In this document: positions 1 through 64,000 of the stretch, piece by piece
Layout of the letters: every line of letters begins with the position of its first letter
Numbering within the stretch: position 1 is the first letter of the stretch
IMG/VR virus record: IMGVR_UViG_3300035034_000989
Location: 39,983 to 103,982 of that record
Source: a virus
Strand: one strand, 5' to 3'
Length of the DNA stretch: 64,000 bases
Made by a program: the position numbers and the translations under genes
Notes under the pieces: model-generated
What the model was told of the DNA's origin: nothing
The model's database searches: none
Seen by the model: the letters and a program-made list of their open reading frames with translations, nothing else

Positions 1-1
1 A

Positions 2-844
2 TGGGTTGATAGTGGTGCAATTCCGCATTTACTTTTCTCTGGTGTACAGGGAGCCGGCAAAACAACTCTTGCCAAGTTGTTGCTCAACGAACTAAAGGCA
101 CACGCATACGATGTTAAGATGATTAACGCATCTTCTAACAACGGTGTTGACTACATACGCGATACAGTCGAAGCATTTGCTACTGTGATGGGGTTTGGCG
201 ATTTCAAATATATTATACTGGATGAGGCTGATTACTTGTCTCCGAACGCACAAGCGGCATTGCGTGGTGTAATGGAAAAGTACTCCAACTCGTTGCGCTT
301 TATACTTACATGCAATTATCCTAACAAAGTGATTCCTGCTATCCATTCACGCTGTCAGGGTTTCCACATTGCAAATCTTGACAAAACAGAATACACAGCA
401 CGCATGGCAGAAATACTTATCACCGAAGGTGTTGAGTTCGATTTAGAGACATTGGATACGTTTGTGAAGACAACTTACCCAGACATGCGTAAGTGTATTA
501 ACTTGTGTCAGCAAAATGTTAAGAACGGTAGCTTACAAGCACCAAACGCAGACGACGGCGCTGGTGAAAGCGATTACCAACTGATGATGGTTGCATTGTT
601 CAAAGAAAAGCGTTACAAAGAAGCACGCGACTTGGTGTGCAAGCAAGTCGCGCCGGAAGAATACGAAGACTTGTTCCGCTTCATGTATCAGAACTTAGAG
701 TTCTGGGCAGACGGCGATGAAAACAAAGAAGATCAGTGCATACTGGTTATTCGTAACGGACTTGTAAAACATGTTTCCTGCGCCGATTCAGAGATAAACG
801 TGTCGGCAACCATGATCGAACTAGAACAAGTAGCAAGGAGCTAA
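2..844 (+). CDS. 44: Clamp-loader large subunit (T4 gp44-like), 5' partial
   Basis: AAA+ ATPase that would load the gp45 clamp on DNA. The frame is open from base 2, so the true start lies before the window. Seen: Walker A (GVQGAGKTT) coded at about 44-70, Walker B with DEAD-like ILDEADYL near 225, and the clamp-loader SRC motif (HSRCQGF) near 346-365 that supplies the arginine finger. The C-terminal half is helical, as in clamp-loader collar domains. It is followed after 1 nt by the next gene, so translation is probably coupled. In T4 the order is 45-44-62-regA-43; here 43 and 45 are 10 kb downstream. No clear gp62 is recognised in the window. Confidence 0.9.
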   Translation, partial: WVDSGAIPHLLFSGVQGAGKTTLAKLLLNELKAHAYDVKMINASSNNGVDYIRDTVEAFATVMGFGDFKYIILDEADYLSPNAQAALRGVMEKYSNSLRFILTCNYPNKVIPAIHSRCQGFHIANLDKTEYTARMAEILITEGVEFDLETLDTFVKTTYPDMRKCINLCQQNVKNGSLQAPNADDGAGESDYQLMMVALFKEKRYKEARDLVCKQVAPEEYEDLFRFMYQNLEFWADGDENKEDQCILVIRNGLVKHVSCADSEINVSATMIELEQVARS

Positions 845-845
845 T

Positions 846-1145
846 ATGGGAAAGCGAGTAAGAGACACCTTTGTGGTATTGACACACAGTTTTATACCAT
901 CGAGAAAAGACAGAAGTAAGTGGGAAGTTCACGAAGTGTGTAACCTAGTAGATAAAGTCAAAGACAGCTTGACAATCAGCGCAACCTGTATTATAAATAT
1001 AACACAGAAGACAGTTGTTAAGAATCGTGCAGGCGGCAAAGGCGATACAGAATATCATGACTTGGTTGACTACCTAGTTAAAACTTACCCGGATCAATTC
1101 AAGGCAATAGGATATGGCGACGAGACTGGAGATTCACAACAGTAA
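846..1145 (+). CDS. Small protein downstream of gp44, unknown
   Basis: 99 aa, basic N-terminal half and acidic C-terminus. ATG at 846 follows a good ribosome site (AAGGAG). It sits where T4 has gene 62 (clamp-loader small subunit), but at 99 aa it is much shorter than T4 gp62 (187 aa) and I see no shared motif, so the position is the only hint. It overlaps the next gene by 32 nt. Function unknown. Confidence 0.7.
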   Translation: MGKRVRDTFVVLTHSFIPSRKDRSKWEVHEVCNLVDKVKDSLTISATCIINITQKTVVKNRAGGKGDTEYHDLVDYLVKTYPDQFKAIGYGDETGDSQQ

Positions 1146-1599
1146 AGAATACAAGATCATAGCTGACTTTTATGGACATGGTCGTGCTGAACGATCGCAG
1201 ATTCCACTGCTACATCACATAGATGAAGGACTCGAATTCTTAGCAGAACAGCAAGCAAGCAAAAATACCATGCTTGCGTTTTGCTTACACCCGATTGTAC
1301 AAAACAATGAACTTATTGATGTGTTCTGGAGCGATGGCAATTTGCTAGCTTTAGAATACAGTCAGCGTGCTAACTCTTATTTGTGCAAGCCCGAAACTGA
1401 TTATGTAAGAACACTGGACGACATACAAGAACTGGTCGGACCAATGACACACGATTGCTTGCTCATGCTATTAGCAGACAAACGCCAAAATCAAAAAGAC
1501 TTTATTGAGTATCACAGAGGAACACACGATCGTTCCCAAGAGCTAGATAGATATTTTAATTTATGGCTTGCTTACATACACCTGGAGTTAACAAAATGA
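1114..1599 (+). CDS. Conserved phage protein, HD-like
   Basis: 161 aa. Spaced histidines early on (LLHHIDEGLEFL at about 31-42, then AFCLHP at about 55-60) resemble the metal-binding pattern of HD-type phosphohydrolases, but a full HD signature is not evident. Overlaps its upstream neighbour by 32 nt and ends in an ATGA overlap with the HAD gene, so it lies in the gp44 operon. A link to nucleotide metabolism is only a guess. Confidence 0.65.
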   Translation: MATRLEIHNSKEYKIIADFYGHGRAERSQIPLLHHIDEGLEFLAEQQASKNTMLAFCLHPIVQNNELIDVFWSDGNLLALEYSQRANSYLCKPETDYVRTLDDIQELVGPMTHDCLLMLLADKRQNQKDFIEYHRGTHDRSQELDRYFNLWLAYIHLELTK

Positions 1600-2198
1600 A
1601 AGAAAAACTTATACTCACCGATTGCGATGGTGTCTTGCTCAACTGGAGACAAGGCTTCCTTGATTGGCTGCCCGACCACATTTCTAGTACAGCTTGTCCT
1701 ATCAAACTCAAGCAGTACGACTTCAGCGATGCGTTTGACTTAGATGCAGATGCCCTGCAACAGCTTGCACACGATTTTAATGCGTCACTTGACATAGTGC
1801 GTTTAAGCCCTTGGGTCGATGCCATAAAGTATGTCAGGCTGTTAGGTGAGCAAGGTTTTAGATTTCGTGTGTTCTCTGCAATGGGCGACAAGCCTATCAG
1901 TCAAGTGCTAAGACGTCAGAACTTGCAAATACTGTTTGGTGACTTGTTTGATGAAGTAACATGCATACCTGTAGGAGCAAGCAAGTACAGCTTGTTGAGC
2001 AAGTACGAAGGCACTGGCTTATTTTGGCTGGAAGATCATGTTAGCCATGCAGGTGATGGGCACGACTTGGGCTTGCAATCCATACTGGTGTCGGACATTA
2101 CCAATTTGCACTACACAGATATTCCGTTTAAAAGAGTGTCAGTGAATAGCCCTTGGAAAGAAATATACCAGATTGTCATGCAGGATTATAACAGCTAG
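1596..2198 (+). CDS. HAD-superfamily phosphatase-like protein
   Basis: 200 aa. The N-terminus carries the HAD motif I (TDCDGVLLNW) with the nucleophile aspartate and general acid two residues later. A later LEDHVSHAGDGHD segment fits motif IV. The start at 1596 overlaps the previous stop (ATGA); an in-frame ATG at 1563 lies inside the upstream gene and lacks a ribosome site. Phage HAD proteins can be nucleotidases or polynucleotide 3'-phosphatases; the substrate here is unknown. Last gene of the leftmost operon, followed by a terminator. Confidence 0.75.
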   Translation: MKEKLILTDCDGVLLNWRQGFLDWLPDHISSTACPIKLKQYDFSDAFDLDADALQQLAHDFNASLDIVRLSPWVDAIKYVRLLGEQGFRFRVFSAMGDKPISQVLRRQNLQILFGDLFDEVTCIPVGASKYSLLSKYEGTGLFWLEDHVSHAGDGHDLGLQSILVSDITNLHYTDIPFKRVSVNSPWKEIYQIVMQDYNS

Positions 2199-2211
2199 AA
2201 ACTACACCCAC

Positions 2212-2240
2212 AAAAAAGCACGCCTCGGCGTGCTTTTTTT
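2212..2240. terminator. Bidirectional intrinsic terminator
   Basis: GCACGC stem, CTCG loop, GCGTGC stem, flanked by A6 on one side and T7 on the other. It separates the HAD gene from the convergent phoH gene and can serve both strands. Confidence 0.9.
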
Positions 2241-2251
2241 ATGACTAGCGT

Positions 2252-3007
2252 TTACTCGGCGCCTTCGCCGTATATTTCAAGTACAGCTTGTACAATAGGA
2301 TCACGTTCGATGTCGCCACGTGCAAACATGGTAACGCCCATGCCATGCGCACCACCTTGTGCTTCTAACCGTTCGACAAAATCTTTTAATCCGTTTTCTT
2401 CAAAACCTCTATCATGTTGATTCAAATCACCAGTAACAGAACAATATGAACCGTTGCCCATTCTAGTTAACAACATCTTAACTTGGTTCGGGGTAGCATT
2501 CTGTATTTCATCTGCAATGATGTAACAATCTTTAAACGTCCTTCCCCTCATGTAGGCAAGTGGAGATATTTCAATTATTCGGTCTTCAAGCATGGCCTTG
2601 ATATCGTCAGGGCTAAAATATTCTTCAAAGACATCCATGATAGGTCTGACCCATGGTTCCATTTTTTGATTCAAATCACCTGGTAGAAAACCGTGTTGCT
2701 CATCAACCGATACTGCCGGGCGTGTAATAACTATTCTTGATATTTCTTGATCTTTCAGAAGTCTAATCGCATTCATTACTGCAAGTAAAGTTTTACCAGT
2801 ACCAGCAGGTCCGAGCGCAAATGTAATACGAGTGCTAAAGTCTTGCAAATCGCATACATAATTTTCTTGAGCCAAGTTACGTGGTATCATTTCAACTTTG
2901 CGAAGTCTAACCTTAAATGGGGTTTTCTTCGAATCGTCAAAATCGTAAACTTGACTTTGGGCACCAACTGTTCTTTGTGCTTGACTAGTCTGCTTTTTCT
3001 TTCTCAA
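2252..3007 (-). CDS. phoH: PhoH-like ATPase
   Basis: 251 aa P-loop NTPase of the PhoH family, very common in marine phages. Seen: Walker A (ALGPAGTGKTLLA) at about 65-77, ITRPAV shortly after, Walker B-like (CYIIADEIQNATP) at about 162-174, and the GDLNQHD motif. The start is TTG at 3007, chosen because AGGAG lies 8 nt upstream and no in-frame ATG precedes the conserved core. It is the only minus-strand gene in the first 30 kb. PhoH proteins have been linked to RNA helicase or NTPase roles in phosphate stress; the phage role is not settled. Confidence 0.9.
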   Translation of the reverse strand: MRKKKQTSQAQRTVGAQSQVYDFDDSKKTPFKVRLRKVEMIPRNLAQENYVCDLQDFSTRITFALGPAGTGKTLLAVMNAIRLLKDQEISRIVITRPAVSVDEQHGFLPGDLNQKMEPWVRPIMDVFEEYFSPDDIKAMLEDRIIEISPLAYMRGRTFKDCYIIADEIQNATPNQVKMLLTRMGNGSYCSVTGDLNQHDRGFEENGLKDFVERLEAQGGAHGMGVTMFARGDIERDPIVQAVLEIYGEGAE

Positions 3008-3199
3008 TTTGTATCTCCTAGGGGTTTATTAATCAGAATACGAGGCGATGGGTTGTTACCCGTATTAAGAGCATGGAAGTAAAAGATGAAGTGAAGTGTT
3101 GTTTTTATGTTTATCATCTACATATACTTATCTTCTGAAGATTAATTTTGTCTAGTAAAAGAAGGTTTTTCTTAATATTTTAGCTGTGCATTAGTTATT

Positions 3200-3207
3200 G
3201 ATAAATA
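3200..3207 (+). promoter_or_regulatory. T4-like late promoter (GATAAATA)
   Basis: GATAAATA, one base from the T4 late consensus TATAAATA, 27 nt before the ATG at 3234 with no -35 box. The same octamer recurs before other probable late genes (8088, 25341, 47552). Confidence 0.65.
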
Positions 3208-3233
3208 CATAAAAATAACGTTTAGGAAGGTTC

Positions 3234-3788
3234 ATGGTTTACGGATTAGAAGACGTAAGAAACACTTTAGCAAGTATTACACAGCAAGACTACCTCATAG
3301 ACATGCTCTATGAGTATGAACGTACTCTTGATGAGGTAGGAATCAAAGCATATCGAAACTGGTATGCCGGCGAATTACTCGATGGTCCGAGGCTAACAAA
3401 ATACTGGATGACATGTAAATTTATGTATCCGGAAAAATTGATGCCTGATCCAGATGGTGCATTGAGACTTACCAAAATAGGTTGCGAAGTCAATTTTACA
3501 AAAGACATATTAAAGAAGCCGGTCAAGATTACTTCACCGCGCGATTGGAAAAACAATAACACCAAAGAGGCCAAGATCGAAGAGAAGCCAGTTTGGGTGG
3601 TAACAATTGCAATGCCAATCAAATACATCACTGATAACTTTGATCAAATCAACGCCTACCTAGAAAACGACGATGATCTCATGGACAATGAGCAGATCGC
3701 AGATGGGTACAGCGAAGATGAAGAACCTGCAAATGCAATGAGTTCAGATGATGAAATCATGGACACTGATTTCGACGAGGAAATATAA
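3234..3788 (+). CDS. Conserved T4-like late protein, unknown
   Basis: 184 aa. Early region has an RNWYAGELLDGP stretch and a CKFMYPEKLMPDP stretch, a type I associate from memory with hypothetical proteins of marine T4-like phages. The last 45 residues are very acidic (Asp/Glu rich). ATG follows AGGAAGG; a late promoter precedes it. Possibly virion or assembly related from the late promoter; no activity can be named. Confidence 0.7.
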   Translation: MVYGLEDVRNTLASITQQDYLIDMLYEYERTLDEVGIKAYRNWYAGELLDGPRLTKYWMTCKFMYPEKLMPDPDGALRLTKIGCEVNFTKDILKKPVKITSPRDWKNNNTKEAKIEEKPVWVVTIAMPIKYITDNFDQINAYLENDDDLMDNEQIADGYSEDEEPANAMSSDDEIMDTDFDEEI

Positions 3789-3789
3789 C

Positions 3790-4482
3790 ATGAGAAATAG
3801 TCTTAAGGGCACCATCCTACCAAAGATTTCAATAGACGAGTTTACTCCTAAGTCGGGAGTAACAGAAGAAGTGGCAGTTGTTGCACTTTATGCAATTGAC
3901 GACGCCCCAGCACAAGACCTTAACAGCTATGTGCAACGTGGTTATGTCGATGTCATAGACGCAGAGGTTAGTCCTAATCCAGATGAAGAGGGTAATTACC
4001 TTATCTTTATTGAGATTGCACGTGACAAGAACTTTCTTGATGTACTGCTTATGCTCATAAAGGATATCGAGAACGTGACCGGACCGATGGATTGGAATGT
4101 TGCACCGTTCAGCGCAGAGCATTCGTATGCAATAGACGATCCGGGACTTGTTCAGCATCTCACGTTCGGTAGTGTTACAGAAAGCATCAAGCGTTTTCTT
4201 AAACCAAGTGATTTGCCTAATGTGATATTCGAGAATGATATTATTAACTTTGGTTCTGTACAAGGCAAACTAAGAGACTTTGGCCAAGTTGATCGCATAC
4301 TCAAGAACTACACTCTTAACGAGTCGCTGATTGACTTGGACTCATATGAAGCTTCGTCACTAGAAAGCATGCTAGGGTCAGAATATCAAGTTGCCAAATA
4401 TGGTAGTAATGTGTTCATTGGTCATGTCACAAACGAAAATGCCGTTGTACTGAGCAATTTAATTTTTACTCACTCTCGCTAA
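3790..4482 (+). CDS. Conserved phage protein, unknown
   Basis: 230 aa, acidic, no recognisable domain. The start at 3790 is chosen for its ribosome site (GAGGAAATATAAC); the longer frame from 3748 would run into the upstream gene. Only 1 nt separates it from its neighbour, so the two are cotranscribed. Confidence 0.7.
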   Translation: MRNSLKGTILPKISIDEFTPKSGVTEEVAVVALYAIDDAPAQDLNSYVQRGYVDVIDAEVSPNPDEEGNYLIFIEIARDKNFLDVLLMLIKDIENVTGPMDWNVAPFSAEHSYAIDDPGLVQHLTFGSVTESIKRFLKPSDLPNVIFENDIINFGSVQGKLRDFGQVDRILKNYTLNESLIDLDSYEASSLESMLGSEYQVAKYGSNVFIGHVTNENAVVLSNLIFTHSR

Positions 4483-4496
4483 ATGAAACAAAGTAT

Positions 4497-4537
4497 GCAA
4501 TAATAGAGTTATACAACCATTGCGGCTCTATTATTGC
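4497..4537 (+). promoter_or_regulatory. 12-bp hairpin abutting the dnaJ start codon
   Basis: Perfect inverted repeat GCAATAATAGAG (4497-4508) and CTCTATTATTGC (4526-4537) with a 17-nt loop. The ATG follows 2 nt later. No Shine-Dalgarno is visible in the 20 nt before the ATG, so the folded stem probably controls ribosome access. Its A/U-rich stem could be temperature sensitive. Regulation is inferred; the repeat is directly seen. Confidence 0.7.
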
Positions 4538-4539
4538 TT

Positions 4540-5298
4540 ATGACACACTACAAAACACTTGACGTCGAACAAGACGCAGACATAAAGACCATCAAGCAAG
4601 CATACAAGCGCAAAGCGTTTAAATTGCACCCCGATAGAAATCCTAGCGATACCGCAAAGAAAGAATACACCGCAGTTCAGGACGCATACGATACGCTGTC
4701 TAACAAACAGTCTCGAGCACGTTACGACCTAAGTCTGCGTGGTGGGTCAAGTCACAGCACTTACTCGGATGAAGCATACAGCAATTATCACGACATAGAC
4801 GAACTGTTACGCAGAGCAAAGTATAACGCATGGAAGCCACATGAGTCAACAGTGTTAACAGCCAAGATAACACTCGAAGAAGCATTCAGCGGTTGTAAAC
4901 GAGACCACAATGGTCAGGTCATTAACATACCTGCAGGTGTCATAGATGGCACACGTCTAAAAGTGTCCGATTTAACAATCATGATTACCATACTACCGCA
5001 CAAAACATATCGTGTTGACAAGGTAGACTTGCATGCGAACGTTTACATAGATGCAATACAAGCAATGGTGGGCATAGACTTAATTGTTAACCACCCTAAC
5101 GGCACCAAGCTTAAAACTAAAATGATTCCACCTATCCAAGAAGGTCAGCGACTAAGGCTCACTGGCAAAGGTTTAGACAGCGCCACAAGCGGCCTAGGAG
5201 ACCTGTTTATCTTTTGTCACATTGTTGTTCCTGAGTTGACAAGCACTGAAAGAGCTAGTATAGTCAGCTTACTTAATAGCACGTCAACAGAAATTTAA
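4540..5298 (+). CDS. dnaJ: DnaJ/CbpA-type J-domain co-chaperone
   Basis: 252 aa. N-terminal J domain (YKTLDV..., HPDRN at about residues 32-36) that would stimulate host DnaK, then a short linker and a C-terminal substrate-binding region with TLEEAFSG and HKTYRVD segments. There is no CxxCxGxG zinc domain, so it is a type II (CbpA-like) rather than a classical DnaJ. ATG 4540 is preferred over a TTG six bases earlier, which lies inside the hairpin. With ClpA and GroES it forms a phage-encoded proteostasis set. Confidence 0.9.
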   Translation: MTHYKTLDVEQDADIKTIKQAYKRKAFKLHPDRNPSDTAKKEYTAVQDAYDTLSNKQSRARYDLSLRGGSSHSTYSDEAYSNYHDIDELLRRAKYNAWKPHESTVLTAKITLEEAFSGCKRDHNGQVINIPAGVIDGTRLKVSDLTIMITILPHKTYRVDKVDLHANVYIDAIQAMVGIDLIVNHPNGTKLKTKMIPPIQEGQRLRLTGKGLDSATSGLGDLFIFCHIVVPELTSTERASIVSLLNSTSTEI

Positions 5299-5314
5299 CA
5301 CACCGGGAAAACAC

Positions 5315-5344
5315 ATGGCAACTAAACAAATGGCAACTAAACAA
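5315..5344 (+). repeat. 15-bp tandem duplication including the start codon
   Basis: ATGGCAACTAAACAA occurs twice back to back, in frame. Confidence 0.9.
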
Positions 5345-5692
5345 ATAGCATGCTTTTCTGATGTCTTTGCATTTGCAGAAACGGCGCATGGCATCGATTG
5401 GAACACAGCAAATGATGTTTTCTTTAATAACGCATTTGAATACCAGCAAATGAGCGAAGCAGTATTAGGCTTACATGCACTTAGCTATATATCAGATGCC
5501 GATATCAAGAGAGCCGGTGTTCAAGACTATGAGGCGCGGTTACTTGTTGCAGAACAAGCCGGTAAAATCACAGGGCTGTTTACCAAGGAAGAAGTAGCGA
5601 ACATGACCTCCGCTGCCAAGTCATACATCATTACCGCTGAGTACCTCGAAAGCATCAACGCAACCGGTTCGGTGCTAGTTGAGTCGTATTAA
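5315..5692 (+). CDS. Unknown protein with duplicated N-terminus
   Basis: 125 aa, largely helical. The first 15 bases are an exact tandem duplication, giving MATKQ twice, so either ATG (5315 or 5330) could start the protein. The body contains short helices with acidic ends. It lies between dnaJ and clpA; an adaptor role for either is possible but there is no ClpS motif. Function unknown. Confidence 0.65.
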   Translation: MATKQMATKQIACFSDVFAFAETAHGIDWNTANDVFFNNAFEYQQMSEAVLGLHALSYISDADIKRAGVQDYEARLLVAEQAGKITGLFTKEEVANMTSAAKSYIITAEYLESINATGSVLVESY

Positions 5693-5715
5693 AAGAAAAA
5701 ACTATCAAACTAGTG

Positions 5716-5744
5716 TTGACAGAAACAAAAATAGATAGTATTAT
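5716..5744 (+). promoter_or_regulatory. Sigma70-type promoter for clpA
   Basis: TTGACA (5716-5721), 17-nt spacer, TATTAT (5739-5744); ATG of the ClpA gene 35 nt downstream. Confidence 0.85.
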
Positions 5745-5778
5745 ATAGTTCATCAGTACAATAAAAAGGGTTAATATT

Positions 5779-8031
5779 ATGTCATCAAGTTCACCACAAG
5801 AGTTGTTCCAACGCATACTGTCTAATAGCATGGACATACAAAGCAAGAAACAAGTTATTTACTTGTCTCCGGAAGTGTTTACACATGCATTAATGCGTGA
5901 GAAAACAGTTGCAGACATGATTGCAGAATTAGGTGGCGATCCTAAAATGGCAAAAGAAGAGTTAGAGAAAGCAATTGAAGCACAGCCTAAAGCAGGCTTT
6001 GGCGGCAACAGTGGCAAAATGTCTACTACCATAGACAACATTATTAAAAAGCAGACAGCAATGCTTGCAACTGCCGATGCTTCGGACGTCACTGAAAAAG
6101 ACGTATTGTTTGCACTGATACTTGATATCATTGATGCAGACCTTACAGATAATCCAGCCAAAGATATCTTAGCAAAGCATGGCGCAACACGCGATGCAGT
6201 CGACGACTACCGCATGCAAAACGGCGATGAAGCAGAGTCTATTCTAGACAAGTACTGTGTCAACCTTAACACAGAATCAGCTAACGGTCAAATCGATCCA
6301 GTTATTGGTCGCGAGCAAGAAGTTGCTGATACAATCGAAATACTAGCACGCCGCAAAAAGAACAACGTTGTTTATGTAGGCGAGCCAGGTGTAGGTAAAA
6401 CTGCAATTGCAGAAGGACTTGCACGTCAAATTGAAAAAGGCGATGTGCCAGAAGCAATAGCTGGCATGGTAGTTTACTCGCTAGACGTTGGCACACTTGT
6501 TGCAGGCACCAAGTTCCGCGGAGAACTTGAAGAACGCTTTAAGAAGATACTTAAAGAAGTCGAAGCCAAAGGCAACGTAATAATGTTTATCGATGAGATG
6601 CACATGATCATGGGCGCAGGCGCTACAAGCGGTGGCACCATGGACGTTAGTAACATGCTTAAACCTAGCTTGGCAAACGGCAAGATCAAACTTGTTGGTG
6701 CCACAACAGAAGATGAGTTCGTAGAGCATCTTGAGAAAGATCGTGCATTGATGCGTCGGGTGCAGAAGATTACAATTAACGAACCTAACGTGCCAGACAC
6801 CAAGCGCATAGTCCACGGCATTGTCAAGTACTACACTGAATTCCACGGTGTTGAATATGACGAAGGCGTAGTTGAAACAGCCGTTGATTTAGCAGATCGT
6901 TACATCACACAGCGATTCTTTCCAGACAAAGCAATTGACATCATAGATGCAACTGGTGCCACTGCTAAACTTGCAGGAATAAAGTCAGTAGACATTGCGC
7001 GGGTTATTAGCGCAGTGAGCAAGATGTCTAAAATTCCAGTTGAGATGATTGACGTTAAAGAAAACGATTTGATCAAAAGCATGCCAGCAAAAATGCGCAA
7101 TGAAGTGTTCGGGCAAGACCACGCAATTAAGGTTCTTGAAGATGCTATTATCATTGCGCAGTCAGGATTGCGTGATAGCAACAAGCCGATTGGTAACTTC
7201 TTATTTGTTGGGCCAACTGGCACTGGTAAGACACACATTTGTAAACGACTAGCGGCCAACATGGGAACCAAGATGGTACGCTTTGATATGTCGGAATACC
7301 AAGAACGTCATACAGTATCTAAGTTAATTGGTGCTCCTCCAGGTTATGTAGGACACGGTGACGGCAAGAACGGCGACGGTCAGTTAATTTACGAAGTATC
7401 TAACAATCCTAACTGTGTGCTACTGCTAGACGAGATTGAAAAAGCGGCTCCGGAAGTTGCACAGCTATTGCTACAGGTAATGGACGATGGTCGTTTAACA
7501 TCTGCAAGCGGTAAAACAGTTGACTTCAGTAACGTTATACTGATAATGACTTCTAACTTAGGAGCCGCAGATGCCGACAAGCAAGGTATTGGCTTTGGTG
7601 CAACCGACTTCAATGCAAGCGCAATAAACGAAGCAGTTAAGAAGTACTTTCCACCAGAGTTCCGAAATCGTGTAGATCACATCATACAGTTCAACAAGCT
7701 TGAGCAAGAGCAAGTTGAGACACTGGTTGATGTTGAAATGCAAAAAATGAATGCCGTGCTTATTAAGCAAGGCGTACAGGCTACCATGTCTTTAGAAGCT
7801 CGGGCATGGTTGGCTAAAGAAGGCTACCAGCCAGCACTAGGTGCGCGACCTTTGAGTCGTGTGTTTGAGAGCAATGTTAAGTTACCCGTATCTAGAGAGA
7901 TACTGTTTGGTAAACTAGCAGGCGGTGGCATTGTGCATATTGACTTTGATAACACCAAGCAGGTAATACTGATTGATGTTACAAACGAAGGTGCGATAGT
8001 TGAGCTACAAGCTGATGAACTAACTGCTTAA
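5779..8031 (+). CDS. clpA: ClpA-type AAA+ unfoldase
   Basis: 750 aa, about the size of bacterial ClpA. N-domain (about 1-150), first AAA+ module with Walker A GEPGVGKTA near residue 202 and Walker B MFIDEMH, second module with GPTGTGKTH near 477 and LLLDEIEK. The loop GIGFG near 602 matches the IGF/IGL element that docks on ClpP. There is no M-domain, so it is ClpA rather than ClpB. No ClpP or ClpS gene is in the window, so it probably works with host ClpP, redirecting proteolysis during infection. It has its own promoter and terminator. Confidence 0.92.
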   Translation: MSSSSPQELFQRILSNSMDIQSKKQVIYLSPEVFTHALMREKTVADMIAELGGDPKMAKEELEKAIEAQPKAGFGGNSGKMSTTIDNIIKKQTAMLATADASDVTEKDVLFALILDIIDADLTDNPAKDILAKHGATRDAVDDYRMQNGDEAESILDKYCVNLNTESANGQIDPVIGREQEVADTIEILARRKKNNVVYVGEPGVGKTAIAEGLARQIEKGDVPEAIAGMVVYSLDVGTLVAGTKFRGELEERFKKILKEVEAKGNVIMFIDEMHMIMGAGATSGGTMDVSNMLKPSLANGKIKLVGATTEDEFVEHLEKDRALMRRVQKITINEPNVPDTKRIVHGIVKYYTEFHGVEYDEGVVETAVDLADRYITQRFFPDKAIDIIDATGATAKLAGIKSVDIARVISAVSKMSKIPVEMIDVKENDLIKSMPAKMRNEVFGQDHAIKVLEDAIIIAQSGLRDSNKPIGNFLFVGPTGTGKTHICKRLAANMGTKMVRFDMSEYQERHTVSKLIGAPPGYVGHGDGKNGDGQLIYEVSNNPNCVLLLDEIEKAAPEVAQLLLQVMDDGRLTSASGKTVDFSNVILIMTSNLGAADADKQGIGFGATDFNASAINEAVKKYFPPEFRNRVDHIIQFNKLEQEQVETLVDVEMQKMNAVLIKQGVQATMSLEARAWLAKEGYQPALGARPLSRVFESNVKLPVSREILFGKLAGGGIVHIDFDNTKQVILIDVTNEGAIVELQADELTA

Positions 8032-8049
8032 TCCCTTTTGCAGTTGTTG

Positions 8050-8085
8050 GAACGGTGTGTCATTAAAGTGGCCCACCGTTTTTTT
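8050..8085 (+). terminator. Intrinsic terminator after clpA
   Basis: AACGGTG (8051-8057) pairs with CACCGTT (8074-8080), followed by a run of T to 8085. Confidence 0.85.
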
Positions 8086-8087
8086 CT

Positions 8088-8095
8088 GATAAATA
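8088..8095 (+). promoter_or_regulatory. T4-like late promoter (GATAAATA)
   Basis: GATAAATA immediately after the clpA terminator and 27 nt before ATG 8122, the same spacing as the motif at 3200. Confidence 0.65.
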
Positions 8096-8121
8096 CATTA
8101 AAATTTACGAGGTAATAATTA

Positions 8122-8583
8122 ATGAGCGGATCACGCAAATCAGTCATCATACTAACAAGCACTCAGAAAGAATTAGAAGTAACTGGGCAGGCTGTTAAGG
8201 GTGACAGCTACTATGGATACACAGATGGCATCCATACAATACAGATTACTTATTTCAACTTCACAGGCGGATTCGGAATGCAAGGTACACTTGCACTTGA
8301 TCCACAGCCAGAGGATTGGTTCTGGATCAACCTAGACGGCATAGTAGACTTTGACGCAGTGCCTTACTTGATGTTTCCTAAAGACCCGTTGGCACCTACT
8401 GGCGCGGAGTCAATTGAAACAAGTATACTTGGTGATACCGGAACAGAAGCATTCACGTTCAAAGGTAACTTTACCTTCTTGAGAGCAATGGTAACTCGCG
8501 AATACATTGACCCTGCACCAGTACAGCCAACAGACGGTACATTCCACTTAGGATCAATTGACAAAGTTTTACTTTGCATATAG
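8122..8583 (+). CDS. Probable late beta-rich protein (possible virion part)
   Basis: 153 aa, glycine/threonine-rich with alternating hydrophobics typical of beta sandwiches, and few lysines after the first 35 residues. ATG follows GAGGTAATAATT. The late promoter upstream and composition suggest a structural protein; no family is recognised. Confidence 0.65.
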   Translation: MSGSRKSVIILTSTQKELEVTGQAVKGDSYYGYTDGIHTIQITYFNFTGGFGMQGTLALDPQPEDWFWINLDGIVDFDAVPYLMFPKDPLAPTGAESIETSILGDTGTEAFTFKGNFTFLRAMVTREYIDPAPVQPTDGTFHLGSIDKVLLCI

Positions 8584-8589
8584 AAATGA

Positions 8590-9285
8590 ATGACAGACAT
8601 TAACGGATATGCTATGCTACAACAAATAAACGAGAGTATTAAAATTATGGATAAACCTAATACAGTTGTTTTTTGTTTTGGCCGCATGCAACCCGTAACA
8701 AAAGGCCACGAGAAGTTAATCAATCGTGTTGTAGCTGAAACAAAGAAACACAAAGCAGATCACATGGTGTTTCTTTCACAGACTCACAGACTCCCTGATA
8801 ACCCATTGAACTGGGATTACAAGCGAAGCTTTGCTAGATTGTCTTTTCCAGGAATACACATTTCAGAAGATGTATCCATTAAGACACCTTACCAGGCATT
8901 AGAAAAACTTGCAGAAACTTACAAGAAAATTATCTTTGTGTGTGGTAGCGATCGTGTCGAGCAATTCTCGTCAATGGCAGGCTATGCCAAGGAATGGGGC
9001 GTTACATCGTTTGTTGCAGAGTCAGCAGGCACACGTAACAGCAACATAAACACAGTGGAAGGTGTTAGCGGGTCTGTTGCACGCGAGGCCGTTAATAACA
9101 ACGATTTTAGGTCGTTTTTTAACTGCATGCCTAGTCGTATAACTCAGAAGCAAGCTGTTGATTTGTTCCGCAAACTACAGACAGAATTAGGGTTAGAAGA
9201 AAGTCCTGAAGAACTAAACAAGGAAGCCGAAGCATATCGCAAAGGCTCATTAGCAGGCATATTTCATTATACAGGAGCAGGCTAA
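8590..9285 (+). CDS. Adenylyl/cytidylyltransferase-like protein
   Basis: 231 aa from ATG 8590 (an ATG at 8648 with GAGAG upstream is an alternative and would remove 19 residues). The nucleotidyltransferase signature FGRMQPVTKGHE is clear (the GxFxPxxxGH motif), and VSGSVAREA near residue 160 matches the SxTxxR second motif. Enzymes of this class join NMN, pantetheine phosphate or similar to a nucleotide. The Nudix gene two places downstream recalls phage NMN adenylyltransferase/Nudix pairs in NAD salvage; that assignment is an inference. Confidence 0.75.
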   Translation: MTDINGYAMLQQINESIKIMDKPNTVVFCFGRMQPVTKGHEKLINRVVAETKKHKADHMVFLSQTHRLPDNPLNWDYKRSFARLSFPGIHISEDVSIKTPYQALEKLAETYKKIIFVCGSDRVEQFSSMAGYAKEWGVTSFVAESAGTRNSNINTVEGVSGSVAREAVNNNDFRSFFNCMPSRITQKQAVDLFRKLQTELGLEESPEELNKEAEAYRKGSLAGIFHYTGAG

Positions 9286-9286
9286 C

Positions 9287-9598
9287 ATGAGACTTCAGGA
9301 AATTACAGAATCACTAAGACAGAAACAAGTTGCCAATCTAAAGCATCTGTTCGACCAACCGATACCGCTTAACCAAGCAATACAAACACTAAGTCCTTAC
9401 TTGGTCGATCAAGACTTGACTGCAATCATCGACAACGAACTGCAACTCAAAGGAAACATTGACGCCAGAAATTTAATTACCGGATGGTTAAAGCAAAACA
9501 TGCCAGACTTATACAAACAGCCAGTTGAAATGTCACCTGGTTATATGTCTCCTATTTCTTCACACCCCGATATAAGGGGCGAAGGCGATTATCAATGA
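9287..9598 (+). CDS. Unknown small protein between nucleotidyltransferase and Nudix
   Basis: 103 aa, mostly helical. Starts 1 nt after the upstream stop and overlaps the Nudix start (ATGA), so the three are one translational unit. No motif recognised. Confidence 0.7.
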   Translation: MRLQEITESLRQKQVANLKHLFDQPIPLNQAIQTLSPYLVDQDLTAIIDNELQLKGNIDARNLITGWLKQNMPDLYKQPVEMSPGYMSPISSHPDIRGEGDYQ

Positions 9599-9987
9599 AA
9601 AAATATGTACTAGGCTTTTGCTTTAGTAAAGATCACTCTCATGTAGCAATCATGAAAAAGAACCGCCCAGACGCGCAGGCTGGATTGCATAACGGACTGG
9701 GCGGCAAAGTCGAAGAAGACGAAAAGCCCAAGCACACAATGGCGCGTGAGTTCGAAGAGGAATCAGGTGTTCACATCATGGCCAACAATTGGCAACAGGT
9801 AGACATAAAAACTGATAACGAAACATTTTATATTGATGTGTTCTACACTCGTAGCGATCTGGTATACCAATGTCGCACTATCGAAAACGAAGAAGTCATT
9901 GTTGCTGAACTTAGCAAGCTCAGTGAATACGAGTTCTACGATGGTGCAGATGAAATGATTATAAAATTCCACAAAAATTTCTATTGA
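9595..9987 (+). CDS. Nudix hydrolase
   Basis: 130 aa. The Nudix box is complete: GKVEEDE followed seven residues later by REFEEESGV (GX5EX7REUXEEXGU), at about residues 37-59. Such enzymes cleave nucleoside diphosphates linked to another group (ADP-ribose, NADH, 8-oxo-dGTP, capped RNA). The pairing with a nucleotidyltransferase suggests an NAD- or ADP-ribose-type substrate, not proven. Confidence 0.88.
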   Translation: MKKYVLGFCFSKDHSHVAIMKKNRPDAQAGLHNGLGGKVEEDEKPKHTMAREFEEESGVHIMANNWQQVDIKTDNETFYIDVFYTRSDLVYQCRTIENEEVIVAELSKLSEYEFYDGADEMIIKFHKNFY

Positions 9988-10012
9988 CATTCTGTGTCCA
10001 ATCTGCTATAAT
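9984..10012 (+). promoter_or_regulatory. Consensus sigma70 promoter
   Basis: TTGACA, 17 nt, TATAAT: both boxes perfect. The -35 overlaps the Nudix stop codon. Drives the gene at 10069 and probably the polymerase. Confidence 0.92.
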
Positions 10013-10068
10013 GCACATCACACAAAAATAAAAAACTAATTACATCTAACCAGCTATAAGGATATAAC

Positions 10069-10347
10069 ATGGCAGAAGAAAGCGTATACAACCGTAAAGG
10101 TTTCACAGGCGAAGATATCATTCGTCTCAAGCAATTGATAAGCGAAGGTTGCCAAGTCAATCAAGAAATTGATGATTTGAAAGAAGGCCTACGCGATACA
10201 ATCAAAGCAATTGCCGAAGAAATTGAAGTAAAGCCGAGTCAGCTTGCCAAAGCGATTCGTATCGCCCACAAAGAGTCAATGCAAGACGAACGTGATGCAC
10301 TTGACGAAATTGAAGACATCCTAGACGCAGCCGGCAAAAAAGGCTAG
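10069..10347 (+). CDS. DsbA-like dsDNA-binding protein (tentative)
   Basis: 92 aa, acidic, almost wholly helical with a probable central coiled segment (EDIIRLKQLISEGC, EIDDLKEGLRDTIKAIAEEI). Size and layout resemble T4 DsbA, a late-promoter DNA-binding protein, and its relatives in marine T4-like phages. The resemblance is of pattern, not strong identity. Strong host-type promoter and AAGGATATAAC ribosome site. Confidence 0.55.
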   Translation: MAEESVYNRKGFTGEDIIRLKQLISEGCQVNQEIDDLKEGLRDTIKAIAEEIEVKPSQLAKAIRIAHKESMQDERDALDEIEDILDAAGKKG

Positions 10348-10358
10348 CATCAGAACTT

Positions 10359-10383
10359 AGTGGGTAGTTTCGTACTGCCCGCT
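10359..10383 (+). promoter_or_regulatory. Hairpin in the DNA polymerase leader
   Basis: AGTGGGTAG and CTGCCCGCT form 9 pairs (two G.T) around a 7-nt loop (TTTCGTA). There is no T-run, so it is not a terminator. T4 gp43 represses its own mRNA through a leader hairpin; this one is 82 nt from the ATG, so that analogy is weak. Confidence 0.5.
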
Positions 10384-10464
10384 AAATAAAGCACACCCGA
10401 GAGTACACTTAGACATTCCGTCGACAGATACCTACCCTCGAATTTTAACATATCAGGACGATAA

Positions 10465-13386
10465 ATGTACGTTGATGCTCTACACATAAGAAAAGACGAA
10501 ATTGTTCGTATCGTCGAAAGAGTTAACGGAGAGCGCGTTATCAAGGAGTTCAAGCCAGACTGGCATTTCTTCATTGATGATCCACGCGGTACCCATCGAA
10601 CAATTTATGGCAAACCCTGCAAGAAGATTGATCCTTCGAACATGACTGAGCGTGCAAAAATGCTCAATCAGTTTCATGGCAAGAAGTATGAGTCAGACAT
10701 GAACGTTGTAATGCGATGCCTAGAACAAGAATACCCAGACTGCCCCAATCCAGACATGCATGTTGCGTTTTTCGATATCGAAGTCGACTTCGATCCAGTT
10801 AATGGTTATTCAGAACCTGCCGATGCACTTACACCTGTTACATCTATATCTATCTACTTACAGTGGTTAGGGCAGATGATATGTTTGGCTGTGCCTCCGA
10901 AAGGTGTTAAGCGTGCCGAAGCTGACAAGATTGCAGAGGAAGTAGGCGACACAATCATCTTTGATACCGAGAAAGAAATGCTCAAAGCATTCCTGGACGT
11001 AATTGAAGATGCAGATGTATTAAGCGGATGGAATTCAGAAGCATACGATATTCCGTATACTGTGAATCGAATTATCAAGAAGCTTGGCAAAACAGAAACA
11101 CGTAAAATGTGCCTGTGGAATGAATTGCCTAAGTTGCGCAAGTTTGAACGTGGCTCCAAAGAGCAACCAACATACGACTTGATAGGGCGAGTGCATTTGG
11201 ATTACATGCAATTGTACAAAAAGTATAACTATGAAGAACGACACAGTTATGCACTGAACGCAATTGCAGAAGCTGAGCTAGGTGAAAAGAAAGTTGATTA
11301 CAGCGGAACACTGGATCACCTTTATAACCACGACTTTAAAAAGTTCTTGGAATACAACATACAGGATACAATGCTATTGCACAGACTAGATGTCAAGTTG
11401 CAGTACATAGACTTGTGTAGTTCTATTGCACATGCCAACGGCGTATTGATTCCGACAACAATGGGCACAGTTGCAATGATTGACCAAGCGGCAACCATTG
11501 AAGCTCATCAACGTGGCTTTGTTGTTCCTAACAAACAAAGGCATGACGGCGAAGTGAGAGCGGCAGGTGGCTGGGTAGCAACTCCAAAGAAGGGTGCTCA
11601 GAAATGGGTAGGCTCTGCGGATTTAAACTCCTTGTACCCGGCTGTTATACGTGCGCTGAACATGAGTCCAGAGACCATCATAGGTCAACTGGACTTGTCA
11701 GGAACAACTCGAGCAATACACGAGTTTGAGTCAGCACGCAAAGCAAACACATTTGCAATGTGGTGGAACGATAGATTCAATCCACTTGAAATGGATTACT
11801 ATCACGAAAACGATAACTCACAAAAGCTCAAGCTAAGATTTGAAAATGGTGACGAGTATCATATCACAGGCGCCGAACTGCGAAAGATCATATTCGAAGG
11901 TGGCAATCCTTGGTCCATATCGGCCAACGGCACTATCTTTAAAAATGATACGCAAGGAATCATACCCGGCTTGTTAGCACGCTGGTACAGCGAACGTAAG
12001 TTTCTTAAAAGTTTTGGTGCCGCATACAACATGGTAAAGCTAAACGAAAAAGATGCAGGCTTCAATGTGCCGGCTTCGTTGTTTACCAATGCTGACATAG
12101 ACGACAGTGTTATCAAAGCTGATCCGTTTAACACTGCTGAAGCATTGCAGATCAAGGTATTCAAAAAGTTGATCGAAGAAGCGGATCGTGATAGCATTGT
12201 TGCATACATGAACAGGCAAAATCTCGAAGTTGATGAAAACGGCAAAGTACATTTGCGCGATCAGAAACTGGTGCATGCATTGTTAGCGTTCTGGGACAAG
12301 AGACAGTTGGTTAAAAAGATTAACTTGAACTCGGCGTATGGCGCACTGTTAAACGCAGGCTCAAGATTCTTTGACCAACGCATAGGACAGAGCACAACAC
12401 TAACAGGGCGTAACATCACAAAACACATGGCAGCCAAGACCAATGAAATGCTCACAGGCGTTTACGATCATTACGGCGAGTGTGCATTGTATGGTGATAC
12501 TGACAGCACGTACTACAGCGCATATCCTGCACTCAAGGATGATATCGACAGTGGAAAGATTCCGTGGAACAAAGACATTGCAATTGAAGTGTATGACACA
12601 ATCTCTGAACAGGTTAGTGATACATTCCCGCAATTCTTGTTAGACACCTTTAATATACCGTTTGAGAAATCAGTTGGTGTTATTGTGTCGTCACGTGAGA
12701 TAGTCGCAGAATCGGCCTTATTTATTAAGAAAAAACGCTATGCGGCACTGGTTTATGATGATGAAGGTCAGCGTAAAGACATTGGCGGTAGCATCGGCAA
12801 AGTGAAAGCAATGGGCCTTGACTTAAGACGTTCTGATACTCCACAGTTTGTACAGAAGTTCTTGTTAACAGTGTTAACAGACACACTGCTTTACAAAGGC
12901 GAAGAGCATGTTATATCTTACATCAAAGATTTTAAAGACAAGTTCGATGCCATGAAGCCGTGGGAAAAAGGTACACCCAAAGCAGTCAACGGTCTCACCA
13001 AGTACAAGGATCGTAGAGATGCGGCATTGCTTGCCAAGATGCAAGGGCAGAAAGTACAACTAACAATACCAGGTCATGTACAAGCAAGCATGAACTGGAA
13101 CCTGCTTAGAAGAATAAACAATGATCATCACACAGGACCAATAGGTGACGGACAGAAGATCATCGTTTGTAGATTAAGAGAAACAGCCGATAACGTCATG
13201 AAGTCAGTTGCTTACCCGATTGATGAATCACACTTGCCGGATTGGTTCTTGGAACTTCCGTTCGATGAAGAAGCAATGCGCGAAGCTATTGTGGATCAGA
13301 AGATCAGAAACTTATTAAGTGTGATGCCATGGGACTTAACAAAAGCTTCCAAACAGGCAGTACACTTCGATTCACTATTTGGATAA
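10465..13386 (+). CDS. 43: Family B DNA polymerase (gp43-like)
   Basis: 973 aa single-chain replicative polymerase with proofreading. Exo I FDIEVDF near residue 102, Exo II with GWNSEAYDIPY near 188, polymerase motif A DLNSLYP near 385, motif B KINLNSAYG near 618, motif C YGDTDS near 676, and the KKKRY (KxY) motif near 756. Slightly longer than T4 gp43 (898 aa). ATG follows AGGACGATAA. Directly upstream of the clamp gene, whose product would tether it to DNA. Confidence 0.96.
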   Translation: MYVDALHIRKDEIVRIVERVNGERVIKEFKPDWHFFIDDPRGTHRTIYGKPCKKIDPSNMTERAKMLNQFHGKKYESDMNVVMRCLEQEYPDCPNPDMHVAFFDIEVDFDPVNGYSEPADALTPVTSISIYLQWLGQMICLAVPPKGVKRAEADKIAEEVGDTIIFDTEKEMLKAFLDVIEDADVLSGWNSEAYDIPYTVNRIIKKLGKTETRKMCLWNELPKLRKFERGSKEQPTYDLIGRVHLDYMQLYKKYNYEERHSYALNAIAEAELGEKKVDYSGTLDHLYNHDFKKFLEYNIQDTMLLHRLDVKLQYIDLCSSIAHANGVLIPTTMGTVAMIDQAATIEAHQRGFVVPNKQRHDGEVRAAGGWVATPKKGAQKWVGSADLNSLYPAVIRALNMSPETIIGQLDLSGTTRAIHEFESARKANTFAMWWNDRFNPLEMDYYHENDNSQKLKLRFENGDEYHITGAELRKIIFEGGNPWSISANGTIFKNDTQGIIPGLLARWYSERKFLKSFGAAYNMVKLNEKDAGFNVPASLFTNADIDDSVIKADPFNTAEALQIKVFKKLIEEADRDSIVAYMNRQNLEVDENGKVHLRDQKLVHALLAFWDKRQLVKKINLNSAYGALLNAGSRFFDQRIGQSTTLTGRNITKHMAAKTNEMLTGVYDHYGECALYGDTDSTYYSAYPALKDDIDSGKIPWNKDIAIEVYDTISEQVSDTFPQFLLDTFNIPFEKSVGVIVSSREIVAESALFIKKKRYAALVYDDEGQRKDIGGSIGKVKAMGLDLRRSDTPQFVQKFLLTVLTDTLLYKGEEHVISYIKDFKDKFDAMKPWEKGTPKAVNGLTKYKDRRDAALLAKMQGQKVQLTIPGHVQASMNWNLLRRINNDHHTGPIGDGQKIIVCRLRETADNVMKSVAYPIDESHLPDWFLELPFDEEAMREAIVDQKIRNLLSVMPWDLTKASKQAVHFDSLFG

Positions 13387-13393
13387 TGAATCA

Positions 13394-13424
13394 TCGGTTG
13401 TTAAATTTAGCACTTGACAACCGA
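13394..13424 (+). repeat. 7-bp inverted repeat over the gp45 promoter -35
   Basis: TCGGTTG (13394-13400) and CAACCGA (13418-13424), 17-nt spacing. The right arm overlaps the last bases of the -35 box (13414-13419), a position expected of an operator. Confidence 0.5.
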
Positions 13425-13442
13425 ACACAAACTTGCTATAAT
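13414..13442 (+). promoter_or_regulatory. Consensus sigma70 promoter for the clamp gene
   Basis: TTGACA (13414-13419), 17 nt, TATAAT (13437-13442). Confidence 0.92.
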
Positions 13443-13470
13443 ACGCGAAATCGTAAAAAGGAATTAACGA

Positions 13471-14217
13471 ATGGTTTTTAACATCCTATCAGACATAGTA
13501 AAACACACACATGGCTTGGGCTTTATCGAAGCAGTAAAAGTCACTGGCTCACCAGACTCAATTAAAATTGAAGCAATGGAAGAGAACCGTACAGTTGTTG
13601 TACAGGGCACCATCAATACATCAATTGATAACTTGCAGGGAACTGTTGGCTTATCAAGAATGGGCGTGCTTGCGGGCTACTTGAACTTCGATCGATTTAA
13701 TTCGAAAGACGCATCGGTAGTAATTGAAACACGCGATCGCAACGGCACTGAAACTCCATGTGAAGTAACATTTGACTCGGGCTCAGGCCACAGCGGTCAG
13801 TATCGCTTTATGGCGGCAGAAGTTGCAGAAGAGCAAATCCAGGTACCACCTTTCAAGGGCGCTGAGTGGATGGTCACTGTTGATCCAAGCACAACTGCAA
13901 TCAAAGATTTATCTACCATGGACAGCATCCTGGGTAGTTATGAAGATTCGTTTGTTGCACGCACAGTTAACGGCAACTTGGAGTTCCACATTGGCGCAGG
14001 CTCAACAGACCGTTCTAAGATTACATTTGCAAAGAATGTAAAAGGCACATTAAAGCATGCATGGCGTTTTCCAATTGGGCACTTTCTTGCAATCATGAAG
14101 TTGCACAGAACGTCTGAGACAACACACATCAGCTTCAGTGATATGGGCGCACTTAAAATTGAAGTGAACTCAGGCCTCGGTACGTACACTTACATCATCC
14201 CTGCGAGAGCTAGCTAG
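13471..14217 (+). CDS. 45: Sliding clamp (gp45-like)
   Basis: 248 aa, close to T4 gp45 (228 aa); two repeated beta-rich halves and a C-terminus ending in a strand (TYTYIIPA), as in processivity clamps. Called from size, fold pattern and its place after DNA polymerase. In T4 gp45 is also the mobile activator of late transcription; the GATAAATA late promoters here suggest the same. It has its own promoter, so it can be made in excess over polymerase. Confidence 0.85.
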   Translation: MVFNILSDIVKHTHGLGFIEAVKVTGSPDSIKIEAMEENRTVVVQGTINTSIDNLQGTVGLSRMGVLAGYLNFDRFNSKDASVVIETRDRNGTETPCEVTFDSGSGHSGQYRFMAAEVAEEQIQVPPFKGAEWMVTVDPSTTAIKDLSTMDSILGSYEDSFVARTVNGNLEFHIGAGSTDRSKITFAKNVKGTLKHAWRFPIGHFLAIMKLHRTSETTHISFSDMGALKIEVNSGLGTYTYIIPARAS

Positions 14218-14231
14218 GCACCTGCCTAGCT
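14212..14231 (+). promoter_or_regulatory. Hairpin between clamp and DpdA genes
   Basis: AGCTAGGC, loop ACCT, GCCTAGCT: 8 perfect pairs overlapping the clamp stop codon. Only three T follow, so it is more likely an mRNA-stability or weak attenuating element than a terminator. Confidence 0.6.
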
Positions 14232-14247
14232 TTACCAAGAGGTAATA

Positions 14248-15816
14248 ATGACAGAAAAATTCGATCCATTTAATTTAACTGATTCGCAAGAAGACCATTG
14301 GGCTGTGCATTTGCCAGCATTTAGTGGCTTCTACATTCAGCAAATGGCAAAACTAGACGACAACCCGGATCACTACGGTCCGGATCGGTTCGGACCCACA
14401 TTCGACAAAGGCCACCGTGGCCTAGATTTTTATAACGGCGGTGGATACTTTACTTATAAGTGGGGCTTGTATTCAGCAGGACACGCCAAGTTAGATATTG
14501 AAAAGTCTAAAGAAAGCGAACGCTTTGTGCAAAGTCGCAAGCGAGATGGTTCTACATTCCTTCTTGGTGACAGTGGCGGATTCCAGATTGCCAAGGGCGC
14601 TGGCCACTTCAAGAACGTTGATTGGAGTGATTTTGAAGGCGCTGGTGGCGACAAAATACGCGAAAAGGTATTGCGTTGGCTTGAAGAAACTTCTGACTTC
14701 TCTATGACACTGGACATTCCAGCGTTTGCGGCAGAGCCACCATTGAGTCTCAAAACTGGCTTGACATCATTTGGCGACACACTTGATTTAAGCTTGCTTA
14801 ACTTGTACTACTTTGTTAAGAATCGTGTGCCAGGCAAAACAAAGTTCTTGAATGTGTTGTCGGGTACCAACTTTGAAAACTCTAGTCGTTGGTACGAAGG
14901 TGTTAAAGCATTTAGTGACCCGATCGAAGTTGAGAAGATGGACTTTGAACGTGAGCGCACATTAGAAGGCTACGCCTTTGCTGGTATTAACATGAAGCAC
15001 ATGCCCAGTGTACTTGCACGCATGGCAGACTTGTTACGAGACGACCTGATCAAAGACAAAGAGTGGATACACTTCTTGGGCATTGGTCGACTAGACTGGG
15101 CTTGTTACTTGACATCAATACAACGTCAACTTAGGAACTACGAACCTAAGATAACAGTAAGCTTCGATTGCGCCAGCGCATTCCTGGCAGTGGCAAAAGG
15201 GCAGATGTATTCGAACCCTAGTTATACGCCTAAGCGATTTGGCTACAACATGAACAGTGCAATTGATGATCGCAATCTTAAAGAAAGCACATTGCAGATG
15301 CCGTTCCCAGGACCTATTGCAAGTCGCATGAACTTGGGTCATATGTGTCGCTTAGGCCCAGGTGAGCACAACAAGCAAGGCAAGCTTAACAACACAAGCT
15401 GGGACACTGCATCGTATTTGTTAGGTATGGCCAGCAACGTTTACATACACGTTAACGCTGTACAAGAAGCAAATCGCATGGCTGACATGGAGTACACCAA
15501 GTTTAACTTGAGTTACAAAGATTGGTCAAAGCAGAAGCGTGGTTCGCAAGTTAACGAAGTTAGTGACTTTGTTCCTGCAAACATATTGTTCTTTAACTCG
15601 TTTGTTGAGTCTTTCTTTGACAACAGCATGTCGCATGAAGACCGCATGAGCATGATTGAAGACAATCGACAGTTTCTTGAAGCCATCAGCTTTGGTGGAC
15701 AGAAAGGCAACGTGTTTGGCAATCTGTTTGATATGTCAGACATAACAACAACAGAAACCGAAGCAGTTGATGCAATTGCTTCATACGCCGATGTTGATGA
15801 CCTAGACGAGGATTAA
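14248..15816 (+). CDS. dpdA: DpdA-like tRNA-guanine-transglycosylase-fold protein
   Basis: 522 aa, TGT superfamily. The substrate-pocket motif GDSGGFQ is near residue 108, a HFLGIGR segment (LGIG motif) near 274 and SFDCASAF near 304, where TGT enzymes keep the catalytic aspartate. Phage DpdA proteins swap guanine in DNA for a 7-deazaguanine base. Bacterial queuosine TGTs are usually shorter (about 370 aa) with a zinc site that I do not see. QueE at 21169 supplies part of the pathway; FolE, QueD and QueC are not in this window. Cotranscribed with the clamp gene. Confidence 0.8.
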   Translation: MTEKFDPFNLTDSQEDHWAVHLPAFSGFYIQQMAKLDDNPDHYGPDRFGPTFDKGHRGLDFYNGGGYFTYKWGLYSAGHAKLDIEKSKESERFVQSRKRDGSTFLLGDSGGFQIAKGAGHFKNVDWSDFEGAGGDKIREKVLRWLEETSDFSMTLDIPAFAAEPPLSLKTGLTSFGDTLDLSLLNLYYFVKNRVPGKTKFLNVLSGTNFENSSRWYEGVKAFSDPIEVEKMDFERERTLEGYAFAGINMKHMPSVLARMADLLRDDLIKDKEWIHFLGIGRLDWACYLTSIQRQLRNYEPKITVSFDCASAFLAVAKGQMYSNPSYTPKRFGYNMNSAIDDRNLKESTLQMPFPGPIASRMNLGHMCRLGPGEHNKQGKLNNTSWDTASYLLGMASNVYIHVNAVQEANRMADMEYTKFNLSYKDWSKQKRGSQVNEVSDFVPANILFFNSFVESFFDNSMSHEDRMSMIEDNRQFLEAISFGGQKGNVFGNLFDMSDITTTETEAVDAIASYADVDDLDED

Positions 15817-15817
15817 C

Positions 15818-15982
15818 ATGACCGAGCAAGAGGTAATAGACCTGATAACACAAAACCTATCTATAAATATAGATCAGGTAACCGAGTTCGGGCCAGTTGA
15901 AACAGTTGTAGTAAAGCTCGAACTATTTGGCAAAGTTATCTCCGAGCATAATTGTTATTTACCATCACCACACAAGGAATAA
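15818..15982 (+). CDS. Small ORF, 54 aa, unknown
   Basis: ATG 15818 behind GAGGATTAAC, 1 nt after the dpdA stop, ending 2 nt before the next ATG. Reads MTEQEVIDLI..., then alternating beta-type residues and a short polar tail. It fills the gap exactly and keeps the phage codon usage, so it is probably real. Small proteins of this form are common in T4-like phages; function unknown. It contains an exact TATAAATA (15862-15869) inside a palindrome (ATCTATA-AA-TATAGAT). Confidence 0.72.
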   Translation: MTEQEVIDLITQNLSINIDQVTEFGPVETVVVKLELFGKVISEHNCYLPSPHKE

Positions 15983-15984
15983 AA

Positions 15985-17178
15985 ATGAGAAAACTTTACT
16001 ACTGCGGCCTTGAACAGCTAGAATCCCGATACACTTTACAACTACAAAATTGGAACGAACGTGTGTTTGATAAACGCGAAATTAGCTATGTCTCTGTTCT
16101 TGGTAAAAACTTAGACGACAAGAAGCAAATCGTCACCGGCAGTGTGCTTGATGCACACGGCCGGACATACTACAGCATGACGCAAATGGCTGAGCTAGTC
16201 AAACTCATGCAACAGGGCGAAATAACAAACCAGGATGTTATTTTCTTTGAAGATATGTTTACACCTGGTATTGAGTCACTTGCGTATATCATGGACCAAG
16301 TTGAAGACTGTTACAAACCTAAAGTGTTTGTTCGTTGCTTGGCACAAACATTTGATCCAGATGACTTTGTTATACGCGAAGGCATGTTTAAATGGATGCG
16401 CAAGTTTGAAGAAATGACTGCGGCGTTTGTGGATGGTATTATTGTTGCTAACGAAGAATTCGTTGCACATTTGCGCATAGCTGGCATTGAATGTCCGATT
16501 TACGTAAGCGGGTTACCGTTCGGCAAGGAAGAAGTTGCAAGTCGCATGCCAACCAATCGCCCGTTAAAAGAACGAACCAAACGTGTCACGTTTGCGGCAC
16601 GCTGGGACGATGAGAAGCAACCACACTTCTTCATGGACTTAATTGAAGAGGTTTACAAGACGCATCCTGAAATTGAGTTTTGTGTATGTACAGGTGGACC
16701 ACGGCTCAAGGGCAACAACGAAGCGGCCATAGTTCGTGCCCGTGAGATGGAGTACAGTAAAAAAGCAAACTTTAAGATTTACCAGAATCTCAAGAAGGAT
16801 GATTACTATCGCATACTGGCTGACACCACTGTATTATTTAATTGTGCATTGCAAGACTGGACATCCAATACAGTAAGCGAAGCTGATACACTCGGTGCAT
16901 TGACATTGTATCCGGCATATCGTAGCTTTCCTGAAGTGTTTGCAAACAACCACAAGCATTTGTATGCACCGTGGAGCATCGATGATGCAATCGAAAAGCT
17001 GTGTGCCATGTTTTGTGATGTCGAATCTGACAATTTAGATAGTTACAGCATCGGCAAGATAAGCGATTGGCAAAACGGAACGATCGATCGCACACTAGAT
17101 ATCATGCTAGGAAATGGTGAACACTGGCGTCGAAACGGCAATGACTATCGCAAACATGTAGCAACACATAAGTTTTAA
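15985..17178 (+). CDS. GT-B family glycosyltransferase
   Basis: 398 aa. The C-terminal half has the GT4-like pattern: a first strand with FAARWDDEKQPHF, then FCVCTGGP, and the donor-site region VSEADTLGALTLYPAY. Start ATG 15985 has AAGGAAT upstream; the frame upstream to 15952 is inside the small ORF. Being in the dpdA operon, it could glycosylate modified DNA, or a host or virion surface; the sequence does not decide. Confidence 0.75.
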   Translation: MRKLYYCGLEQLESRYTLQLQNWNERVFDKREISYVSVLGKNLDDKKQIVTGSVLDAHGRTYYSMTQMAELVKLMQQGEITNQDVIFFEDMFTPGIESLAYIMDQVEDCYKPKVFVRCLAQTFDPDDFVIREGMFKWMRKFEEMTAAFVDGIIVANEEFVAHLRIAGIECPIYVSGLPFGKEEVASRMPTNRPLKERTKRVTFAARWDDEKQPHFFMDLIEEVYKTHPEIEFCVCTGGPRLKGNNEAAIVRAREMEYSKKANFKIYQNLKKDDYYRILADTTVLFNCALQDWTSNTVSEADTLGALTLYPAYRSFPEVFANNHKHLYAPWSIDDAIEKLCAMFCDVESDNLDSYSIGKISDWQNGTIDRTLDIMLGNGEHWRRNGNDYRKHVATHKF

Positions 17179-17241
17179 TTGACCTTAGGCGTCTGTTGCG
17201 TTACAGTATTAATATAAACACATCAAATCAAAGGAAGAATA

Positions 17242-17802
17242 ATGGATAGAGACGGACATAACGATGCAGTGTTCTTTGTCGGCCCAGAAATAGAGCATAC
17301 CAAAGCATTTAGTATGAAAACTCTGTTTGTGGTAGGCTACAGAAACAAAGAACAAATACTCGACTTTGCATCTGACAACGGGTGCAAGCATGTTTACCTC
17401 GGAGCGAATAAGTCGTTCCAGAAAAACAAAAAGCTCATTGGTGTTGCAGAATTTTTAATAAGCAATCGCATAATGGTAACACTTGATTACCCACTTGACG
17501 CACACAAATGGATAATCGAAAACTGGCCAGCAAGTGTATTAAACAACAAAGACTTTATTGCAATGATCAGCGTTGAGCTTCCTAAAATTGAAACGTTCAG
17601 CAAAAATGCTTGTGTTAAAATTGATGACACAGGGCTCAGTCAGAACAATACAGGTGTGTGGACACTGCCAATACAAGAACTGTTGGACAGTAATCGCTTT
17701 ACACCATGGTCCGATTATGTACATGACGAAGTGGTGTGGACAGAAGAAGACAATAAAAAGTTCTGGAACGACAAGCGCAATAACGACTATCGGAAAAAGT
17801 AA
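17242..17802 (+). CDS. Conserved hypothetical, dpdA/glycosyltransferase neighbour
   Basis: 186 aa. The N-terminus (MDRDGHNDAVFFVGPEIEHT) is a striking polar-aromatic block, followed by an alpha/beta stretch with short hydrophobic strands (TLFVVGY, HVYLGANKS) that resemble a nucleotide-binding fold. ATG follows AAGGAAGAAT. Family not named. Confidence 0.7.
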   Translation: MDRDGHNDAVFFVGPEIEHTKAFSMKTLFVVGYRNKEQILDFASDNGCKHVYLGANKSFQKNKKLIGVAEFLISNRIMVTLDYPLDAHKWIIENWPASVLNNKDFIAMISVELPKIETFSKNACVKIDDTGLSQNNTGVWTLPIQELLDSNRFTPWSDYVHDEVVWTEEDNKKFWNDKRNNDYRKK

Positions 17803-18327
17803 ATGATCATAACCAGGCACTCAAAAGCATTAACTGACATTACCGCCACGCTTCGCAACATAAACAACATGCTAACTTTAGCATCCTGGAGCAAGCATTT
17901 CGCGTGGAAAAAGAAGCTAATACAAGTGCCTGGAGTCGATAGTCAGTTTACTGAGAATTTTGTGTGGCTTGACTTTTACTACGAAAGAACCAGAATCGGG
18001 ATTAAAGATGTAACGGCGTCGGGCTTGAGATTTACCATGGGCGACGTTGTTAGAGTCAAGAACATGGACACTGTGTCGTATTATTCAATGCAAGGTATGC
18101 CAGAGAATGTTGACAATCGCAAAGATAAGAGACTTGACCGTTGCATCGACCTAATGCTCAGAACCACCGATCCTGTCCTGGCCTGTAATCAATACAATGA
18201 CGCATTAAGAACTCACTATCGACTATATCGCAACCTATATGAGCGAATCGAAGGCATCGACGAGTTAACAAAGGGTATATTGACTGCCGATGAATACGAT
18301 GCAAAAGTAAAGACAGGTGATTACTAA
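17803..18327 (+). CDS. Small phage protein, WHR/F-W family-like
   Basis: 174 aa, begins directly after the upstream stop. Its SWSKHFAWKKKLI segment, followed by VWLDFYYERTR, recalls the WHRxFxWxP pattern of the genes just downstream, so it may be a diverged member. No function known. Confidence 0.65.
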   Translation: MIITRHSKALTDITATLRNINNMLTLASWSKHFAWKKKLIQVPGVDSQFTENFVWLDFYYERTRIGIKDVTASGLRFTMGDVVRVKNMDTVSYYSMQGMPENVDNRKDKRLDRCIDLMLRTTDPVLACNQYNDALRTHYRLYRNLYERIEGIDELTKGILTADEYDAKVKTGDY

Positions 18328-18692
18328 TGATGTGGACATCAAAAAGCACCGAACGTAAACGGTACGATGATATCCAGTTCAGAGGAAATTGGCACAGGAA
18401 ATTCTTGTGGTTTCCCACTGTAATAAAAGAAGACGAAGGCATACAAACCGTGCTTTGGCTCACAACCGTGATGCGTAAAACGAGAGTTGACGAGCGTGAA
18501 GCGGACAACAGTTTTAAAGCTGGTGTAGAAACCTACACAACCAAAGAACAGTTATCGTTAGACATACTAGCAGGAAAGGATGAACAACTCATTCATTTTG
18601 GTACCTACGGTGCAGAAGCGAATTATCGCAGACTACTCGACAACTTAGGCATCGATATACCCGATAAAAAGAACTGGAGGGTATCGCTATGA
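18327..18692 (+). CDS. WHRxFxWxP family protein A
   Basis: 121 aa. NWHRKFLWFPTVI then WLTTVMRKTR are shared with the genes at 18689 and 19419. Start overlaps the previous stop by one base. Small proteins with this Trp-His-Arg...Trp pattern occur in many phages; function unknown. Confidence 0.7.
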   Translation: MMWTSKSTERKRYDDIQFRGNWHRKFLWFPTVIKEDEGIQTVLWLTTVMRKTRVDEREADNSFKAGVETYTTKEQLSLDILAGKDEQLIHFGTYGAEANYRRLLDNLGIDIPDKKNWRVSL

Positions 18693-19042
18693 AATGGCAA
18701 TCCAACAGCAAAGATCGCAGACATTACCTCAAAATACAGCACTATGCCAATTGGCATCGCAAGTTCGTTTGGCTACCCACTCAAATAAGCGGCGACTACG
18801 GCATTTGCAAATGGATATGGCTCGTGCATGTTATGCGTAAATATCGACTATCATCAAGTAGATTCCACCTGTTTACTTTTGTTAGGCCAATTTACAGACT
18901 GCCACATGACCACACTGTCGCTGTGCTTGAAGACAGCAAAGGAGTCATCGACCGAATAATGTTTGAAGATTATACATCAAGATCAAGATACAAAGAGTTA
19001 ATAGATAACTTAAATATAAAAGACAAGGTATTCCAAACATGA
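18689..19042 (+). CDS. WHRxFxWxP family protein B
   Basis: 117 aa, paralogue of 18327-18692: NWHRKFVWLPTQI, WLVHVMRKYR, and a matching C-terminal YKELIDNLNI against YRRLLDNLGI. ATGA overlaps at both ends. Confidence 0.72.
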   Translation: MKWQSNSKDRRHYLKIQHYANWHRKFVWLPTQISGDYGICKWIWLVHVMRKYRLSSSRFHLFTFVRPIYRLPHDHTVAVLEDSKGVIDRIMFEDYTSRSRYKELIDNLNIKDKVFQT

Positions 19043-19419
19043 TTAAACGTTTCATAGAAGTAAAATTTACAAAAGAGGGCGTTCATTGCTACCCGGCGGC
19101 GGCCACAGATCCTAAATTAAAAACAGGCGACTGGCTCGACGTATCATTTCTAGCTAACCCACATTTTCATTACTTCCACTTTGTTGTGGCCATCGAAGTA
19201 TTCCAAAACGATAGAGACATCGAGTTTATACAGTTCTCTCGTTGGTTACAGCGCATGTATGCAAGCGACACGTTACAGCTAAACTCCAAAAGCTGTGAGA
19301 TGCTTGCAGAGGATCTTATTAACGAAGTTGTTAAAACATACCCTGGCAGAGCAATGGTAGTAGAAGTTTCCGAAGATGGCATTAACGGTGCTCGTCTAGA
19401 ATTTACACCTAATGCCTGA
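19039..19419 (+). CDS. Unknown small protein
   Basis: 126 aa, begins in an ATGA overlap. It lies between two WHRxFxWxP paralogues but lacks the motif itself. It has a Phe/His-rich patch (HFHYFHFVVAI). No family recognised. Confidence 0.65.
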   Translation: MIKRFIEVKFTKEGVHCYPAAATDPKLKTGDWLDVSFLANPHFHYFHFVVAIEVFQNDRDIEFIQFSRWLQRMYASDTLQLNSKSCEMLAEDLINEVVKTYPGRAMVVEVSEDGINGARLEFTPNA

Positions 19420-19757
19420 TGTATATTAAAGTGAAAAGTCGTAGTCTCAAGCGGTTACAAAAGATAGAACGCAATTGCCGTTGGCATCGGTTCTTTGTTA
19501 TATGGCCACGCAAAATATCAACTGTGAGCGGGTACAATGAATTTGCTTTCTTGACTTTTGTTTATCGTAAAGCTAAACTGTGTGTAAGTAGACATTACGA
19601 GGACTATTCGCTGTCTATATATTTTAATTTTGTATATGCCAAGACCGAACAAGAAGCATCGATGAGTATATTGTCGGCAGGCGACGAAATCAAGTTCCGT
19701 GATGAAGAAACGCAGAACTATTACGAGCAATTAAAGGAACAAACTAATGAAGACTAA
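19419..19757 (+). CDS. WHRxFxWxP family protein C
   Basis: 112 aa. RWHRFFVIWPRKIS...FVYRKAKL matches the core of proteins A and B; the ends differ. Overlaps the phosphoribosyltransferase gene by 11 nt. Confidence 0.7.
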   Translation: MYIKVKSRSLKRLQKIERNCRWHRFFVIWPRKISTVSGYNEFAFLTFVYRKAKLCVSRHYEDYSLSIYFNFVYAKTEQEASMSILSAGDEIKFRDEETQNYYEQLKEQTNED

Positions 19758-20217
19758 ACAATTAACATACGAGCAAATTACTGCACTCGTGCAACATCTA
19801 ATCGTTGAAATTGAAGCGAGCAACTGGGAACCAGAGATTATCGTGGGTGTGTCCCGTGGTGGGCTATTACCTGCCATACTGCTCAGCAATCATTTTGAAT
19901 GCCCGATGCAACCGTTGGTATGGTCTGCAAAAGATCCTAGTGGCAACGAGTGTAACTGCTGGTTACCAGAAGACGCGATTGCCGGCAAGCACACTCTTAT
20001 AGTGGAAGACATAATTGACACAGGCGAGACCATTAAACAAATTATGGAAGACTGGAATTCGTCAGTACACAAACACATTGACTGGGATTCAGTTGTAAAG
20101 GTTGCATGCTTGCACAAGCGTAACGCAACCGAGTTTGTGCCAGCTTATGTTGCTCACATATTAGATAACAATGATCATCAAGTTTACCCATGGGAGAATA
20201 CAAATGCCAACCAATAA
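19747..20217 (+). CDS. Type I phosphoribosyltransferase
   Basis: 156 aa. PRPP-binding motif VEDIIDTGET at about residues 84-93, with GVSRGGLLPA near 35 as the pyrophosphate loop. Length and layout fit xanthine/hypoxanthine-type PRTases of purine salvage. In a phage that makes 7-deazaguanine bases it could recycle purines, but its base specificity cannot be read here. ATG follows AAAGGAACAAACTA. Confidence 0.85.
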   Translation: MKTKQLTYEQITALVQHLIVEIEASNWEPEIIVGVSRGGLLPAILLSNHFECPMQPLVWSAKDPSGNECNCWLPEDAIAGKHTLIVEDIIDTGETIKQIMEDWNSSVHKHIDWDSVVKVACLHKRNATEFVPAYVAHILDNNDHQVYPWENTNANQ

Positions 20218-20395
20218 AAGTAAAGAACTAGTCATTACAGACGCAGAACTTAAAGAAGTTGAAGATCCTGTAATGGCCGCCGCACTCATGTTAAAAGAGT
20301 TACGCAGAATGAATGACCGATTGGACACAATCGATTGGAAAACTTGGGAAATGATGAAAAAGATTTCCCCGGAGTCAAACAAACCAGGAAGATGA
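20204..20395 (+). CDS. Small unknown protein
   Basis: 63 aa, charged and helical. ATG 20204 follows GGGAGAATACAA; the longer frame from 20171 would lie inside the PRTase gene. Overlaps the PRTase stop by 14 nt. Confidence 0.6.
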   Translation: MPTNKSKELVITDAELKEVEDPVMAAALMLKELRRMNDRLDTIDWKTWEMMKKISPESNKPGR

Positions 20396-20397
20396 GT

Positions 20398-20742
20398 ATG
20401 CGCAAATCACAAGACATTGAATTTGAATTCGCAATAGTCGAACCCGAGTACCATAACTTATTCACTTTGCATCACGGGTTCGGGTTAGGTGAGCTTAACG
20501 ACAACATAGAAGCAGGTTTGACCAACAACCTTCTCACAGTACAAATTAAAAAAGATATATATGCACGCGCTTGTATTGACGCTCTCAAAGATGAACAGTT
20601 TGTGCTCAGCATATCGGGAATAGGGTTTGAGTTAAAGTATAACACGCTTTCAATTTCTATTACTGATCACATGGACCTACGCATCGACATAGACATCACT
20701 GCCTGGCCTCCGCTTGCCAGAGGGATAAGTAATGTACTTTAA
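20398..20742 (+). CDS. Small unknown beta-rich protein
   Basis: 114 aa. Of three in-frame starts, 20398 best fits AGGA at 8 nt; 20392 is the alternative. C-terminal half alternates Ile/Asp residues typical of beta strands. No family. Confidence 0.6.
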   Translation: MRKSQDIEFEFAIVEPEYHNLFTLHHGFGLGELNDNIEAGLTNNLLTVQIKKDIYARACIDALKDEQFVLSISGIGFELKYNTLSISITDHMDLRIDIDITAWPPLARGISNVL

Positions 20743-21130
20743 AATGCCCGATGCACCCACCGAAGAAATAACCATGCTCATGCTGGATGGAAAAATGTTA
20801 TCCACAGAAGATGTAAGAGAGATGGCCACAGGCGGTAACATAAAGTGTCACGTCGAAGGCATGGTAATGTCCATGCTGGTAAGCAATGATTATAGCGAAC
20901 TCATGTACCATTTGCTGAACACCGGTCAATGCACAATGGGATTAGGTCAAACTGAAATTTACCGCATAGTTGGCCCCATCCAAGTCGAAGATACAGAAGG
21001 CAGAAAGTTTTATAGATTATTAGCCAACTTGGTACATATCGAACAGTCAGACGAAACGTGGGGTGGCATTGTTTATAACAAGGGCATAACCAAAATTAGA
21101 AATAAAGCGCAGGTTGACAAGAATGCCTAA
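20732..21130 (+). CDS. Unknown, Met-rich small protein
   Basis: 132 aa with an unusual number of methionines in the first half (MLMLDGKMLS, GMVMSML). ATG behind AGAGGGATAAGT. Its 3' end contains the -35 of the queE promoter. Confidence 0.65.
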   Translation: MYFKMPDAPTEEITMLMLDGKMLSTEDVREMATGGNIKCHVEGMVMSMLVSNDYSELMYHLLNTGQCTMGLGQTEIYRIVGPIQVEDTEGRKFYRLLANLVHIEQSDETWGGIVYNKGITKIRNKAQVDKNA

Positions 21131-21142
21131 ATGCTGTATAAT
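21114..21142 (+). promoter_or_regulatory. Consensus sigma70 promoter for queE
   Basis: TTGACA (21114-21119), 17 nt, TATAAT (21137-21142), 27 nt before the ATG. The leader is too short to hold a preQ1 riboswitch. Confidence 0.9.
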
Positions 21143-21168
21143 GCACTGATAACAAATTAAGGATACTC

Positions 21169-22080
21169 ATGGCAGACGAATATAGATACACAGAGCTTTT
21201 TCGTTCTTTCCAAGGCGAAGGAACACACACTGGTAAAAACACATTATGGCTACGCTGGTTCATGTGTAACTTGACTTGTAACGGATTCGGACAAGCAGAT
21301 CCTACTGATCCAAGCACGCATGTACTGCCATATGAAACGTTTGACATAATCGATGTAACAGATTTAGGACAACTTCCTGTTTTTGAATTCGGCTGTGACA
21401 GTTCTTACTCATGGGCTAAAAAATATAAACACTTGGCAAGCAATCACACAGCAGTTGAGATTGCAGATCGACTAGAAGAGAACCTGCGTTCTGTTTTTAA
21501 CCCGCATGGCAAGTTCTTGCATCCGTTAAGCGGCGCTGAAACTCATATGTGCTTTACAGGCGGTGAACCCATGATGCGTAACAGTCAGCGTGGCATAGAA
21601 GCAGTCATGCGCGAGTTGCACACCAGAGGCAACATGCCCAACAATGTAACAATAGAAACCAACGGCACACAGAGAATGACCAAAGAGTTTGGCGAGTTCT
21701 TGGTATGGTTCGAAAGAAATTCAGACAACGGCGAATGGTTCTGGAGTTTTAGTCCTAAGCTGTTTAACACAAGTGGCGAAACTGCACGCAAGGCAATTAA
21801 GCCAGCTGAAGTTGCACATTACCAAGAGTACTCACAAGCAGGGCACTTGAAGTTTGTTGTTAACGGAACGACAGCCACGTGGGAAGAGCTAGAAGCGGTT
21901 GTTAAAGAGTTTCGAGCAGAAGGCATTGAATTTCCAGTTTGGATTATGCCGGTCGGTGCAACCAAAGAAGCCCAGGAAACGGAGCAAGTAAAGATAATTG
22001 TTGCTGAAACCTTGAGCAGAGGTTATAATGTTAGTGGAAGACTCCACGCACACATGCTGGGCAACGAATTAGGAACATAA
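21169..22080 (+). CDS. queE: QueE: 7-carboxy-7-deazaguanine synthase (radical SAM), phage type
   Basis: 303 aa. SFQGEG at residues 13-18 is diagnostic of QueE. The iron-sulphur cysteines are C33, C37 and, after an insertion of about 38 residues, C76 in GCDSSYSW (bacterial QueE has WCDT immediately after). TGGEP and the ETNGT motif follow. It rearranges 6-carboxytetrahydropterin to the 7-deazaguanine core. With DpdA it indicates 7-deazaguanine DNA modification. The split cysteine motif is a feature I associate with phage QueE proteins. Confidence 0.92.
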   Translation: MADEYRYTELFRSFQGEGTHTGKNTLWLRWFMCNLTCNGFGQADPTDPSTHVLPYETFDIIDVTDLGQLPVFEFGCDSSYSWAKKYKHLASNHTAVEIADRLEENLRSVFNPHGKFLHPLSGAETHMCFTGGEPMMRNSQRGIEAVMRELHTRGNMPNNVTIETNGTQRMTKEFGEFLVWFERNSDNGEWFWSFSPKLFNTSGETARKAIKPAEVAHYQEYSQAGHLKFVVNGTTATWEELEAVVKEFRAEGIEFPVWIMPVGATKEAQETEQVKIIVAETLSRGYNVSGRLHAHMLGNELGT

Positions 22081-22081
22081 C

Positions 22082-22282
22082 ATGGTTAACAGCTTTATTG
22101 AAGAACAAGTTAAAAAAGGCGCATCACTGATTGAGTTCGAATACGATAACAGTGTATCGGTTACAGAAGTAATCAACGACATTAACCGATCTCTCAAAGA
22201 GCTAGGAATAATCAAAAAATATAAACTATCGATACGCAAGACAATTGTGCGTGTTGAACTTATCAAGGATGACAATGAGTAA
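22082..22282 (+). CDS. Small unknown protein downstream of queE
   Basis: 66 aa, alternating basic and acidic, alpha/beta. Starts right after the queE stop and overlaps the next gene by 8 nt. Confidence 0.65.
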   Translation: MVNSFIEEQVKKGASLIEFEYDNSVSVTEVINDINRSLKELGIIKKYKLSIRKTIVRVELIKDDNE

Positions 22283-22895
22283 ACCAACTATACCATTTGG
22301 ATGGATGCCAGGACATTGGGGTCTAAAAGGCAAGACGCGAGATATTGCACAAGCCGAATACGAACTCGAAGGATACGATCTTGAACTTAAACTGCTAAGT
22401 CTAAACAGCAGTCACCTTGATAATCGTGCTGAAGTATTCGAACGCGGCAAGGTAGAGCTTGACTTTAAACACGGCTACATGTCTGAAAGAGATTACGAAT
22501 ACACCGTTGCAAAATACACCGAAGATGAAACCGAGCGCCAGTTAAAACTTCTTGATTTAGACTATCAGTACACTGACATGCGAGATCGAGATTACGACAA
22601 ATCGAAATCTACTATCAAAAAAGAATCTTGGGTAAACGTGATTGATCTTAACGTGCGTGAAGATACCGGTAACTTTGAACTCGATTGGAACGAATACTTT
22701 ATCACAGAACTTGAAGAAACTGGTTTCAAAGGCACAAGTGATGAAGACATTGTTAACAGTTGGTTCAGTCGTATTTGCAGAGACATAGCAATGTCTGAGT
22801 ATTCTGGAACTGGCGACTTTGACGAAAAACTAGCAGAAGTGGAAAGTGGCAGAGACGGTCCTACCGACAAAAACGGTCGGAGAATAATAAAATAA
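22275..22895 (+). CDS. Conserved marine-phage protein (PFGWMPGHWGL)
   Basis: 206 aa. ATG 22275 chosen with GGATGACA upstream. The N-terminal PFGWMPGHWGLKGKTR block followed by a long charged helical region is, from memory, seen in hypothetical proteins of other T4-like marine phages. Very acidic C-terminal part. No activity known. Confidence 0.7.
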   Translation: MSKPTIPFGWMPGHWGLKGKTRDIAQAEYELEGYDLELKLLSLNSSHLDNRAEVFERGKVELDFKHGYMSERDYEYTVAKYTEDETERQLKLLDLDYQYTDMRDRDYDKSKSTIKKESWVNVIDLNVREDTGNFELDWNEYFITELEETGFKGTSDEDIVNSWFSRICRDIAMSEYSGTGDFDEKLAEVESGRDGPTDKNGRRIIK

Positions 22896-22897
22896 AT

Positions 22898-23491
22898 ATT
22901 TTAAACACCAGTATACCTGGTTGGACATCACCTGCTAAGTTAGAATGTCTTGCTGGATATGCGCGCCAAGTACCCGAGAACGGCTGGATTGTCGAAGTAG
23001 GCACCTTCTGCGGAAGATCAGCGTTTGTACTGGCTGCCAATTCGTTGCCTTCTGTTAAGGTGACATGTATTGATCCCTGGTGTTTTAATGACGGTGACAG
23101 GCTGGTTGCGAAACACTACCTTACCACATACGGCGACAGAGATTGCCACTATTCTCAACAGACGTGTGTTGAAAATCTTGCACAGTTTGGAGATCGGATA
23201 GAGCTTATAAAAACAACCAGTCCTTACTTTCACACTGACTTTGCTGAACGCAAGCCTAATTTGTTTTTTATAGATGGTGACCACAGCGGCGACGTTATTA
23301 AGCGAGAGCTAAAACTGTATTACAATCATTTGGCACCAGGTGGCACAATGTTAATAGACGATTATCAACATCCTGTACATAAAGATTTAAGTAGAGAAGT
23401 AAGAAGCTTTGTGCTACAATACAACTTAGATCTAGTTATAGTTAAAGAGAAAGATCCAAACTCACAATTCGCAATAATCGAGAAATTATGA
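22898..23491 (+). CDS. Class I SAM-dependent methyltransferase-like protein, non-ATG start
   Basis: About 198 aa. The conserved N-terminal motif I (VEVGTFCGRSA) is coded near 22990, upstream of the first ATG (23045), so translation must begin at a non-ATG codon. ATT 22898 or ATA 22892, behind GGAG at 22879-22882, are the only plausible starts after the previous stop. CIDPW (motif II) and LFFIDGDHSG follow, typical of the Methyltransf_24 type. Overlaps the RNase H gene by 4 nt. Substrate unknown. Confidence 0.72.
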   Translation: MLNTSIPGWTSPAKLECLAGYARQVPENGWIVEVGTFCGRSAFVLAANSLPSVKVTCIDPWCFNDGDRLVAKHYLTTYGDRDCHYSQQTCVENLAQFGDRIELIKTTSPYFHTDFAERKPNLFFIDGDHSGDVIKRELKLYYNHLAPGGTMLIDDYQHPVHKDLSREVRSFVLQYNLDLVIVKEKDPNSQFAIIEKL

Positions 23492-24525
23492 AATACATAC
23501 ACATTGATAGCATGAACATATTCTTTAGAAGTGTTCACACTTTAAACCCGAACGCTGGCATTGATGCGATGAGCGGCATGGCGCTACACACAATCTTTAA
23601 CTCAGTTAGAAAGGTATGGCGCAAGTTTGGTGCAGACCATGCAGTGTTTCATACAGAAGGTCGTTCGTGGCGCAAGGACTTTTATCCACGCTACAAGCTT
23701 AACCGAAAAGTGGCACAACTGGGAAAAACCGAAACAGAACGCGAAACAGATGAAATACTATTTGAAGCGTATGCTGATATTATTGCCTTCCTCAAAGAGA
23801 AGACCAATACAACTGTGCTACGCTGTTCGACTGCTGAGGCAGATGATACAATTGCATTGTTCATACAGTCGCATCCGGACGATGAGCACATAATTATATC
23901 AACTGACTCGGATTTTATACAGTTGTTAAAGCACGATAACGTTACAATCTACAACGGCGTGTCTGATGTTACAATGACCAAAGCTGGACTAACAGATGAG
24001 AAAGGTCGTGTACTTGAGTTCACTGTTAAAAGTGATAGCAAGTTAAAAGTAGGCAAGCCGAACCCAACATTTAGTCCGGATCCTAGCTGGTACGAGTTTG
24101 CAATGTTTTTAAAAATGATACGTGGCGATAAGTCAGATAACGTTTTCTCTGCATTCCCTGGTGCTAGACTCAAAGGCACACGCAACAAAATTGGTATAAC
24201 AGAAGCGTTTGAAGACCGAGACACAATGGGATTTAACTGGAACAACTTTATGCTACAGCGTTGGGTAGATGAAGAAGGCGTTGAGCATTCTGTTAAAAGC
24301 AAGTATGAAGAAAACAAAAAGCTTATTGATTTAGAAATGCAGCCAGAGCCAGTTCGCGAAGCATGCTTGCTCAACATCAACGAGCAAACAACTGCCAAGA
24401 AAGTGCCACAGGTAGGAATACACTTCATGAAGTTCTGCGGACTTTACGATTTAAGAAAACTGTCTGATAGTGCAACGGAATTTGCATCTATCCTAAACGC
24501 TGGTTACACAGCAAAAGAAGTATAA
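23488..24525 (+). CDS. rnh: RNase H / 5'-3' exonuclease (T4 Rnh-like)
   Basis: 345 aa FEN-family nuclease that would remove Okazaki primers. Metal-binding acidic motifs seen: HIDSMN at residue 5, STAEADDT near 111, STDSDF near 133, GDKSDN near 212. T4 RNase H has 305 aa. ATGA overlap with the methyltransferase. Confidence 0.88.
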   Translation: MKYIHIDSMNIFFRSVHTLNPNAGIDAMSGMALHTIFNSVRKVWRKFGADHAVFHTEGRSWRKDFYPRYKLNRKVAQLGKTETERETDEILFEAYADIIAFLKEKTNTTVLRCSTAEADDTIALFIQSHPDDEHIIISTDSDFIQLLKHDNVTIYNGVSDVTMTKAGLTDEKGRVLEFTVKSDSKLKVGKPNPTFSPDPSWYEFAMFLKMIRGDKSDNVFSAFPGARLKGTRNKIGITEAFEDRDTMGFNWNNFMLQRWVDEEGVEHSVKSKYEENKKLIDLEMQPEPVREACLLNINEQTTAKKVPQVGIHFMKFCGLYDLRKLSDSATEFASILNAGYTAKEV

Positions 24526-24539
24526 TAAAAGGAATTATC

Positions 24540-25037
24540 ATGGTCAAACTTAAAACGCTTACAAAATCTTCTTGGTTAGTTATCACCGAAGGTACTAACG
24601 AGAAGATCGGATTGTTGTCCGAGCAACGTGACAAGCTCAAGTTTATTGCCAAGGCGGCCAATGCTGAGTTCGATGGTAGACAGGACGTTACCGATTTCTT
24701 CAATCAGAAAGATTTGTTTAACACTGCCATGGAAGTCAAAGAACCCGATGTTGACAGTAAAGAATACTTTGTTAACGGGTTCCCTGTTAAAGCAGGTATT
24801 GCACACGAAATAAAAGACAAGTCAGTAAACACTGGCTTGCCTATATATTCCAAGAGCGAAAACAGCGACAGCTATTATGTAGCAGGTTACTTTTGTTTGA
24901 ACTTCGATGGAATCGGTTGGACGCATGCTTTTTGTCCGCGCTACAATACGTTGGATAAGTACGAACACAGTGGTCCGTACAAAACGGAAGATGAAATGAA
25001 AGCGATACTAAGGAAGCTAAAAAGCTCAGCACAATGA
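24540..25037 (+). CDS. Conserved T4-like phage protein
   Basis: 165 aa: N-terminal small beta domain (SSWLVITEGTNEKIGLL), then a region YYVAGYFCLNFDGIGWTHAFCPR. Resembles, from memory, a conserved protein found near replication genes of marine T4-like phages. AAGGAATTATC ribosome site. Function not known. Confidence 0.7.
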   Translation: MVKLKTLTKSSWLVITEGTNEKIGLLSEQRDKLKFIAKAANAEFDGRQDVTDFFNQKDLFNTAMEVKEPDVDSKEYFVNGFPVKAGIAHEIKDKSVNTGLPIYSKSENSDSYYVAGYFCLNFDGIGWTHAFCPRYNTLDKYEHSGPYKTEDEMKAILRKLKSSAQ

Positions 25038-25315
25038 AACAACATAAACGTCTTGAAAATATGTTAATGTCAGCCAAGGTGAGAGGAAAGCACTCATTAG
25101 ACCTGAATCTTTCCGAAGCCGGTCAGCTTATCTATGAATATTCCGAATCAGAGAATAGCATAGAGGGATTGGTCAGCCAGATTGAGAATCTTAAACAGAA
25201 ACTAGATCTAGCACAGAAGGCTATGATTGCCCATGCACCTGCTATCAAAACAAATAAAACAAAAGAGTCGACAAAAGCTGAGTTTAATGGTATAATGGAC
25301 GGTGGTAGTTTTTAG
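25034..25315 (+). CDS. Small coiled-coil protein
   Basis: 93 aa, ATGA overlap. Residues about 25-65 form heptad-like repeats (LVSQIENLKQKLDLAQKAM). Lys/Thr-rich tail. A role in late transcription would fit size and position but nothing proves it. Confidence 0.65.
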   Translation: MKQHKRLENMLMSAKVRGKHSLDLNLSEAGQLIYEYSESENSIEGLVSQIENLKQKLDLAQKAMIAHAPAIKTNKTKESTKAEFNGIMDGGSF

Positions 25316-25340
25316 AAAGGTCATAAAATTGGTAGTTAAC

Positions 25341-25348
25341 GATAAATA
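25341..25348 (+). promoter_or_regulatory. T4-like late promoter (GATAAATA)
   Basis: GATAAATA 34 nt before ATG 25382, no -35 box. Confidence 0.6.
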
Positions 25349-25381
25349 TAAGTAGATATCATTAACAACATATGGAATTTT

Positions 25382-25675
25382 ATGGCCAGACCAAAACCAC
25401 AAGTACTAGCTGAATATGTTGATCCGCAGACTTATAAGGCAGAGCAGATACTCAAAGCTGATGCTATATTTGCAGTGTTTTACAAAGGTGAACCGATCAA
25501 CATACGAACATTAAACAAGCTAGTGAGTTACCCAGGACCTAAATACAAAAAGTCCAGTTTCTCAGCACCGGGTCATGCACTTAACTTAGCGGCAAGACTC
25601 AACGAACAATTTAAGTCAGATGATTTTAGTGTCAGGAGATTGATAGGTGGAGAAGAATACACAGGAACAGAATAA
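25382..25675 (+). CDS. Conserved phage protein, unknown
   Basis: 97 aa, basic, with a YPGPKYKKSSFS turn-rich middle and helical C-terminal part. Late promoter upstream. Confidence 0.68.
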   Translation: MARPKPQVLAEYVDPQTYKAEQILKADAIFAVFYKGEPINIRTLNKLVSYPGPKYKKSSFSAPGHALNLAARLNEQFKSDDFSVRRLIGGEEYTGTE

Positions 25676-25997
25676 ATCGCGTGAGCGGATTATGAAACTA
25701 CTGGCGGCCGAGTTCGACACCCCCGGGCACGAAATAGAAAAAGCATTTTTTAACTCTAAAAATACGATGGCTTTATCGGAAGTAGGCCATCGTATTATGT
25801 CTAAAGTTTTTAACTTCCACCAATTTAAAATCCAAGGCAAATTGCTAACCAAGCATATCCTAGGTCTTAAACATCTCGAATATCCCTACTACATAACTGA
25901 GCACTGGCTGGTACTTTACAACAGCGAAGATATGACCATGGCCGAATTATACGGCTCCGCTGACGAATTTCTTGACGCCTATGCAGATGACGTTTGA
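25647..25997 (+). CDS. Unknown protein, probable GTG start
   Basis: 116 aa from GTG 25647 (AGGAG 9-10 nt upstream); ATG 25692 would give 101 aa. Acidic C-terminus. Overlaps the upstream gene by 29 nt. Confidence 0.6.
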   Translation: MEKNTQEQNKSRERIMKLLAAEFDTPGHEIEKAFFNSKNTMALSEVGHRIMSKVFNFHQFKIQGKLLTKHILGLKHLEYPYYITEHWLVLYNSEDMTMAELYGSADEFLDAYADDV

Positions 25998-26022
25998 CTA
26001 ACGGTACTTTCTGCTGTATAGT
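25994..26022 (+). promoter_or_regulatory. Sigma70-type promoter of the 26-29 kb cluster
   Basis: TTGACT, 17 nt, TATAGT. Confidence 0.75.
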
Positions 26023-26056
26023 TACATCATACATTTAGATACCTACATGGTGTGCT

Positions 26057-26893
26057 GTGCCGCAAATAAAAGTCTGGAAACATCCGCGTAAAAAAGCGTA
26101 TACCGAAAACAAGTACGTACACCTTCGTCGGATAAAAGTGGATGCATTAAAAAATTATAGCAAGAAACGTGTCTCGCAGATAACAACAAAACTGCAAGAA
26201 CATGCAAAGACACATGGCCCGTTTACCACTTTGTTGCAGTATCTTAAATTCGTCAACACACATCACTCCCTGGTAGAAAAACTCGAAGCATTAAAATACG
26301 GCGAACACATTAACTCTCGCATGTCAATGTCACTTGGGCTAGCGTTGTTGCTTAACATAACCGAGATACAGATGGCTTATGACGACAATAATAAACTCAT
26401 TGATATTAGACTGATAACACAAGATTACACACGCTATCGCTCGCAGGGGTTGAGTACACTATGCAGTAATCATAAACACATATTTGGTACATCATTTCAA
26501 GCGATACCGCTGGGATCCTGGTTTCAATTTCCGTATTGCAGTGACTTTAGATTTGAAGATGTTGTTGCATTAGGTAAGAACGATCGCATGGCACAAGAAG
26601 CCGAAGTTATTGTCGATCGCCTCGACGGACAAAATATTATCCATCTACCCAAGCATCTTGGCATAAGTGGCGATGCACTGTATGAGTTTAGATGCAAGCT
26701 CATTGATGAACTGTTTGAAGACCGTGAGATAACATACGACACAATTGGAAAGAAAGTGATACTGCTAAAGGACGATTGTGTATATGCAGTTACATTGTTA
26801 TCATTCTCAGTAGACACGGTATATGTATCGCTAAGAGGGCTGGCACTTCCGATACCTAAAGACTGGGTTAAAAACATCATTGGGCATAACTAA
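26057..26893 (+). CDS. Tandem paralogue family, member 1
   Basis: 278 aa, GTG start. N-terminus PQIKVWKHPR parallels PIVKCYVHPR and PIVKCYEHPR of the next two genes, followed in all three by a basic helical stretch and a shared middle pattern (FVNTHHSLVEKL against MNHFRKDVIKSF). No homologue recognised. Confidence 0.68.
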   Translation: MPQIKVWKHPRKKAYTENKYVHLRRIKVDALKNYSKKRVSQITTKLQEHAKTHGPFTTLLQYLKFVNTHHSLVEKLEALKYGEHINSRMSMSLGLALLLNITEIQMAYDDNNKLIDIRLITQDYTRYRSQGLSTLCSNHKHIFGTSFQAIPLGSWFQFPYCSDFRFEDVVALGKNDRMAQEAEVIVDRLDGQNIIHLPKHLGISGDALYEFRCKLIDELFEDREITYDTIGKKVILLKDDCVYAVTLLSFSVDTVYVSLRGLALPIPKDWVKNIIGHN

Positions 26894-27642
26894 TGCCAAT
26901 AGTTAAGTGTTACGTGCATCCTAGGTTTCACAGGCAATATTATACAATCGATGAAAAATCCGAGTATGTAAACGTCTTAAAGAAAGAAGCATACGAGAAC
27001 ATGAAAGACCAGTACTTCGGTGGCAGGTACGATTGGGTGCGAAAATTGTTTGCCGATGATGATTGCTCAGTACCTGCAATCATTTACACCATGAATCATT
27101 TTAGAAAAGACGTTATCAAATCGTTTTCGACTAAGCTTGAACTAGCAGAGTTTGCGCATGCATGGCGCAACAAGAAATTGAAACAACCGTTTGCGATCAG
27201 TAACAATGTGCGCGGCATGTCACGGTACTCAGACGGCACAGTAGACGTCGAAATTGATATTGTGGAGCGGGGCTTTCTTGATTCATTGTGTAAATTTTAT
27301 GACCATCCGCATGGGTTAGAATCATGCATATTTGAGTTGGCTTACGACACCACGCTGTCATTATATGATGGTATATTAACCATTAGAACAGAGGCACCGA
27401 GCATAGTCAATTGGGTCAACAGGCACATTGATCAAGTGAATGTATACCTCGGCATCGAGCACCGAGCCAGCTTCATTGACGATGACGATGACGATGCCGA
27501 TGACTACAATTACTACGATGATAACGTGCCGCATTACGTTAGTGTATTGCACTCGTGGGACATTGAAGATCACTTTGGTGAAATCGAACTCGAACATCAC
27601 ACATGCACAAAATTTGGAGAAAAGCAAAATGCCAATAGTTAA
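26893..27642 (+). CDS. Tandem paralogue family, member 2
   Basis: 249 aa. The first 36 bases are nearly identical to those of member 3 (two differences), pointing to recent duplication. Carries an Asp run (residues about 197-206) and Tyr/Asp-rich patch near the C-terminus. Start overlaps the previous stop by one base. Confidence 0.7.
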   Translation: MPIVKCYVHPRFHRQYYTIDEKSEYVNVLKKEAYENMKDQYFGGRYDWVRKLFADDDCSVPAIIYTMNHFRKDVIKSFSTKLELAEFAHAWRNKKLKQPFAISNNVRGMSRYSDGTVDVEIDIVERGFLDSLCKFYDHPHGLESCIFELAYDTTLSLYDGILTIRTEAPSIVNWVNRHIDQVNVYLGIEHRASFIDDDDDDADDYNYYDDNVPHYVSVLHSWDIEDHFGEIELEHHTCTKFGEKQNANS

Positions 27643-28282
27643 GTGTTACGAACATCCTAGGTTCAACCGTAAATATTATCCAGTAGAAGACAAAGCACTC
27701 TACATCGATGACCTCAAGCACGAAGCATTCGAGATAATGAAATCAAAATGGTTCGAGAGAGAGTTCCCCATTATACAGAGGTTGATAGGCAACAACTTCC
27801 GTAGCATGCACCACGTGTTCGATCACATGAACTATTTTAGAGAAGAAACAATGAAATCGTTTTGTTGGGACGTTAGTTTTGGTGAGTACAGTGCAATGTG
27901 GTCACGCAGACAATTCTATCGTCCGATTGTGGTGTCGGACCACGTGCATAGTATATGTGTATATGATCCCGAAGATAAGCCTCACCATTGTGTAATTGTA
28001 TTAAATGTTATTGACTGGGGATATTTAGAAGCAATGAGCCATGTTAATTTTCGTAAACTGACTTCAACTATACTTGGTAAGGATTATGACTCAGAAATTG
28101 ATATAGACTTCAAAGAAAATAGAATAACTTTTTACACACAGCAACCAGACTTGGTGAGTTGTTCCCGCATGTATGTTGACCAGGTGAATGCATATCGGTA
28201 TATAGAAGGTGCCAACAAAAGAATCGTCGGATTAGGAAGCGAAAACATAAATGACTACTTTGGAAAAATTAGACTTTATTAA
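27629..28282 (+). CDS. Tandem paralogue family, member 3
   Basis: 217 aa from ATG 27629; the earlier in-frame start at 27440 is inside member 2. Shares PIVKCYEHPRF, the MNYFREETMKSF block, and a DQVNAYRYIE motif (DQVNVYLGIE in member 2). Confidence 0.7.
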   Translation: MPIVKCYEHPRFNRKYYPVEDKALYIDDLKHEAFEIMKSKWFEREFPIIQRLIGNNFRSMHHVFDHMNYFREETMKSFCWDVSFGEYSAMWSRRQFYRPIVVSDHVHSICVYDPEDKPHHCVIVLNVIDWGYLEAMSHVNFRKLTSTILGKDYDSEIDIDFKENRITFYTQQPDLVSCSRMYVDQVNAYRYIEGANKRIVGLGSENINDYFGKIRLY

Positions 28283-28487
28283 AGTTCTTAAGGGACTAAA
28301 AATAAACGTCATACTGAAAGAAACAACGGTTGACTGTTACCCTGGCAGAATGTATGCTTTAGACAGTGCCGGTCACTTGGTGGGTTATTGGTCAGAGCTA
28401 AATGGCTACGTGATGTTCGATGCACCCATGAAAAGGTTCTCAAAGTCACGCAGGCAGTTTCAGAAGATTAAACTTGAGGACTTATAA
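28251..28487 (+). CDS. Small basic unknown protein
   Basis: 78 aa, 32-nt overlap with member 3, GGAAGCGAAAACATAA upstream. Basic C-terminal half (KRFSKSRRQFQKIK). Confidence 0.62.
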   Translation: MTTLEKLDFIKVLKGLKINVILKETTVDCYPGRMYALDSAGHLVGYWSELNGYVMFDAPMKRFSKSRRQFQKIKLEDL

Positions 28488-29068
28488 TGTTACACGCCAA
28501 AGCGTCGCAAGAACATAAAAGAATACTTAAACAACATCAGAAAGAGTGTAACTATGTTACAGCACGTATTGCCGCGATAAAAGCCGACGACATGCGAATG
28601 GCTGAAGCCGACGACATATACAGCATGAGCATTGAGCAGTTTCTCAAATGGTTTGATACTAACTCACCTCGCTTGTTTCAGTCTGTTGCTTATAGTCGAA
28701 TTAAAAATAAGTCGATGTACAGCTTTCGGCATTATGTAGCAAGAAGAAGAAAGATACGCAATTGCGAACATAGAACCAGCGTGTCCCTTGTTCGTGCAAA
28801 CTCCAGGCTAAGAACTAGCTTTACTGTACACAACGGTCCTGCACGCCATTTTGGTAGCACCATGTTGTTTGCCGGTGCATTAACAATACAAGAACTGCCG
28901 TTTGCACAGGGCGATTTGCAATACTGCATACAGTTCAGTGGAAAGTTTCACGCGATAGTAGATCAGTTCCTAACAGAACTTAAACCAGATGCGGTCATGC
29001 GTGCATTACAGGATGTTAAATCTACTGCCATTTATCATATGCAGTCGAAAACTGTTTACTCATACTAA
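28487..29068 (+). CDS. Basic unknown protein
   Basis: 193 aa, Lys/Arg/His-rich with repeated Ala-Asp segments (KADDMRMAEADDIY). Start overlaps the previous stop by one base. No family recognised; nucleic acid binding would fit its charge. Confidence 0.62.
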   Translation: MLHAKASQEHKRILKQHQKECNYVTARIAAIKADDMRMAEADDIYSMSIEQFLKWFDTNSPRLFQSVAYSRIKNKSMYSFRHYVARRRKIRNCEHRTSVSLVRANSRLRTSFTVHNGPARHFGSTMLFAGALTIQELPFAQGDLQYCIQFSGKFHAIVDQFLTELKPDAVMRALQDVKSTAIYHMQSKTVYSY

Positions 29069-29087
29069 AATAAATTATATTAATTGG

Positions 29088-29115
29088 TTGACGTATGTTT
29101 ACACGATGCTATACT
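29088..29115 (+). promoter_or_regulatory. Distal promoter of moxR
   Basis: TTGACG, 16 nt, TATACT. From GATGCTATACTT to GGACTTAGA the sequence matches the csrA promoter at 46642, including a short leader hairpin. Confidence 0.75.
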
Positions 29116-29168
29116 TACTGGACTTAGAAATAAGCAACTTAGTCGAAAGAAAGAAATACAAGTTTTAG

Positions 29169-29196
29169 TTGACACAAACAAATACTTTGCTATACT
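29169..29196 (+). promoter_or_regulatory. Proximal promoter of moxR
   Basis: TTGACA, 16 nt, TATACT. Confidence 0.82.
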
Positions 29197-29235
29197 AATA
29201 ACACATTAACTTAGTCACAACAATAGGAGAGACAC

Positions 29236-30510
29236 ATGTCTCAAGATTTAACAACAATTGGTGCAGACCGCGCCGCACGATTAATCCGCGTTTGCATGGC
29301 AAAGAAGCGTCCTGTATTCCTTTGGGGTCCTCCGGGCATTGGTAAGTCTGAGCTAGTTGAGCAAATTGGTGCTAAAGAAGATCGCCCAGTTATTGACATG
29401 CGTATGCTTTTGTTAGACCCAACTGATGTTAAAGGCATTCCATACTACAACGTCTCGAAGAACACAATGGAGTGGGCACCACCAGGTGAGCTACCCATGA
29501 TTACTACTGCCGCTGATGTTAAGCAAGCAGAAGTAGTGCTAGAAGACCTTAAAGGTCGAGTTGATCCAAGTTTACTAGAAGGCATGGCACCTAAAGAATT
29601 ACTTGCGTTAGAGCGTGCTGTTAGTAATGCAGAAGAAAACTTAAAACAGATACTTGGTGCAAGCGAAATGCAAAACGCTATATTGTTCTTAGATGAACTG
29701 GTAGCGGCACCACCGAGTGTACAGGCAGCGGCATATCAGCTAATACTTAACCGTCGCGTAGGTCAATACCACTTACCCAAAGGCATCGACATGATTGCCG
29801 CAGGTAACCGCGAAACAGATAAGGCAGTAAGCTATAAAATGCCTACTCCACTTGCTAACCGCTTTATTCACTTAGAGATGGAAGCAGACTTTGATTCTTG
29901 GCAGAAGTGGGCAATCCACAACAACGTGCATCCTGATGTTGTTGGTTACTTGTCCGACAAGAAGCAAGACTTGATGTCGTTTGATCCCAAAAACGTTGGT
30001 AAGGCCTTTGCTACTCCGCGTTCATGGGTGTTCGTAAGTGACTTGTTATATGCACAGCGTGAGTTCAACCTAGATGATTTCGATCTTGGTGTGCTTATCG
30101 AAGGTACTATCGGCCCAGGCACAAAAATTGAGTTCATGAATCACTTGAAATACAGTGCTCGCTTGCCACGTGTTGAAGACGTGTTGACAGGCAAGGTCAA
30201 GAAGCTTGATAAAGAAGTTGCTAGCGAAATCTCTGCACACTACGCCTTAACGGTTGGTATGTGCTATGAATTACAGCGCCACTTCAAGCTAGTGGACGAC
30301 AGCAACGATACTGAACATGATAGCAAATCTTTACACGAAGCGGCAGATTACTACTTCGAGTTTATCATGGAAAACTTCAAGCAAGAAATGTGTGTGCTAG
30401 GTGCCCAGACATTACTGCGTGAATATGGTGTTAAGTTTAAGCCGGGCAAGATGAAGAACTTTACTAAGTTCCACGCTAAGTTTGGTGAATACATTATCGA
30501 CAATGACTAA
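29236..30510 (+). CDS. MoxR-family AAA+ ATPase
   Basis: 424 aa. Walker A GPPGIGKSE near residue 31, Walker B ILFLDELVAAPPS near 148, sensor region AAGNRETD near 190, followed by the AAA_5/MoxR lid. MoxR ATPases act with a VWA partner to remodel or metallate complexes (as in CobS/CobT chelatases). The partner is the next gene. Two promoters precede it and a terminator follows, so it can be made apart from the VWA gene. The phage target is unknown. Confidence 0.88.
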   Translation: MSQDLTTIGADRAARLIRVCMAKKRPVFLWGPPGIGKSELVEQIGAKEDRPVIDMRMLLLDPTDVKGIPYYNVSKNTMEWAPPGELPMITTAADVKQAEVVLEDLKGRVDPSLLEGMAPKELLALERAVSNAEENLKQILGASEMQNAILFLDELVAAPPSVQAAAYQLILNRRVGQYHLPKGIDMIAAGNRETDKAVSYKMPTPLANRFIHLEMEADFDSWQKWAIHNNVHPDVVGYLSDKKQDLMSFDPKNVGKAFATPRSWVFVSDLLYAQREFNLDDFDLGVLIEGTIGPGTKIEFMNHLKYSARLPRVEDVLTGKVKKLDKEVASEISAHYALTVGMCYELQRHFKLVDDSNDTEHDSKSLHEAADYYFEFIMENFKQEMCVLGAQTLLREYGVKFKPGKMKNFTKFHAKFGEYIIDND

Positions 30511-30528
30511 GTTGATGTGTTAAGGAAG

Positions 30529-30551
30529 GGGCACTACGGTGCCTTTTTTTT
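30529..30551 (+). terminator. Intrinsic terminator after moxR
   Basis: GGCAC, loop TACG, GTGCC, then T8. Confidence 0.9.
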
Positions 30552-30560
30552 ATCTTTCGA

Positions 30561-30589
30561 TTGACATCAACCATAAAGTTTAGTATAAT
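30561..30589 (+). promoter_or_regulatory. Consensus sigma70 promoter for the VWA gene
   Basis: TTGACA (30561-30566), 17 nt, TATAAT (30584-30589). Confidence 0.92.
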
Positions 30590-30623
30590 TACTTGAACTT
30601 AGAACATGCACCTAGGAGCAACT

Positions 30624-31877
30624 ATGTCTATTAACCAAGAAGCACTAAAAAAGTTACGCAAGGCAAGAACAAAGATGTTACTGCGTTTGCCCTTTTTCGG
30701 TAAATTGGCTACTCACCTCAAGTTAGTTGAAGCAGAGTGGTTACCCACAATTGGTACAGATTCCACACGTATCTATTACAATCCAGATTTTATTAACGCG
30801 CTAGCAAAAGACGAAATTGTGTTTGTGCTTGCGCATAATGTTATGCACTGCATTTACAATCACCACGGTAGACGTGCTGGTCGCGATAAAAAGACTTGGG
30901 ACTCTGCTTGTGACTACGTTACAAACAACGAGTTGATTGACTTGCGTGTAGGCAAGATGCCTAACTTGATTAAAATATTGCACGACAAAAAGTACGGCGA
31001 TATGACAGCAGAAGAAGTCTACAACGACTTGATGAAAAATCAGCCACCACAGCAACCCGGGCAAGGTCAATCTAGCGGCGATGGCGATGGGCAGGGCGAA
31101 GGTAGCGCCCCGGGATCGTTTGATGAACACTTCGAACCTAACAAAGGTGACAAGAACTCTAACGAGCAAGGCTCAGAAGAACAAGACGGTGCTAAGTCGG
31201 ATGGTCAGGTTATTATGACCGACCCAGAGTTTAACCAAGCACAAGATCAGTTCAAGCAAGCTGTGTTAGCCGCGGCAAAGTCTGCTAAAGATGCAGGCGA
31301 AGTGCCAGCAGGCATACGCAGAATGATCAAAGAGTTGACCAATCCTAAAATGGACTGGCGCGAACTACTAGCGGCACAAATTAAATCCTGTGTACCGAGT
31401 GACTTTACTTGGGCACGCGGTAACCGTAAGACACGCTCTATGGGCATATACATGCCAGACATGGAACGCCAAGATCGTGTCGAAGTGTGTGTTGCAATTG
31501 ATACATCCGGGTCGATAAGCGAAAGCATGTTACGTGACTTCTTAGGTGAGATCATGGGAATCATGGAACAGTTTACAGACTTCGAGATCCAAATATGGAC
31601 GTTTGATACCAAGGTGTACAACCGTCAAGTGTTTGGTCCCGAAAACATCGATGAGCTTACCGAGTACGATATACAAGGTGGCGGTGGCACTGATTTTGAT
31701 GTTAACTGGCAATTCATGAAGCAAGAAGAGATTGAGCCTAATCGGTTCATTTTAATGACCGACGGGTACCCGTGGAATAGTTGGGGCGATGAACAGTATT
31801 GCGACACTATCTTTTTGATACATGGCAACGATAGTATAATTGCGCCCTTTGGGATAACCTGCTATTATGAAGAATAG
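30624..31877 (+). CDS. VWA/metallopeptidase-like partner of MoxR (DUF2201 type)
   Basis: 417 aa; ATG 30624 has AGGAG at the right distance (ATG 30606 does not). N-terminal domain carries HNVMHCIYNHHGRR, a zinc-peptidase-like HxxxH pattern. The middle (about 145-200) is a low-complexity Gly/Gln/Glu linker. The C-terminal VWA-like domain has the MIDAS-type DTSGSIS and later GGGGTDF. This architecture is that of DUF2201 proteins paired with MoxR. Peptidase activity itself is unproven. Confidence 0.85.
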   Translation: MSINQEALKKLRKARTKMLLRLPFFGKLATHLKLVEAEWLPTIGTDSTRIYYNPDFINALAKDEIVFVLAHNVMHCIYNHHGRRAGRDKKTWDSACDYVTNNELIDLRVGKMPNLIKILHDKKYGDMTAEEVYNDLMKNQPPQQPGQGQSSGDGDGQGEGSAPGSFDEHFEPNKGDKNSNEQGSEEQDGAKSDGQVIMTDPEFNQAQDQFKQAVLAAAKSAKDAGEVPAGIRRMIKELTNPKMDWRELLAAQIKSCVPSDFTWARGNRKTRSMGIYMPDMERQDRVEVCVAIDTSGSISESMLRDFLGEIMGIMEQFTDFEIQIWTFDTKVYNRQVFGPENIDELTEYDIQGGGGTDFDVNWQFMKQEEIEPNRFILMTDGYPWNSWGDEQYCDTIFLIHGNDSIIAPFGITCYYEE

Positions 31878-31890
31878 TTAGTAATTTCAG

Positions 31891-32628
31891 CTAGTTAATA
31901 GCATCCTCGTATAATGCTTCTAAAGTCTTGTGCGAGGATTTATTTTTGGCTAAATTTTCTGTGACGCTAATTAATCTCAAATTAGAAATATCCGATATAA
32001 TGTTAATCGGTACATCATGTATGAACCCGTCAGTTACTGAATAAATGTGATCTAAATGGTAATCTTTTGATCTTATTCCATTAGGATCTATTGTGTCTTT
32101 GTGACGTGCGTATTGTGTCTCTGCGTATTGCTGTACACGATGCCTGTATTGTGTGCGTGTAAGCCCAGTAGCCGTGAAATTTTTACCCTTGTATATGTCT
32201 GCCCAGTACTGAGTTTTATTTGCTGATATCGACTCTTTTACAGCAGGTATATGCGAAGCATTTTCGACGCCGTATCGAGTTAACATTGATTTCTTTCTTG
32301 CTTTCTTCATCTGAGTAGTATCCGACTTAGCACGGCATATCACCATGGAACACCTCGACGAACAGTAATCTAAATACTTTCGTTGACCAACGCGATAATT
32401 AACCTTATTAACACCGCATTGTTTGCATAATGGGTGTTTTGTAATACTATGTTTAAATGCCCATACTAAAGCATAAAACGGAGATTGATTTGTTAAGAAC
32501 GTGTTTGCTATAAGCCATTGATACTCATCGGGATATTCTTTACTATACAACCTTTTATAATTCTGCGGTGTAGTAGTCGTTTCAACCAAGAAGGTTAACA
32601 ACGTCTTGTAAATATGTTTTGTATTCAT
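31891..32628 (-). mobile_element. HNH homing-type endonuclease gene
   Basis: 245 aa, antisense to its neighbours, between the VWA gene and the next operon. It has CKQCG...YCSSRCS zinc cysteines, a KSMLTRYGVENASH segment typical of phage free-standing homing nucleases, and an HNH core (DYHLDHIYSV ... NISDI/SNLRLIS ... ENLAKNKSS). Its A/T content and codon use look richer in A/T than nearby genes. No intron boundary is visible, so it is a free-standing element. Confidence 0.85.
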
Positions 32629-32643
32629 GATTTAAAATAATCC

Positions 32644-32672
32644 TTGACATTCATGCAAATATTTAGTATACT
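32644..32672 (+). promoter_or_regulatory. Sigma70-type promoter
   Basis: TTGACA, 17 nt, TATACT, starting just after the homing gene. Confidence 0.85.
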
Positions 32673-32723
32673 TAACAAGTCGCAGTTAGTTAATTCGAAA
32701 TCACAAAACAGTCATTAACTACA

Positions 32724-33014
32724 ATGATAAATAATAGTAATATGTTAAAACAAGTTGCTATGAAAAATATTACAGTTGGTTATGGTTACGTCGAAGAGTC
32801 ACCAATACATTACATATCAGATTTAATTTTTCAAGATTGGCTTTACAGTAATTGCTCTGCACAGATAAACGAAATCGAGAGAGAGATTACATTAAGCGAA
32901 GAAGAATACACCTGGTTAATAATCGCATACCCATCTACATCTGTGTCGAAATATGTTACTATTAATTTTGACAATTACAAAAAAGAATATACGAATGGAC
33001 ACTCTAATACTTAA
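32724..33014 (+). CDS. Small unknown protein
   Basis: 96 aa, Tyr/Ile-rich, acidic. No clear ribosome site at ATG 32724; ATG 32742 or 32760 could also start it. Overlaps the HNH gene by 20 nt. Confidence 0.55.
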   Translation: MINNSNMLKQVAMKNITVGYGYVEESPIHYISDLIFQDWLYSNCSAQINEIEREITLSEEEYTWLIIAYPSTSVSKYVTINFDNYKKEYTNGHSNT

Positions 33015-33585
33015 TACAGATGGCGCACCTCTTTCAATGTTACCTGTTTCTGTTGTAAGCTGGAAAGTTGCAATGAGATTGGTTACACTGGAAAAAGTTA
33101 TCATCCTTAAAGAACACGACGACTGGGCAGTACGCACACCTTCGCGTGAGTATCCCGTGCCTTCGATTGTTTTGACCACTGACTATGTGAAATGGAATAA
33201 GCAGGTCAAATATAACCGTAACAATGTCTTCCTGAGAGATAACTATACTTGTCAATATTGCTTAAAGGAAATGGGCAGAACCAACCTAACAATTGATCAT
33301 GTTTTGCCTAGAAGCTTTGGCGGTGGCACATCATGGGAAAACGTTACAACGTCTTGTGCCAAGTGTAATTCTAATAAAGGCAACAACAGAAAGATCGTTC
33401 CACGGAACAAGCCTCGTAAGCCAACCTATTACGACCTTATTGCCAAGGAACAGCAAAAAATCCTGACCATAAGAGATCAGGCGTGGCTCGACTATATTTC
33501 ATGGCCGAGTGAGAACGTTAAATATAAACCACACACTACAAAACGGAGTTTAGATGTCAAACGAAGAAAACAAAACAGCAACTGA
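32995..33585 (+). CDS. HNH endonuclease
   Basis: 196 aa. Zinc cysteines CQYC and CAKCNSNKG flank the HNH core LTIDHVLPRSFGGG...WENV. N-terminal domain begins TLILNTDGAPLS, a pattern of HNH proteins that many T4-like phages keep as ordinary genes rather than homing elements. ATG 32995 taken; an earlier in-frame codon lies within the upstream gene. It may help degrade host DNA. Confidence 0.88.
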   Translation: MDTLILNTDGAPLSMLPVSVVSWKVAMRLVTLEKVIILKEHDDWAVRTPSREYPVPSIVLTTDYVKWNKQVKYNRNNVFLRDNYTCQYCLKEMGRTNLTIDHVLPRSFGGGTSWENVTTSCAKCNSNKGNNRKIVPRNKPRKPTYYDLIAKEQQKILTIRDQAWLDYISWPSENVKYKPHTTKRSLDVKRRKQNSN

Positions 33586-33826
33586 AGGTCAACAAATTGA
33601 AACCGGCATTGGCTATAACGATTTAGTTTTAGCACGCAATGTTATTCAGATTGCAAGTAAACGTGGCGCGTTCACAGACCCAAACGAGTATCGTGAGATT
33701 GGAGAGTTATTCCAAAAATTCGATCGTTTCGTTAAGTCGGTGGAAGCCCAAGTCGCAGAGCAAAAGGAAGACAAAGAAGCTTCTACCGCTGAAACCGAAG
33801 TAACAGCAGAAATAGCTGAAAAGTAA
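33554..33826 (+). CDS. Small conserved phage protein
   Basis: 90 aa; central LARNVIQIASKRGAFTDPNEYREIGELFQKFDRF-type helical region (quoted in part) and an acidic Glu/Ala tail. Overlaps the HNH gene by 32 nt. Confidence 0.65.
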   Translation: MSNEENKTATEGQQIETGIGYNDLVLARNVIQIASKRGAFTDPNEYREIGELFQKFDRFVKSVEAQVAEQKEDKEASTAETEVTAEIAEK

Positions 33827-33837
33827 GGATAGCAAAT

Positions 33838-34536
33838 ATGAAGAAGCATTTAGGAGTAATGAAAAACACAGGCGTTCGCGTTGCAGTAGTTTTTCGTGAA
33901 ATGCCAGATGATGTCGACAATTGCTTGGTTGCAGAACTTGATCGTATGCCTGATAAGTATCACGATGCGATGTTTGAGTTTATTAATTCGCAAGCGGCAC
34001 AGCGAACTAACAACTTATACGAAGTACTGCACACTCGCAATTTCCCAGACGGAAACGGTGCATTAGCAGGGTTACATACCAATAACCTCATGCGCAAAGT
34101 ACCAGTCGATGATGTTGATATGACAGTACAGCCGCATGCAAAAGTGCCGCTGAGAATGATCAATGATCAGATACGTGCGGTGGAAGTAACCGGAACAACT
34201 GCACCCGAAGTAGCAGTGGCGCCGACGGTGACTGAGACGTCAGCTGATCAAGCTAGGCGTTTAATGGTCAAGGCAGAGTTTATACAACAAGAAGCCGAAG
34301 CGTTATTAGAGCAAGCCCGAGTGCTTGCTCCTGAACTGTTCACCAAAGAACGTGGTCGTCCTAAGAAGTCCGAATCCGAAAAGGCCAAGGCCAAGCTAGA
34401 CGAAAAAGACAAGCGCAAAGACCGAGACGAAAGCAAAAGAACTTCTGCAGAAGAAGTAGCACTTAACAAGCGCGTCGAAGAAAAAATGAAACGTGATTTA
34501 TCACCGGAAGTTAATAAGCCCAATACGCTTGCATAA
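33838..34536 (+). CDS. Conserved T4-like protein with charged tail
   Basis: 232 aa. The N-terminal 120 residues (KNTGVRVAVVFREMPD..., LHTRNFPDG) form a compact domain recalled from hypothetical proteins of marine T4-like phages. The C-terminal 60 residues are a long Lys/Glu/Arg helix. A GRPKKSE segment resembles an AT-hook. Function unknown. Confidence 0.68.
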   Translation: MKKHLGVMKNTGVRVAVVFREMPDDVDNCLVAELDRMPDKYHDAMFEFINSQAAQRTNNLYEVLHTRNFPDGNGALAGLHTNNLMRKVPVDDVDMTVQPHAKVPLRMINDQIRAVEVTGTTAPEVAVAPTVTETSADQARRLMVKAEFIQQEAEALLEQARVLAPELFTKERGRPKKSESEKAKAKLDEKDKRKDRDESKRTSAEEVALNKRVEEKMKRDLSPEVNKPNTLA

Positions 34537-34551
34537 CGCTAAAAGTTAGTC

Positions 34552-34581
34552 AAAAAAAAGCACCTCACGGTGCTTTTTTTA
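34552..34581. terminator. Bidirectional intrinsic terminator
   Basis: A8, AGCACC, loop TCAC, GGTGCT, T7; separates the plus-strand operon from the minus-strand late block. Confidence 0.92.
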
Positions 34582-35035
34582 TCTCTTTAATAGCTAGTAT
34601 ATTCGGACCAAACTCCATGCCCTCGTCGAACCAGTCTCCCATCAAAGCAAAGCCAGCATTAACATAAACATGCTCTGATCCTTTTCGGGGCAGTGTCCAC
34701 ACTCGCTCCATTCCTATTGCATCAGCACAAACAATAATATCCTCAAGTAATTGTTTAGCTAGCCCAACTCCTCTGTGAGCAGGGTCAACATACAGCCCTC
34801 TTGATCTAAAATCACATTCGCTTGTTTGATGTCCGCTGTTGACTGCTACTATCTCATCGTTGCAATATATTGCCCAGCACCAGGTGCGATAATCATCGTA
34901 GATACGCATGTTGTATCCTTCACCCATGGTCATGCTTGATTGAGGTTTAATAGGTGACACACGCCCTGGCCACAGCTTGTTGGTCCAAGTAGGAAGTATG
35001 GTCTCAAAATCCACCATTTTTAGTTGGTATTGCAT
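34565..35035 (-). CDS. GNAT-family acetyltransferase
   Basis: 156 aa. RSRGLYVDPAHRGVGLAKQL is the acetyl-CoA site (RxxGxG/A variant), and YVNAGFALMGDW is the C-terminal motif. Last gene of the minus-strand block; overlaps its upstream neighbour. ATG 35017 is a possible shorter start. Substrate unknown; it may acetylate a sugar or peptide made by the block. Confidence 0.8.
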   Translation of the reverse strand: MQYQLKMVDFETILPTWTNKLWPGRVSPIKPQSSMTMGEGYNMRIYDDYRTWCWAIYCNDEIVAVNSGHQTSECDFRSRGLYVDPAHRGVGLAKQLLEDIIVCADAIGMERVWTLPRKGSEHVYVNAGFALMGDWFDEGMEFGPNILAIKEIKKAP

Positions 35036-35655
35036 AGTAGCATGAACCTTGCGTAGTTAGGCATCGCTAGTGTTTGCGTTGCTAAGATTGTTGTGTTGAT
35101 GCACTGTGCTTTGAATTCTGCTAGGTCATGCACACAGTTAACATGCTCGTCAAGATCAAAATAATTGTTTGTTTGTAACAGCACGCGCTTGTTACTCGGC
35201 AATGTAGATATCCAAGCAGGCAAGTCCGCTATGTGCTCACAGCTTGTATTGATGATTACATCAAAGTCGGTATAGTCTGTGCAATACATGTCTTGAGTGA
35301 CAGCATTGAATTCGCCTTTAAAGTAGTGCTCTGCATTGAAAGAATTTGCAAGAGCGGCACAGTTAGCGTCGATGTCGATAGAGGTAAAAATGTTACGTTT
35401 TTCGTGGTTTTTATGCAGTAGAATCGCAGGTAATAGTCCGTACCAGCCACCGCACACTGCTACACGGCTAGAAGTAACATGCTGATTGAATAGTTCGCTG
35501 GCCCACAGCTTAGATGCCAATTGTCCCTTAGAAACGAAATCGCGTATGTCAACTTCTGCTGGCATACGCGATAGGTTATTTAACAAGTTGGCATTAACAG
35601 TGAAGCCCGATACGTAGTTGCCTACGTCCTGCCATGTGTTAAGTTCGGTGTACAT
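35020..35655 (-). CDS. Class I methyltransferase-like protein
   Basis: 211 aa. VAVCGGWYGLLPAIL near residue 67 is the motif I region, FTSIDID is motif II, and IINTSCEHI takes the place of motif IV. This variant with WYGLLP is, from memory, repeated in marine phages. Overlaps both neighbours. Confidence 0.72.
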   Translation of the reverse strand: MYTELNTWQDVGNYVSGFTVNANLLNNLSRMPAEVDIRDFVSKGQLASKLWASELFNQHVTSSRVAVCGGWYGLLPAILLHKNHEKRNIFTSIDIDANCAALANSFNAEHYFKGEFNAVTQDMYCTDYTDFDVIINTSCEHIADLPAWISTLPSNKRVLLQTNNYFDLDEHVNCVHDLAEFKAQCINTTILATQTLAMPNYARFMLLCNTN

Positions 35656-36769
35656 ATCTCTCGAAGTATCCTTTGTATTCTGCCTTTGCTCGTTTGTGCC
35701 TGAAATCAGTAGGGTAGATCTCGTCGAACTCTCCTCGCAGATAATCGTAATCGTTAATTTTATTAAGCAGATTCACATGGTTCTTGTATGTCCTACCATG
35801 GTTGTTTCCGTGATGGGCACCTTCGATTGCATATGATCCAAACGCCTTGTAGAATCCTGTATTCATCCATGTTTCTAAACGGTGTGCGGTTTCGCTGTCT
35901 GCACGCTCTATAATCGATGACGATAGTTTGGTACATTCACGCACAGCACTTCTCCAAGTTTCAAATGCACTTGTGTTGAAGCGTGTAACATTGCTTATCT
36001 GTTTCATTGACTTGAGTCCTTCGCTGAACGATGTTGTGAAGTCTACACTCCAGAATTCACTAGCGCGTAACATTTTGGTCGGAAATAACTTTACCCCGCC
36101 GTATCCGTACTCTAATCCGTTAACCGGATTGATACTGCGCCATACGTGTGCAAAGCCTCTGTCACTTTCAGGTGGTACATAATCAAAATCGAAATCATCT
36201 TTGAGTTCTGCATCTGCATCCACAATGTACACCATGGAAGTATCTGTTATAGAGGAAGCCGCTTTGTGTGCGCTAAATATACCCTTGACACCATCGACGC
36301 GCTTGGCATTAGGAGCCTTGTCTAGCAGACGCTGGAAGTTACCATCGGCAAATGTTTCGCCGTAACTGAGGAACACCACATCGAACTGTAAGGCATGTTT
36401 CGTCGGATAGGAATGACTTTTAAAGTTTACCTTCCCTTTGTACATGGCTTCGTCTGTAAAGCTGTCAATGTCTGCCAGTACTCGTTCTCGATTAAACAAG
36501 CGTATGTTGGGGTCGTTGTTCCACGTATGCACAAATTCTTCTTCGCCATTTACAGGAGCATAATCGAAGTCAAAATTGGCTAACCTTTTGTTTGGATCAG
36601 TTATAACATAGAAGTATTTGGTTAGGGTCTTAGACAGTATTTCGGAAAGCTTTTCCCTGTCAATCTTTCGATCCGAAGTGCTAACAGGGAACGCTTTTGT
36701 TCTCGGAAATCTTTCTGTATAGTATTCTATTAAATCATGTTTCTGTGTGAGTAAAAAGATATCGTTCAT
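35639..36769 (-). CDS. Phage glycosyltransferase-like protein
   Basis: 376 aa from ATG 36769 (GAGAA upstream); a TTG at 36796 would overlap the subtilase. YIVDADAELKDDFDFDY near residue 180 has the DxD pattern of GT-A enzymes, and VHTW/AHVW plus GYGGVKLFP repeats mark a family I recall from marine phage genomes. Placed between the methyltransferase and subtilase genes. Confidence 0.62.
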   Translation of the reverse strand: MNDIFLLTQKHDLIEYYTERFPRTKAFPVSTSDRKIDREKLSEILSKTLTKYFYVITDPNKRLANFDFDYAPVNGEEEFVHTWNNDPNIRLFNRERVLADIDSFTDEAMYKGKVNFKSHSYPTKHALQFDVVFLSYGETFADGNFQRLLDKAPNAKRVDGVKGIFSAHKAASSITDTSMVYIVDADAELKDDFDFDYVPPESDRGFAHVWRSINPVNGLEYGYGGVKLFPTKMLRASEFWSVDFTTSFSEGLKSMKQISNVTRFNTSAFETWRSAVRECTKLSSSIIERADSETAHRLETWMNTGFYKAFGSYAIEGAHHGNNHGRTYKNHVNLLNKINDYDYLRGEFDEIYPTDFRHKRAKAEYKGYFERYVHRT

Positions 36770-36776
36770 GTTTTCT

Positions 36777-38045
36777 CTATTTAATGAATATCGCAACGCC
36801 GCCCTGGAATTCTAAGTAGTTAGTAGTTGAACTAACGCCGGCGTCGTTTACTTCGGTGAAATATTCCTTGTCGGTTGGCAACTTGCCATTGGAATCTAAA
36901 ATATCAATATAAAAGTTTCTGTTAAATTTATTTTCTGCGTCCTTGGCAGAAAGAATAAACTGATATTTACCAGGCTCAACAGCGGCGTCACTATCGATAA
37001 TAAGCTTCTTGCCTTCGATGCGTACAAATGCAGGAGTATGAGCATAATTTTCTGATTCAACTATGTCAAGTGCCACATTTAAGTTAACTTCGTGTACGCC
37101 TGTGCTAGACTGAACTTCTGCTAATTGTCCTCGATCGGCCCAGACTTCGCGATAGTGCTTGTTCTCTTGATATGCCAATCTATTATTGTGTGCATTGTAC
37201 TTGGTTTCATCGACAAAATAAACAATGTCCGATATTGCCGAACTGTATAGCTTTTCGATGACCTCCGCTGATGTAAGTGTAGCATCATTACTGATAATGT
37301 TCAAGCAGATTCCCGCAACAATTGCAGAGCTTGCCGAAGTACTAGGACCTGTTATTGTAGTTACGAATCCGTTTATGTCTGCCGTGGTGATCTCACCGCC
37401 TGGGGCAAATATACTCACAGCTTGTCCGTGATTGCTTGCCATGTGAGATTTGGTCCACGGATGATCTGCATCATACGCTCTATCGAAGTGGTCAGTTGCA
37501 CCAACTGTAACTGTAAAATCTAATCCTGCAGGAGAATAGCCTGCAACATCATTGCCCTTCTGGCCCGCGGCACAGACAACTACTAAATTGTTTTCATATA
37601 GTTCTTTTACTTTTGCATCAATGATAGGATCAAGCGCAACAATCCACGGTAACAGTACTACTTTGGTGACATCGCTAGTTTTTAAGTGATCATCGAGCAC
37701 TGCATTTAACGCTTCTATAACACGAGACTGATCGACATCATTTTTCTCTGTTATCATATCAACAATCTTAATGGTCGCTCCTGGTGATATTCCAAGTTCT
37801 ACTGAGTTAACAAGAGATGCAATGGCGGTGCCGTGGCCGTGCTTGTCTTCAAATGCGCCATCGTGACTGTGTAACTGTTCGAACACGGATCCCGTTAACA
37901 TCACATGATCTATATTTACACCGCTGTCAACTAGATAACAAATTGCATTTGTGCCAGTGAAAAGCGGATCGTATTTATTTCTAAGTGGCAAGTTCTTTGT
38001 CACTGTTCTGTACTGGTGCCAGTTTCTGGTAACAGCTTTTGTCAT
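36777..38045 (-). CDS. Subtilisin-like serine protease (S8)
   Basis: 422 aa without signal peptide. Catalytic triad seen: D40 (YLVDSG), H71 (HGHGTAIAS), Ser in GPSTSASSAIVAG near residue 242. The oxyanion-hole position is AAGQ instead of the usual AAGN. The C-terminal 120 residues form a beta-rich extension. Could mature a virion protein or a peptide product; the neighbouring PP-loop and carbamoyltransferase genes make a tailoring role conceivable. Confidence 0.88.
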   Translation of the reverse strand: MTKAVTRNWHQYRTVTKNLPLRNKYDPLFTGTNAICYLVDSGVNIDHVMLTGSVFEQLHSHDGAFEDKHGHGTAIASLVNSVELGISPGATIKIVDMITEKNDVDQSRVIEALNAVLDDHLKTSDVTKVVLLPWIVALDPIIDAKVKELYENNLVVVCAAGQKGNDVAGYSPAGLDFTVTVGATDHFDRAYDADHPWTKSHMASNHGQAVSIFAPGGEITTADINGFVTTITGPSTSASSAIVAGICLNIISNDATLTSAEVIEKLYSSAISDIVYFVDETKYNAHNNRLAYQENKHYREVWADRGQLAEVQSSTGVHEVNLNVALDIVESENYAHTPAFVRIEGKKLIIDSDAAVEPGKYQFILSAKDAENKFNRNFYIDILDSNGKLPTDKEYFTEVNDAGVSSTTNYLEFQGGVAIFIK

Positions 38046-38968
38046 GTTATTTCTCCAAACTTCTTTAAAAGCTTTTTAATTTCATCTGTGACTAATGTTT
38101 TCATGTCAGCCGCATTGGGTAGTTGAATTATTGTGTGCAAGGGTTTACGGTAAAGTTCGTCGAACTTTCGTCTGGTCCCTACTTCGTTGTATTTATCAGA
38201 GTAGTAAGTCTTAATGGTTTCGAAACCGGTCATTTTATCTTGCTTAGGTGAAGAATTGAATCCTGCTTCTCGATATATGCGGCATTTCCATGGATAGTTA
38301 TGCTTCTGGAAGTTAACTGACTGATCATTCCACGATTCATGTAGGTAACCTTGTTGGGCTAGCCGATATTGTATTTCAAGAAACTTAATTACTAACGAAT
38401 AACTGGCGCTGGCCATATTGGGTATGCCACCGATCTCTGCAGTTAGGTTGTCATAGCATAAGTGCCCGAGGGACGTTGGCACAAACGTAGGATTAGACTC
38501 CTCGCGTATTTTGACCAACGACATTGCATCGCCGCCAAAAACCACATTACTGCCTATGTCCTTTGCGATTTTTAAATGACATGCCAGCTGTGGGCTAGTT
38601 GTTCTGTACTGTGTTGCATACTCTATGTAATCACCGCTGTCGAAGAACTTCACGAAATCAAGATAATGCATTTCTATTTCCGACGAGTATGCAATTGCAT
38701 TGTGATAGTCAACATTGTTGTAGATTTTATTATTATGCGTCATTGCAATAAAATGCAAGCGGTGAGGTATATCAAACCGCTTGCATGTTTCTGCTACAAT
38801 CTCGGAGTCAATCCCGCCACTGTACATTATATTCACTTCACAGTTCAGGTCACTGAGTATACTTGCATACTCTTCTAGAATAGTAACGTCTCGGTGGACG
38901 GTGTCCTCTACTAGTTTAAGTATGTTGTTGTTCTGAATTAAGAAATCATTGATACGATAACTGTTCAT
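38042..38968 (-). CDS. PP-loop ATP pyrophosphatase (asparagine-synthetase-like)
   Basis: 308 aa. MYSGGIDSE near residue 51 is the SGGxDS PP-loop; VFGGDAMSLV near 142 matches the second AsnB motif. The N-terminal glutaminase domain of AsnB is absent, and there are no QueC zinc cysteines. It would adenylate a carboxylate or carbonyl for amidation. Overlaps subtilase and carbamoyltransferase genes (ATGA), so the three are coupled. Confidence 0.82.
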   Translation of the reverse strand: MNSYRINDFLIQNNNILKLVEDTVHRDVTILEEYASILSDLNCEVNIMYSGGIDSEIVAETCKRFDIPHRLHFIAMTHNNKIYNNVDYHNAIAYSSEIEMHYLDFVKFFDSGDYIEYATQYRTTSPQLACHLKIAKDIGSNVVFGGDAMSLVKIREESNPTFVPTSLGHLCYDNLTAEIGGIPNMASASYSLVIKFLEIQYRLAQQGYLHESWNDQSVNFQKHNYPWKCRIYREAGFNSSPKQDKMTGFETIKTYYSDKYNEVGTRRKFDELYRKPLHTIIQLPNAADMKTLVTDEIKKLLKKFGEIT

Positions 38969-40425
38969 GAAATGACTTTCACACCATACCTGGTTTCAAA
39001 CGCATCAGCATCAGCTCGAGTGTTAACCATAGGATGACCCTTGATGTTCAAGCTGGTGTTAAGCAACATTGGGCATCCTGTACGCTCATGCATTAATGTT
39101 AGCGCATGGTGCAACCCCGGGTGATCCGATTTATTAACTGTCTGCACTCTGCTGGTATAATCAGCGTGTACTATAGCAGGAAACTTATCAGGGTACCTAC
39201 ACGGAAAGGTGTATTGCATATAAGGACTGGACGTTATCCGGCCCATATCGAAGTAATCGTTTGCATGCTCTTCTAATACAACAGGAGCAAACGGGCGAAA
39301 CTCTTGACGCTTTTTGATTTGATTAACACGATCTTTGATGTCCGTGCCACGCGGATCAGCAAACAGCGACCTGTTACCAAACGCTCTGGGGCCGAATTCT
39401 GCGCGTCCTGACGCTACTCCTACAATGGAGTTGGTCAGTATCTCATCCACTAGTCTTTGAGATGGGTACTCTCCACTGATGTCAGATCCGATGTAGGGGC
39501 CAGTCCATTTAACTTGCCTGTTATTAACACTGAGACAAGCGCCAAGACTACTGCCAGCATCGCCAGGATTAGGCATAATCCAAGTATTGCGATAATAATC
39601 AGGGATGCAACGATTAGCAGAACAATTGAGAGAAACACCACCCATATACACAAGATTATCCGACGGATAGACTCGCTTACTGTGTTGAAAAACTTCATGT
39701 AACTTCCTTTCTAATGTAACCTGTGCCGAAGCGGCAATATCGTATTCGTTGGCGCCTGGTAAATAATTCAGGCATCCCCGATGCAGGTTAACTTTTGTTT
39801 TTGCGAGCTTTCTTGTATAAAAGAAATCTTGCTCCATTTGGTCAGCATAGATAGGGTTACCATATGCCGCCATGCCCATAAGTATATACTCATCTTCGTT
39901 AGGTTTCAACCCCACTCGCTGAGTCATTGCAGTGTAAAACAAACCGAGGCTGTTAGGATAACGCTGTGTGAACAACTTAGTTAACTTGCCGTTATTGTAC
40001 TTCCACATGGTAAGACAATCCCATTCGCCTATCGCATCTGCAACAATAACACATGCATCGTCGTATCCGGATGTAAATGCTCCCGCCGCCGCATGAGACT
40101 CATGATGAGAAATACAACGTATCGGCACATCGTGGTAGCCAAACGCATCGCGTATTTTAGTTTCCACATGATCTTTTGCGAATGCTTTATCGTACTGCCC
40201 GCTATACACTTGTCTTACGCGCTTTAATAACGGCTTCTCGTAGAATGCAATGATATCCGGCTTGCCAAAGCTGTTGACTTCCTCTATCAGTCCTGGTGCA
40301 AGGTTCTTGTCGTTTTTGATTCTGGAGTACCTTTCCGAATGAGCGCCGAACATGATACAACCGTTATGTACAACTGATACAGAGGCGTCGTGTGAGAATG
40401 CCGACACACCAACAATATTAGTCAT
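38965..40425 (-). CDS. NodU/CmcH-type carbamoyltransferase
   Basis: 486 aa. N-terminal ASKHA-like domain starts VGVSAFSHDASVSVV, with HHESHAAAGAF near 105 (metal/ATP site) and GMAAYG near 182. C-terminal YrdC-like part has EFGPRAFGNRSLFADPR and LNTSLNIKG. Such enzymes make carbamoyl-adenylate and move the carbamoyl group to a hydroxyl on sugars or antibiotics. In phages the acceptor could be a surface glycan or modified base. Confidence 0.9.
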   Translation of the reverse strand: MTNIVGVSAFSHDASVSVVHNGCIMFGAHSERYSRIKNDKNLAPGLIEEVNSFGKPDIIAFYEKPLLKRVRQVYSGQYDKAFAKDHVETKIRDAFGYHDVPIRCISHHESHAAAGAFTSGYDDACVIVADAIGEWDCLTMWKYNNGKLTKLFTQRYPNSLGLFYTAMTQRVGLKPNEDEYILMGMAAYGNPIYADQMEQDFFYTRKLAKTKVNLHRGCLNYLPGANEYDIAASAQVTLERKLHEVFQHSKRVYPSDNLVYMGGVSLNCSANRCIPDYYRNTWIMPNPGDAGSSLGACLSVNNRQVKWTGPYIGSDISGEYPSQRLVDEILTNSIVGVASGRAEFGPRAFGNRSLFADPRGTDIKDRVNQIKKRQEFRPFAPVVLEEHANDYFDMGRITSSPYMQYTFPCRYPDKFPAIVHADYTSRVQTVNKSDHPGLHHALTLMHERTGCPMLLNTSLNIKGHPMVNTRADADAFETRYGVKVIS

Positions 40426-40549
40426 AGTTGTATGGATCTCTCTTTTTTGCTTCTGCTATTTTCTTTTTAAAGTTTCTTTTCTTTTTCCACGTCTTGTACT
40501 TGGAAATAATCCATTCGATTACTTGCAATGTTTTAAACCACTCTAACAT
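40418..40549 (-). CDS. Small basic protein (43 aa), first gene of the late minus operon
   Basis: Starts MLEWFKTLQV and ends KKRDPYNYD. Lys/Arg-rich amphipathic helix. Overlaps the carbamoyltransferase ATG (ATGA). Proteins with the same ...KKRDPFIY-like ending are, from memory, common in marine T4-like phages, so it is probably real. Confidence 0.75.
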   Translation of the reverse strand: MLEWFKTLQVIEWIISKYKTWKKKRNFKKKIAEAKKRDPYNYD

Positions 40550-40582
40550 AGTCGGTGTCCTTAAATTAGTTAAATACATAGT

Positions 40583-40590
40583 TATTTATA
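40583..40590 (-). promoter_or_regulatory. Exact T4 late promoter (TATAAATA), minus strand
   Basis: TATAAATA on the minus strand, 34 nt before the 43-aa ORF. It would drive the block 34565-40549. Confidence 0.75.
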
Positions 40591-40608
40591 TACTATAGGA
40601 AAAATATA

Positions 40609-41748
40609 ATGCTTAAACAGACACAGACTATTGTACCCAACATACCAAACACTGTCATTAGCATATCAAACGATTATTGCAGTCAGGGTGATTTGCTTGC
40701 TGTGCGAGCGCACAATAAAGTTACCAAACAAGATATGCTGTTGATATACACTAGGCTCAATGGAGAGTTTGAAATTACCGATTGCTATGCACCGGATTGG
40801 TGGACAAGTAACTGGCAGGTGGCCATACGAGGAATCAACGACAGCATATATTTTGTTGCTATAGATACTGTTCTGGGCATAGGGCATGTGGTGCGTTACA
40901 GATACCGCAAATTCGAAACGGTATTTACAGTTGACGATTGTGAATGTACGCTGGGCATGAATGACAAGTCTATTGCAATTAGTCAAGACGAGCAGTACAT
41001 TGCAGTGACCAACTTTCGTGTTCGACATAACAAAGAAGAAAGTACATTGCTATACTCTGCAGAGATAATACTGCACGACTGCAACACAAAACTCAGTACC
41101 TTGATGTCAACTGCTGACTCATCGGAATACAATCGCATATGGAGTTTTAGGAGTTTAGCAATTGCAAACAATCAGGTGATCGCCGGCTCACCTGATTTAA
41201 CATTCACTACAGAAACAACAGATACCATGCACAGAGAATACAACGGCAATGGTTCCAGGATCGATGTGTTCGACTTCGACGGCAATCATCTAACAAAAAT
41301 TACAGCACGCGATGCCTCCCCCGGAAATTTCTTTGGTACAGAACTGGAAGTATCGGGAGACGGACATACACTAATAGTCATGGCACCTGCACAAGATCAG
41401 AAGATAGGGTGCGCCTATCAATACAAGTTCATGGACAGTTCATGGGTACAAGCAGGAAAGTACTCTCCACGGGATATTGCTATACATACCGATATTAAAT
41501 ATTCTTTGTACGGTTGCTGTGTTAATCAAGATGGAAGTAAGTTTATGTTGTCTGATGGTCTATTCGGTGCATTATACGTGTACAATAACGATGAGCTTGT
41601 GCATACACATCACAAGAAAGGTAGCAAGGATTGGTTTGGGTTTGATATAAAAACAAACGACTCGTTTACACAAGTTGCTGTCATTGAAAGAGATACACCT
41701 CATGAAAATAATTCACTAGGAGCAGTGTACCTGTTTGAAATTAGTTAA
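40609..41748 (+). CDS. Beta-propeller-like protein (FG-GAP type), possible adhesin
   Basis: 379 aa, no signal peptide, repeated blade-like segments with Asp/Gly turns: FGTELEVSGDGHTLIVMAP and FGFDIKTNDSFTQVAVIE are two copies of the same element. This pattern is seen in FG-GAP or integrin-type propellers. Host recognition or a virion decoration is plausible. Convergent with the transglutaminase gene (8-nt overlap). Confidence 0.65.
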   Translation: MLKQTQTIVPNIPNTVISISNDYCSQGDLLAVRAHNKVTKQDMLLIYTRLNGEFEITDCYAPDWWTSNWQVAIRGINDSIYFVAIDTVLGIGHVVRYRYRKFETVFTVDDCECTLGMNDKSIAISQDEQYIAVTNFRVRHNKEESTLLYSAEIILHDCNTKLSTLMSTADSSEYNRIWSFRSLAIANNQVIAGSPDLTFTTETTDTMHREYNGNGSRIDVFDFDGNHLTKITARDASPGNFFGTELEVSGDGHTLIVMAPAQDQKIGCAYQYKFMDSSWVQAGKYSPRDIAIHTDIKYSLYGCCVNQDGSKFMLSDGLFGALYVYNNDELVHTHHKKGSKDWFGFDIKTNDSFTQVAVIERDTPHENNSLGAVYLFEIS

Positions 41749-42127
41749 CACCAGTCCACGGATCACCTGGGTTGTATCCTGATATGCCTAGCCACTTGTA
41801 ACCTTTTTTGGTTAGCGTGTCTTTTGTTTCTAGTTTCGTACTGCGGTTATCAAGCACATATCCTTCTACTTCTAATACCAAGTGCCCTTCGCCATCTTCT
41901 GTGTTGCAGGCTAGTAAGCGTGAGTTGTTGATTCCTGCTTTGCGTACTAACTGTCTGCACATCATTGCAAAGTCATCGCAGTCACCTTTAAATACCATGC
42001 GTTCTCTGAACTCAGGCGGCATCGACCATTTTTCTTCTTGGCCGTACTGCTTCTTGTCTGTTACGTATCTAAACGATTCGAACACCTTTTCATGAACACT
42101 TTCGAGAGTTTCTACCAACTTACTCAT
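41741..42127 (-). CDS. Transglutaminase-like cysteine peptidase (BTLCP)
   Basis: 128 aa. Catalytic Cys in FKGDCDDFAMMCR, His in EGHLVLEV, Asp in YVLDNR: the Cys-His-Asp order of the bacterial transglutaminase-like (DUF920) family. No signal peptide. May cleave peptide or crosslink; cell wall or virion processing are options. Confidence 0.85.
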   Translation of the reverse strand: MSKLVETLESVHEKVFESFRYVTDKKQYGQEEKWSMPPEFRERMVFKGDCDDFAMMCRQLVRKAGINNSRLLACNTEDGEGHLVLEVEGYVLDNRSTKLETKDTLTKKGYKWLGISGYNPGDPWTGVN

Positions 42128-42521
42128 CTAATATCTCCTTGTCTAATTTGATGTATACGCTTTCTTTAAATTTTTGGTATCCGCTAACAATTAGATGTTG
42201 AGCTAAATCAACTGGGTCACTGCCGTTTATACTGACATAGATCACAGCAACATACCGATACTTGCCACGTCGAACACTTTTTATTGTTACATATTTATTT
42301 TCTATTAGGTCACGTACCAGAGCCGTGGCGGCTTCACCGTGCTCGCGTTCGCTTTTGTACTTGGGTCTCCAAGTCTCAGGTGCATCAAAGTCAACAGTGT
42401 CAGCAGTAAGTCGGAAACGTATGTCCTGGCTTATATCAAATCCTAAGTCAACATTTATATCAAATGTGTCTGCATCTACTACTCGAGTTACTGTGCCTGC
42501 AAAAATCCAAGATCTATCCAT
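42120..42521 (-). CDS. Staphylococcal-nuclease-like (thermonuclease) protein
   Basis: 133 aa. RVVDADTFDINVDLGF, then RLTADTVDFDAPE, then EHGEAA match the SNase Ca/active-site motifs (Asp, Asp, Glu). RGKYRYVAVIYV supplies the second catalytic Arg region. No signal peptide. Overlaps both neighbours. Confidence 0.87.
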   Translation of the reverse strand: MDRSWIFAGTVTRVVDADTFDINVDLGFDISQDIRFRLTADTVDFDAPETWRPKYKSEREHGEAATALVRDLIENKYVTIKSVRRGKYRYVAVIYVSINGSDPVDLAQHLIVSGYQKFKESVYIKLDKEILDE

Positions 42522-42712
42522 TAGCAGTCAGCAACCTTCTGGTCGGTAGGATGGGCTTTGTTGTGTTCTAATACTTCAAGTTTGAGTTCTTCGCATCCTA
42601 CTACCAGAACGCGCTTGTTGGTGGGAGTAAATTGAGATGGCTTGGCATCGGAAGTGTTAGAACAACCGGAAACGAGCAGTAGTGAAAATAAAGCAAAAAA
42701 TGTGGTTTTCAT
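42521..42712 (-). CDS. Small lipoprotein
   Basis: 63 aa. Lys at 2, hydrophobic h-region, lipobox LVSGC at 14-18. Two further cysteines. Start of a three-gene late operon with thermonuclease and transglutaminase-like genes. Possible superinfection or envelope role, as for other phage lipoproteins. Confidence 0.78.
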   Translation of the reverse strand: MKTTFFALFSLLLVSGCSNTSDAKPSQFTPTNKRVLVVGCEELKLEVLEHNKAHPTDQKVADC

Positions 42713-42729
42713 AAACTTCCTTTTTGCTT

Positions 42730-42737
42730 TATTTATC
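42730..42737 (-). promoter_or_regulatory. T4-like late promoter (GATAAATA), minus strand
   Basis: GATAAATA on the minus strand, 18 nt before the lipoprotein ATG. Confidence 0.6.
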
Positions 42738-42745
42738 GCATGTTG

Positions 42746-43027
42746 TTAGCGTCTTACTTTTCTTACCAGTGCTTCAACCTTGCCCCATAGAGTAGGATCA
42801 ATGGTGTCTTTGTCAATGTCAATGCCGTACAAAGGATGTCCATTAACTTTGATTGTGTCTGGAAAGATTAACGATATGCACTCGTCTTTTAGGTTGCCTT
42901 CGACTTGTATCGTGCCGTGTTCAATAAAAGAAGAAAACATGGTCCACTGTTCAAATATCTGATCGCGTACATGATCTTCTTCTTCGTAATCTTCTGCTAT
43001 AAACATCTTAAACATATCTACTGACAT
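42746..43027 (-). CDS. Small acidic unknown protein
   Basis: 93 aa, strongly acidic first third. CGAGGAACAACC precedes its ATG. No motif. Confidence 0.62.
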   Translation of the reverse strand: MSVDMFKMFIAEDYEEEDHVRDQIFEQWTMFSSFIEHGTIQVEGNLKDECISLIFPDTIKVNGHPLYGIDIDKDTIDPTLWGKVEALVRKVRR

Positions 43028-43081
43028 GGTTGTTCCTCGTTAGTTGCTAGAGTTATAAGATAGCATCTTGTGTACCAAATG

Positions 43082-43456
43082 TCAACGAGTTGCTCGTATT
43101 AATAAGCGTGCCTCGGGATACGAGTAGCGAATGGATAACGCATCGATTACATGAGCTAGGTGTTCTTCGCTGTAACCTAATGTGTATGTAAATCTACCGG
43201 AATCGAATTGTTTTGGCAGACCAAGGCAAAACGGCAGATCAAATATAACAGTTACGTGCCCGTGTAAAAGCGGGTGCCCTGGTGGCTTAGTAACCATTGG
43301 TTTGATGTACGGTTTTATTAATGGGAAGTTTAGCACAAATAACCAGAATTCAAACTGCTCATTGTCTTTAAACTGTAGTATGTCACCGGCGAGATAAAGT
43401 AGAGATAGGTCCTCTGTGGTCATACGTTTGTTTATCATCTTGCGTGGGTCGATCAT
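43082..43456 (-). CDS. Unknown protein related to the membrane pair
   Basis: 124 aa; ATG 43456 has AAGGA upstream, unlike the longer frame. Begins IDPRKMINKRM, like INPSKMIDKD at the start of the gene at 44449, and its C-terminus GYSEEHLAHVIDA parallels SHSPIEIAKSFG there. It lacks the membrane helices, so it may be a soluble relative. Confidence 0.62.
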   Translation of the reverse strand: MIDPRKMINKRMTTEDLSLLYLAGDILQFKDNEQFEFWLFVLNFPLIKPYIKPMVTKPPGHPLLHGHVTVIFDLPFCLGLPKQFDSGRFTYTLGYSEEHLAHVIDALSIRYSYPEARLLIRATR

Positions 43457-43605
43457 GATTTTTTCCTTACGGTGTAGACGAGCATTATAACACACCTCAA
43501 GCAATAATTCAAATTTACTTGACCAGAACAGTAATTCTTGTTTAGGATCACGGTCTAGGTTTTGTGTGCGCTTTATGTATATGCGTGTGCGACTTGATAT
43601 ATGTC

Positions 43606-43634
43606 TTGCAATCTTGGTGCATCTATCGTATACT
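43606..43634 (+). promoter_or_regulatory. Sigma70-type promoter
   Basis: TTGCAA, 17 nt, TATACT; ATG 43667 follows at 33 nt. Confidence 0.7.
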
Positions 43635-43666
43635 GCTAACCATTAAACCAATAACAAGATATAGAT

Positions 43667-44419
43667 ATGCTTAGTTTTTCAAAGGAATACAGTGCGATAT
43701 TTAAACGTACATTTGGATTCACAATTGCTAACATATTGTTCGTAAACTCAATTGTGCTTGCTGTTCGCTTGATATATGCAACAGTATCCTTAATAGCTGG
43801 TGGTGACTTCGTGTTTTATGTTGGCGCTACTATACTACCCCAGTTCGTTTTATTTGCAATTTCAATAGGAATACTTGGCACGGTACTGCACACTGCATTC
43901 CTATCAGAATCACTGCTAGGAGAGATCATTACAGACTGGATACGGCTAAAGGCAACGTGGCGAATGGGCGACCGCAAGAAGCTGGCCTTGCTTTTTCTTA
44001 ACTCGTACATTGTGCTGTACCACTTAATTTTTCCTGTTGTTATATACGCACTTATACGATACCGAAATGTGAAAACAATTGCTCTTAATCCTGACAAATT
44101 CGGATATCAGTTCAATCGAAGAATCACACCTGGCATGATCACATTCGACATGGTACTCGAAAACGAGAAGCCTGGGCGTATAAGCAGAACAGACTGCCAA
44201 GAACACACGATCAGAATAGGAGATCGACTTTACATTCGAAACGAGCAATCTGCGTTTTACTTACAGCTATCCTATTCGCCGATGGATCTGTTACATGCGT
44301 TTGGACAGGACCGAGATCAAATGATTTATTTCCTGGCAGAAACAATAACAGATGATCACGCAGGGTTGGACGAGGCATGGGCAACTCCTATTTTAAAATC
44401 ATCGTTTGTTATAGTGTAG
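43667..44419 (+). CDS. Membrane protein, paralogue 1
   Basis: 250 aa, about four transmembrane segments in the first 130 residues (FTIANILFVNSIVLAV; VFYVGATILPQFVLFAI; ALLFLNSYIVLYHLIFPVVI). Then IRYRNVKTIALNPDKF and a soluble tail with a LSYSPMDLLHAFG motif. The downstream protein has IRYRKV, LNADRF and SHSPIEIAKSFG in the same order. Confidence 0.7.
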   Translation: MLSFSKEYSAIFKRTFGFTIANILFVNSIVLAVRLIYATVSLIAGGDFVFYVGATILPQFVLFAISIGILGTVLHTAFLSESLLGEIITDWIRLKATWRMGDRKKLALLFLNSYIVLYHLIFPVVIYALIRYRNVKTIALNPDKFGYQFNRRITPGMITFDMVLENEKPGRISRTDCQEHTIRIGDRLYIRNEQSAFYLQLSYSPMDLLHAFGQDRDQMIYFLAETITDDHAGLDEAWATPILKSSFVIV

Positions 44420-44448
44420 ACAAGCAAAACATCGAACTGGAAACAATC

Positions 44449-45216
44449 ATGATCAACCCAAGCAAGATGATAGACAAAGATGAGCAACACGAAAAAAGGA
44501 AGGCCAGAGTGAAGAACGTGATATCATGGGCAATTATATTATTGATATCATGGGCCAATGTGTGGTCATCATATTTTTTAGTAGGGCTGATCGCGGAACT
44601 TGCTTGGCCACTACTGGGATATCTTAGCACAGATATATATGCTATGAGTTCATATGTTGTTGCTCTTGCGATCTGGCTAATAGGGTTTAAGGTATTGCCA
44701 AGAGTCAGCATTCCTGAGGCACTAGGCAAGACCAGGCGACTGCAAAACGCGAGAGTGTTGATGCACACACTTGCACTTACTGTAATGTTCTGGCCCATGC
44801 TTGCACAGGTGATATACAAGTCCATACGATATCGTAAAGTGAGAGGACTAGGAGCAACATTTGGTAGTGCGTATACTTCTAAATATTATACCGTTACACT
44901 CAACGCTGACAGGTTTCAAATACCAGTCAACGGAGTTGGCTTAACCAAGGCAGATCTCAATGAATACATGTTCTTGGACCACGGTGAGTACCTTATCAAA
45001 GACAGCGAAACGCTCACGTACTTGCTGGTCTCTCACAGCCCAATTGAAATAGCAAAAAGTTTCGGATACTTCGGCGGTCACAAAGACATATCGTCGGGTC
45101 TGTCATTGTTTGATTTTGTTAGGTGCCCGTTACGTGCTGAGGCCGCCAGATGTCTAATGCAAACATACGATGAAACCACTGAAGCTGTAGTAAGCAAGTA
45201 TCTACACTTTTTATAG
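44449..45216 (+). CDS. Membrane protein, paralogue 2
   Basis: 255 aa from ATG 44449 (GGAAA upstream). Several transmembrane helices (SWAIILLISWANVWSSYFLV; MSSYVVALAIWLIGF; LMHTLALTVMFWPMLAQVIY), then the soluble tail shared with paralogue 1. Function unknown; inner-membrane location inferred. Confidence 0.7.
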   Translation: MINPSKMIDKDEQHEKRKARVKNVISWAIILLISWANVWSSYFLVGLIAELAWPLLGYLSTDIYAMSSYVVALAIWLIGFKVLPRVSIPEALGKTRRLQNARVLMHTLALTVMFWPMLAQVIYKSIRYRKVRGLGATFGSAYTSKYYTVTLNADRFQIPVNGVGLTKADLNEYMFLDHGEYLIKDSETLTYLLVSHSPIEIAKSFGYFGGHKDISSGLSLFDFVRCPLRAEAARCLMQTYDETTEAVVSKYLHFL

Positions 45217-45263
45217 ACCTAAAAGAACCTTTAAAATAAATTAAAAAAAGAACCAATTAGGTA

Positions 45264-45291
45264 TTGACTCCTAAGTGCATCACTGTATAAT
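45264..45291 (+). promoter_or_regulatory. Sigma70-type promoter
   Basis: TTGACT, 16 nt, TATAAT. Confidence 0.85.
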
Positions 45292-45341
45292 AGATAACAG
45301 TTAGATAAAGAGCACAACTTAAACAGTTTTAGGAGAGCACA

Positions 45342-46508
45342 ATGTACGTATATATAGTTAAAGGCATACACAGAAACGAAGAAGTAACTGGTATATTTCC
45401 GTTACTTAAACCTTTTCACCGCACTCCAAGTGGCGCTGGTCAGATCCAGATACGCACTAAAGTTGAGGCACCGTTTACAGTTGACAGCCCACGCATTAAA
45501 TTAGAGCAAGACAACTTCTTTTACTGCGATGAAGACGGTGAAGCACTTGAAGATCAAGCAATTGCAACGCCACAGCTTGCAAATGCAATGCCAATTGCGG
45601 GCAGTAACCCAATGGACTTGTTAGATTACGAGACTCGTGTATTACAAAGCGAGTCGGAGGAAGAAGCAATCGAGCGCATACGCCATACGTTTGCCATGTA
45701 CGAGCGTTCAGCACAATCGGTAATCGGTGGTGTGATGCGCGGACTTATTGTAAGTGGTCCTCCGGGCATTGGTAAGTCGCACAGCGTTATGCAAATGTTA
45801 AAGTATCCAATGCGTGATACAATGAGCGCACTAGGTGGCACAAGCTTTAATAAGTCGATTGATTATGAAATAATTAGTGGCTCGAGTTCAGCAGTTGGTC
45901 TATACATGAAGCTGTATGAGTTCCGCAAGTCTAGCTCAGTGTTAGTGTTCGATGATTGCGACGAGATATTTGCAAACGAAGAGAGCTTGAACTTGCTGAA
46001 GGCAGCATTGGACAGCGGCGACAAGCGCACCATTTCATGGAACAAGAAGTCTAAGACACTTGAAATGGAAGATGTACCTAACAGCTTTGAGTTCGAAGGC
46101 AGTGTTATTGTGCTTACGAACATCGACTTCGAGCGTGCTCGTGCTAGTTTACGCAAGCACTTGGATGCAATGATATCACGTTGTCACTATGTTAACCTTG
46201 AAGTTACTACCAATCGTGATAAGATATTGCGTGTTAAGCAAATTGTTAGAGATGGCATGCTCCAAAAGTATAACTTCGATAACGGTGAAGAAGCCAAGAT
46301 CATCCAGTACATGGAAGACAATGCAGAATACTTATACGACATATCGTTGCGTATGGTTACCAAGATTGCAGATCTTGTTGCAGAGTTTAGTGACTGGAGA
46401 GAGATGGTAGAAACCACTTGTATGAAACGCGAAGCACGCTTTAAGAGATTACACGAGCGTAGAGAAGCCAGCAAAGCAACTACCGAAGGCCAAGCTGTAG
46501 AAGCTTAG
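45342..46508 (+). CDS. Phage AAA+ ATPase
   Basis: 388 aa. Walker A SGPPGIGKSHS near residue 140, Walker B VLVFDDCDEIF near 202, sensor 1 IVLTNIDF near 251, and ISRCHYV as Arg-finger region. N-terminal 90 residues are a separate domain. Resembles conserved ATPases of T4-like marine phages; not a clamp loader. It has its own promoter and terminator. Substrate unknown. Confidence 0.82.
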   Translation: MYVYIVKGIHRNEEVTGIFPLLKPFHRTPSGAGQIQIRTKVEAPFTVDSPRIKLEQDNFFYCDEDGEALEDQAIATPQLANAMPIAGSNPMDLLDYETRVLQSESEEEAIERIRHTFAMYERSAQSVIGGVMRGLIVSGPPGIGKSHSVMQMLKYPMRDTMSALGGTSFNKSIDYEIISGSSSAVGLYMKLYEFRKSSSVLVFDDCDEIFANEESLNLLKAALDSGDKRTISWNKKSKTLEMEDVPNSFEFEGSVIVLTNIDFERARASLRKHLDAMISRCHYVNLEVTTNRDKILRVKQIVRDGMLQKYNFDNGEEAKIIQYMEDNAEYLYDISLRMVTKIADLVAEFSDWREMVETTCMKREARFKRLHERREASKATTEGQAVEA

Positions 46509-46521
46509 TGGCAAAACCAAA

Positions 46522-46545
46522 AGACGCGCTTATGCGCGTTTTTTT
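46522..46545 (+). terminator. Intrinsic terminator
   Basis: ACGCGC, loop TTAT, GCGCGT, T7. Confidence 0.92.
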
Positions 46546-46625
46546 ATGACTGGGCATTGCATGTCTTTTATTTTTAAAGCTTGCACAGACGCATACAGTG
46601 CGTTGAAATAGTATTAAATAAAAGG

Positions 46626-46653
46626 TTGCAACTGTTTCAAATGATGCTATACT
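46626..46653 (+). promoter_or_regulatory. Promoter of csrA
   Basis: TTGCAA, 16 nt, TATACT. Shares GATGCTATACTT...GGACTTAGA and a leader hairpin (ACTTAG/CTAAGT) with the distal moxR promoter. Confidence 0.78.
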
Positions 46654-46718
46654 TTGCGGACTTAGACAAGCAAACTAAGTTACACAATTTATTACACAAC
46701 ACAAAAAGGAATTGACAA

Positions 46719-46919
46719 ATGTCAAACACAAATACGTCAAAGTTAGTTTTAAGTCGTCGCATCGGCGAAAGTATTATCATCGGCGACGGTGATAGCGCAG
46801 TAACGGTACACGTGGTTGGCTTCCAGAGTAACCAAGTTAAGCTGAGCTTCGAGGCACCTCGCAGTGTATCGATAGACCGTGAAGAAATACGCAAGCGCAA
46901 GACGCAATCTGTTTGCTAA
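46719..46919 (+). CDS. csrA: CsrA/RsmA-type RNA-binding regulator
   Basis: 66 aa. LVLSRRIGESIIIGD matches the N-terminal strand of CsrA (LxLTRRxGExxxIGD) and VSIDREEIRKR the C-terminal RNA-binding strand with its key Arg. An extra seven N-terminal residues precede the conserved start. CsrA binds GGA sites in mRNA leaders to block or stabilise translation. A phage copy may reset host metabolism or control the phage's own early RNAs. Confidence 0.93.
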   Translation: MSNTNTSKLVLSRRIGESIIIGDGDSAVTVHVVGFQSNQVKLSFEAPRSVSIDREEIRKRKTQSVC

Positions 46920-46946
46920 TAACAGAGCACATCTCCTGAGGCAGAA

Positions 46947-46978
46947 GCGCATGTTTTTATAACATGCGTTTTTTTTTG
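46947..46978 (+). terminator. Intrinsic terminator after csrA
   Basis: CGCATGT, 7-nt loop, ACATGCG, T9. Confidence 0.92.
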
Positions 46979-46997
46979 GGTTTTTGTAAAAAAAGTG

Positions 46998-47025
46998 TTG
47001 CAATCACAAAACAGTGTGCTATATT
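46998..47025 (+). promoter_or_regulatory. Sigma70-type promoter
   Basis: TTGCAA, 16 nt, TATATT. Confidence 0.7.
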
Positions 47026-47060
47026 AAATACGAGGAATAAAAATATATCAGGAGATAATT

Positions 47061-47531
47061 ATGCCACGCTACGAACCTTTAAACCACGAAGAGCTAGATT
47101 TAGCTTATACCATAGCCAAACACAGCTTGCTCAATGACCACGAGCTACACAAGCAAGTACACGAGATGTCAGCAGTGTACACGCGCTCAGAACAAAGCTT
47201 ATACCTGCTTACAATACGCATGTTTTATGTTTTACACGGTAAAATGCCGTGTGGCATAGCCAGCTGTGATTGGTATAAAGCATCGCGTCCAGTTGCGCAA
47301 TATTTGTTGTTCCGGGGGCTAAGTATATCAGACGAATACAAAGAGCACATGGCCAAAGAGAAACCTGTTGTAAGCAACGAAGACGCTAGGAAACTAATGT
47401 CCGAGTATTACAAAGAGAACAAAACATGGTTGCCGGACACCATAAAGAACAAGCGCGAGCTGGTAATAGATTGCATTGAGCACGGCACCAGTCCTGCAGA
47501 GGCATTCAAGAAGGCAATAACATCCGTTTAG
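47061..47531 (+). CDS. Unknown helical protein
   Basis: 156 aa, helical, His/Lys/Glu-rich, ATG after AGGAGATAATT. Ends just before the inverted repeat at 47538. No family recognised. Confidence 0.68.
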   Translation: MPRYEPLNHEELDLAYTIAKHSLLNDHELHKQVHEMSAVYTRSEQSLYLLTIRMFYVLHGKMPCGIASCDWYKASRPVAQYLLFRGLSISDEYKEHMAKEKPVVSNEDARKLMSEYYKENKTWLPDTIKNKRELVIDCIEHGTSPAEAFKKAITSV

Positions 47532-47537
47532 AAAACC

Positions 47538-47578
47538 GGCTTTGTATTCTTGATAAATATACATATGAATACAAAGCC
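47538..47578 (+). promoter_or_regulatory. 12-bp inverted repeat plus late-promoter octamer at a start codon
   Basis: GGCTTTGTATTC (47538-47549) and GAATACAAAGCC (47567-47578), perfect, 17-nt loop. The loop holds GATAAATA (47552-47559) and the first bases of the ATG. Same geometry as the dnaJ hairpin. If the octamer is a late promoter, transcription would start at about the ATG, giving a leaderless mRNA without the hairpin; read-through RNA would carry the hairpin and hide the start. Confidence 0.7.
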
Positions 47579-47900
47579 ATTACATCCATTGACCCACGTC
47601 AAAGACGCACTTAACGCAATCAAAGAGAATCGTGTAACTCCTGTTACCAAGATTGGTGAATTCTATTATTACCTAAGTGGTGAGGATATCGAACTCGGTA
47701 ATCTAGTGTACACACAGTTTAATATGTTGCTCGAGCCAATTCAATCATTCCGAGTACGATACGGCACTCAGCATACCATACATCAGGCCATAGCAAATCC
47801 ATTGCCACGCAGTGAGATCTCAGAGTTGGTACATACCCAACTTCCGGGTAACCTGGATCTTGTAATGACAGTGGGACAAATCCTAAAAGGCTACACCTAG
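47565..47900 (+). CDS. Unknown protein, hairpin-gated or leaderless
   Basis: 111 aa from ATG 47565; a TTG at 47550 lies in the loop. No Shine-Dalgarno. MNTKPLHPLTHVKDAL..., then an Ile/Tyr-rich middle. No family. Confidence 0.65.
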   Translation: MNTKPLHPLTHVKDALNAIKENRVTPVTKIGEFYYYLSGEDIELGNLVYTQFNMLLEPIQSFRVRYGTQHTIHQAIANPLPRSEISELVHTQLPGNLDLVMTVGQILKGYT

Positions 47901-47903
47901 CTC

Positions 47904-47931
47904 TTGCATTGTTGTTTCTTTCGTGTATAAT
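47904..47931 (+). promoter_or_regulatory. Sigma70-type promoter
   Basis: TTGCAT, 16 nt, TATAAT. Confidence 0.75.
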
Positions 47932-47968
47932 GCTGTTAACGGTTAAACACACACACAGGAACAACGAC

Positions 47969-48406
47969 ATGTCAGACATCAATACCGATCCAGTAAAGGC
48001 TCTTGCCACCTTACTCTCAAAATTTAAAACAAGTCATGTTCATCGCTGGATTTCCAAGACAGACACTTTTGCAAGTACGGAGACCAGGATAATAGGCATC
48101 GTCACAGTGCTGATCAACATGGTGCTGTTTGTTTGTATATTTTTTGGGTTTCAAAACATGTACTATACACTGGAACACATGAACAATATCATGCAAGGTG
48201 CCAGTGGACAGGATCTTGCATTCTCAGTATTATTCACCATTTTCTTTGCATACATGGCAGGAAAATCTCAAGTAGCATTGACAGTATTTAAAATTGACAA
48301 GATGTTCCGTGATCTAACCGACTCTGATGATGACAACGTTACTCAGAAGTATATTGCAGTTGCCGACGAATACATAAGGATGCAAAAAGATAGTGATGGC
48401 AAATAA
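47969..48406 (+). CDS. Small membrane protein
   Basis: 145 aa from ATG 47969 (AGGA upstream). Two transmembrane helices: IIGIVTVLINMVLFVCIFFG and DLAFSVLFTIFFAYMAG, with an acidic cytosolic tail. Function unknown. Confidence 0.7.
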   Translation: MSDINTDPVKALATLLSKFKTSHVHRWISKTDTFASTETRIIGIVTVLINMVLFVCIFFGFQNMYYTLEHMNNIMQGASGQDLAFSVLFTIFFAYMAGKSQVALTVFKIDKMFRDLTDSDDDNVTQKYIAVADEYIRMQKDSDGK

Positions 48407-48647
48407 TACCGTACAAGCAGAATGCCCATTCTGCAAGGACAACGAAACTAAGGTGAAGTCTCTCGAAAGACAATGTAACTGGAGGGTGCAACGTTTTCAA
48501 GTCTTTGTGGTGTGCAATAATTGCGGAGCATGTGGACCAGATGTTAACGTTGAAATCCCTAACCGTGTGTACTATTATGAAAATATAAACGAAAAGGATC
48601 AGGTATATGCGGACAGGGCATACTCACTATGGAACAACAGAGATTAA
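48396..48647 (+). CDS. Lar-like zinc-ribbon protein
   Basis: 83 aa. CPFC near residue 10, CNNCGACGP near 40, and the closing ADRAYSLWNNR follow the Lar (restriction alleviation) pattern CPFCG...CxxCGAxGP...AxxxWNxR. Lar proteins of lambdoid phages modulate type I restriction. Overlaps the membrane protein gene by 11 nt. Confidence 0.75.
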   Translation: MANNTVQAECPFCKDNETKVKSLERQCNWRVQRFQVFVVCNNCGACGPDVNVEIPNRVYYYENINEKDQVYADRAYSLWNNRD

Positions 48648-48664
48648 TCTCTTTAAATAAAACA

Positions 48665-48692
48665 TTGACATTTGATGCACCTTTGTTATAAT
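48665..48692 (+). promoter_or_regulatory. Sigma70-type promoter
   Basis: TTGACA, 16 nt, TATAAT. Confidence 0.88.
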
Positions 48693-48726
48693 TGTATCAA
48701 GTAAACAAAACAGGCAGGTACAAACT

Positions 48727-48936
48727 ATGGCAAGTTACAAATCGTGTGTTGAAAACTTTTGCAAGGAGTGCGTTTACGATCCTGTTGAGCCTGGTTCTTG
48801 GAGAAAGCAGGTAGAAGAATGCGGGCACTTTAATTGTCCACTGTGGGAAGTGCGCCCTAAAACAATGGGCACAATTGAAAAGGAGCGTGGCAAAGGCAAG
48901 AAAGCCGCGACCATTGAAATCAAGTCAGTTAATTAA
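48727..48936 (+). CDS. Small Cys-rich phage protein
   Basis: 69 aa. CVENFCKECVYD...CGHFNCPLWEVRP: five or six cysteines spaced as a zinc site, ending CPLWxxRP, a small-protein pattern common in phages. Basic tail. Function unknown. Confidence 0.75.
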   Translation: MASYKSCVENFCKECVYDPVEPGSWRKQVEECGHFNCPLWEVRPKTMGTIEKERGKGKKAATIEIKSVN

Positions 48937-48950
48937 ACTTATTTAATAGG

Positions 48951-48979
48951 TTGACATTGTTTCAAACTTTGTTTAGTAT
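48951..48979 (+). promoter_or_regulatory. Sigma70-type promoter
   Basis: TTGACA, 17 nt, TAGTAT. Confidence 0.78.
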
Positions 48980-49033
48980 ATAGACACTGCATTAAGCGGT
49001 ATTAATTTTTAATCACACACAGAGGTATAGACA

Positions 49034-49444
49034 ATGTCTAAAGAAAATCCAGTAACTAAACCCGTAGCGAAGTCACCTGCTGAAACAGCACCAGTGACCA
49101 AGGCAGTTAAGAAAGATCGTAATACACTCATGTCGCAGGCACGCAAGTTATTTGATGCACAGTTAAAGCGTTGGGCAGATGACAAGTTCAAATCTGAAAA
49201 GCGTCCGTACGGCGCATTCCGTAGCACACTGATCGAAAAGTTTGAAACTGAGCTAGAAGTTTCTACTCCAAGTGCCGCAACCATGTTCAACAACTTGCGC
49301 AAAGCCGCACTAACTGCCAATCCTGATTTGGTATTACAACGAGATCCTAAGATTGTGCGCATCAAGTCCGACCGCAAGCCAGGTCGTCCTGTAGGCACAG
49401 CTAAGACAGATCAGCCAGCAGAAACTGCGAAAGAAACTGCTTAA
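49034..49444 (+). CDS. Basic protein with AT-hook-like motif
   Basis: 136 aa: disordered Lys/Pro/Thr N-terminus, helical middle with KRWADDKFKSEKRPYGAFR, then KPGRPVGTAK, which resembles an AT-hook or the H-NS/MvaT DNA-binding loop. Own promoter and terminator suggest strong early expression. Could bind phage or host DNA. Confidence 0.65.
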   Translation: MSKENPVTKPVAKSPAETAPVTKAVKKDRNTLMSQARKLFDAQLKRWADDKFKSEKRPYGAFRSTLIEKFETELEVSTPSAATMFNNLRKAALTANPDLVLQRDPKIVRIKSDRKPGRPVGTAKTDQPAETAKETA

Positions 49445-49463
49445 CTTAACAAGCAAGCTCAAA

Positions 49464-49489
49464 GAAAAAGGACCAGTTGGTCCTTTTTC
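49464..49489 (+). terminator. Intrinsic terminator
   Basis: A5 GGACC, loop AGTT, GGTCC T5. Confidence 0.88.
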
Positions 49490-49509
49490 TTGTTTATCTG
49501 AAATAAAGG

Positions 49510-49538
49510 TAGACACAGAAGTGCTTCTCTAGTATTAT
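49510..49538 (+). promoter_or_regulatory. Sigma70-type promoter
   Basis: TAGACA, 17 nt, TATTAT. Confidence 0.6.
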
Positions 49539-49569
49539 TAACACATACACAAACACAGAGGAAAACGCT

Positions 49570-49872
49570 ATGGCAGACTGGATTAACAACATCGACTGGA
49601 ACATGACGATATGGGCTATTATATTTGTTATCTTTTGGTTAGCATTGGCAATTAGGCACCCAATAGCAACATTTGTTGCACTTGGTCTTGCTTGCATTTC
49701 TTTAGAAACACACTTCCAGGGTATTTGGTCATCTACAAATATTATATGGTCATACATCGGATGGAGCATGTTTGTTGCATTGTTTGTTACAAGACTAGGA
49801 CGAGTGTTCTTAATAGCGTTTGGTTTAGGATTTATTCTTAATTTCTTTATTGCCAATGGCGACCCCGACTAG
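49570..49872 (+). CDS. Small integral membrane protein
   Basis: 100 aa with about three or four transmembrane segments (TIWAIIFVIFWLALAI; ATFVALGLACISL; FVALFVTRLGRVFLIAFGLG). No cleavable signal. A holin-like size, but no charge-rich C-terminal tail; function open. Confidence 0.7.
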   Translation: MADWINNIDWNMTIWAIIFVIFWLALAIRHPIATFVALGLACISLETHFQGIWSSTNIIWSYIGWSMFVALFVTRLGRVFLIAFGLGFILNFFIANGDPD

Positions 49873-49934
49873 AGATAACTAATAGTATAGGATGCATATT
49901 GTTGCATCACTGCATGCACAGAGGAACTGTCATA

Positions 49935-50375
49935 ATGAAATTTTTAACTCCGCTTATACTATTTGTTCTTACTTCAACAGCATCGGCAAATGCCTCTCAA
50001 ACGGATTTGGGCACAGCGCAACAAGAACCTCGTATAACAATAGAATTCCTAGCGCAGACATTTGCAATAGCAAACACTGCCTCGGTGTACTGCATTGAAA
50101 AATTTGATAAGGATGTGCCTGTACTACTAAGAGCAAAAAGTACACTCAGGCGCAGTCAAGAGATACGAAATATCTTCAATCGAACGAGTCGGTTTGAAAT
50201 TTCACCAAGTATAAAAATGCAAGTGGATCGAGATGCCAACCAATGGAGCAAGGGATATTTAGACGTTCTTGCCGTGAACCACGAAATAGAAAGTCAGATA
50301 TGTAATGAAAAGACATTCGTGTCTATTAATAGCAGTCTTGATTTAATATACCGAAGTATATTAAAGTCTGCATAG
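49935..50375 (+). CDS. Secreted/periplasmic unknown protein
   Basis: 146 aa from ATG 49935 (GAGGA upstream). Signal peptide MKFLTPLILFVLTSTASA with an AxA-type cleavage site near residue 18-20. Mature part is helical with two cysteines. Function unknown. Confidence 0.7.
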   Translation: MKFLTPLILFVLTSTASANASQTDLGTAQQEPRITIEFLAQTFAIANTASVYCIEKFDKDVPVLLRAKSTLRRSQEIRNIFNRTSRFEISPSIKMQVDRDANQWSKGYLDVLAVNHEIESQICNEKTFVSINSSLDLIYRSILKSA

Positions 50376-50424
50376 ACGCAACGTGCCGCGCTTGAAGCAC
50401 ACATAACACACAAGGAACACAAGA

Positions 50425-50670
50425 ATGGCGTACATACACAGCACAGCCTATCAGCAAGTAGAGAGCGCAATAGCAATGGCCAAAAATAGCACAAGTGATG
50501 ATCTCATGACTCTTGCAAAAAGATACGGAGTTAGCAACGTGGATATCACTGCTGTAATTGGACACGGAGTAATAATAGAAGGCAAGGAGGTTTTCCTTGA
50601 ACTCGAATACGAATACTTCACCCACGACGATCGATGTTTAATAACCACCTGCCAGGTAAAAATTATCTAA
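50425..50670 (+). CDS. Small unknown protein
   Basis: 81 aa; helical first half (LMTLAKRYGVSN, helix-turn-helix-like spacing), beta second half. Preceded by AAGGAACACAAGA. Confidence 0.62.
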   Translation: MAYIHSTAYQQVESAIAMAKNSTSDDLMTLAKRYGVSNVDITAVIGHGVIIEGKEVFLELEYEYFTHDDRCLITTCQVKII

Positions 50671-50677
50671 AATACAG

Positions 50678-50705
50678 TTGACTTCTTGTGATGACACTGT
50701 ATAAT
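50678..50705 (+). promoter_or_regulatory. Sigma70-type promoter
   Basis: TTGACT, 16 nt, TATAAT. Confidence 0.82.
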
Positions 50706-50739
50706 TAATGTACAAGACACACAGCACAAGGATCACCAC

Positions 50740-51048
50740 ATGCAAGACGTTAAGCAATTCTATTACTACTCGGCAACAAGCAGAAGAACGGTGTTGCAAC
50801 AACAGAAAAACAATAAACCCGCATACAAGCTTGCGGTTGTTGAGGATTTAGAATCACTGCGCGATGAGCGGGGCAAGGAAAACATTCGCTTTGTTGTAAC
50901 TACTTCGTTTGGTCTAGCAAAAGAAAAACTTCAGTCTCGTCTACTACACTGTTGGACTGCTCTTTCCTGGCATGAGCATATTCAAGATGAAAACAAAAAC
51001 AAAACCGTAACACTATGGCAAGTAATTGCCATAGACGGGGAATCATAA
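50740..51048 (+). CDS. Small unknown protein
   Basis: 102 aa. AAGGATCACCAC upstream. Basic N-terminus with Tyr cluster, Trp-containing C-terminus. Overlaps the next ATG by one base. Confidence 0.63.
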   Translation: MQDVKQFYYYSATSRRTVLQQQKNNKPAYKLAVVEDLESLRDERGKENIRFVVTTSFGLAKEKLQSRLLHCWTALSWHEHIQDENKNKTVTLWQVIAIDGES

Positions 51049-51350
51049 TGCAAGAAGTTCGAATTATCGACAAGCCATCTAGACTGTACAATATCATACA
51101 CCGTGCGTTTGATTACAACCAACAACAAACCGTATGGTTCTATTCTAAGAAAACCAAAGCTCGTTTAAAAAAGCATTCGGACTTGTGTTTTGATCATGCT
51201 CATCGCATGATCAAGAAACAAATGCAAGATAGCAACTGGGATCGTTATAGAATTGGATTGCATGGTCGGGTGAGCAATGGTGACTTTCGCTTTAAGATTG
51301 TAAATTTCCAGATCAAAAGAATCGATGACGAGATTACCAATGAAACATAA
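51048..51350 (+). CDS. Small basic unknown protein
   Basis: 100 aa from ATG 51048; rich in Lys/Arg/His. Overlaps the PTH2 gene by 11 nt. No family recognised. Confidence 0.6.
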   Translation: MQEVRIIDKPSRLYNIIHRAFDYNQQQTVWFYSKKTKARLKKHSDLCFDHAHRMIKKQMQDSNWDRYRIGLHGRVSNGDFRFKIVNFQIKRIDDEITNET

Positions 51351-51708
51351 AATGTACTGTGTGTTTGCTAAAGAGAGTGTCAAGAAGATGAACGGAGTGC
51401 GCGGAAAAATATGTACTCAAGCCGGTCACGCCTACCTGCATACCTTTCTTGACTCGTCAAAGTCATTCCCAGAACTCACAGACGCATACATCAACAGCGA
51501 CCACGCCTATAAAATTACGCTGGTAGTTGATACAGTTGACGAATTACATGTGCTTAGAGACGCATACCAAGGCGTGTGTGCCACCAATTTGATAACTGAC
51601 AAAGGGTTCACTGTGTTCAAAGAGCCCACTACCACATGCTTGGGAATTGGTCCCATCAGCGAAGATCTAATTGGTGATGATCTTGCTTCCATTAAAACCT
51701 TTTGTTAG
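51340..51708 (+). CDS. PTH2-type peptidyl-tRNA hydrolase-like protein
   Basis: 122 aa. GKICTQAGHAYL near residue 21-32 matches the PTH2 signature (GKxxAQxxHA), and FTVFKEPTTTCLGIGP near 96-111 the closing motif (GxTxxxxGTxTxLGIGP). PTH2 frees tRNA from peptidyl-tRNA drop-off; phage copies are uncommon. It lies just upstream of the tRNA-like RNAs. Confidence 0.82.
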   Translation: MKHKMYCVFAKESVKKMNGVRGKICTQAGHAYLHTFLDSSKSFPELTDAYINSDHAYKITLVVDTVDELHVLRDAYQGVCATNLITDKGFTVFKEPTTTCLGIGPISEDLIGDDLASIKTFC

Positions 51709-51717
51709 AGAAATATC

Positions 51718-52050
51718 ATGATATGGACAATTTTATTAATTGTGGCGGTTGGTATGCTATTTTACCGAGCATACAAAAAGCAACAAGGATTCTGGTGCTG
51801 GGTTGTGACGATTCTTGTGATTGTCACAGGTTTGTTTATTGTAGTAACGTGGCAACCTGGCGGCGAATGCAACTGGTCAGTCACAGTAGAAAGCATTCAG
51901 GCAGTCGAAAACGGATCAGTTGTGTTCACTGATACCAACGGTATAAAACGATTAAGTGTAGACAGACTGTCTGTTGTAATCCCTGGGGAGGATGTTTGCT
52001 TAAGATACAATAGGATACCCATTTCTTGGATATGGCCAGGCTTCTTTTAG
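51718..52050 (+). CDS. Small membrane protein
   Basis: 110 aa. Two N-terminal transmembrane helices (TILLIVAVGMLFY; CWVVTILVIVTGLFIVV), then a small beta domain with Cys pair. Function unknown. Confidence 0.66.
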   Translation: MIWTILLIVAVGMLFYRAYKKQQGFWCWVVTILVIVTGLFIVVTWQPGGECNWSVTVESIQAVENGSVVFTDTNGIKRLSVDRLSVVIPGEDVCLRYNRIPISWIWPGFF

Positions 52051-52208
52051 AGGTAACAAGTCCCGGGTCCAACTGGGAACGAAAGCCACTGATCGGTTAT
52101 ACAAATGCTGCCAGTGCGTTTGAAACTGTGGCAACATGGAACAAATTAAATAAAAGAGTTGACACACATAACGACCTAGTGTATTATGTGTGTAAGTTAA
52201 GTTTTTAA
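52032..52208 (+). CDS. Short ORF, 58 aa
   Basis: ATG 52032 without a clear ribosome site, overlapping the membrane gene by 19 nt. Ends right where RNA A begins. Real but weakly supported. Confidence 0.45.
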   Translation: MARLLLEVTSPGSNWERKPLIGYTNAASAFETVATWNKLNKRVDTHNDLVYYVCKLSF

Positions 52209-52422
52209 GGCCGTTTGCACAGTGTATTAAACTTATTTAGAGGGGTTGTGCAACCCTAGCGGAAGACAACTACGCGAATCTAATTAAGGCACGGGTGCGT
52301 TTGTATTAGTGAACTACTGTATGAAACAGAGGATTGATGCGTATTGCACACACGTATCGGCACTGCAGATTAAGTAAGGAACAAGTTATAAAGTGGGTTC
52401 GATTCCCTGACAACGGCCGCCA
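52209..52422 (+). ncRNA. tRNA-like RNA A (214 nt, CCA encoded)
   Basis: GGCCGTT (52209-52215) pairs perfectly with AACGGCC (52412-52418), followed by G and CCA. A T-arm-like GGGTTCGATTCCC lies at 52395-52407, but its stem is only 3 bp and 4 nt separate it from the acceptor strand. Inside: GGGTT-GTGC-AACCC hairpin (52243-52256), GATGCGT/ACGTATC hairpin (52336-52358), and TTGCACA (52215-52221) complementary to TGTGCAA (52247-52253). Too long for a tRNA, short for a tmRNA. Confidence 0.5.
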
Positions 52423-52430
52423 CTTTCAAT

Positions 52431-52580
52431 GGTGGGATGAGTGCAAGGTCCGAGGTGTGTATTTGCAAGTACACACCTTATATGATCTTACCGCTGGGGT
52501 TGTTAGCAATAGCATGCACTCCCATTTTCGGATTTGCTAGCATGATGAAAATGTTGGGGGCTCGATTCCCCTGTTCCACC
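52431..52580 (+). ncRNA. tRNA(His)-like RNA B with a 117-nt body
   Basis: Acceptor GGTGGGAT (52431-52438) with GTTCCACC (52573-52580), 8 pairs, giving the extra G(-1):C73 pair typical of tRNA-His. T-stem GGGGG/CCCCT with 7-nt loop CTCGATT is directly joined to the acceptor, as in real tRNAs. The part between is 117 nt rather than about 41. It contains a 9-bp hairpin (AGGTGTGTA/TACACACCT, 52453-52478), a GAGTGC/GCACTC helix, and GTTAGCAA/TTGCTAGC (52502-52541) that would make a pseudoknot. No CCA. Confidence 0.55.
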
Positions 52581-52602
52581 TCTCTATTTCAAGGCGTTGA
52601 TT

Positions 52603-52845
52603 ATGTTAAGTGCAGAATACTGGGAACCTTTTGAATTCGAGTTGCCAACAGGCACACTTGTATTTCGGATAGAAGACACTGACATTATTCGCCCAACTGA
52701 CTTTGTAAGAAGCGAACATCAACTAAGTAAATGGATACGCATGTCGGACCGATACACTGCATTGGTCAACCAAACACTCAGCAACATACACTGGCACTAC
52801 GGTCACGGATATATTATAACAGAAGTAATGAGGGAATATTTATAA
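52603..52845 (+). CDS. Small unknown protein
   Basis: 80 aa from ATG 52603 (AAGGCG upstream). FEFELPTGTLVFRI beta start, His/Trp-containing C-terminus. TAATG overlap with the next gene. Confidence 0.63.
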   Translation: MLSAEYWEPFEFELPTGTLVFRIEDTDIIRPTDFVRSEHQLSKWIRMSDRYTALVNQTLSNIHWHYGHGYIITEVMREYL

Positions 52846-53168
52846 TGTTTTGGAGAACACCTGTACTTTGGTTCAAAAGTTTTCAACAAGATTATAGCAA
52901 TCAGCCTGAGCCTGCGGCCAAGGCTGTTCAAGTCAAACTATACCCACACAACAAGTACCCTGGCTACTTCATAGACCCAGACAAACTCGTTGTATATTCA
53001 ATCAAATCCGGTACACTCAAGCCATTAAAGCTAGGCTCGTGGAGAGGCAAAGAAATATATACTCTTTCGCACCAGAACATCAAGCATTACTATCGTAGAC
53101 AATGGCTCAAGAAATGCATAAACAAGAATCCTATCGATAGTGTACTGCTGGAGGTTAAACGTGGATAA
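52845..53168 (+). CDS. Small basic unknown protein
   Basis: 107 aa from ATG 52845. Basic C-terminal third (RGKEIYTL... RRQWLKKCINK). Overlaps the next start (GTG 53161). Confidence 0.6.
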   Translation: MFWRTPVLWFKSFQQDYSNQPEPAAKAVQVKLYPHNKYPGYFIDPDKLVVYSIKSGTLKPLKLGSWRGKEIYTLSHQNIKHYYRRQWLKKCINKNPIDSVLLEVKRG

Positions 53169-53964
53169 TAAAAATTTGTTCTATTATAATCGCACAGATT
53201 CAATGAAGAAGTTAGTAAAGGAAAACCAGTTTCTGTTAAACACATCAGCTAACAGCACCGTGTGGAATGGAATGGACGAACAAACAAGATTTACAGCAAA
53301 TCTTAAAAAGAAAGATAGTAACTGGAAATACCGCACAGCACCGGTTCAGTACACATTAAACTCGCAGGGATATAGGACAGACGAATTCGAGGACATCAAT
53401 TGGCAAGAGTCAGTAGTTATATTTGGATGTTCAATGGCGTTTGGTATAGGAGTTACCGATTGCGAAACGGTATCCTCAATATTGTCGAAGATAATTGATA
53501 GGCCTGTAATTAATATGGCCATCTCAGCGTCATCAATTGACTATAATTTACATAATGCAATTGTACTTAGATCCGGATACCCAATGCCTAAAGCAGTAGT
53601 TGACGTATGGACTGGATACGATAGGACATTAATGTATAAAGAAACTCAGTTAATGTACCTAGGGCCGTGGTCCACTCAGGACCACCATGATCAGACAGGA
53701 CCTTATTGCGGCCTTGACTATATGCAAGAAAGGATGCAAGATACAACACACGCACAAGCACAGTCATTATTTAACACTAAACTAAGCAGACAACTGTGGA
53801 AAAACACAACCCACATCGAAGGAAGTTATTTTACGCATACGTCTAACCTGCTCGGGTGTTTTAAAATACCATTTTACGACCAGGCGAGAGACTTATACCA
53901 TCCCGGAATCGAAACAAATCAAACACTAGCAGAATATTTAGCAGAGGAGCTCAAGGGCATATGA
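53161..53964 (+). CDS. SGNH-hydrolase-like protein, copy 1
   Basis: 267 aa. GTG 53161 behind a strong GGAGG. NWKYRTAPVQYTLNSQGYR, then VVIFGCSMAFGIGV (nucleophile Ser in FGxSxxxGxGV, GDS replaced by GCS), VINMAIS, and C-terminal ARDLYHPG holding the Asp-His of the triad. This SGNH form with GCS is one I recall from marine phages. May deacylate a surface glycan or act on the virion; paralogue follows with ATGA overlap. Confidence 0.75.
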   Translation: MDNKNLFYYNRTDSMKKLVKENQFLLNTSANSTVWNGMDEQTRFTANLKKKDSNWKYRTAPVQYTLNSQGYRTDEFEDINWQESVVIFGCSMAFGIGVTDCETVSSILSKIIDRPVINMAISASSIDYNLHNAIVLRSGYPMPKAVVDVWTGYDRTLMYKETQLMYLGPWSTQDHHDQTGPYCGLDYMQERMQDTTHAQAQSLFNTKLSRQLWKNTTHIEGSYFTHTSNLLGCFKIPFYDQARDLYHPGIETNQTLAEYLAEELKGI

Positions 53965-54752
53965 ATACGTATGATCACACCGGGTCCACAATAGACTTAA
54001 TTAACGCTAACGAATTCCAGTCACCGCCAAAGGAAACAGATTTCCTATTCAACGGTGGTGATTCTAAATCACTGTTCCGTAAGAATCTTAAAACACAACC
54101 ACATGACTGGAAATACCGCACAGCACCGGTTAGGTATACATTGAACTCACAAGGATACAGGACAGCTGAATTCAAAGATATAGTGTGGGAAGACTCAGTA
54201 GTTATATTCGGATGCTCTAACGTGTTTGGTGTGGGTGTTACCGACGACGACACACTGTCTTCGCAATTATCGAATATTATTGGGATGCCGGTTATTAATA
54301 TGGGATTTCCCGGATCTGGTACTACGCTAGCATTGCACCATGCCACAATACTTAGTGATAGGTACCCTACACCCAAGGCGGTAATTAACTTATGGGCTGG
54401 TGTAAATAGAACGTCGTACTACAGCCAGGACGCTATTCTCAATCACGGACCGTGGTCATTAGGAAAAGGAAAGTCTGGTAACGATTATATGACTCAATGG
54501 ATGAAGGATGAAACCCACGGTGAAGTACTAGCAATGCTTGCAAGCAGAGCAAGTAAAATACTCTGGGAAGATACCGTTTATCTAGAAACTACCTATGCGG
54601 AACCTACTGCAAATCTGTTAGAGTGCAGTCTTCAGCTTGCTACCGATAATGCACGAGACATCACCGAAACCGGAATCGCTCATCCCGGAAGAAAAAGCCA
54701 CTGTAACGTAGCAAAATATATTGCCGATACAATAACGTCACAGTTAACCTAA
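53961..54752 (+). CDS. SGNH-hydrolase-like protein, copy 2
   Basis: 263 aa. Same order: DWKYRTAPVRYTLNSQGYR, VVIFGCSNVFGVGV, VINMGFPGSG, then ARDITETGIAHPG where five residues separate Asp and His compared with copy 1. About half the N-terminal residues are identical to copy 1. Confidence 0.76.
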   Translation: MNTYDHTGSTIDLINANEFQSPPKETDFLFNGGDSKSLFRKNLKTQPHDWKYRTAPVRYTLNSQGYRTAEFKDIVWEDSVVIFGCSNVFGVGVTDDDTLSSQLSNIIGMPVINMGFPGSGTTLALHHATILSDRYPTPKAVINLWAGVNRTSYYSQDAILNHGPWSLGKGKSGNDYMTQWMKDETHGEVLAMLASRASKILWEDTVYLETTYAEPTANLLECSLQLATDNARDITETGIAHPGRKSHCNVAKYIADTITSQLT

Positions 54753-54785
54753 GGAGTTTTTACTTTGTAAGTCTTGCATGGCTAC

Positions 54786-54846
54786 GTGCGAGCAGATAAG
54801 CCGGATAAGCGCGCCGTTCGTTTGAACTATAGTGGAGTACCGGCAC
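54786..54846 (+). promoter_or_regulatory. Structured leader of gene 54854
   Basis: GCCGG (54800-54804) pairs with CCGGC (54840-54844), enclosing GTTC-GTTT-GAAC (54816-54827). The only GGAG (54834-54837) is inside the fold and 17 nt from the ATG, so folding should affect translation. Confidence 0.4.
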
Positions 54847-54853
54847 TTTTATT

Positions 54854-55582
54854 ATGATATCGCATGACGAAGAATACCAAGCACTCATAAACACAATCCG
54901 TGATGAGAAAACGTGGAAACAACTGAGACCAGGTGTGTTTAGCAAACGTCGGTTCGTGTCGATTAATGTACAATCTTTTATTGTACTAGACTGCATGCCG
55001 GATAAACTGATATTATCACTGAATTGCCTCTTTCCGGAAATTGGGTTTAACCGAACTCGAGGTTGCGCAGAAGGTTTCTTAAATCCTTACAGTTATGAAA
55101 TGCATGTCAAGTACACACCCGAAGACGGACTAGTGTACACCAAGCTGTCATGCTCGGGAATAATGACCACCACCGGTAAGGTCGAACATGTATCGATTGA
55201 AATTCCTGATAACGCCCACATGACAATGGATGCCTACACAAAAAGAATAGAAGATGATATCAACGATGGATACAATTCGATGTCTGCACAAGAACAGTCT
55301 TTTTATATGTTGAGCGGTGGGGAGATGCGCGGGCGTGAAATACTGAAACAACTCCACAAACTGCATCATGAACTTGAGCTGACTTGTCGGCGTGCATGGA
55401 AACGCAAACGCAAGATGCGTATCTTTGAAATTGCAATAGGGCAATGGATAGACCAAACTCATTTTCCTCACAAGTACTCGAAGTGGGGCTTCGTTGGCGC
55501 CCACACGTTTAACTTTGTTGTAACCTATCACGTGGTACAAGTTTACCTGCAAACTTTGTTACTAGGAATATTCTTGCTATGA
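54854..55582 (+). CDS. Unknown protein
   Basis: 242 aa; no adjacent ribosome site. Basic RRAWKRKRKMR segment near 185, and a hydrophobic C-terminal stretch (VVQVYLQTLLLGIFLL) that may be membrane-bound. ATGA overlap with the ATP-grasp gene. Confidence 0.6.
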   Translation: MISHDEEYQALINTIRDEKTWKQLRPGVFSKRRFVSINVQSFIVLDCMPDKLILSLNCLFPEIGFNRTRGCAEGFLNPYSYEMHVKYTPEDGLVYTKLSCSGIMTTTGKVEHVSIEIPDNAHMTMDAYTKRIEDDINDGYNSMSAQEQSFYMLSGGEMRGREILKQLHKLHHELELTCRRAWKRKRKMRIFEIAIGQWIDQTHFPHKYSKWGFVGAHTFNFVVTYHVVQVYLQTLLLGIFLL

Positions 55583-56439
55583 ATATATTATTAGACAGCT
55601 TGTTCACCAAAACCGGAATACAAAAAGATACATTTGTCAAGTCGGTGCGTGCAACAGGGCACAGCGTATATGTTTCCAAGTACCGTAGAAACATCACCGA
55701 TTTTGAAGTGGGCATACCACGCGACGAACCCTTGCTGGTGTACGGTTCAATACAGTTTGTAGAGGATGCGCTAAAGAACTTTAAATGCGCAGTTGCATTC
55801 TATAGCCAGCGAATTTTTAATTGTTCGTACTTCATGTCGCATTTGCCTATGACATTGTTTGTCAATTACGATGCAGAGTTTTGTCCAGTTGGTGTGTATC
55901 AGGAACAGCGAGCACGCCGAAAACATTACAACGAATGGAGTACTGCTGATGCTAAACACTACTTTGTGAGATCAGATAGTGGCCGCAAGCTGTTTGCAGG
56001 CAAGGTAATACCTACCGAACAAATGCATTGCTTCGCCACCGAAAGCCTCTCTAAGGACAGTATCGTATTGGTTGGTTGTGCCAAAGACATACGCGCTGAG
56101 CATCGGTACTTCATACACCGAAAAGAAATTGTGTCAAGGTGTATCACACATACAAATGGCAATGTATTCACAGTGCCGGATAAAAAAATAAGCCTGCAGG
56201 CGAACATTCCGTTGGACAAATTTGCTCTCATGGTTGCCGACATGGTCGATGAACTAGGTCACATGGACACCATGTATGTTCTTGATATTGCATCTTACAC
56301 AGAATATCAACATGGCAAGCCCAAGATTGGCATCATGGAGTTCAATGCCGCTAGCACATCAGACATGCACAATTGCAATGTAACTGCAATCTTTAGCGCA
56401 ATGGCAGAATGCATCGAAAAAGAAAATAGTTGTGATTAA
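55579..56439 (+). CDS. ATP-grasp protein, R2K type
   Basis: 286 aa. YFVRSDSGRKLFAGKVI near residue 128, EHRYFIHRKEIVSR near 176, and VLDIASY...IGIMEFNAAS near 235-260 follow the R2K ATP-grasp layout (FVRPxxxxKxFxG; ExRxFV; DxxxxxxxxxxIEfN). ATP-grasp enzymes join a carboxylate to an amine. R2K members are common in phages with unknown targets. Confidence 0.75.
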   Translation: MNILLDSLFTKTGIQKDTFVKSVRATGHSVYVSKYRRNITDFEVGIPRDEPLLVYGSIQFVEDALKNFKCAVAFYSQRIFNCSYFMSHLPMTLFVNYDAEFCPVGVYQEQRARRKHYNEWSTADAKHYFVRSDSGRKLFAGKVIPTEQMHCFATESLSKDSIVLVGCAKDIRAEHRYFIHRKEIVSRCITHTNGNVFTVPDKKISLQANIPLDKFALMVADMVDELGHMDTMYVLDIASYTEYQHGKPKIGIMEFNAASTSDMHNCNVTAIFSAMAECIEKENSCD

Positions 56440-56463
56440 ATCAAATATGTGTAATAATAAGAC

Positions 56464-56772
56464 ATGAAAAAATTAAAACCAGACACAGTTAAAAAAAGAT
56501 TGACATCAATTGCCAAAGAACTGCATATCGAAAGCGAACGACACGAAGTTACTAAACTAGACTTGCGTGCCAAGATGCTTGCAGTACAAGACAAGTGTCC
56601 ACATCAAGTCGAAGCACGGTGGCACGATACATGGGACGGCTGGGATGATCACATAGATCTCAAAGGACACCATGAATATTATTGTGTGCATTGTCACAAG
56701 ACGCTCAAAACCGATGTGGTTAGAACCGAGCATTATCGGTTATGGCCCGACTTTAAGAAACAATATGAATAA
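56464..56772 (+). CDS. Small zinc-site protein
   Basis: 102 aa. CPHQVEARW, then HHEYYCVHCHK: two Cys/His pairs about 40 residues apart, a probable zinc site. Basic N-terminal helix. Function unknown. Confidence 0.67.
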   Translation: MKKLKPDTVKKRLTSIAKELHIESERHEVTKLDLRAKMLAVQDKCPHQVEARWHDTWDGWDDHIDLKGHHEYYCVHCHKTLKTDVVRTEHYRLWPDFKKQYE

Positions 56773-56773
56773 A

Positions 56774-56843
56774 CTCTTCGGTAGGTTACAGATAGGGATT
56801 TTAAACCCCGCGTCTTGGAGTTCAATTCTCCACGTTGAGACCA
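56774..56843 (+). tRNA. Degenerate tRNA-like gene, CCA encoded
   Basis: 3' half is canonical: T-stem TGGAG/CTCCA, 7-nt loop TTCAATT, acceptor strand CGTTGAG, discriminator A, CCA (56841-56843). The 5' acceptor strand CTCTTCG (56774-56780) pairs at 5 of 7 positions. The D-arm is short. The anticodon stem is GGG/CCC with an 8-nt loop ATTTTAAA, so the anticodon is ambiguous (TAA, TTA or TTT). Probably decayed or very divergent. Confidence 0.5.
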
Positions 56844-56847
56844 ATTA

Positions 56848-57285
56848 ATGGAGTGGTTCGAAGGCATGACATCTCACGCTGTGTTAAATGCATCATCGTT
56901 TCGTGTAATATATAAAAATACATTCAAGTTTGGTGTAAATTACAACGAAAAATTGTATCCAGTGATGCGCGTTATTAAGCTAAACTTCAAGTCTGCCGAT
57001 GCCTGGCACGCACGCAGATTCGATGGGCTTACTGTATCGTATAAAATGAGACCGCTAATAATATACCCGTGGGACGAATCAATACTCATGCTAGCGGGCG
57101 TTGATATACCGCACTACATTGACATGGTTGATCCCGACGCTGATTATATCAAACTTAATTACCCAGGACAATCAAAAATAACGCTAGCTATTCAACTCAC
57201 AATAGATGACCTACTCAACCATACCACAACCAGTAATGGTCGCATACTGAAAATTATGCCATGGCAGGTTCCATCCGGCACATAA
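56848..57285 (+). CDS. Unknown protein
   Basis: 145 aa; starts 4 nt after the tRNA-like CCA with only GAGA upstream. Alpha/beta composition, no motif. Confidence 0.62.
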   Translation: MEWFEGMTSHAVLNASSFRVIYKNTFKFGVNYNEKLYPVMRVIKLNFKSADAWHARRFDGLTVSYKMRPLIIYPWDESILMLAGVDIPHYIDMVDPDADYIKLNYPGQSKITLAIQLTIDDLLNHTTTSNGRILKIMPWQVPSGT

Positions 57286-57298
57286 CAAAGGAAAGCAC

Positions 57299-58204
57299 AT
57301 GCTTAAAATATTCAATAAACTCTGGTACGTTAAGACACAATCAGCCAATCCAAACGATACCGACTTGTCTTACATGACGTACTACGAGGACAATGCGGCT
57401 TTCAAAAAGCGACAAGCAACTGGGTTAACATGGGCAGTACACGGCGCAAGCAAGACGGGCTTCATAGTAGACAACACACCTCAAGAAGGATTCAAAGTTG
57501 TGTCGGTTGAATCTCGATGGACCACCCAGAACAAGGTATTTAGAATACGTGACCCACGTGGTTTTGTTGTTGAGATTCCGGCAGGTAACCTAAACAAGAT
57601 ATTGGAGTGTGCCGTTGTAGACCACGGTGTTATACTGGGCGAATGTATTTGGGGTCGAGAAGTTGCTGACCACTTATTAATTCCTAAAAATTCCGTATTG
57701 TTTCAGGAAGCTACACTCAACATGGAAAAGCTAGATAGCAAGATCAAGATCAAAGATGTTGCAGTTGGTGAGATAATTGAACTAACTGGGCACAGCTCGT
57801 TAAACAAAGTCATATACCTAGGCAAGTTCAAGGGCAAGTACACCGGCGAAGCGACTGAATCCGGCAGTTGGGGATATAACCAGACACGTAACAGTATTTG
57901 CACATTTGATGAATATACAGATAAGAAATGGTGGTTATCATTTGTTAACGTATCGGCACTACGAACAATTGAAGGTGGTGGCGGTTTTGTAGGACATCAA
58001 AGTAGACGCACAGTCAAAGTAGTAGGACGATCAGGAGACAAAGTCGAAAGAGACATAGTGGACAAGCTACGCGCGATGATAAAGTACACCGATACAACCG
58101 AAGCATGCAAGCATTATCGAGCGGAGTTTAGACTAACGTCCAGGGGTCAACGAGATGACAGAGCCCGAATAACAGCATCGTTCCAAGGAGCAGAGTGGCA
58201 ATGA
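57299..58204 (+). CDS. Unknown protein, 301 aa
   Basis: AAAGGAAAGCAC upstream. Beta-rich, with a central basic region and a Gly-rich turn (EGGGGFVG) near residue 225. Basic last third. No family recognised. Confidence 0.65.
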   Translation: MLKIFNKLWYVKTQSANPNDTDLSYMTYYEDNAAFKKRQATGLTWAVHGASKTGFIVDNTPQEGFKVVSVESRWTTQNKVFRIRDPRGFVVEIPAGNLNKILECAVVDHGVILGECIWGREVADHLLIPKNSVLFQEATLNMEKLDSKIKIKDVAVGEIIELTGHSSLNKVIYLGKFKGKYTGEATESGSWGYNQTRNSICTFDEYTDKKWWLSFVNVSALRTIEGGGGFVGHQSRRTVKVVGRSGDKVERDIVDKLRAMIKYTDTTEACKHYRAEFRLTSRGQRDDRARITASFQGAEWQ

Positions 58205-58551
58205 GCAAGTATATAAAAACACAGATAGCATTAACAACAGCAATGATCATAAACGAACGCTTGTCGAAAGGTATTGTTACCATCGAATTTTACAAAGTCA
58301 GCAAAGGCAAAGCTACCACCGACACCGATCAAGAACCCGAATTGCGTGTTATGCGTGCAACAACTGATCCTAAGCTGTTACCTGCATCAACCGAAGAGCA
58401 CGACACTGTGGCGATTGATATGTCGCTGTGCAAGGTGTATGACGTTGAAGCACAGGGCTGGCGTTCGTTTAGACTGGACCGCTTAAAGACCATTGACAGC
58501 ATCGATGCTCAGGGCTTTGTGATCGAATGCTTTAAACAGGGCATGCAATGA
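58201..58551 (+). CDS. WYL/SH3-like small protein
   Basis: 116 aa from ATG 58201 (AGGAG upstream). GIVTIEFYKVSKG...LRVMRATTD and VYDVEAQGWRSFRLDRL resemble the small beta domain of WYL/DUF2693-type phage proteins. ATGA overlap with the next gene. Confidence 0.62.
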   Translation: MSKYIKTQIALTTAMIINERLSKGIVTIEFYKVSKGKATTDTDQEPELRVMRATTDPKLLPASTEEHDTVAIDMSLCKVYDVEAQGWRSFRLDRLKTIDSIDAQGFVIECFKQGMQ

Positions 58552-58919
58552 GTTGGGGTGAGTACGGTGATCGTGTGCCAACTTTTGCAACGGATTTATT
58601 GGCAGCCCTTGAATCGGAAAAGGATTCCGAAGAGGTAGTGTTTTTTTGCTTAACTCACATGAACCAGCCCGTTGAAATTAACAAGCTATTTGTTGTTAGA
58701 AATTGGGATTTGTTTCGAAAACATATTCCGCTAGAACACATCGAAATCAAGAACAAAGAATGCACCATAATACAAATTGCATTGCCAGCTTGGCTTGGCG
58801 ACATATATCACACATTTGAATTCTATCGTCCGAGTGAAAGCGAAGTTGTTATTGATTGCATAGACATGTACATGAAATATGATATACTAAAGCAAATATC
58901 GATACCGGTAACGCACTAG
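58548..58919 (+). CDS. Unknown small protein
   Basis: 123 aa, acidic N-terminal third, Trp/Ile-rich middle. No motif. Confidence 0.6.
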   Translation: MSWGEYGDRVPTFATDLLAALESEKDSEEVVFFCLTHMNQPVEINKLFVVRNWDLFRKHIPLEHIEIKNKECTIIQIALPAWLGDIYHTFEFYRPSESEVVIDCIDMYMKYDILKQISIPVTH

Positions 58920-58939
58920 TGTATTTTAGAAGAAAGCAG

Positions 58940-58968
58940 TTGACAATGTACAATATCTAGCGCATTAT
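58940..58968 (+). promoter_or_regulatory. Sigma70-type promoter
   Basis: TTGACA, 17 nt, CATTAT. Confidence 0.6.
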
Positions 58969-58996
58969 GTACAAAATCAAGCAATAAGGAATAAAC

Positions 58997-60793
58997 ATGC
59001 CGTTAGTAGATCTATCACTCAAGCTATTTAATGTGGTACCAACAAGCCACAATCCTGTGCCAGCCAAAGCGCACGTTGATTTTAACAGTGGTATTATTAT
59101 TGCACAGGATGCATGCTGGGCAAGGCACGACATTCTTAACTTCCTTGATGCTAAACGTCTGTCAGGCGAAGACCTAAACAAAACATGGCACACCATATGG
59201 GCCAATGTAGACTCAACAAGCAAAGCATCTATCACTAGCACAATAATGGGCTACCTTAACGGGCTTGGTAATAAACTAAATAAAGAAATTCAGGTGCCAA
59301 GTGAAGTGATTGGCATTGAAGACTTGGGAATAAAGTTTGTAACCGTACAGGCCATACCCGAATCCGAACTGGGGCCACGTGCTCTAAACATGCTTCAAAG
59401 CGGCATTGCATTAAAAAGCCAAACCATTACTGACCTGTTCGATGTATTAAGCGCAGTCAAGTATCAGTGGACCGGTAAAGAAGATGTTCGCAACAAAGAA
59501 GCCATTGTTATTTTAGCAGACCGTCACAAAGTGTATCCCAAGGATCCAGTTGACGTGTTGCGTTACACTGTGTTTAAGGCAACCGGTAGCGCCATGCTTA
59601 TAAAAAGCGGTGGGGCCGTGCGACAGATTAAAGAATCAGCGTTCAGTCCAACTGATGCGTTTGAATCATGTGGCGAAGCACGAATGGCAGAAGTATTCAA
59701 TCGCTTTAAACCGTTGTTCCTTGCATACAAGTCCGGTGGCGACTCTGGTACCAAAAAGATGATAAATCGGATTGCCAAGCTGAGCAAGACCAAGCACAAG
59801 CCATTGCCAGTTAATGCACTAAATGAAGTTACATCGCGTTCACTCAAGCTCGAGGACTTACACTGGCTCAAGAATGCAACACCATTTGCCCTGTGTAAAG
59901 CATTGCAGGCGTGCTATACACGCATGAACAACAGCAGAACTATATTTGCGTACCATATACGAAATGGTAAGAGCTGGTACAAGGAAGCCGCTAACAAGAC
60001 AGACACAGTCGATATCAACTACAACTTTGATCTAATTGCAAACGAATTGAAATTGCGTGTTAACACAGAAGGTCACAAGATATTTATACCGGAAGGCATT
60101 GAGTATGCCCTACCGACTTCCGAAAAGATGATGATTGGCAATGTGCCTACTGGAACTAAATTCACTGCCAATCAAGTGGCCGCAGGTATTTACTGGGAAA
60201 ACTCTTGGGGTGCTCGTGACTTGGACTTGTCGTCCATTGACGTTGGCGGAAACAAAGTAGGATGGGACTCGCGTTACAGCGGGCAAGACTCTGCAATCAA
60301 ATACTCGGGTGATATCACCGACGCAAAAAACGGCGCGGTGGAATATATAAATGTAAGTTCCAAGCTCAAGAATGCCACAATGGTACTTAATAATGTGTAT
60401 AGCGGTGAACCTGATTGCAAGTACAAGATTATCGTTGGCAAAGGTGCCAACATAAGCGACAAGTACATGCAAGATCCGGGCAAGGTGTGGGTGGATGAAC
60501 ACACCCAGTCGGTCAAGCAAGAAAGCATTATCGGCTTATTCCTTCCTGAAGAAGGTGATAAGGTATCATTTGTCATGCTTAACACCGCATGCGGAACAGG
60601 CAGTGCGTCAAGCGGGCGCGAACATACCATACAGTTCAACAAGGCCATGGTAGAGCAGTACAGCAACCAGTTTACTCTAAATTTATTGCTAGAATACATA
60701 GGATTTGAGTTGACAGACACTGCGAATGATGCTACAATAGACTTATCGCTAGACAACTTAGAGCGTGACACGTTCGTTAAACTGTTTATCTAA
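58997..60793 (+). CDS. Large unknown protein with TerD-like C-terminal part
   Basis: 598 aa, two parts. Residues about 1-360 are helical with repeated Lys/Asn/Ala. From about 390 it is beta-rich: YWENSWGARDLDLSSID, GWDSRYSG, AIKYSGDI, then VEYINVSSKL, reminiscent of TerD-type calcium-binding beta sandwiches (RDLD...). Similarity is suggestive only. Longest gene in this half of the window, so it may matter in infection. Confidence 0.6.
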   Translation: MPLVDLSLKLFNVVPTSHNPVPAKAHVDFNSGIIIAQDACWARHDILNFLDAKRLSGEDLNKTWHTIWANVDSTSKASITSTIMGYLNGLGNKLNKEIQVPSEVIGIEDLGIKFVTVQAIPESELGPRALNMLQSGIALKSQTITDLFDVLSAVKYQWTGKEDVRNKEAIVILADRHKVYPKDPVDVLRYTVFKATGSAMLIKSGGAVRQIKESAFSPTDAFESCGEARMAEVFNRFKPLFLAYKSGGDSGTKKMINRIAKLSKTKHKPLPVNALNEVTSRSLKLEDLHWLKNATPFALCKALQACYTRMNNSRTIFAYHIRNGKSWYKEAANKTDTVDINYNFDLIANELKLRVNTEGHKIFIPEGIEYALPTSEKMMIGNVPTGTKFTANQVAAGIYWENSWGARDLDLSSIDVGGNKVGWDSRYSGQDSAIKYSGDITDAKNGAVEYINVSSKLKNATMVLNNVYSGEPDCKYKIIVGKGANISDKYMQDPGKVWVDEHTQSVKQESIIGLFLPEEGDKVSFVMLNTACGTGSASSGREHTIQFNKAMVEQYSNQFTLNLLLEYIGFELTDTANDATIDLSLDNLERDTFVKLFI

Positions 60794-60802
60794 ACGTTCA
60801 AT

Positions 60803-60880
60803 GCGGTGAAAGCAACGGACCGATAACCCGGAGATGCTATGGGGAACATGTTCCTTGTGCTATTCGCACGCACCGCACCA
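60803..60880 (+). tRNA. tRNA-sized cloverleaf-like element ending ACCA
   Basis: GCGGTG (60803-60808) pairs with CACCGC (60871-60876), followed by A and CCA: 78 nt, tRNA length. Inside: GGGGAA-CATG-TTCCTT (60841-60856) and GTGC-TATTC-GCAC (60857-60869). The T-arm loop is 5 nt, not 7, and no clear D-arm or U33-flanked anticodon is visible. A functional tRNA is doubtful. Confidence 0.4.
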
Positions 60881-60893
60881 GTTGGAGTTAGAT

Positions 60894-61115
60894 ATGAGTA
60901 AGATACTCAAAGTAAAAATCAAAAATCGTGTAGAGTTTGAATGCGGTGTGTTTGGTGGAGAGGACTTGATTCAACACTTTCCTAACTTGCTCAGCACAGG
61001 TGCAGATGTAATATATCAAAGCGATATGTGGTACCTGTGCGATGTAGATAAAAACATAATGTCCGACTGTGCATTTTTTGCACCCGAAGAGATGCAGTAC
61101 TTAGAAATAATTTAA
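60894..61115 (+). CDS. Small unknown protein
   Basis: 73 aa from ATG 60894 (TTGGAG upstream, 13 nt after the tRNA-like element). Has three Cys and a DMWYLCDV patch. An earlier ATG at 60834 lies in the tRNA-like element and is unlikely. Confidence 0.62.
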   Translation: MSKILKVKIKNRVEFECGVFGGEDLIQHFPNLLSTGADVIYQSDMWYLCDVDKNIMSDCAFFAPEEMQYLEII

Positions 61116-61122
61116 CAGTTTC

Positions 61123-61176
61123 TGGGCAAAGGTAGTTCCTATAAAAAAATTATTGGAAATTATTACTACTCGCCCA
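61123..61176 (+). ncRNA. Tandem structured RNA motif, copy 1
   Basis: P1 TGGGC/GCCCA (61123-61127, 61172-61176); internal loop AAA against C (61171); P2 GGTAGT/ACTACT (61131-61136, 61165-61170, one G.T); then TCCTATAAA (61137-61145); apical hairpin AATTATT-GGA-AATTATT with one mismatch. Confidence 0.65.
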
Positions 61177-61183
61177 ACCCTAC

Positions 61184-61251
61184 TTGACATAGAGTGTTCC
61201 TATAAACGCAGAAATCGGGTTTCAAAGCCCGAACAAAATACACTCCGTCAA
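61184..61251 (+). ncRNA. Tandem structured RNA motif, copy 2
   Basis: P1 TTGAC/GTCAA (61184-61188, 61247-61251); internal loop ATA against C (61246); P2 GAGTGT/ACACTC (61192-61197, 61240-61245); TCCTATAAA (61198-61206); apical hairpin TCGGG/CCCGA (61215-61219, 61228-61232). All helix pairs are Watson-Crick, with bases different from copy 1. Confidence 0.68.
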
Positions 61252-61265
61252 ATGCTTTAAAAATT

Positions 61266-61325
61266 TAGGCAAATAAGGTTCCTATAAACATGAATTATAC
61301 TCATACCAGAAATACCTTTCGCCTA
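61266..61325 (+). ncRNA. Tandem structured RNA motif, copy 3
   Basis: P1 TAGGC/GCCTA (61266-61270, 61321-61325); internal loop AAA against C (61320); P2 TAAGGT/ACCTTT (61274-61279, 61314-61319, one T.T); TCCTATAAA (61280-61288); short apical ATGA/TCAT hairpin. Confidence 0.62.
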
Positions 61326-61386
61326 TTACCAATTCACTTGTGTAGCACACAACTCGTACAATCAAATAAATATCAAGTTACAATAC

Positions 61387-61632
61387 AAAGGCTGTCTCAA
61401 CTGTTTTCCTGGTTGATATGTGCCGGAACAAAATGTCAGTGCCGCTGTTTCGGTAATCGAATGCGTAATATCTGCAAAGCCGAATTAAGTTATGTAAGCA
61501 AGTGGAGTACCCGGGCTTACTGTCAATACTTAAAACTGCGAGGGGGATGGAAAACTGTATCATGGCTATGTTCCCTGCCAAGAATAGACGCTAGCACAGG
61601 CGCGATTCTATTCGGAGACAGCCTTTTTATTT
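61387..61632 (+). ncRNA. Structured RNA, ~245 nt, closed by a 12-bp stem plus T-tract
   Basis: AAAGGCTGTCTC (61387-61398) pairs with GAGACAGCCTTT (61615-61626), then more T to 61632. Internal helices: CCGGAACA/TGTTTCGG (61423-61430, 61446-61453), GTAAGC/GCTTAC (61494-61520), GGGGA/TTCCC (about 61543-61575), GAATAGA/TCTATTC (61582-61613). The frame open through it codes an unlikely Cys/Arg/Ser-rich protein. It ends 20 nt before groES. No known class was recognised. Confidence 0.6.
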
Positions 61633-61651
61633 TAACTAACGGAGTAGAAAA

Positions 61652-61936
61652 ATGAGTTTACAACCATTGCATGATTATGTAATAGTACAAGCAAAACAAA
61701 AACAAGTATCCAAGTTGATACATGTTGCAGACCCAGCCGATGGTGACACAGGCATTGTTGTTGCAGTTGGTCCAGGTGAAATGTTAGCAAATGGCACACG
61801 TGGCGACATGTCGGTAACAGCAGGACAAGAAGTAATCTTTGCAAAAGATATACTGCGCAAAGACAAGCAGGATGATGGCACCGAGCATTACTGGATGCGC
61901 ATTGTTAATGTAATGGGAATACTGAGCGAAAAATAA
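61652..61936 (+). CDS. groES: GroES-like co-chaperonin
   Basis: 94 aa. LQPLHDYVIVQ start, GIVVAVGPGE core, VIFAKDI, and IVNVMGIL end follow the Cpn10 pattern; the mobile loop is about residues 16-30. Length equals bacterial GroES (97 aa) and it takes the role of T4 gp31, assisting host GroEL in folding capsid protein. ATG behind GGAGTAGAAAA. The structured RNAs upstream form its leader. Confidence 0.92.
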   Translation: MSLQPLHDYVIVQAKQKQVSKLIHVADPADGDTGIVVAVGPGEMLANGTRGDMSVTAGQEVIFAKDILRKDKQDDGTEHYWMRIVNVMGILSEK

Positions 61937-62556
61937 TGACACATGACCTACGCGGCGAGCACAGAAAGTTATCAAAAATTGTAAAGTATTTACAGAAGAT
62001 AACGTGCAGTGAAATACAAGACTTCGAGCGGCGAGCGTATGGTCAGTTTATCCAAACCAAAACAACTCCAGCGCACCAAGATATATACAGTAATAATTCA
62101 TTGTCATTCTCGTTTGGTTTTAACGAATTCGGTCGCCCTGGTGTAGCTTTTGCCAATCATGCACTATCGGTCCAAATAGAAGAATGTCACAGTGAGAGTA
62201 GATCTTTCAAATGTGTATTGCATCTAGGGTGCTACAAGTTTACAGTGGTGTTCGGATTAGGCTACATGGAAGTAGATCAAATTTATATCACAATAGAGCA
62301 AAATCAACCCAACTATACTGTCATTGCAATTGGCAAAACGTGGGATATATGCACCGAAAAACACGCCGAATTTAACCTAGATAGCGAAAGCATCATGTAT
62401 GCAACTCTTTGTGGGCAGACGACTATACGAGGCGTTTCGCACGTTGTTAAGTGCTTTAGAGACATTGCTCACTTTACACACATTATTGTTGATTACGGAA
62501 TAGAACAAAGAACATACCACATGTCAGCCAACAAGCTCCACTTAATAAGTCGTTGA
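61936..62556 (+). CDS. Unknown protein
   Basis: 206 aa, starting at the groES stop (TAATG). Beta-rich with many His/Cys, e.g. CHSESRSFKCVLHLGCYKF. No family. Confidence 0.63.
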   Translation: MTHDLRGEHRKLSKIVKYLQKITCSEIQDFERRAYGQFIQTKTTPAHQDIYSNNSLSFSFGFNEFGRPGVAFANHALSVQIEECHSESRSFKCVLHLGCYKFTVVFGLGYMEVDQIYITIEQNQPNYTVIAIGKTWDICTEKHAEFNLDSESIMYATLCGQTTIRGVSHVVKCFRDIAHFTHIIVDYGIEQRTYHMSANKLHLISR

Positions 62557-62606
62557 CAACAATTCTGTAAAGTGTTACTGTGCGCATACACAAGCAGAGG
62601 AATCAC

Positions 62607-62951
62607 ATGAAATCAATACTTCTTATAATATTAGCAACACTAATGATTGGATGTGCATCGGCAAATGGAACAGATTATCGATTCTGTCCTACCACTGTAC
62701 CGCCAGGTGTTAACCTTCCTGTAAACAAAGCTGAAGTCAACGACTGGGCAATTGTGAGACATACCTTTTCGGATAACGAAGAACATGAAGTAGAACAGTT
62801 CCTTAACCGATACCCGTCGGGTATATATCGAGCCCAAGCAGAGTGTCGCATCAAGCAATACCACCGCCATTTAGAAACACAGGGCATTAATCGGGCAACT
62901 TCGGATCCGGGAATGAAACTTATACTCAACAGCTTGGCGTGGTTGCTATGA
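62607..62951 (+). CDS. Small lipoprotein
   Basis: 114 aa from ATG 62607 (GAGGAATCAC). Signal MKSILLIILATLMIGC with lipobox MIGC at residues 13-16. Helical mature part with three Cys. Possible envelope or superinfection role. Confidence 0.75.
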   Translation: MKSILLIILATLMIGCASANGTDYRFCPTTVPPGVNLPVNKAEVNDWAIVRHTFSDNEEHEVEQFLNRYPSGIYRAQAECRIKQYHRHLETQGINRATSDPGMKLILNSLAWLL

Positions 62952-63346
62952 TACAATCGGCAAGTGATATAGAGTTGCCAATGGCACCGGAGGACATGAG
63001 CATGCGTGTGTTATTAGGTGAGGAGCAATCAGTTTACAGCTTAATTTTCCAAGCACTAATGGATTCATGCACGGATAGACTGGACCTCAAGAATGTCAAT
63101 CGTGTTGCAGATAGATTCTTTGTACACTGGCTGAATGCCAATCCTTGGTGTATATTACAAATTGTGATTCCACCCCAATGGTGTATATCAAAAATTGAGA
63201 TTCCACCTCATAATTTTTATCACCATAATATTATTGTAAATCAGTCATATAAAAAGATAACCACACGTGATCAACCATTTAAGGTGCCGCGTGATTATGC
63301 CCTTGAACGTATAATTAAAGACCTCAAGAAGAGAGAAAACTTATGA
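62948..63346 (+). CDS. Unknown protein with internal tandem duplication
   Basis: 132 aa, ATGA overlap with the lipoprotein. Residues about 67-88 repeat WCIxxIxIPP twice (33-nt period). No family. Confidence 0.62.
   Translation: MIQSASDIELPMAPEDMSMRVLLGEEQSVYSLIFQALMDSCTDRLDLKNVNRVADRFFVHWLNANPWCILQIVIPPQWCISKIEIPPHNFYHHNIIVNQSYKKITTRDQPFKVPRDYALERIIKDLKKRENL
63146..63207 (+). repeat. Imperfect 33-bp tandem repeat inside a gene
   Basis: Units 63146-63174 and 63179-63207 match at about 25 of 29 bases and keep the reading frame. Confidence 0.85.
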
Positions 63347-63627
63347 GTGATCCAATTTGCAGAATTATCAAGCACCAATCGGCGTATGGAACTTCTTACA
63401 TACCGCAACGATGGATTTTTGTAAACCGCTGGTTTACAGAAAGTAAAATGGAATGGCAATCATTCTGCATTTACTCATCATATTACAACCAAAGGACGTT
63501 TGAAGAACTTTACGAACATGATTATGGAGGTAGCATTTTTAGTAATATCGATACTGCCAATTACTACTGCCAAGAATGGGCACGAGTATCAGCTGAGCCC
63601 GAGGAAATTAAAGTTTGGAGCAAGTAA
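63343..63627 (+). CDS. Small aromatic-rich unknown protein
   Basis: 94 aa, ATGA overlap; Tyr/Trp/Phe-rich. No family. Confidence 0.62.
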   Translation: MSDPICRIIKHQSAYGTSYIPQRWIFVNRWFTESKMEWQSFCIYSSYYNQRTFEELYEHDYGGSIFSNIDTANYYCQEWARVSAEPEEIKVWSK

Positions 63628-63628
63628 G

Positions 63629-63856
63629 TTGAAATCAATTAATAACGAACATGTAACACAGAAAATATCCGTGTGGCGATGTGCAATATTTGCATCGATA
63701 ATAACGTTACTGATGTTACTCGGTGTCATGCCCATATACTATTATTTTATTCCTATATGGGGTAGTTCAATTGCGTTCATGATTGGGCTTGCAATTTTAT
63801 TCGTTGCAATTCCGATCGGATGGCGCTTTGCATATTGGCTTGCAGGAAAACGATGA
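63629..63856 (+). CDS. Small membrane protein, TTG start
   Basis: 75 aa. No ATG between the upstream stop and the helices, so TTG 63629 (GGAG 10 nt upstream) is the likely start. Two transmembrane segments (CAIFASIITLLMLLGVMPIY; AFMIGLAILFVAIPIGW). Confidence 0.6.
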   Translation: MKSINNEHVTQKISVWRCAIFASIITLLMLLGVMPIYYYFIPIWGSSIAFMIGLAILFVAIPIGWRFAYWLAGKR

Positions 63857-64000
63857 GCATGAAATGGCTAGTTACAGAAGTGTGGAACGGACATTGCCGG
63901 TTAATAGGATTCAGCAAAATACATTATCGTATGTCGTGTCTCACACACGAAATTGACAAGCAGTGGACAAGAGTGTTCAAGGATGGAGATGATTGTCCTG
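63853..64000 (+). CDS. Unknown protein, 3' partial
   Basis: Starts in an ATGA overlap, MSMKWLVTEVWNG..., and runs off the window after 49 codons. Too short to assign. Confidence 0.6.
   Translation, partial: MSMKWLVTEVWNGHCRLIGFSKIHYRMSCLTHEIDKQWTRVFKDGDDCP

What the first reader, a model, noticed from the sequence alone, without database searches (positions are those of the whole stretch)
61123..61325. Three tandem copies of a covarying RNA motif (possible new RNA class)
Each copy has a 5-bp P1, a 3x1 internal loop (ANA against C), a 6-bp P2 ending GT/AC, then TCCTATAAA, an apical hairpin and the closing strands. P1 and P2 sequences differ completely between copies yet still pair, with one T.T and one G.T as the only non-Watson-Crick positions. 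Base changes on both strands that keep pairing are strong evidence of selected RNA structure. Copies are 54, 68 and 60 nt, spaced 7 and 14 nt. I do not recognise it as hammerhead, twister, preQ1, glnA or guanidine-type RNA.
Basis: seen in the sequence. Interest (0 to 1): 0.88.

Follow-up and report, generated by a model that had tools for sequence, protein, structure and literature searches.

The report
Tandem Y-RNA-like phage RNA array
Three small structured RNAs in this phage belong to a previously uncatalogued RNA family that, in phages and in flavobacteria, sits beside one particular protein gene and is often built onto tRNA shapes, so it looks like the RNA half of an unstudied tRNA-repair particle.

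Summary
Three copies (61123-61176, 61184-61251, 61266-61325) share P1 (5 bp), an ANA/C loop, P2 (6 bp, GT/AC) and TTCCTATAAA. Rfam has no family for them. A covariance model built only from phage copies finds 227 matches in 80 flavobacterial loci that were picked by protein homology alone; 226 are on the gene's strand. Nearly all lie just upstream of homologues of window protein 58997-60793. A sequence-only anchor test agrees: 190 of 235 anchors have their pairing partner, against 2 of 65 elsewhere.

In bacteria the array lies between RtcB and that protein gene, in RNA-repair operons (RtcB within 4 kb in 69 of 80 loci; RlaP, PNK and Thg1 in some). In phages it lies among tRNA genes more often than controls do. 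Some copies carry a YrlA-like permuted tRNA module. The first array member is often a tRNA whose anticodon loop is replaced by the same motif in circularly permuted form.

The protein has a TerD-like C-terminal domain and no detectable TROVE (Ro60) homology. Best reading: a Y-RNA-like ribonucleoprotein adaptor for tRNA repair or quality control, with a different protein partner. RNA structure and gene linkage are shown here; binding and function are inferred.

The parts
61123..61176 (+). RNA copy 1: P1 TGGGC/GCCCA (61123-61127 with 61172-61176), AAA (61128-61130) against C (61171), P2 GGTAGT/ACTACT (61131-61136 with 61165-61170), then TCCTATAAA
   Evidence: R1 57.3 bits
61184..61251 (+). RNA copy 2: P1 TTGAC/GTCAA, ATA against C (61246), P2 GAGTGT/ACACTC (61192-61197 with 61240-61245), TCCTATAAA, apical hairpin CGGGTTTCAAAGCCCG
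   Evidence: R1 43.8 bits
61266..61325 (+). RNA copy 3: P1 TAGGC/GCCTA, AAA against C (61320), P2 TAAGGT/ACCTTT with one T.T (61274-61279 with 61314-61319), TCCTATAAA
   Evidence: R1 46.2 bits
58997..60793 (+). 598-aa protein, the putative RNA-binding partner: helical N-terminal domain, TerD-like C-terminal domain, no Pfam family
   Evidence: homologues next to the RNA in phages and bacteria; structure models and Foldseek; no Pfam hit
61376..61637 (+). about 260-nt structured stretch closed by a 23-nt inverted repeat and a T run, between the array and groES; may end the transcript or be a separate RNA
   Evidence: z -3.0; no relatives found
61652..61936 (+). GroES (Cpn10) homologue downstream of the array; neighbour, linkage not seen in the relatives inspected

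Best explanation
The three copies are members of a family of small trans-acting RNAs that form ribonucleoproteins with the protein encoded at 58997-60793. The constant part (P1, ANA/C loop, P2 ending GU/AC, UUCCU) is the protein-binding handle. The apical part varies from copy to copy: a short linker, a hairpin, a T-arm hairpin, a permuted YrlA-like tRNA module, or a tRNA body into which the handle is inserted in place of the anticodon loop. By analogy with Y RNAs and Ro60, the RNA tethers or gates the protein towards tRNA-shaped clients or tRNA-handling enzymes. In bacteria the unit sits in RtcB/RlaP/PNK/Thg1 RNA-repair operons. In phages it would protect or repair the tRNA pool when host anticodon nucleases attack. 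Shown here: the structure, its conservation, the gene linkage, the tRNA modules and the repair-operon context. Inferred: binding by the protein, action in trans, and the repair role.
For: (1) Model R1, from phage copies only, finds 227 matches (226 on + strand) in 80 bacterial loci chosen only by the protein; at least 76 of the 80 loci have a copy, the last one a median 26 nt from the start of the matched coding region. (2) Sequence-only anchors GTTCCTA upstream of the gene: 190/235 have at least 10 of 11 pairs, against 2/65 elsewhere and 28/274 with the downstream sequence shuffled. (3) Among 148 Bacteroidota genomes the protein is in 3 and all 3 have the RNA adjacent; one further genome has a lone RNA match. 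(4) RtcB within 4 kb in 69/80 bacterial loci; RtcB-array-protein-RlaP-R2K-PNK-Thg1-TROVE-RlaP in Chryseobacterium. (5) tRNA genes 2.05 per 10 kb around the phage loci against 0.15 in control viral loci. (6) Rfam YrlA matches 6 array members with 35-43 bits. (7) Rfam tRNA at gathering score array members of 97-121 nt in 13 of 15 loci; RNAalifold on 16 such sequences gives acceptor, D and T stems plus the inserted handle, 13 of 25 pairs with double changes. (8) A published precedent joins Y RNAs and RtcB in one operon (rsr-yrlBA-rtcBA; PMC7790460).
Against: No expression or binding data. The protein is not detectably a TROVE protein (hhalign probability 0.3%), so the Y-RNA analogy rests on the RNA side and the operon. 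The window phage itself has no tRNA-like copy, no tRNA, RtcB or RlaP in the 104 kb held. RtcB and RlaP were found in only 4 and 8 of 26 viral records. YrlA matches are below the family's gathering score of 69 bits.
Confidence: 0.6

Rival explanations
1. Cis-acting leader: the copies are binding sites by which the protein regulates its own mRNA or operon (autoregulation), not free RNAs.
For: Arrays usually end within about 100 nt of the gene on the same strand; multiple tandem copies suit cooperative binding.
Against: In the window the array follows the gene and precedes groES; several phages have copies on both sides or only downstream (L124, L130, L132, L133, L135, L155, L163, L165). tRNA-shaped members make no sense as mere leader sites.
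Confidence: 0.17
2. Decoy RNAs: the tRNA-like copies bait anticodon nucleases or tRNA-processing enzymes, and the protein merely stabilises them.
For: tRNA bodies without an anticodon; phage tRNA clusters. A competitive-inhibitor role has been proposed for YrlA (PMC7790460).
Against: Most copies, including all three in the window, have no tRNA module. The conserved part is the handle, not a nuclease site.
Confidence: 0.15
3. A ligand-sensing or self-cleaving RNA (riboswitch or ribozyme) with tandem copies.
For: Compact conserved loop (ANA/C, UUCCU) and tandem arrangement.
Against: Strict association with one protein gene, not with varied target genes; circularly permuted handle inserted in tRNAs; no Rfam riboswitch or ribozyme match.
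Confidence: 0.04
4. DNA elements, such as T4-type late promoters (CTATAAA), in which the pairing is accidental.
For: TTCCTATAAA resembles a TATAAATA-type element (own knowledge); the phage has T4-like replication genes.
Against: The TATAAA part varies in relatives (TTCCTTT, TTCCTCC, TTCCTGT) while the pairing is kept; the same element is on bacterial chromosomes.
Confidence: 0.02

Closest known systems
YrlA-type bacterial Y RNA (Rfam RF02553)
   Same: Long protein-binding stem plus, in some array members, a permuted T-arm / capped acceptor / D-arm module; six members score 35-43 bits. Y RNA genes are also found in RtcB operons (PMC7790460).
   Different: All below the gathering score of 69. 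The handle (NNGGC-ANA-P2-UUCCU / P2'-C-GCCNN) is not the YrlA stem of the Rfam model. Most copies lack the tRNA module. Tandem arrays of 2-6. The linked protein is not a detectable TROVE protein.
Ro60/Rsr-Y RNA ribonucleoprotein
   Same: Helical protein gene adjacent to small stem-loop RNAs with a short asymmetric internal loop, in an RNA-repair setting. Ro60 (9nf8) appears at rank 16 in Foldseek with E 0.16, which is not significant.
   Different: hhalign against 11 TROVE proteins: 0.3%. C-terminal domain is TerD-like, where Ro60 has a vWA domain. In Chryseobacterium a separate TROVE gene lies in the same operon.
tRNA
   Same: About 60 loci have an array member with acceptor, D and T arms that Rfam calls tRNA in the loci tested.
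   Different: The anticodon loop is replaced by the circularly permuted handle with a 3-8 nt P1 loop.
MXAN_6230/SCO0854 RING family (NCBIfam NF041916)
   Same: Partial match, E 5.1e-8 at best, 27 of 34 members.
   Different: The matched stretch inspected lies in the C-terminal region; scores about 28 bits against a cut-off of 600; no RING domain seen in Pfam scans.
ROOL / Rsr region of Listeria phage P100
   Same: Phage Rsr-like gene beside tRNAs and abundant non-coding RNA (PMC12282133).
   Different: No R1 motif; the protein is unrelated to ours; the RNA there resembles ROOL.

Membership tests
Y RNA (canonical) | partner is a TROVE/Ro60 (Rsr) protein | tested here: not met
   Pfam none; hhalign 0.3%; Foldseek Ro60 E 0.16, not significant
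Y RNA (canonical) | matches a Y RNA family model at curated score | tested here: not met
   window: no Rfam match at gathering score; no Y RNA match even at E 10 around the array
YrlA (RF02553) | permuted tRNA-like module (T arm, capped acceptor stem, D arm) within the stem | tested here: inconclusive
   met in a few relatives (L124, L139, L156, L163: 35-43 bits, below 69); not present in the three window copies
tRNA (RF00005) | cloverleaf at gathering score | tested here: not met
   met by the first array member in 13 of 15 related loci, but no tRNA in G000
Ro60/TROVE (PF05731), for the protein | TROVE domain | tested here: not met
Ro60/TROVE (PF05731), for the protein | binds the stem of the adjacent small RNA | not testable with these tools
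   needs gel shift or pull-down
NF041916 (MXAN_6230/SCO0854) | score above curated cut-off | tested here: not met
   27.9 bits in L139 against a cut-off of 600
RNA-repair operon component | gene linkage with RtcB / RlaP / PNK / Thg1 | tested here: met
   bacteria; not met in the window's own record

The most novel reading that the evidence does not exclude
A second Ro60/Y-RNA-like ribonucleoprotein system, built on a protein without detectable TROVE homology, shared by phages and flavobacteria. Its RNA handle occurs in two circular permutations: as the outer stem of minimal or YrlA-like RNAs, and as a hairpin that replaces the anticodon loop of tRNA-shaped RNAs. It serves tRNA repair and phage counter-defence.
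Probability: 0.5. Interest if true: 0.92.

Novelty: new variant of a known kind. Interest (0 to 1): 0.85.

Why it matters
It adds an RNA family absent from Rfam, and a protein family absent from Pfam, to the small set of bacterial and phage ribonucleoproteins. It shows Y-RNA-like architecture evolving with another protein partner, and it places tRNAs with a protein handle in place of the anticodon in many Chryseobacterium RNA-repair operons. That makes the unsolved question of what bacterial Y RNAs do in RNA repair testable in culturable flavobacteria and in the isolated cyanophages S-CRM01 and S-CBWM1.

Tried and rejected
Ro60/TROVE identity of the protein: my first hypothesis, not supported by Pfam, hhalign or Foldseek. 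Link to the abundant RNAs of Listeria phage CKA15/P100: no motif, unrelated protein, ROOL instead. Campylobacter phage CP21, which has a structural relative of the protein in BFVD: no R1 match. First viral pattern scan: nearly all hits were chance; the two convincing ones (L045, L046) lie beside the protein gene. The pair counts come from copies selected by pairing, so they are not used as independent proof; searches are. ARAGORN after hairpin excision (65 of 76, control 33 of 76, 5 before) is weaker than the Rfam result, because ARAGORN is tolerant. G068's lone RNA match lies inside a reading frame and is probably chance.

Full report
Observation. TTCCTATAAA occurs three times in the window and 0.10 times in shuffles. 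Each copy folds better than dinucleotide shuffles, z -3.0, -3.8 and -2.7. Rfam gives nothing at gathering score in the whole window, and only chance-level matches around the array. Two points are overstated: P1 always closes with the same C-G and P2 with GT/AC, and only copy 2 has a clear apical hairpin.

Finding relatives. A pattern scan of viral contigs gave mostly chance hits, but a structure filter left two contigs (L045, L046) with tandem copies. In both, the array lies upstream of a homologue of the window's 598-aa protein 58997-60793, with 32% identity. Searching for that protein gave 39 viral loci. Tandem copies of the motif stand near nearly all of them, on the same strand. Isolated phages with the pair are S-CRM01 and S-CBWM1; the sequenced gut phage Phass-1 has it too.

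Independent test. Model R1 was built from 67 copies, all from viruses. These had been selected by pairing, so their covariation score (97.6% paired, 209 double changes against 60 in shuffles) is illustrative only. The test is this: the protein alignment alone was used to find 80 loci in GTDB genomes, all Bacteroidota. R1 then found 227 matches in them, 226 on the gene strand and almost all in the 500 nt upstream. A sequence-only anchor test gives 190/235 upstream anchors with at least 10 of 11 pairs, 2/65 elsewhere, and 28/274 with shuffled downstream sequence. The 201 distinct bacterial copies have 32 different P1 strands and 27 different P2 strands, while AAA/C, GT/AC and TCCTA stay. In 148 whole Bacteroidota genomes the protein is in three and the RNA is next to it in all three; one of the three is the genome used as the centre of the search. 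A fourth genome has a lone, weaker RNA match inside a reading frame.

The protein. It has no Pfam family. A partial match to NCBIfam NF041916 lies in the C-terminal region in the two members inspected. AlphaFold2 models are good (pLDDT 80 and 87, pTM 0.83 and 0.87). Against PDB nothing is significant; Ro60 is rank 16 with E 0.16. Against viral models the C-terminal domain is TerD-like, and the best full-length relative is annotated 'tellurium resistant like'. hhalign against eleven TROVE proteins gives 0.3%. So the protein is not shown to be Ro60-like. The tree places the window protein next to the Bacteroidota clade (94/83).

Genomic setting. In Chryseobacterium the order is RtcB, RNA array, protein, RlaP, an unknown gene, R2K ATP-grasp, AAA_33 kinase (PNK-like), Thg1, TROVE, RlaP. 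RtcB lies within 4 kb in 69 of 80 bacterial loci. In phages the unit lies among tRNA genes: 2.05 tRNAs per 10 kb against 0.15 in control viral loci. Eight of 26 viral records carry RlaP and four RtcB. The window's record has neither, and no tRNA, but it has an R2K-type gene at 55579-56439.

tRNA modules. Six array members in L124, L139, L156 and L163 match Rfam YrlA with 35-43 bits, below its gathering score of 69. They carry T-arm, capped acceptor stem and D-arm inside the handle. More striking, in most bacterial loci and six phage loci (L129, L130, L133, L138, L144, L147) an array member is a tRNA body whose anticodon loop is replaced by the same handle, circularly permuted: P2'-C-P1'-short loop-P1-ANA-P2-UUCCU. 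Rfam's tRNA model calls such members at gathering score, 97-121 nt long, in 13 of 15 loci tested. RNAalifold, given 16 of them without a structure, predicts acceptor, D and T stems plus the inserted handle, with double changes at 13 of 25 pairs.

Mechanism. I take the constant handle to be the protein-binding site and the variable head to be what the particle presents: nothing, a hairpin, a T-arm, or a whole tRNA shape. This is how Y RNAs act with Ro60 (established knowledge). A Salmonella operon joins Rsr, YrlA and RtcB and responds to broken tRNAs (PMC7790460). Shown: conserved structure, linkage, tRNA modules, repair operons. Inferred: binding, trans action, role in tRNA repair or protection. 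Searches of the open literature found no description of this RNA; the library lacks most subscription papers, including Chen 2014 and Burroughs and Aravind 2016, so priority cannot be claimed.

Verdict. A real, new RNA family with a consistent protein partner. It works like a Y RNA more than like anything else known to me, but it fails the tests for being one (partner and family model).

Noticed in passing
window 61376-61637: A 23-nt inverted repeat (AGTTACAATACAAAGGCTGTCTC / GAGACAGCCTTTTTATTTTAACT) closes a structured stretch of about 260 nt (z -3.0) between the array and groES; no similar phage DNA and no Rfam match.
   Followed up: partly
L289 (Listeria phage P100 95000-131384) 29073-29624, - strand: Matches ROOL RNA with 86 bits (gathering 99.1) near the Rsr-like gene gp165; the very abundant non-coding transcript reported for P100-like phage CKA15 may be ROOL rather than a Y RNA.
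   Followed up: partly
L284 12143-13516: A TROVE gene lies about 5 kb downstream of the protein gene in the Chryseobacterium RNA-repair operon, so a Ro60-type protein and the new protein can coexist in one operon.
   Followed up: partly
L144 3631-3750: A complete tRNA-like sequence is nested in the apical loop of one copy, while the preceding array member (3502-3618) is a tRNA with the handle inserted: both topologies side by side.
   Followed up: partly
window 55579-56439: R2K clade ATP-grasp gene about 3 kb upstream of the protein gene; an R2K gene is also in the Chryseobacterium operon, but the two are not similar by tblastn.
   Followed up: partly
L164 6189-6365 (phage S-CBWM1): Two tRNA-pseudo genes annotated next to the protein gene may be tRNA-like members of such an array.
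   Followed up: no
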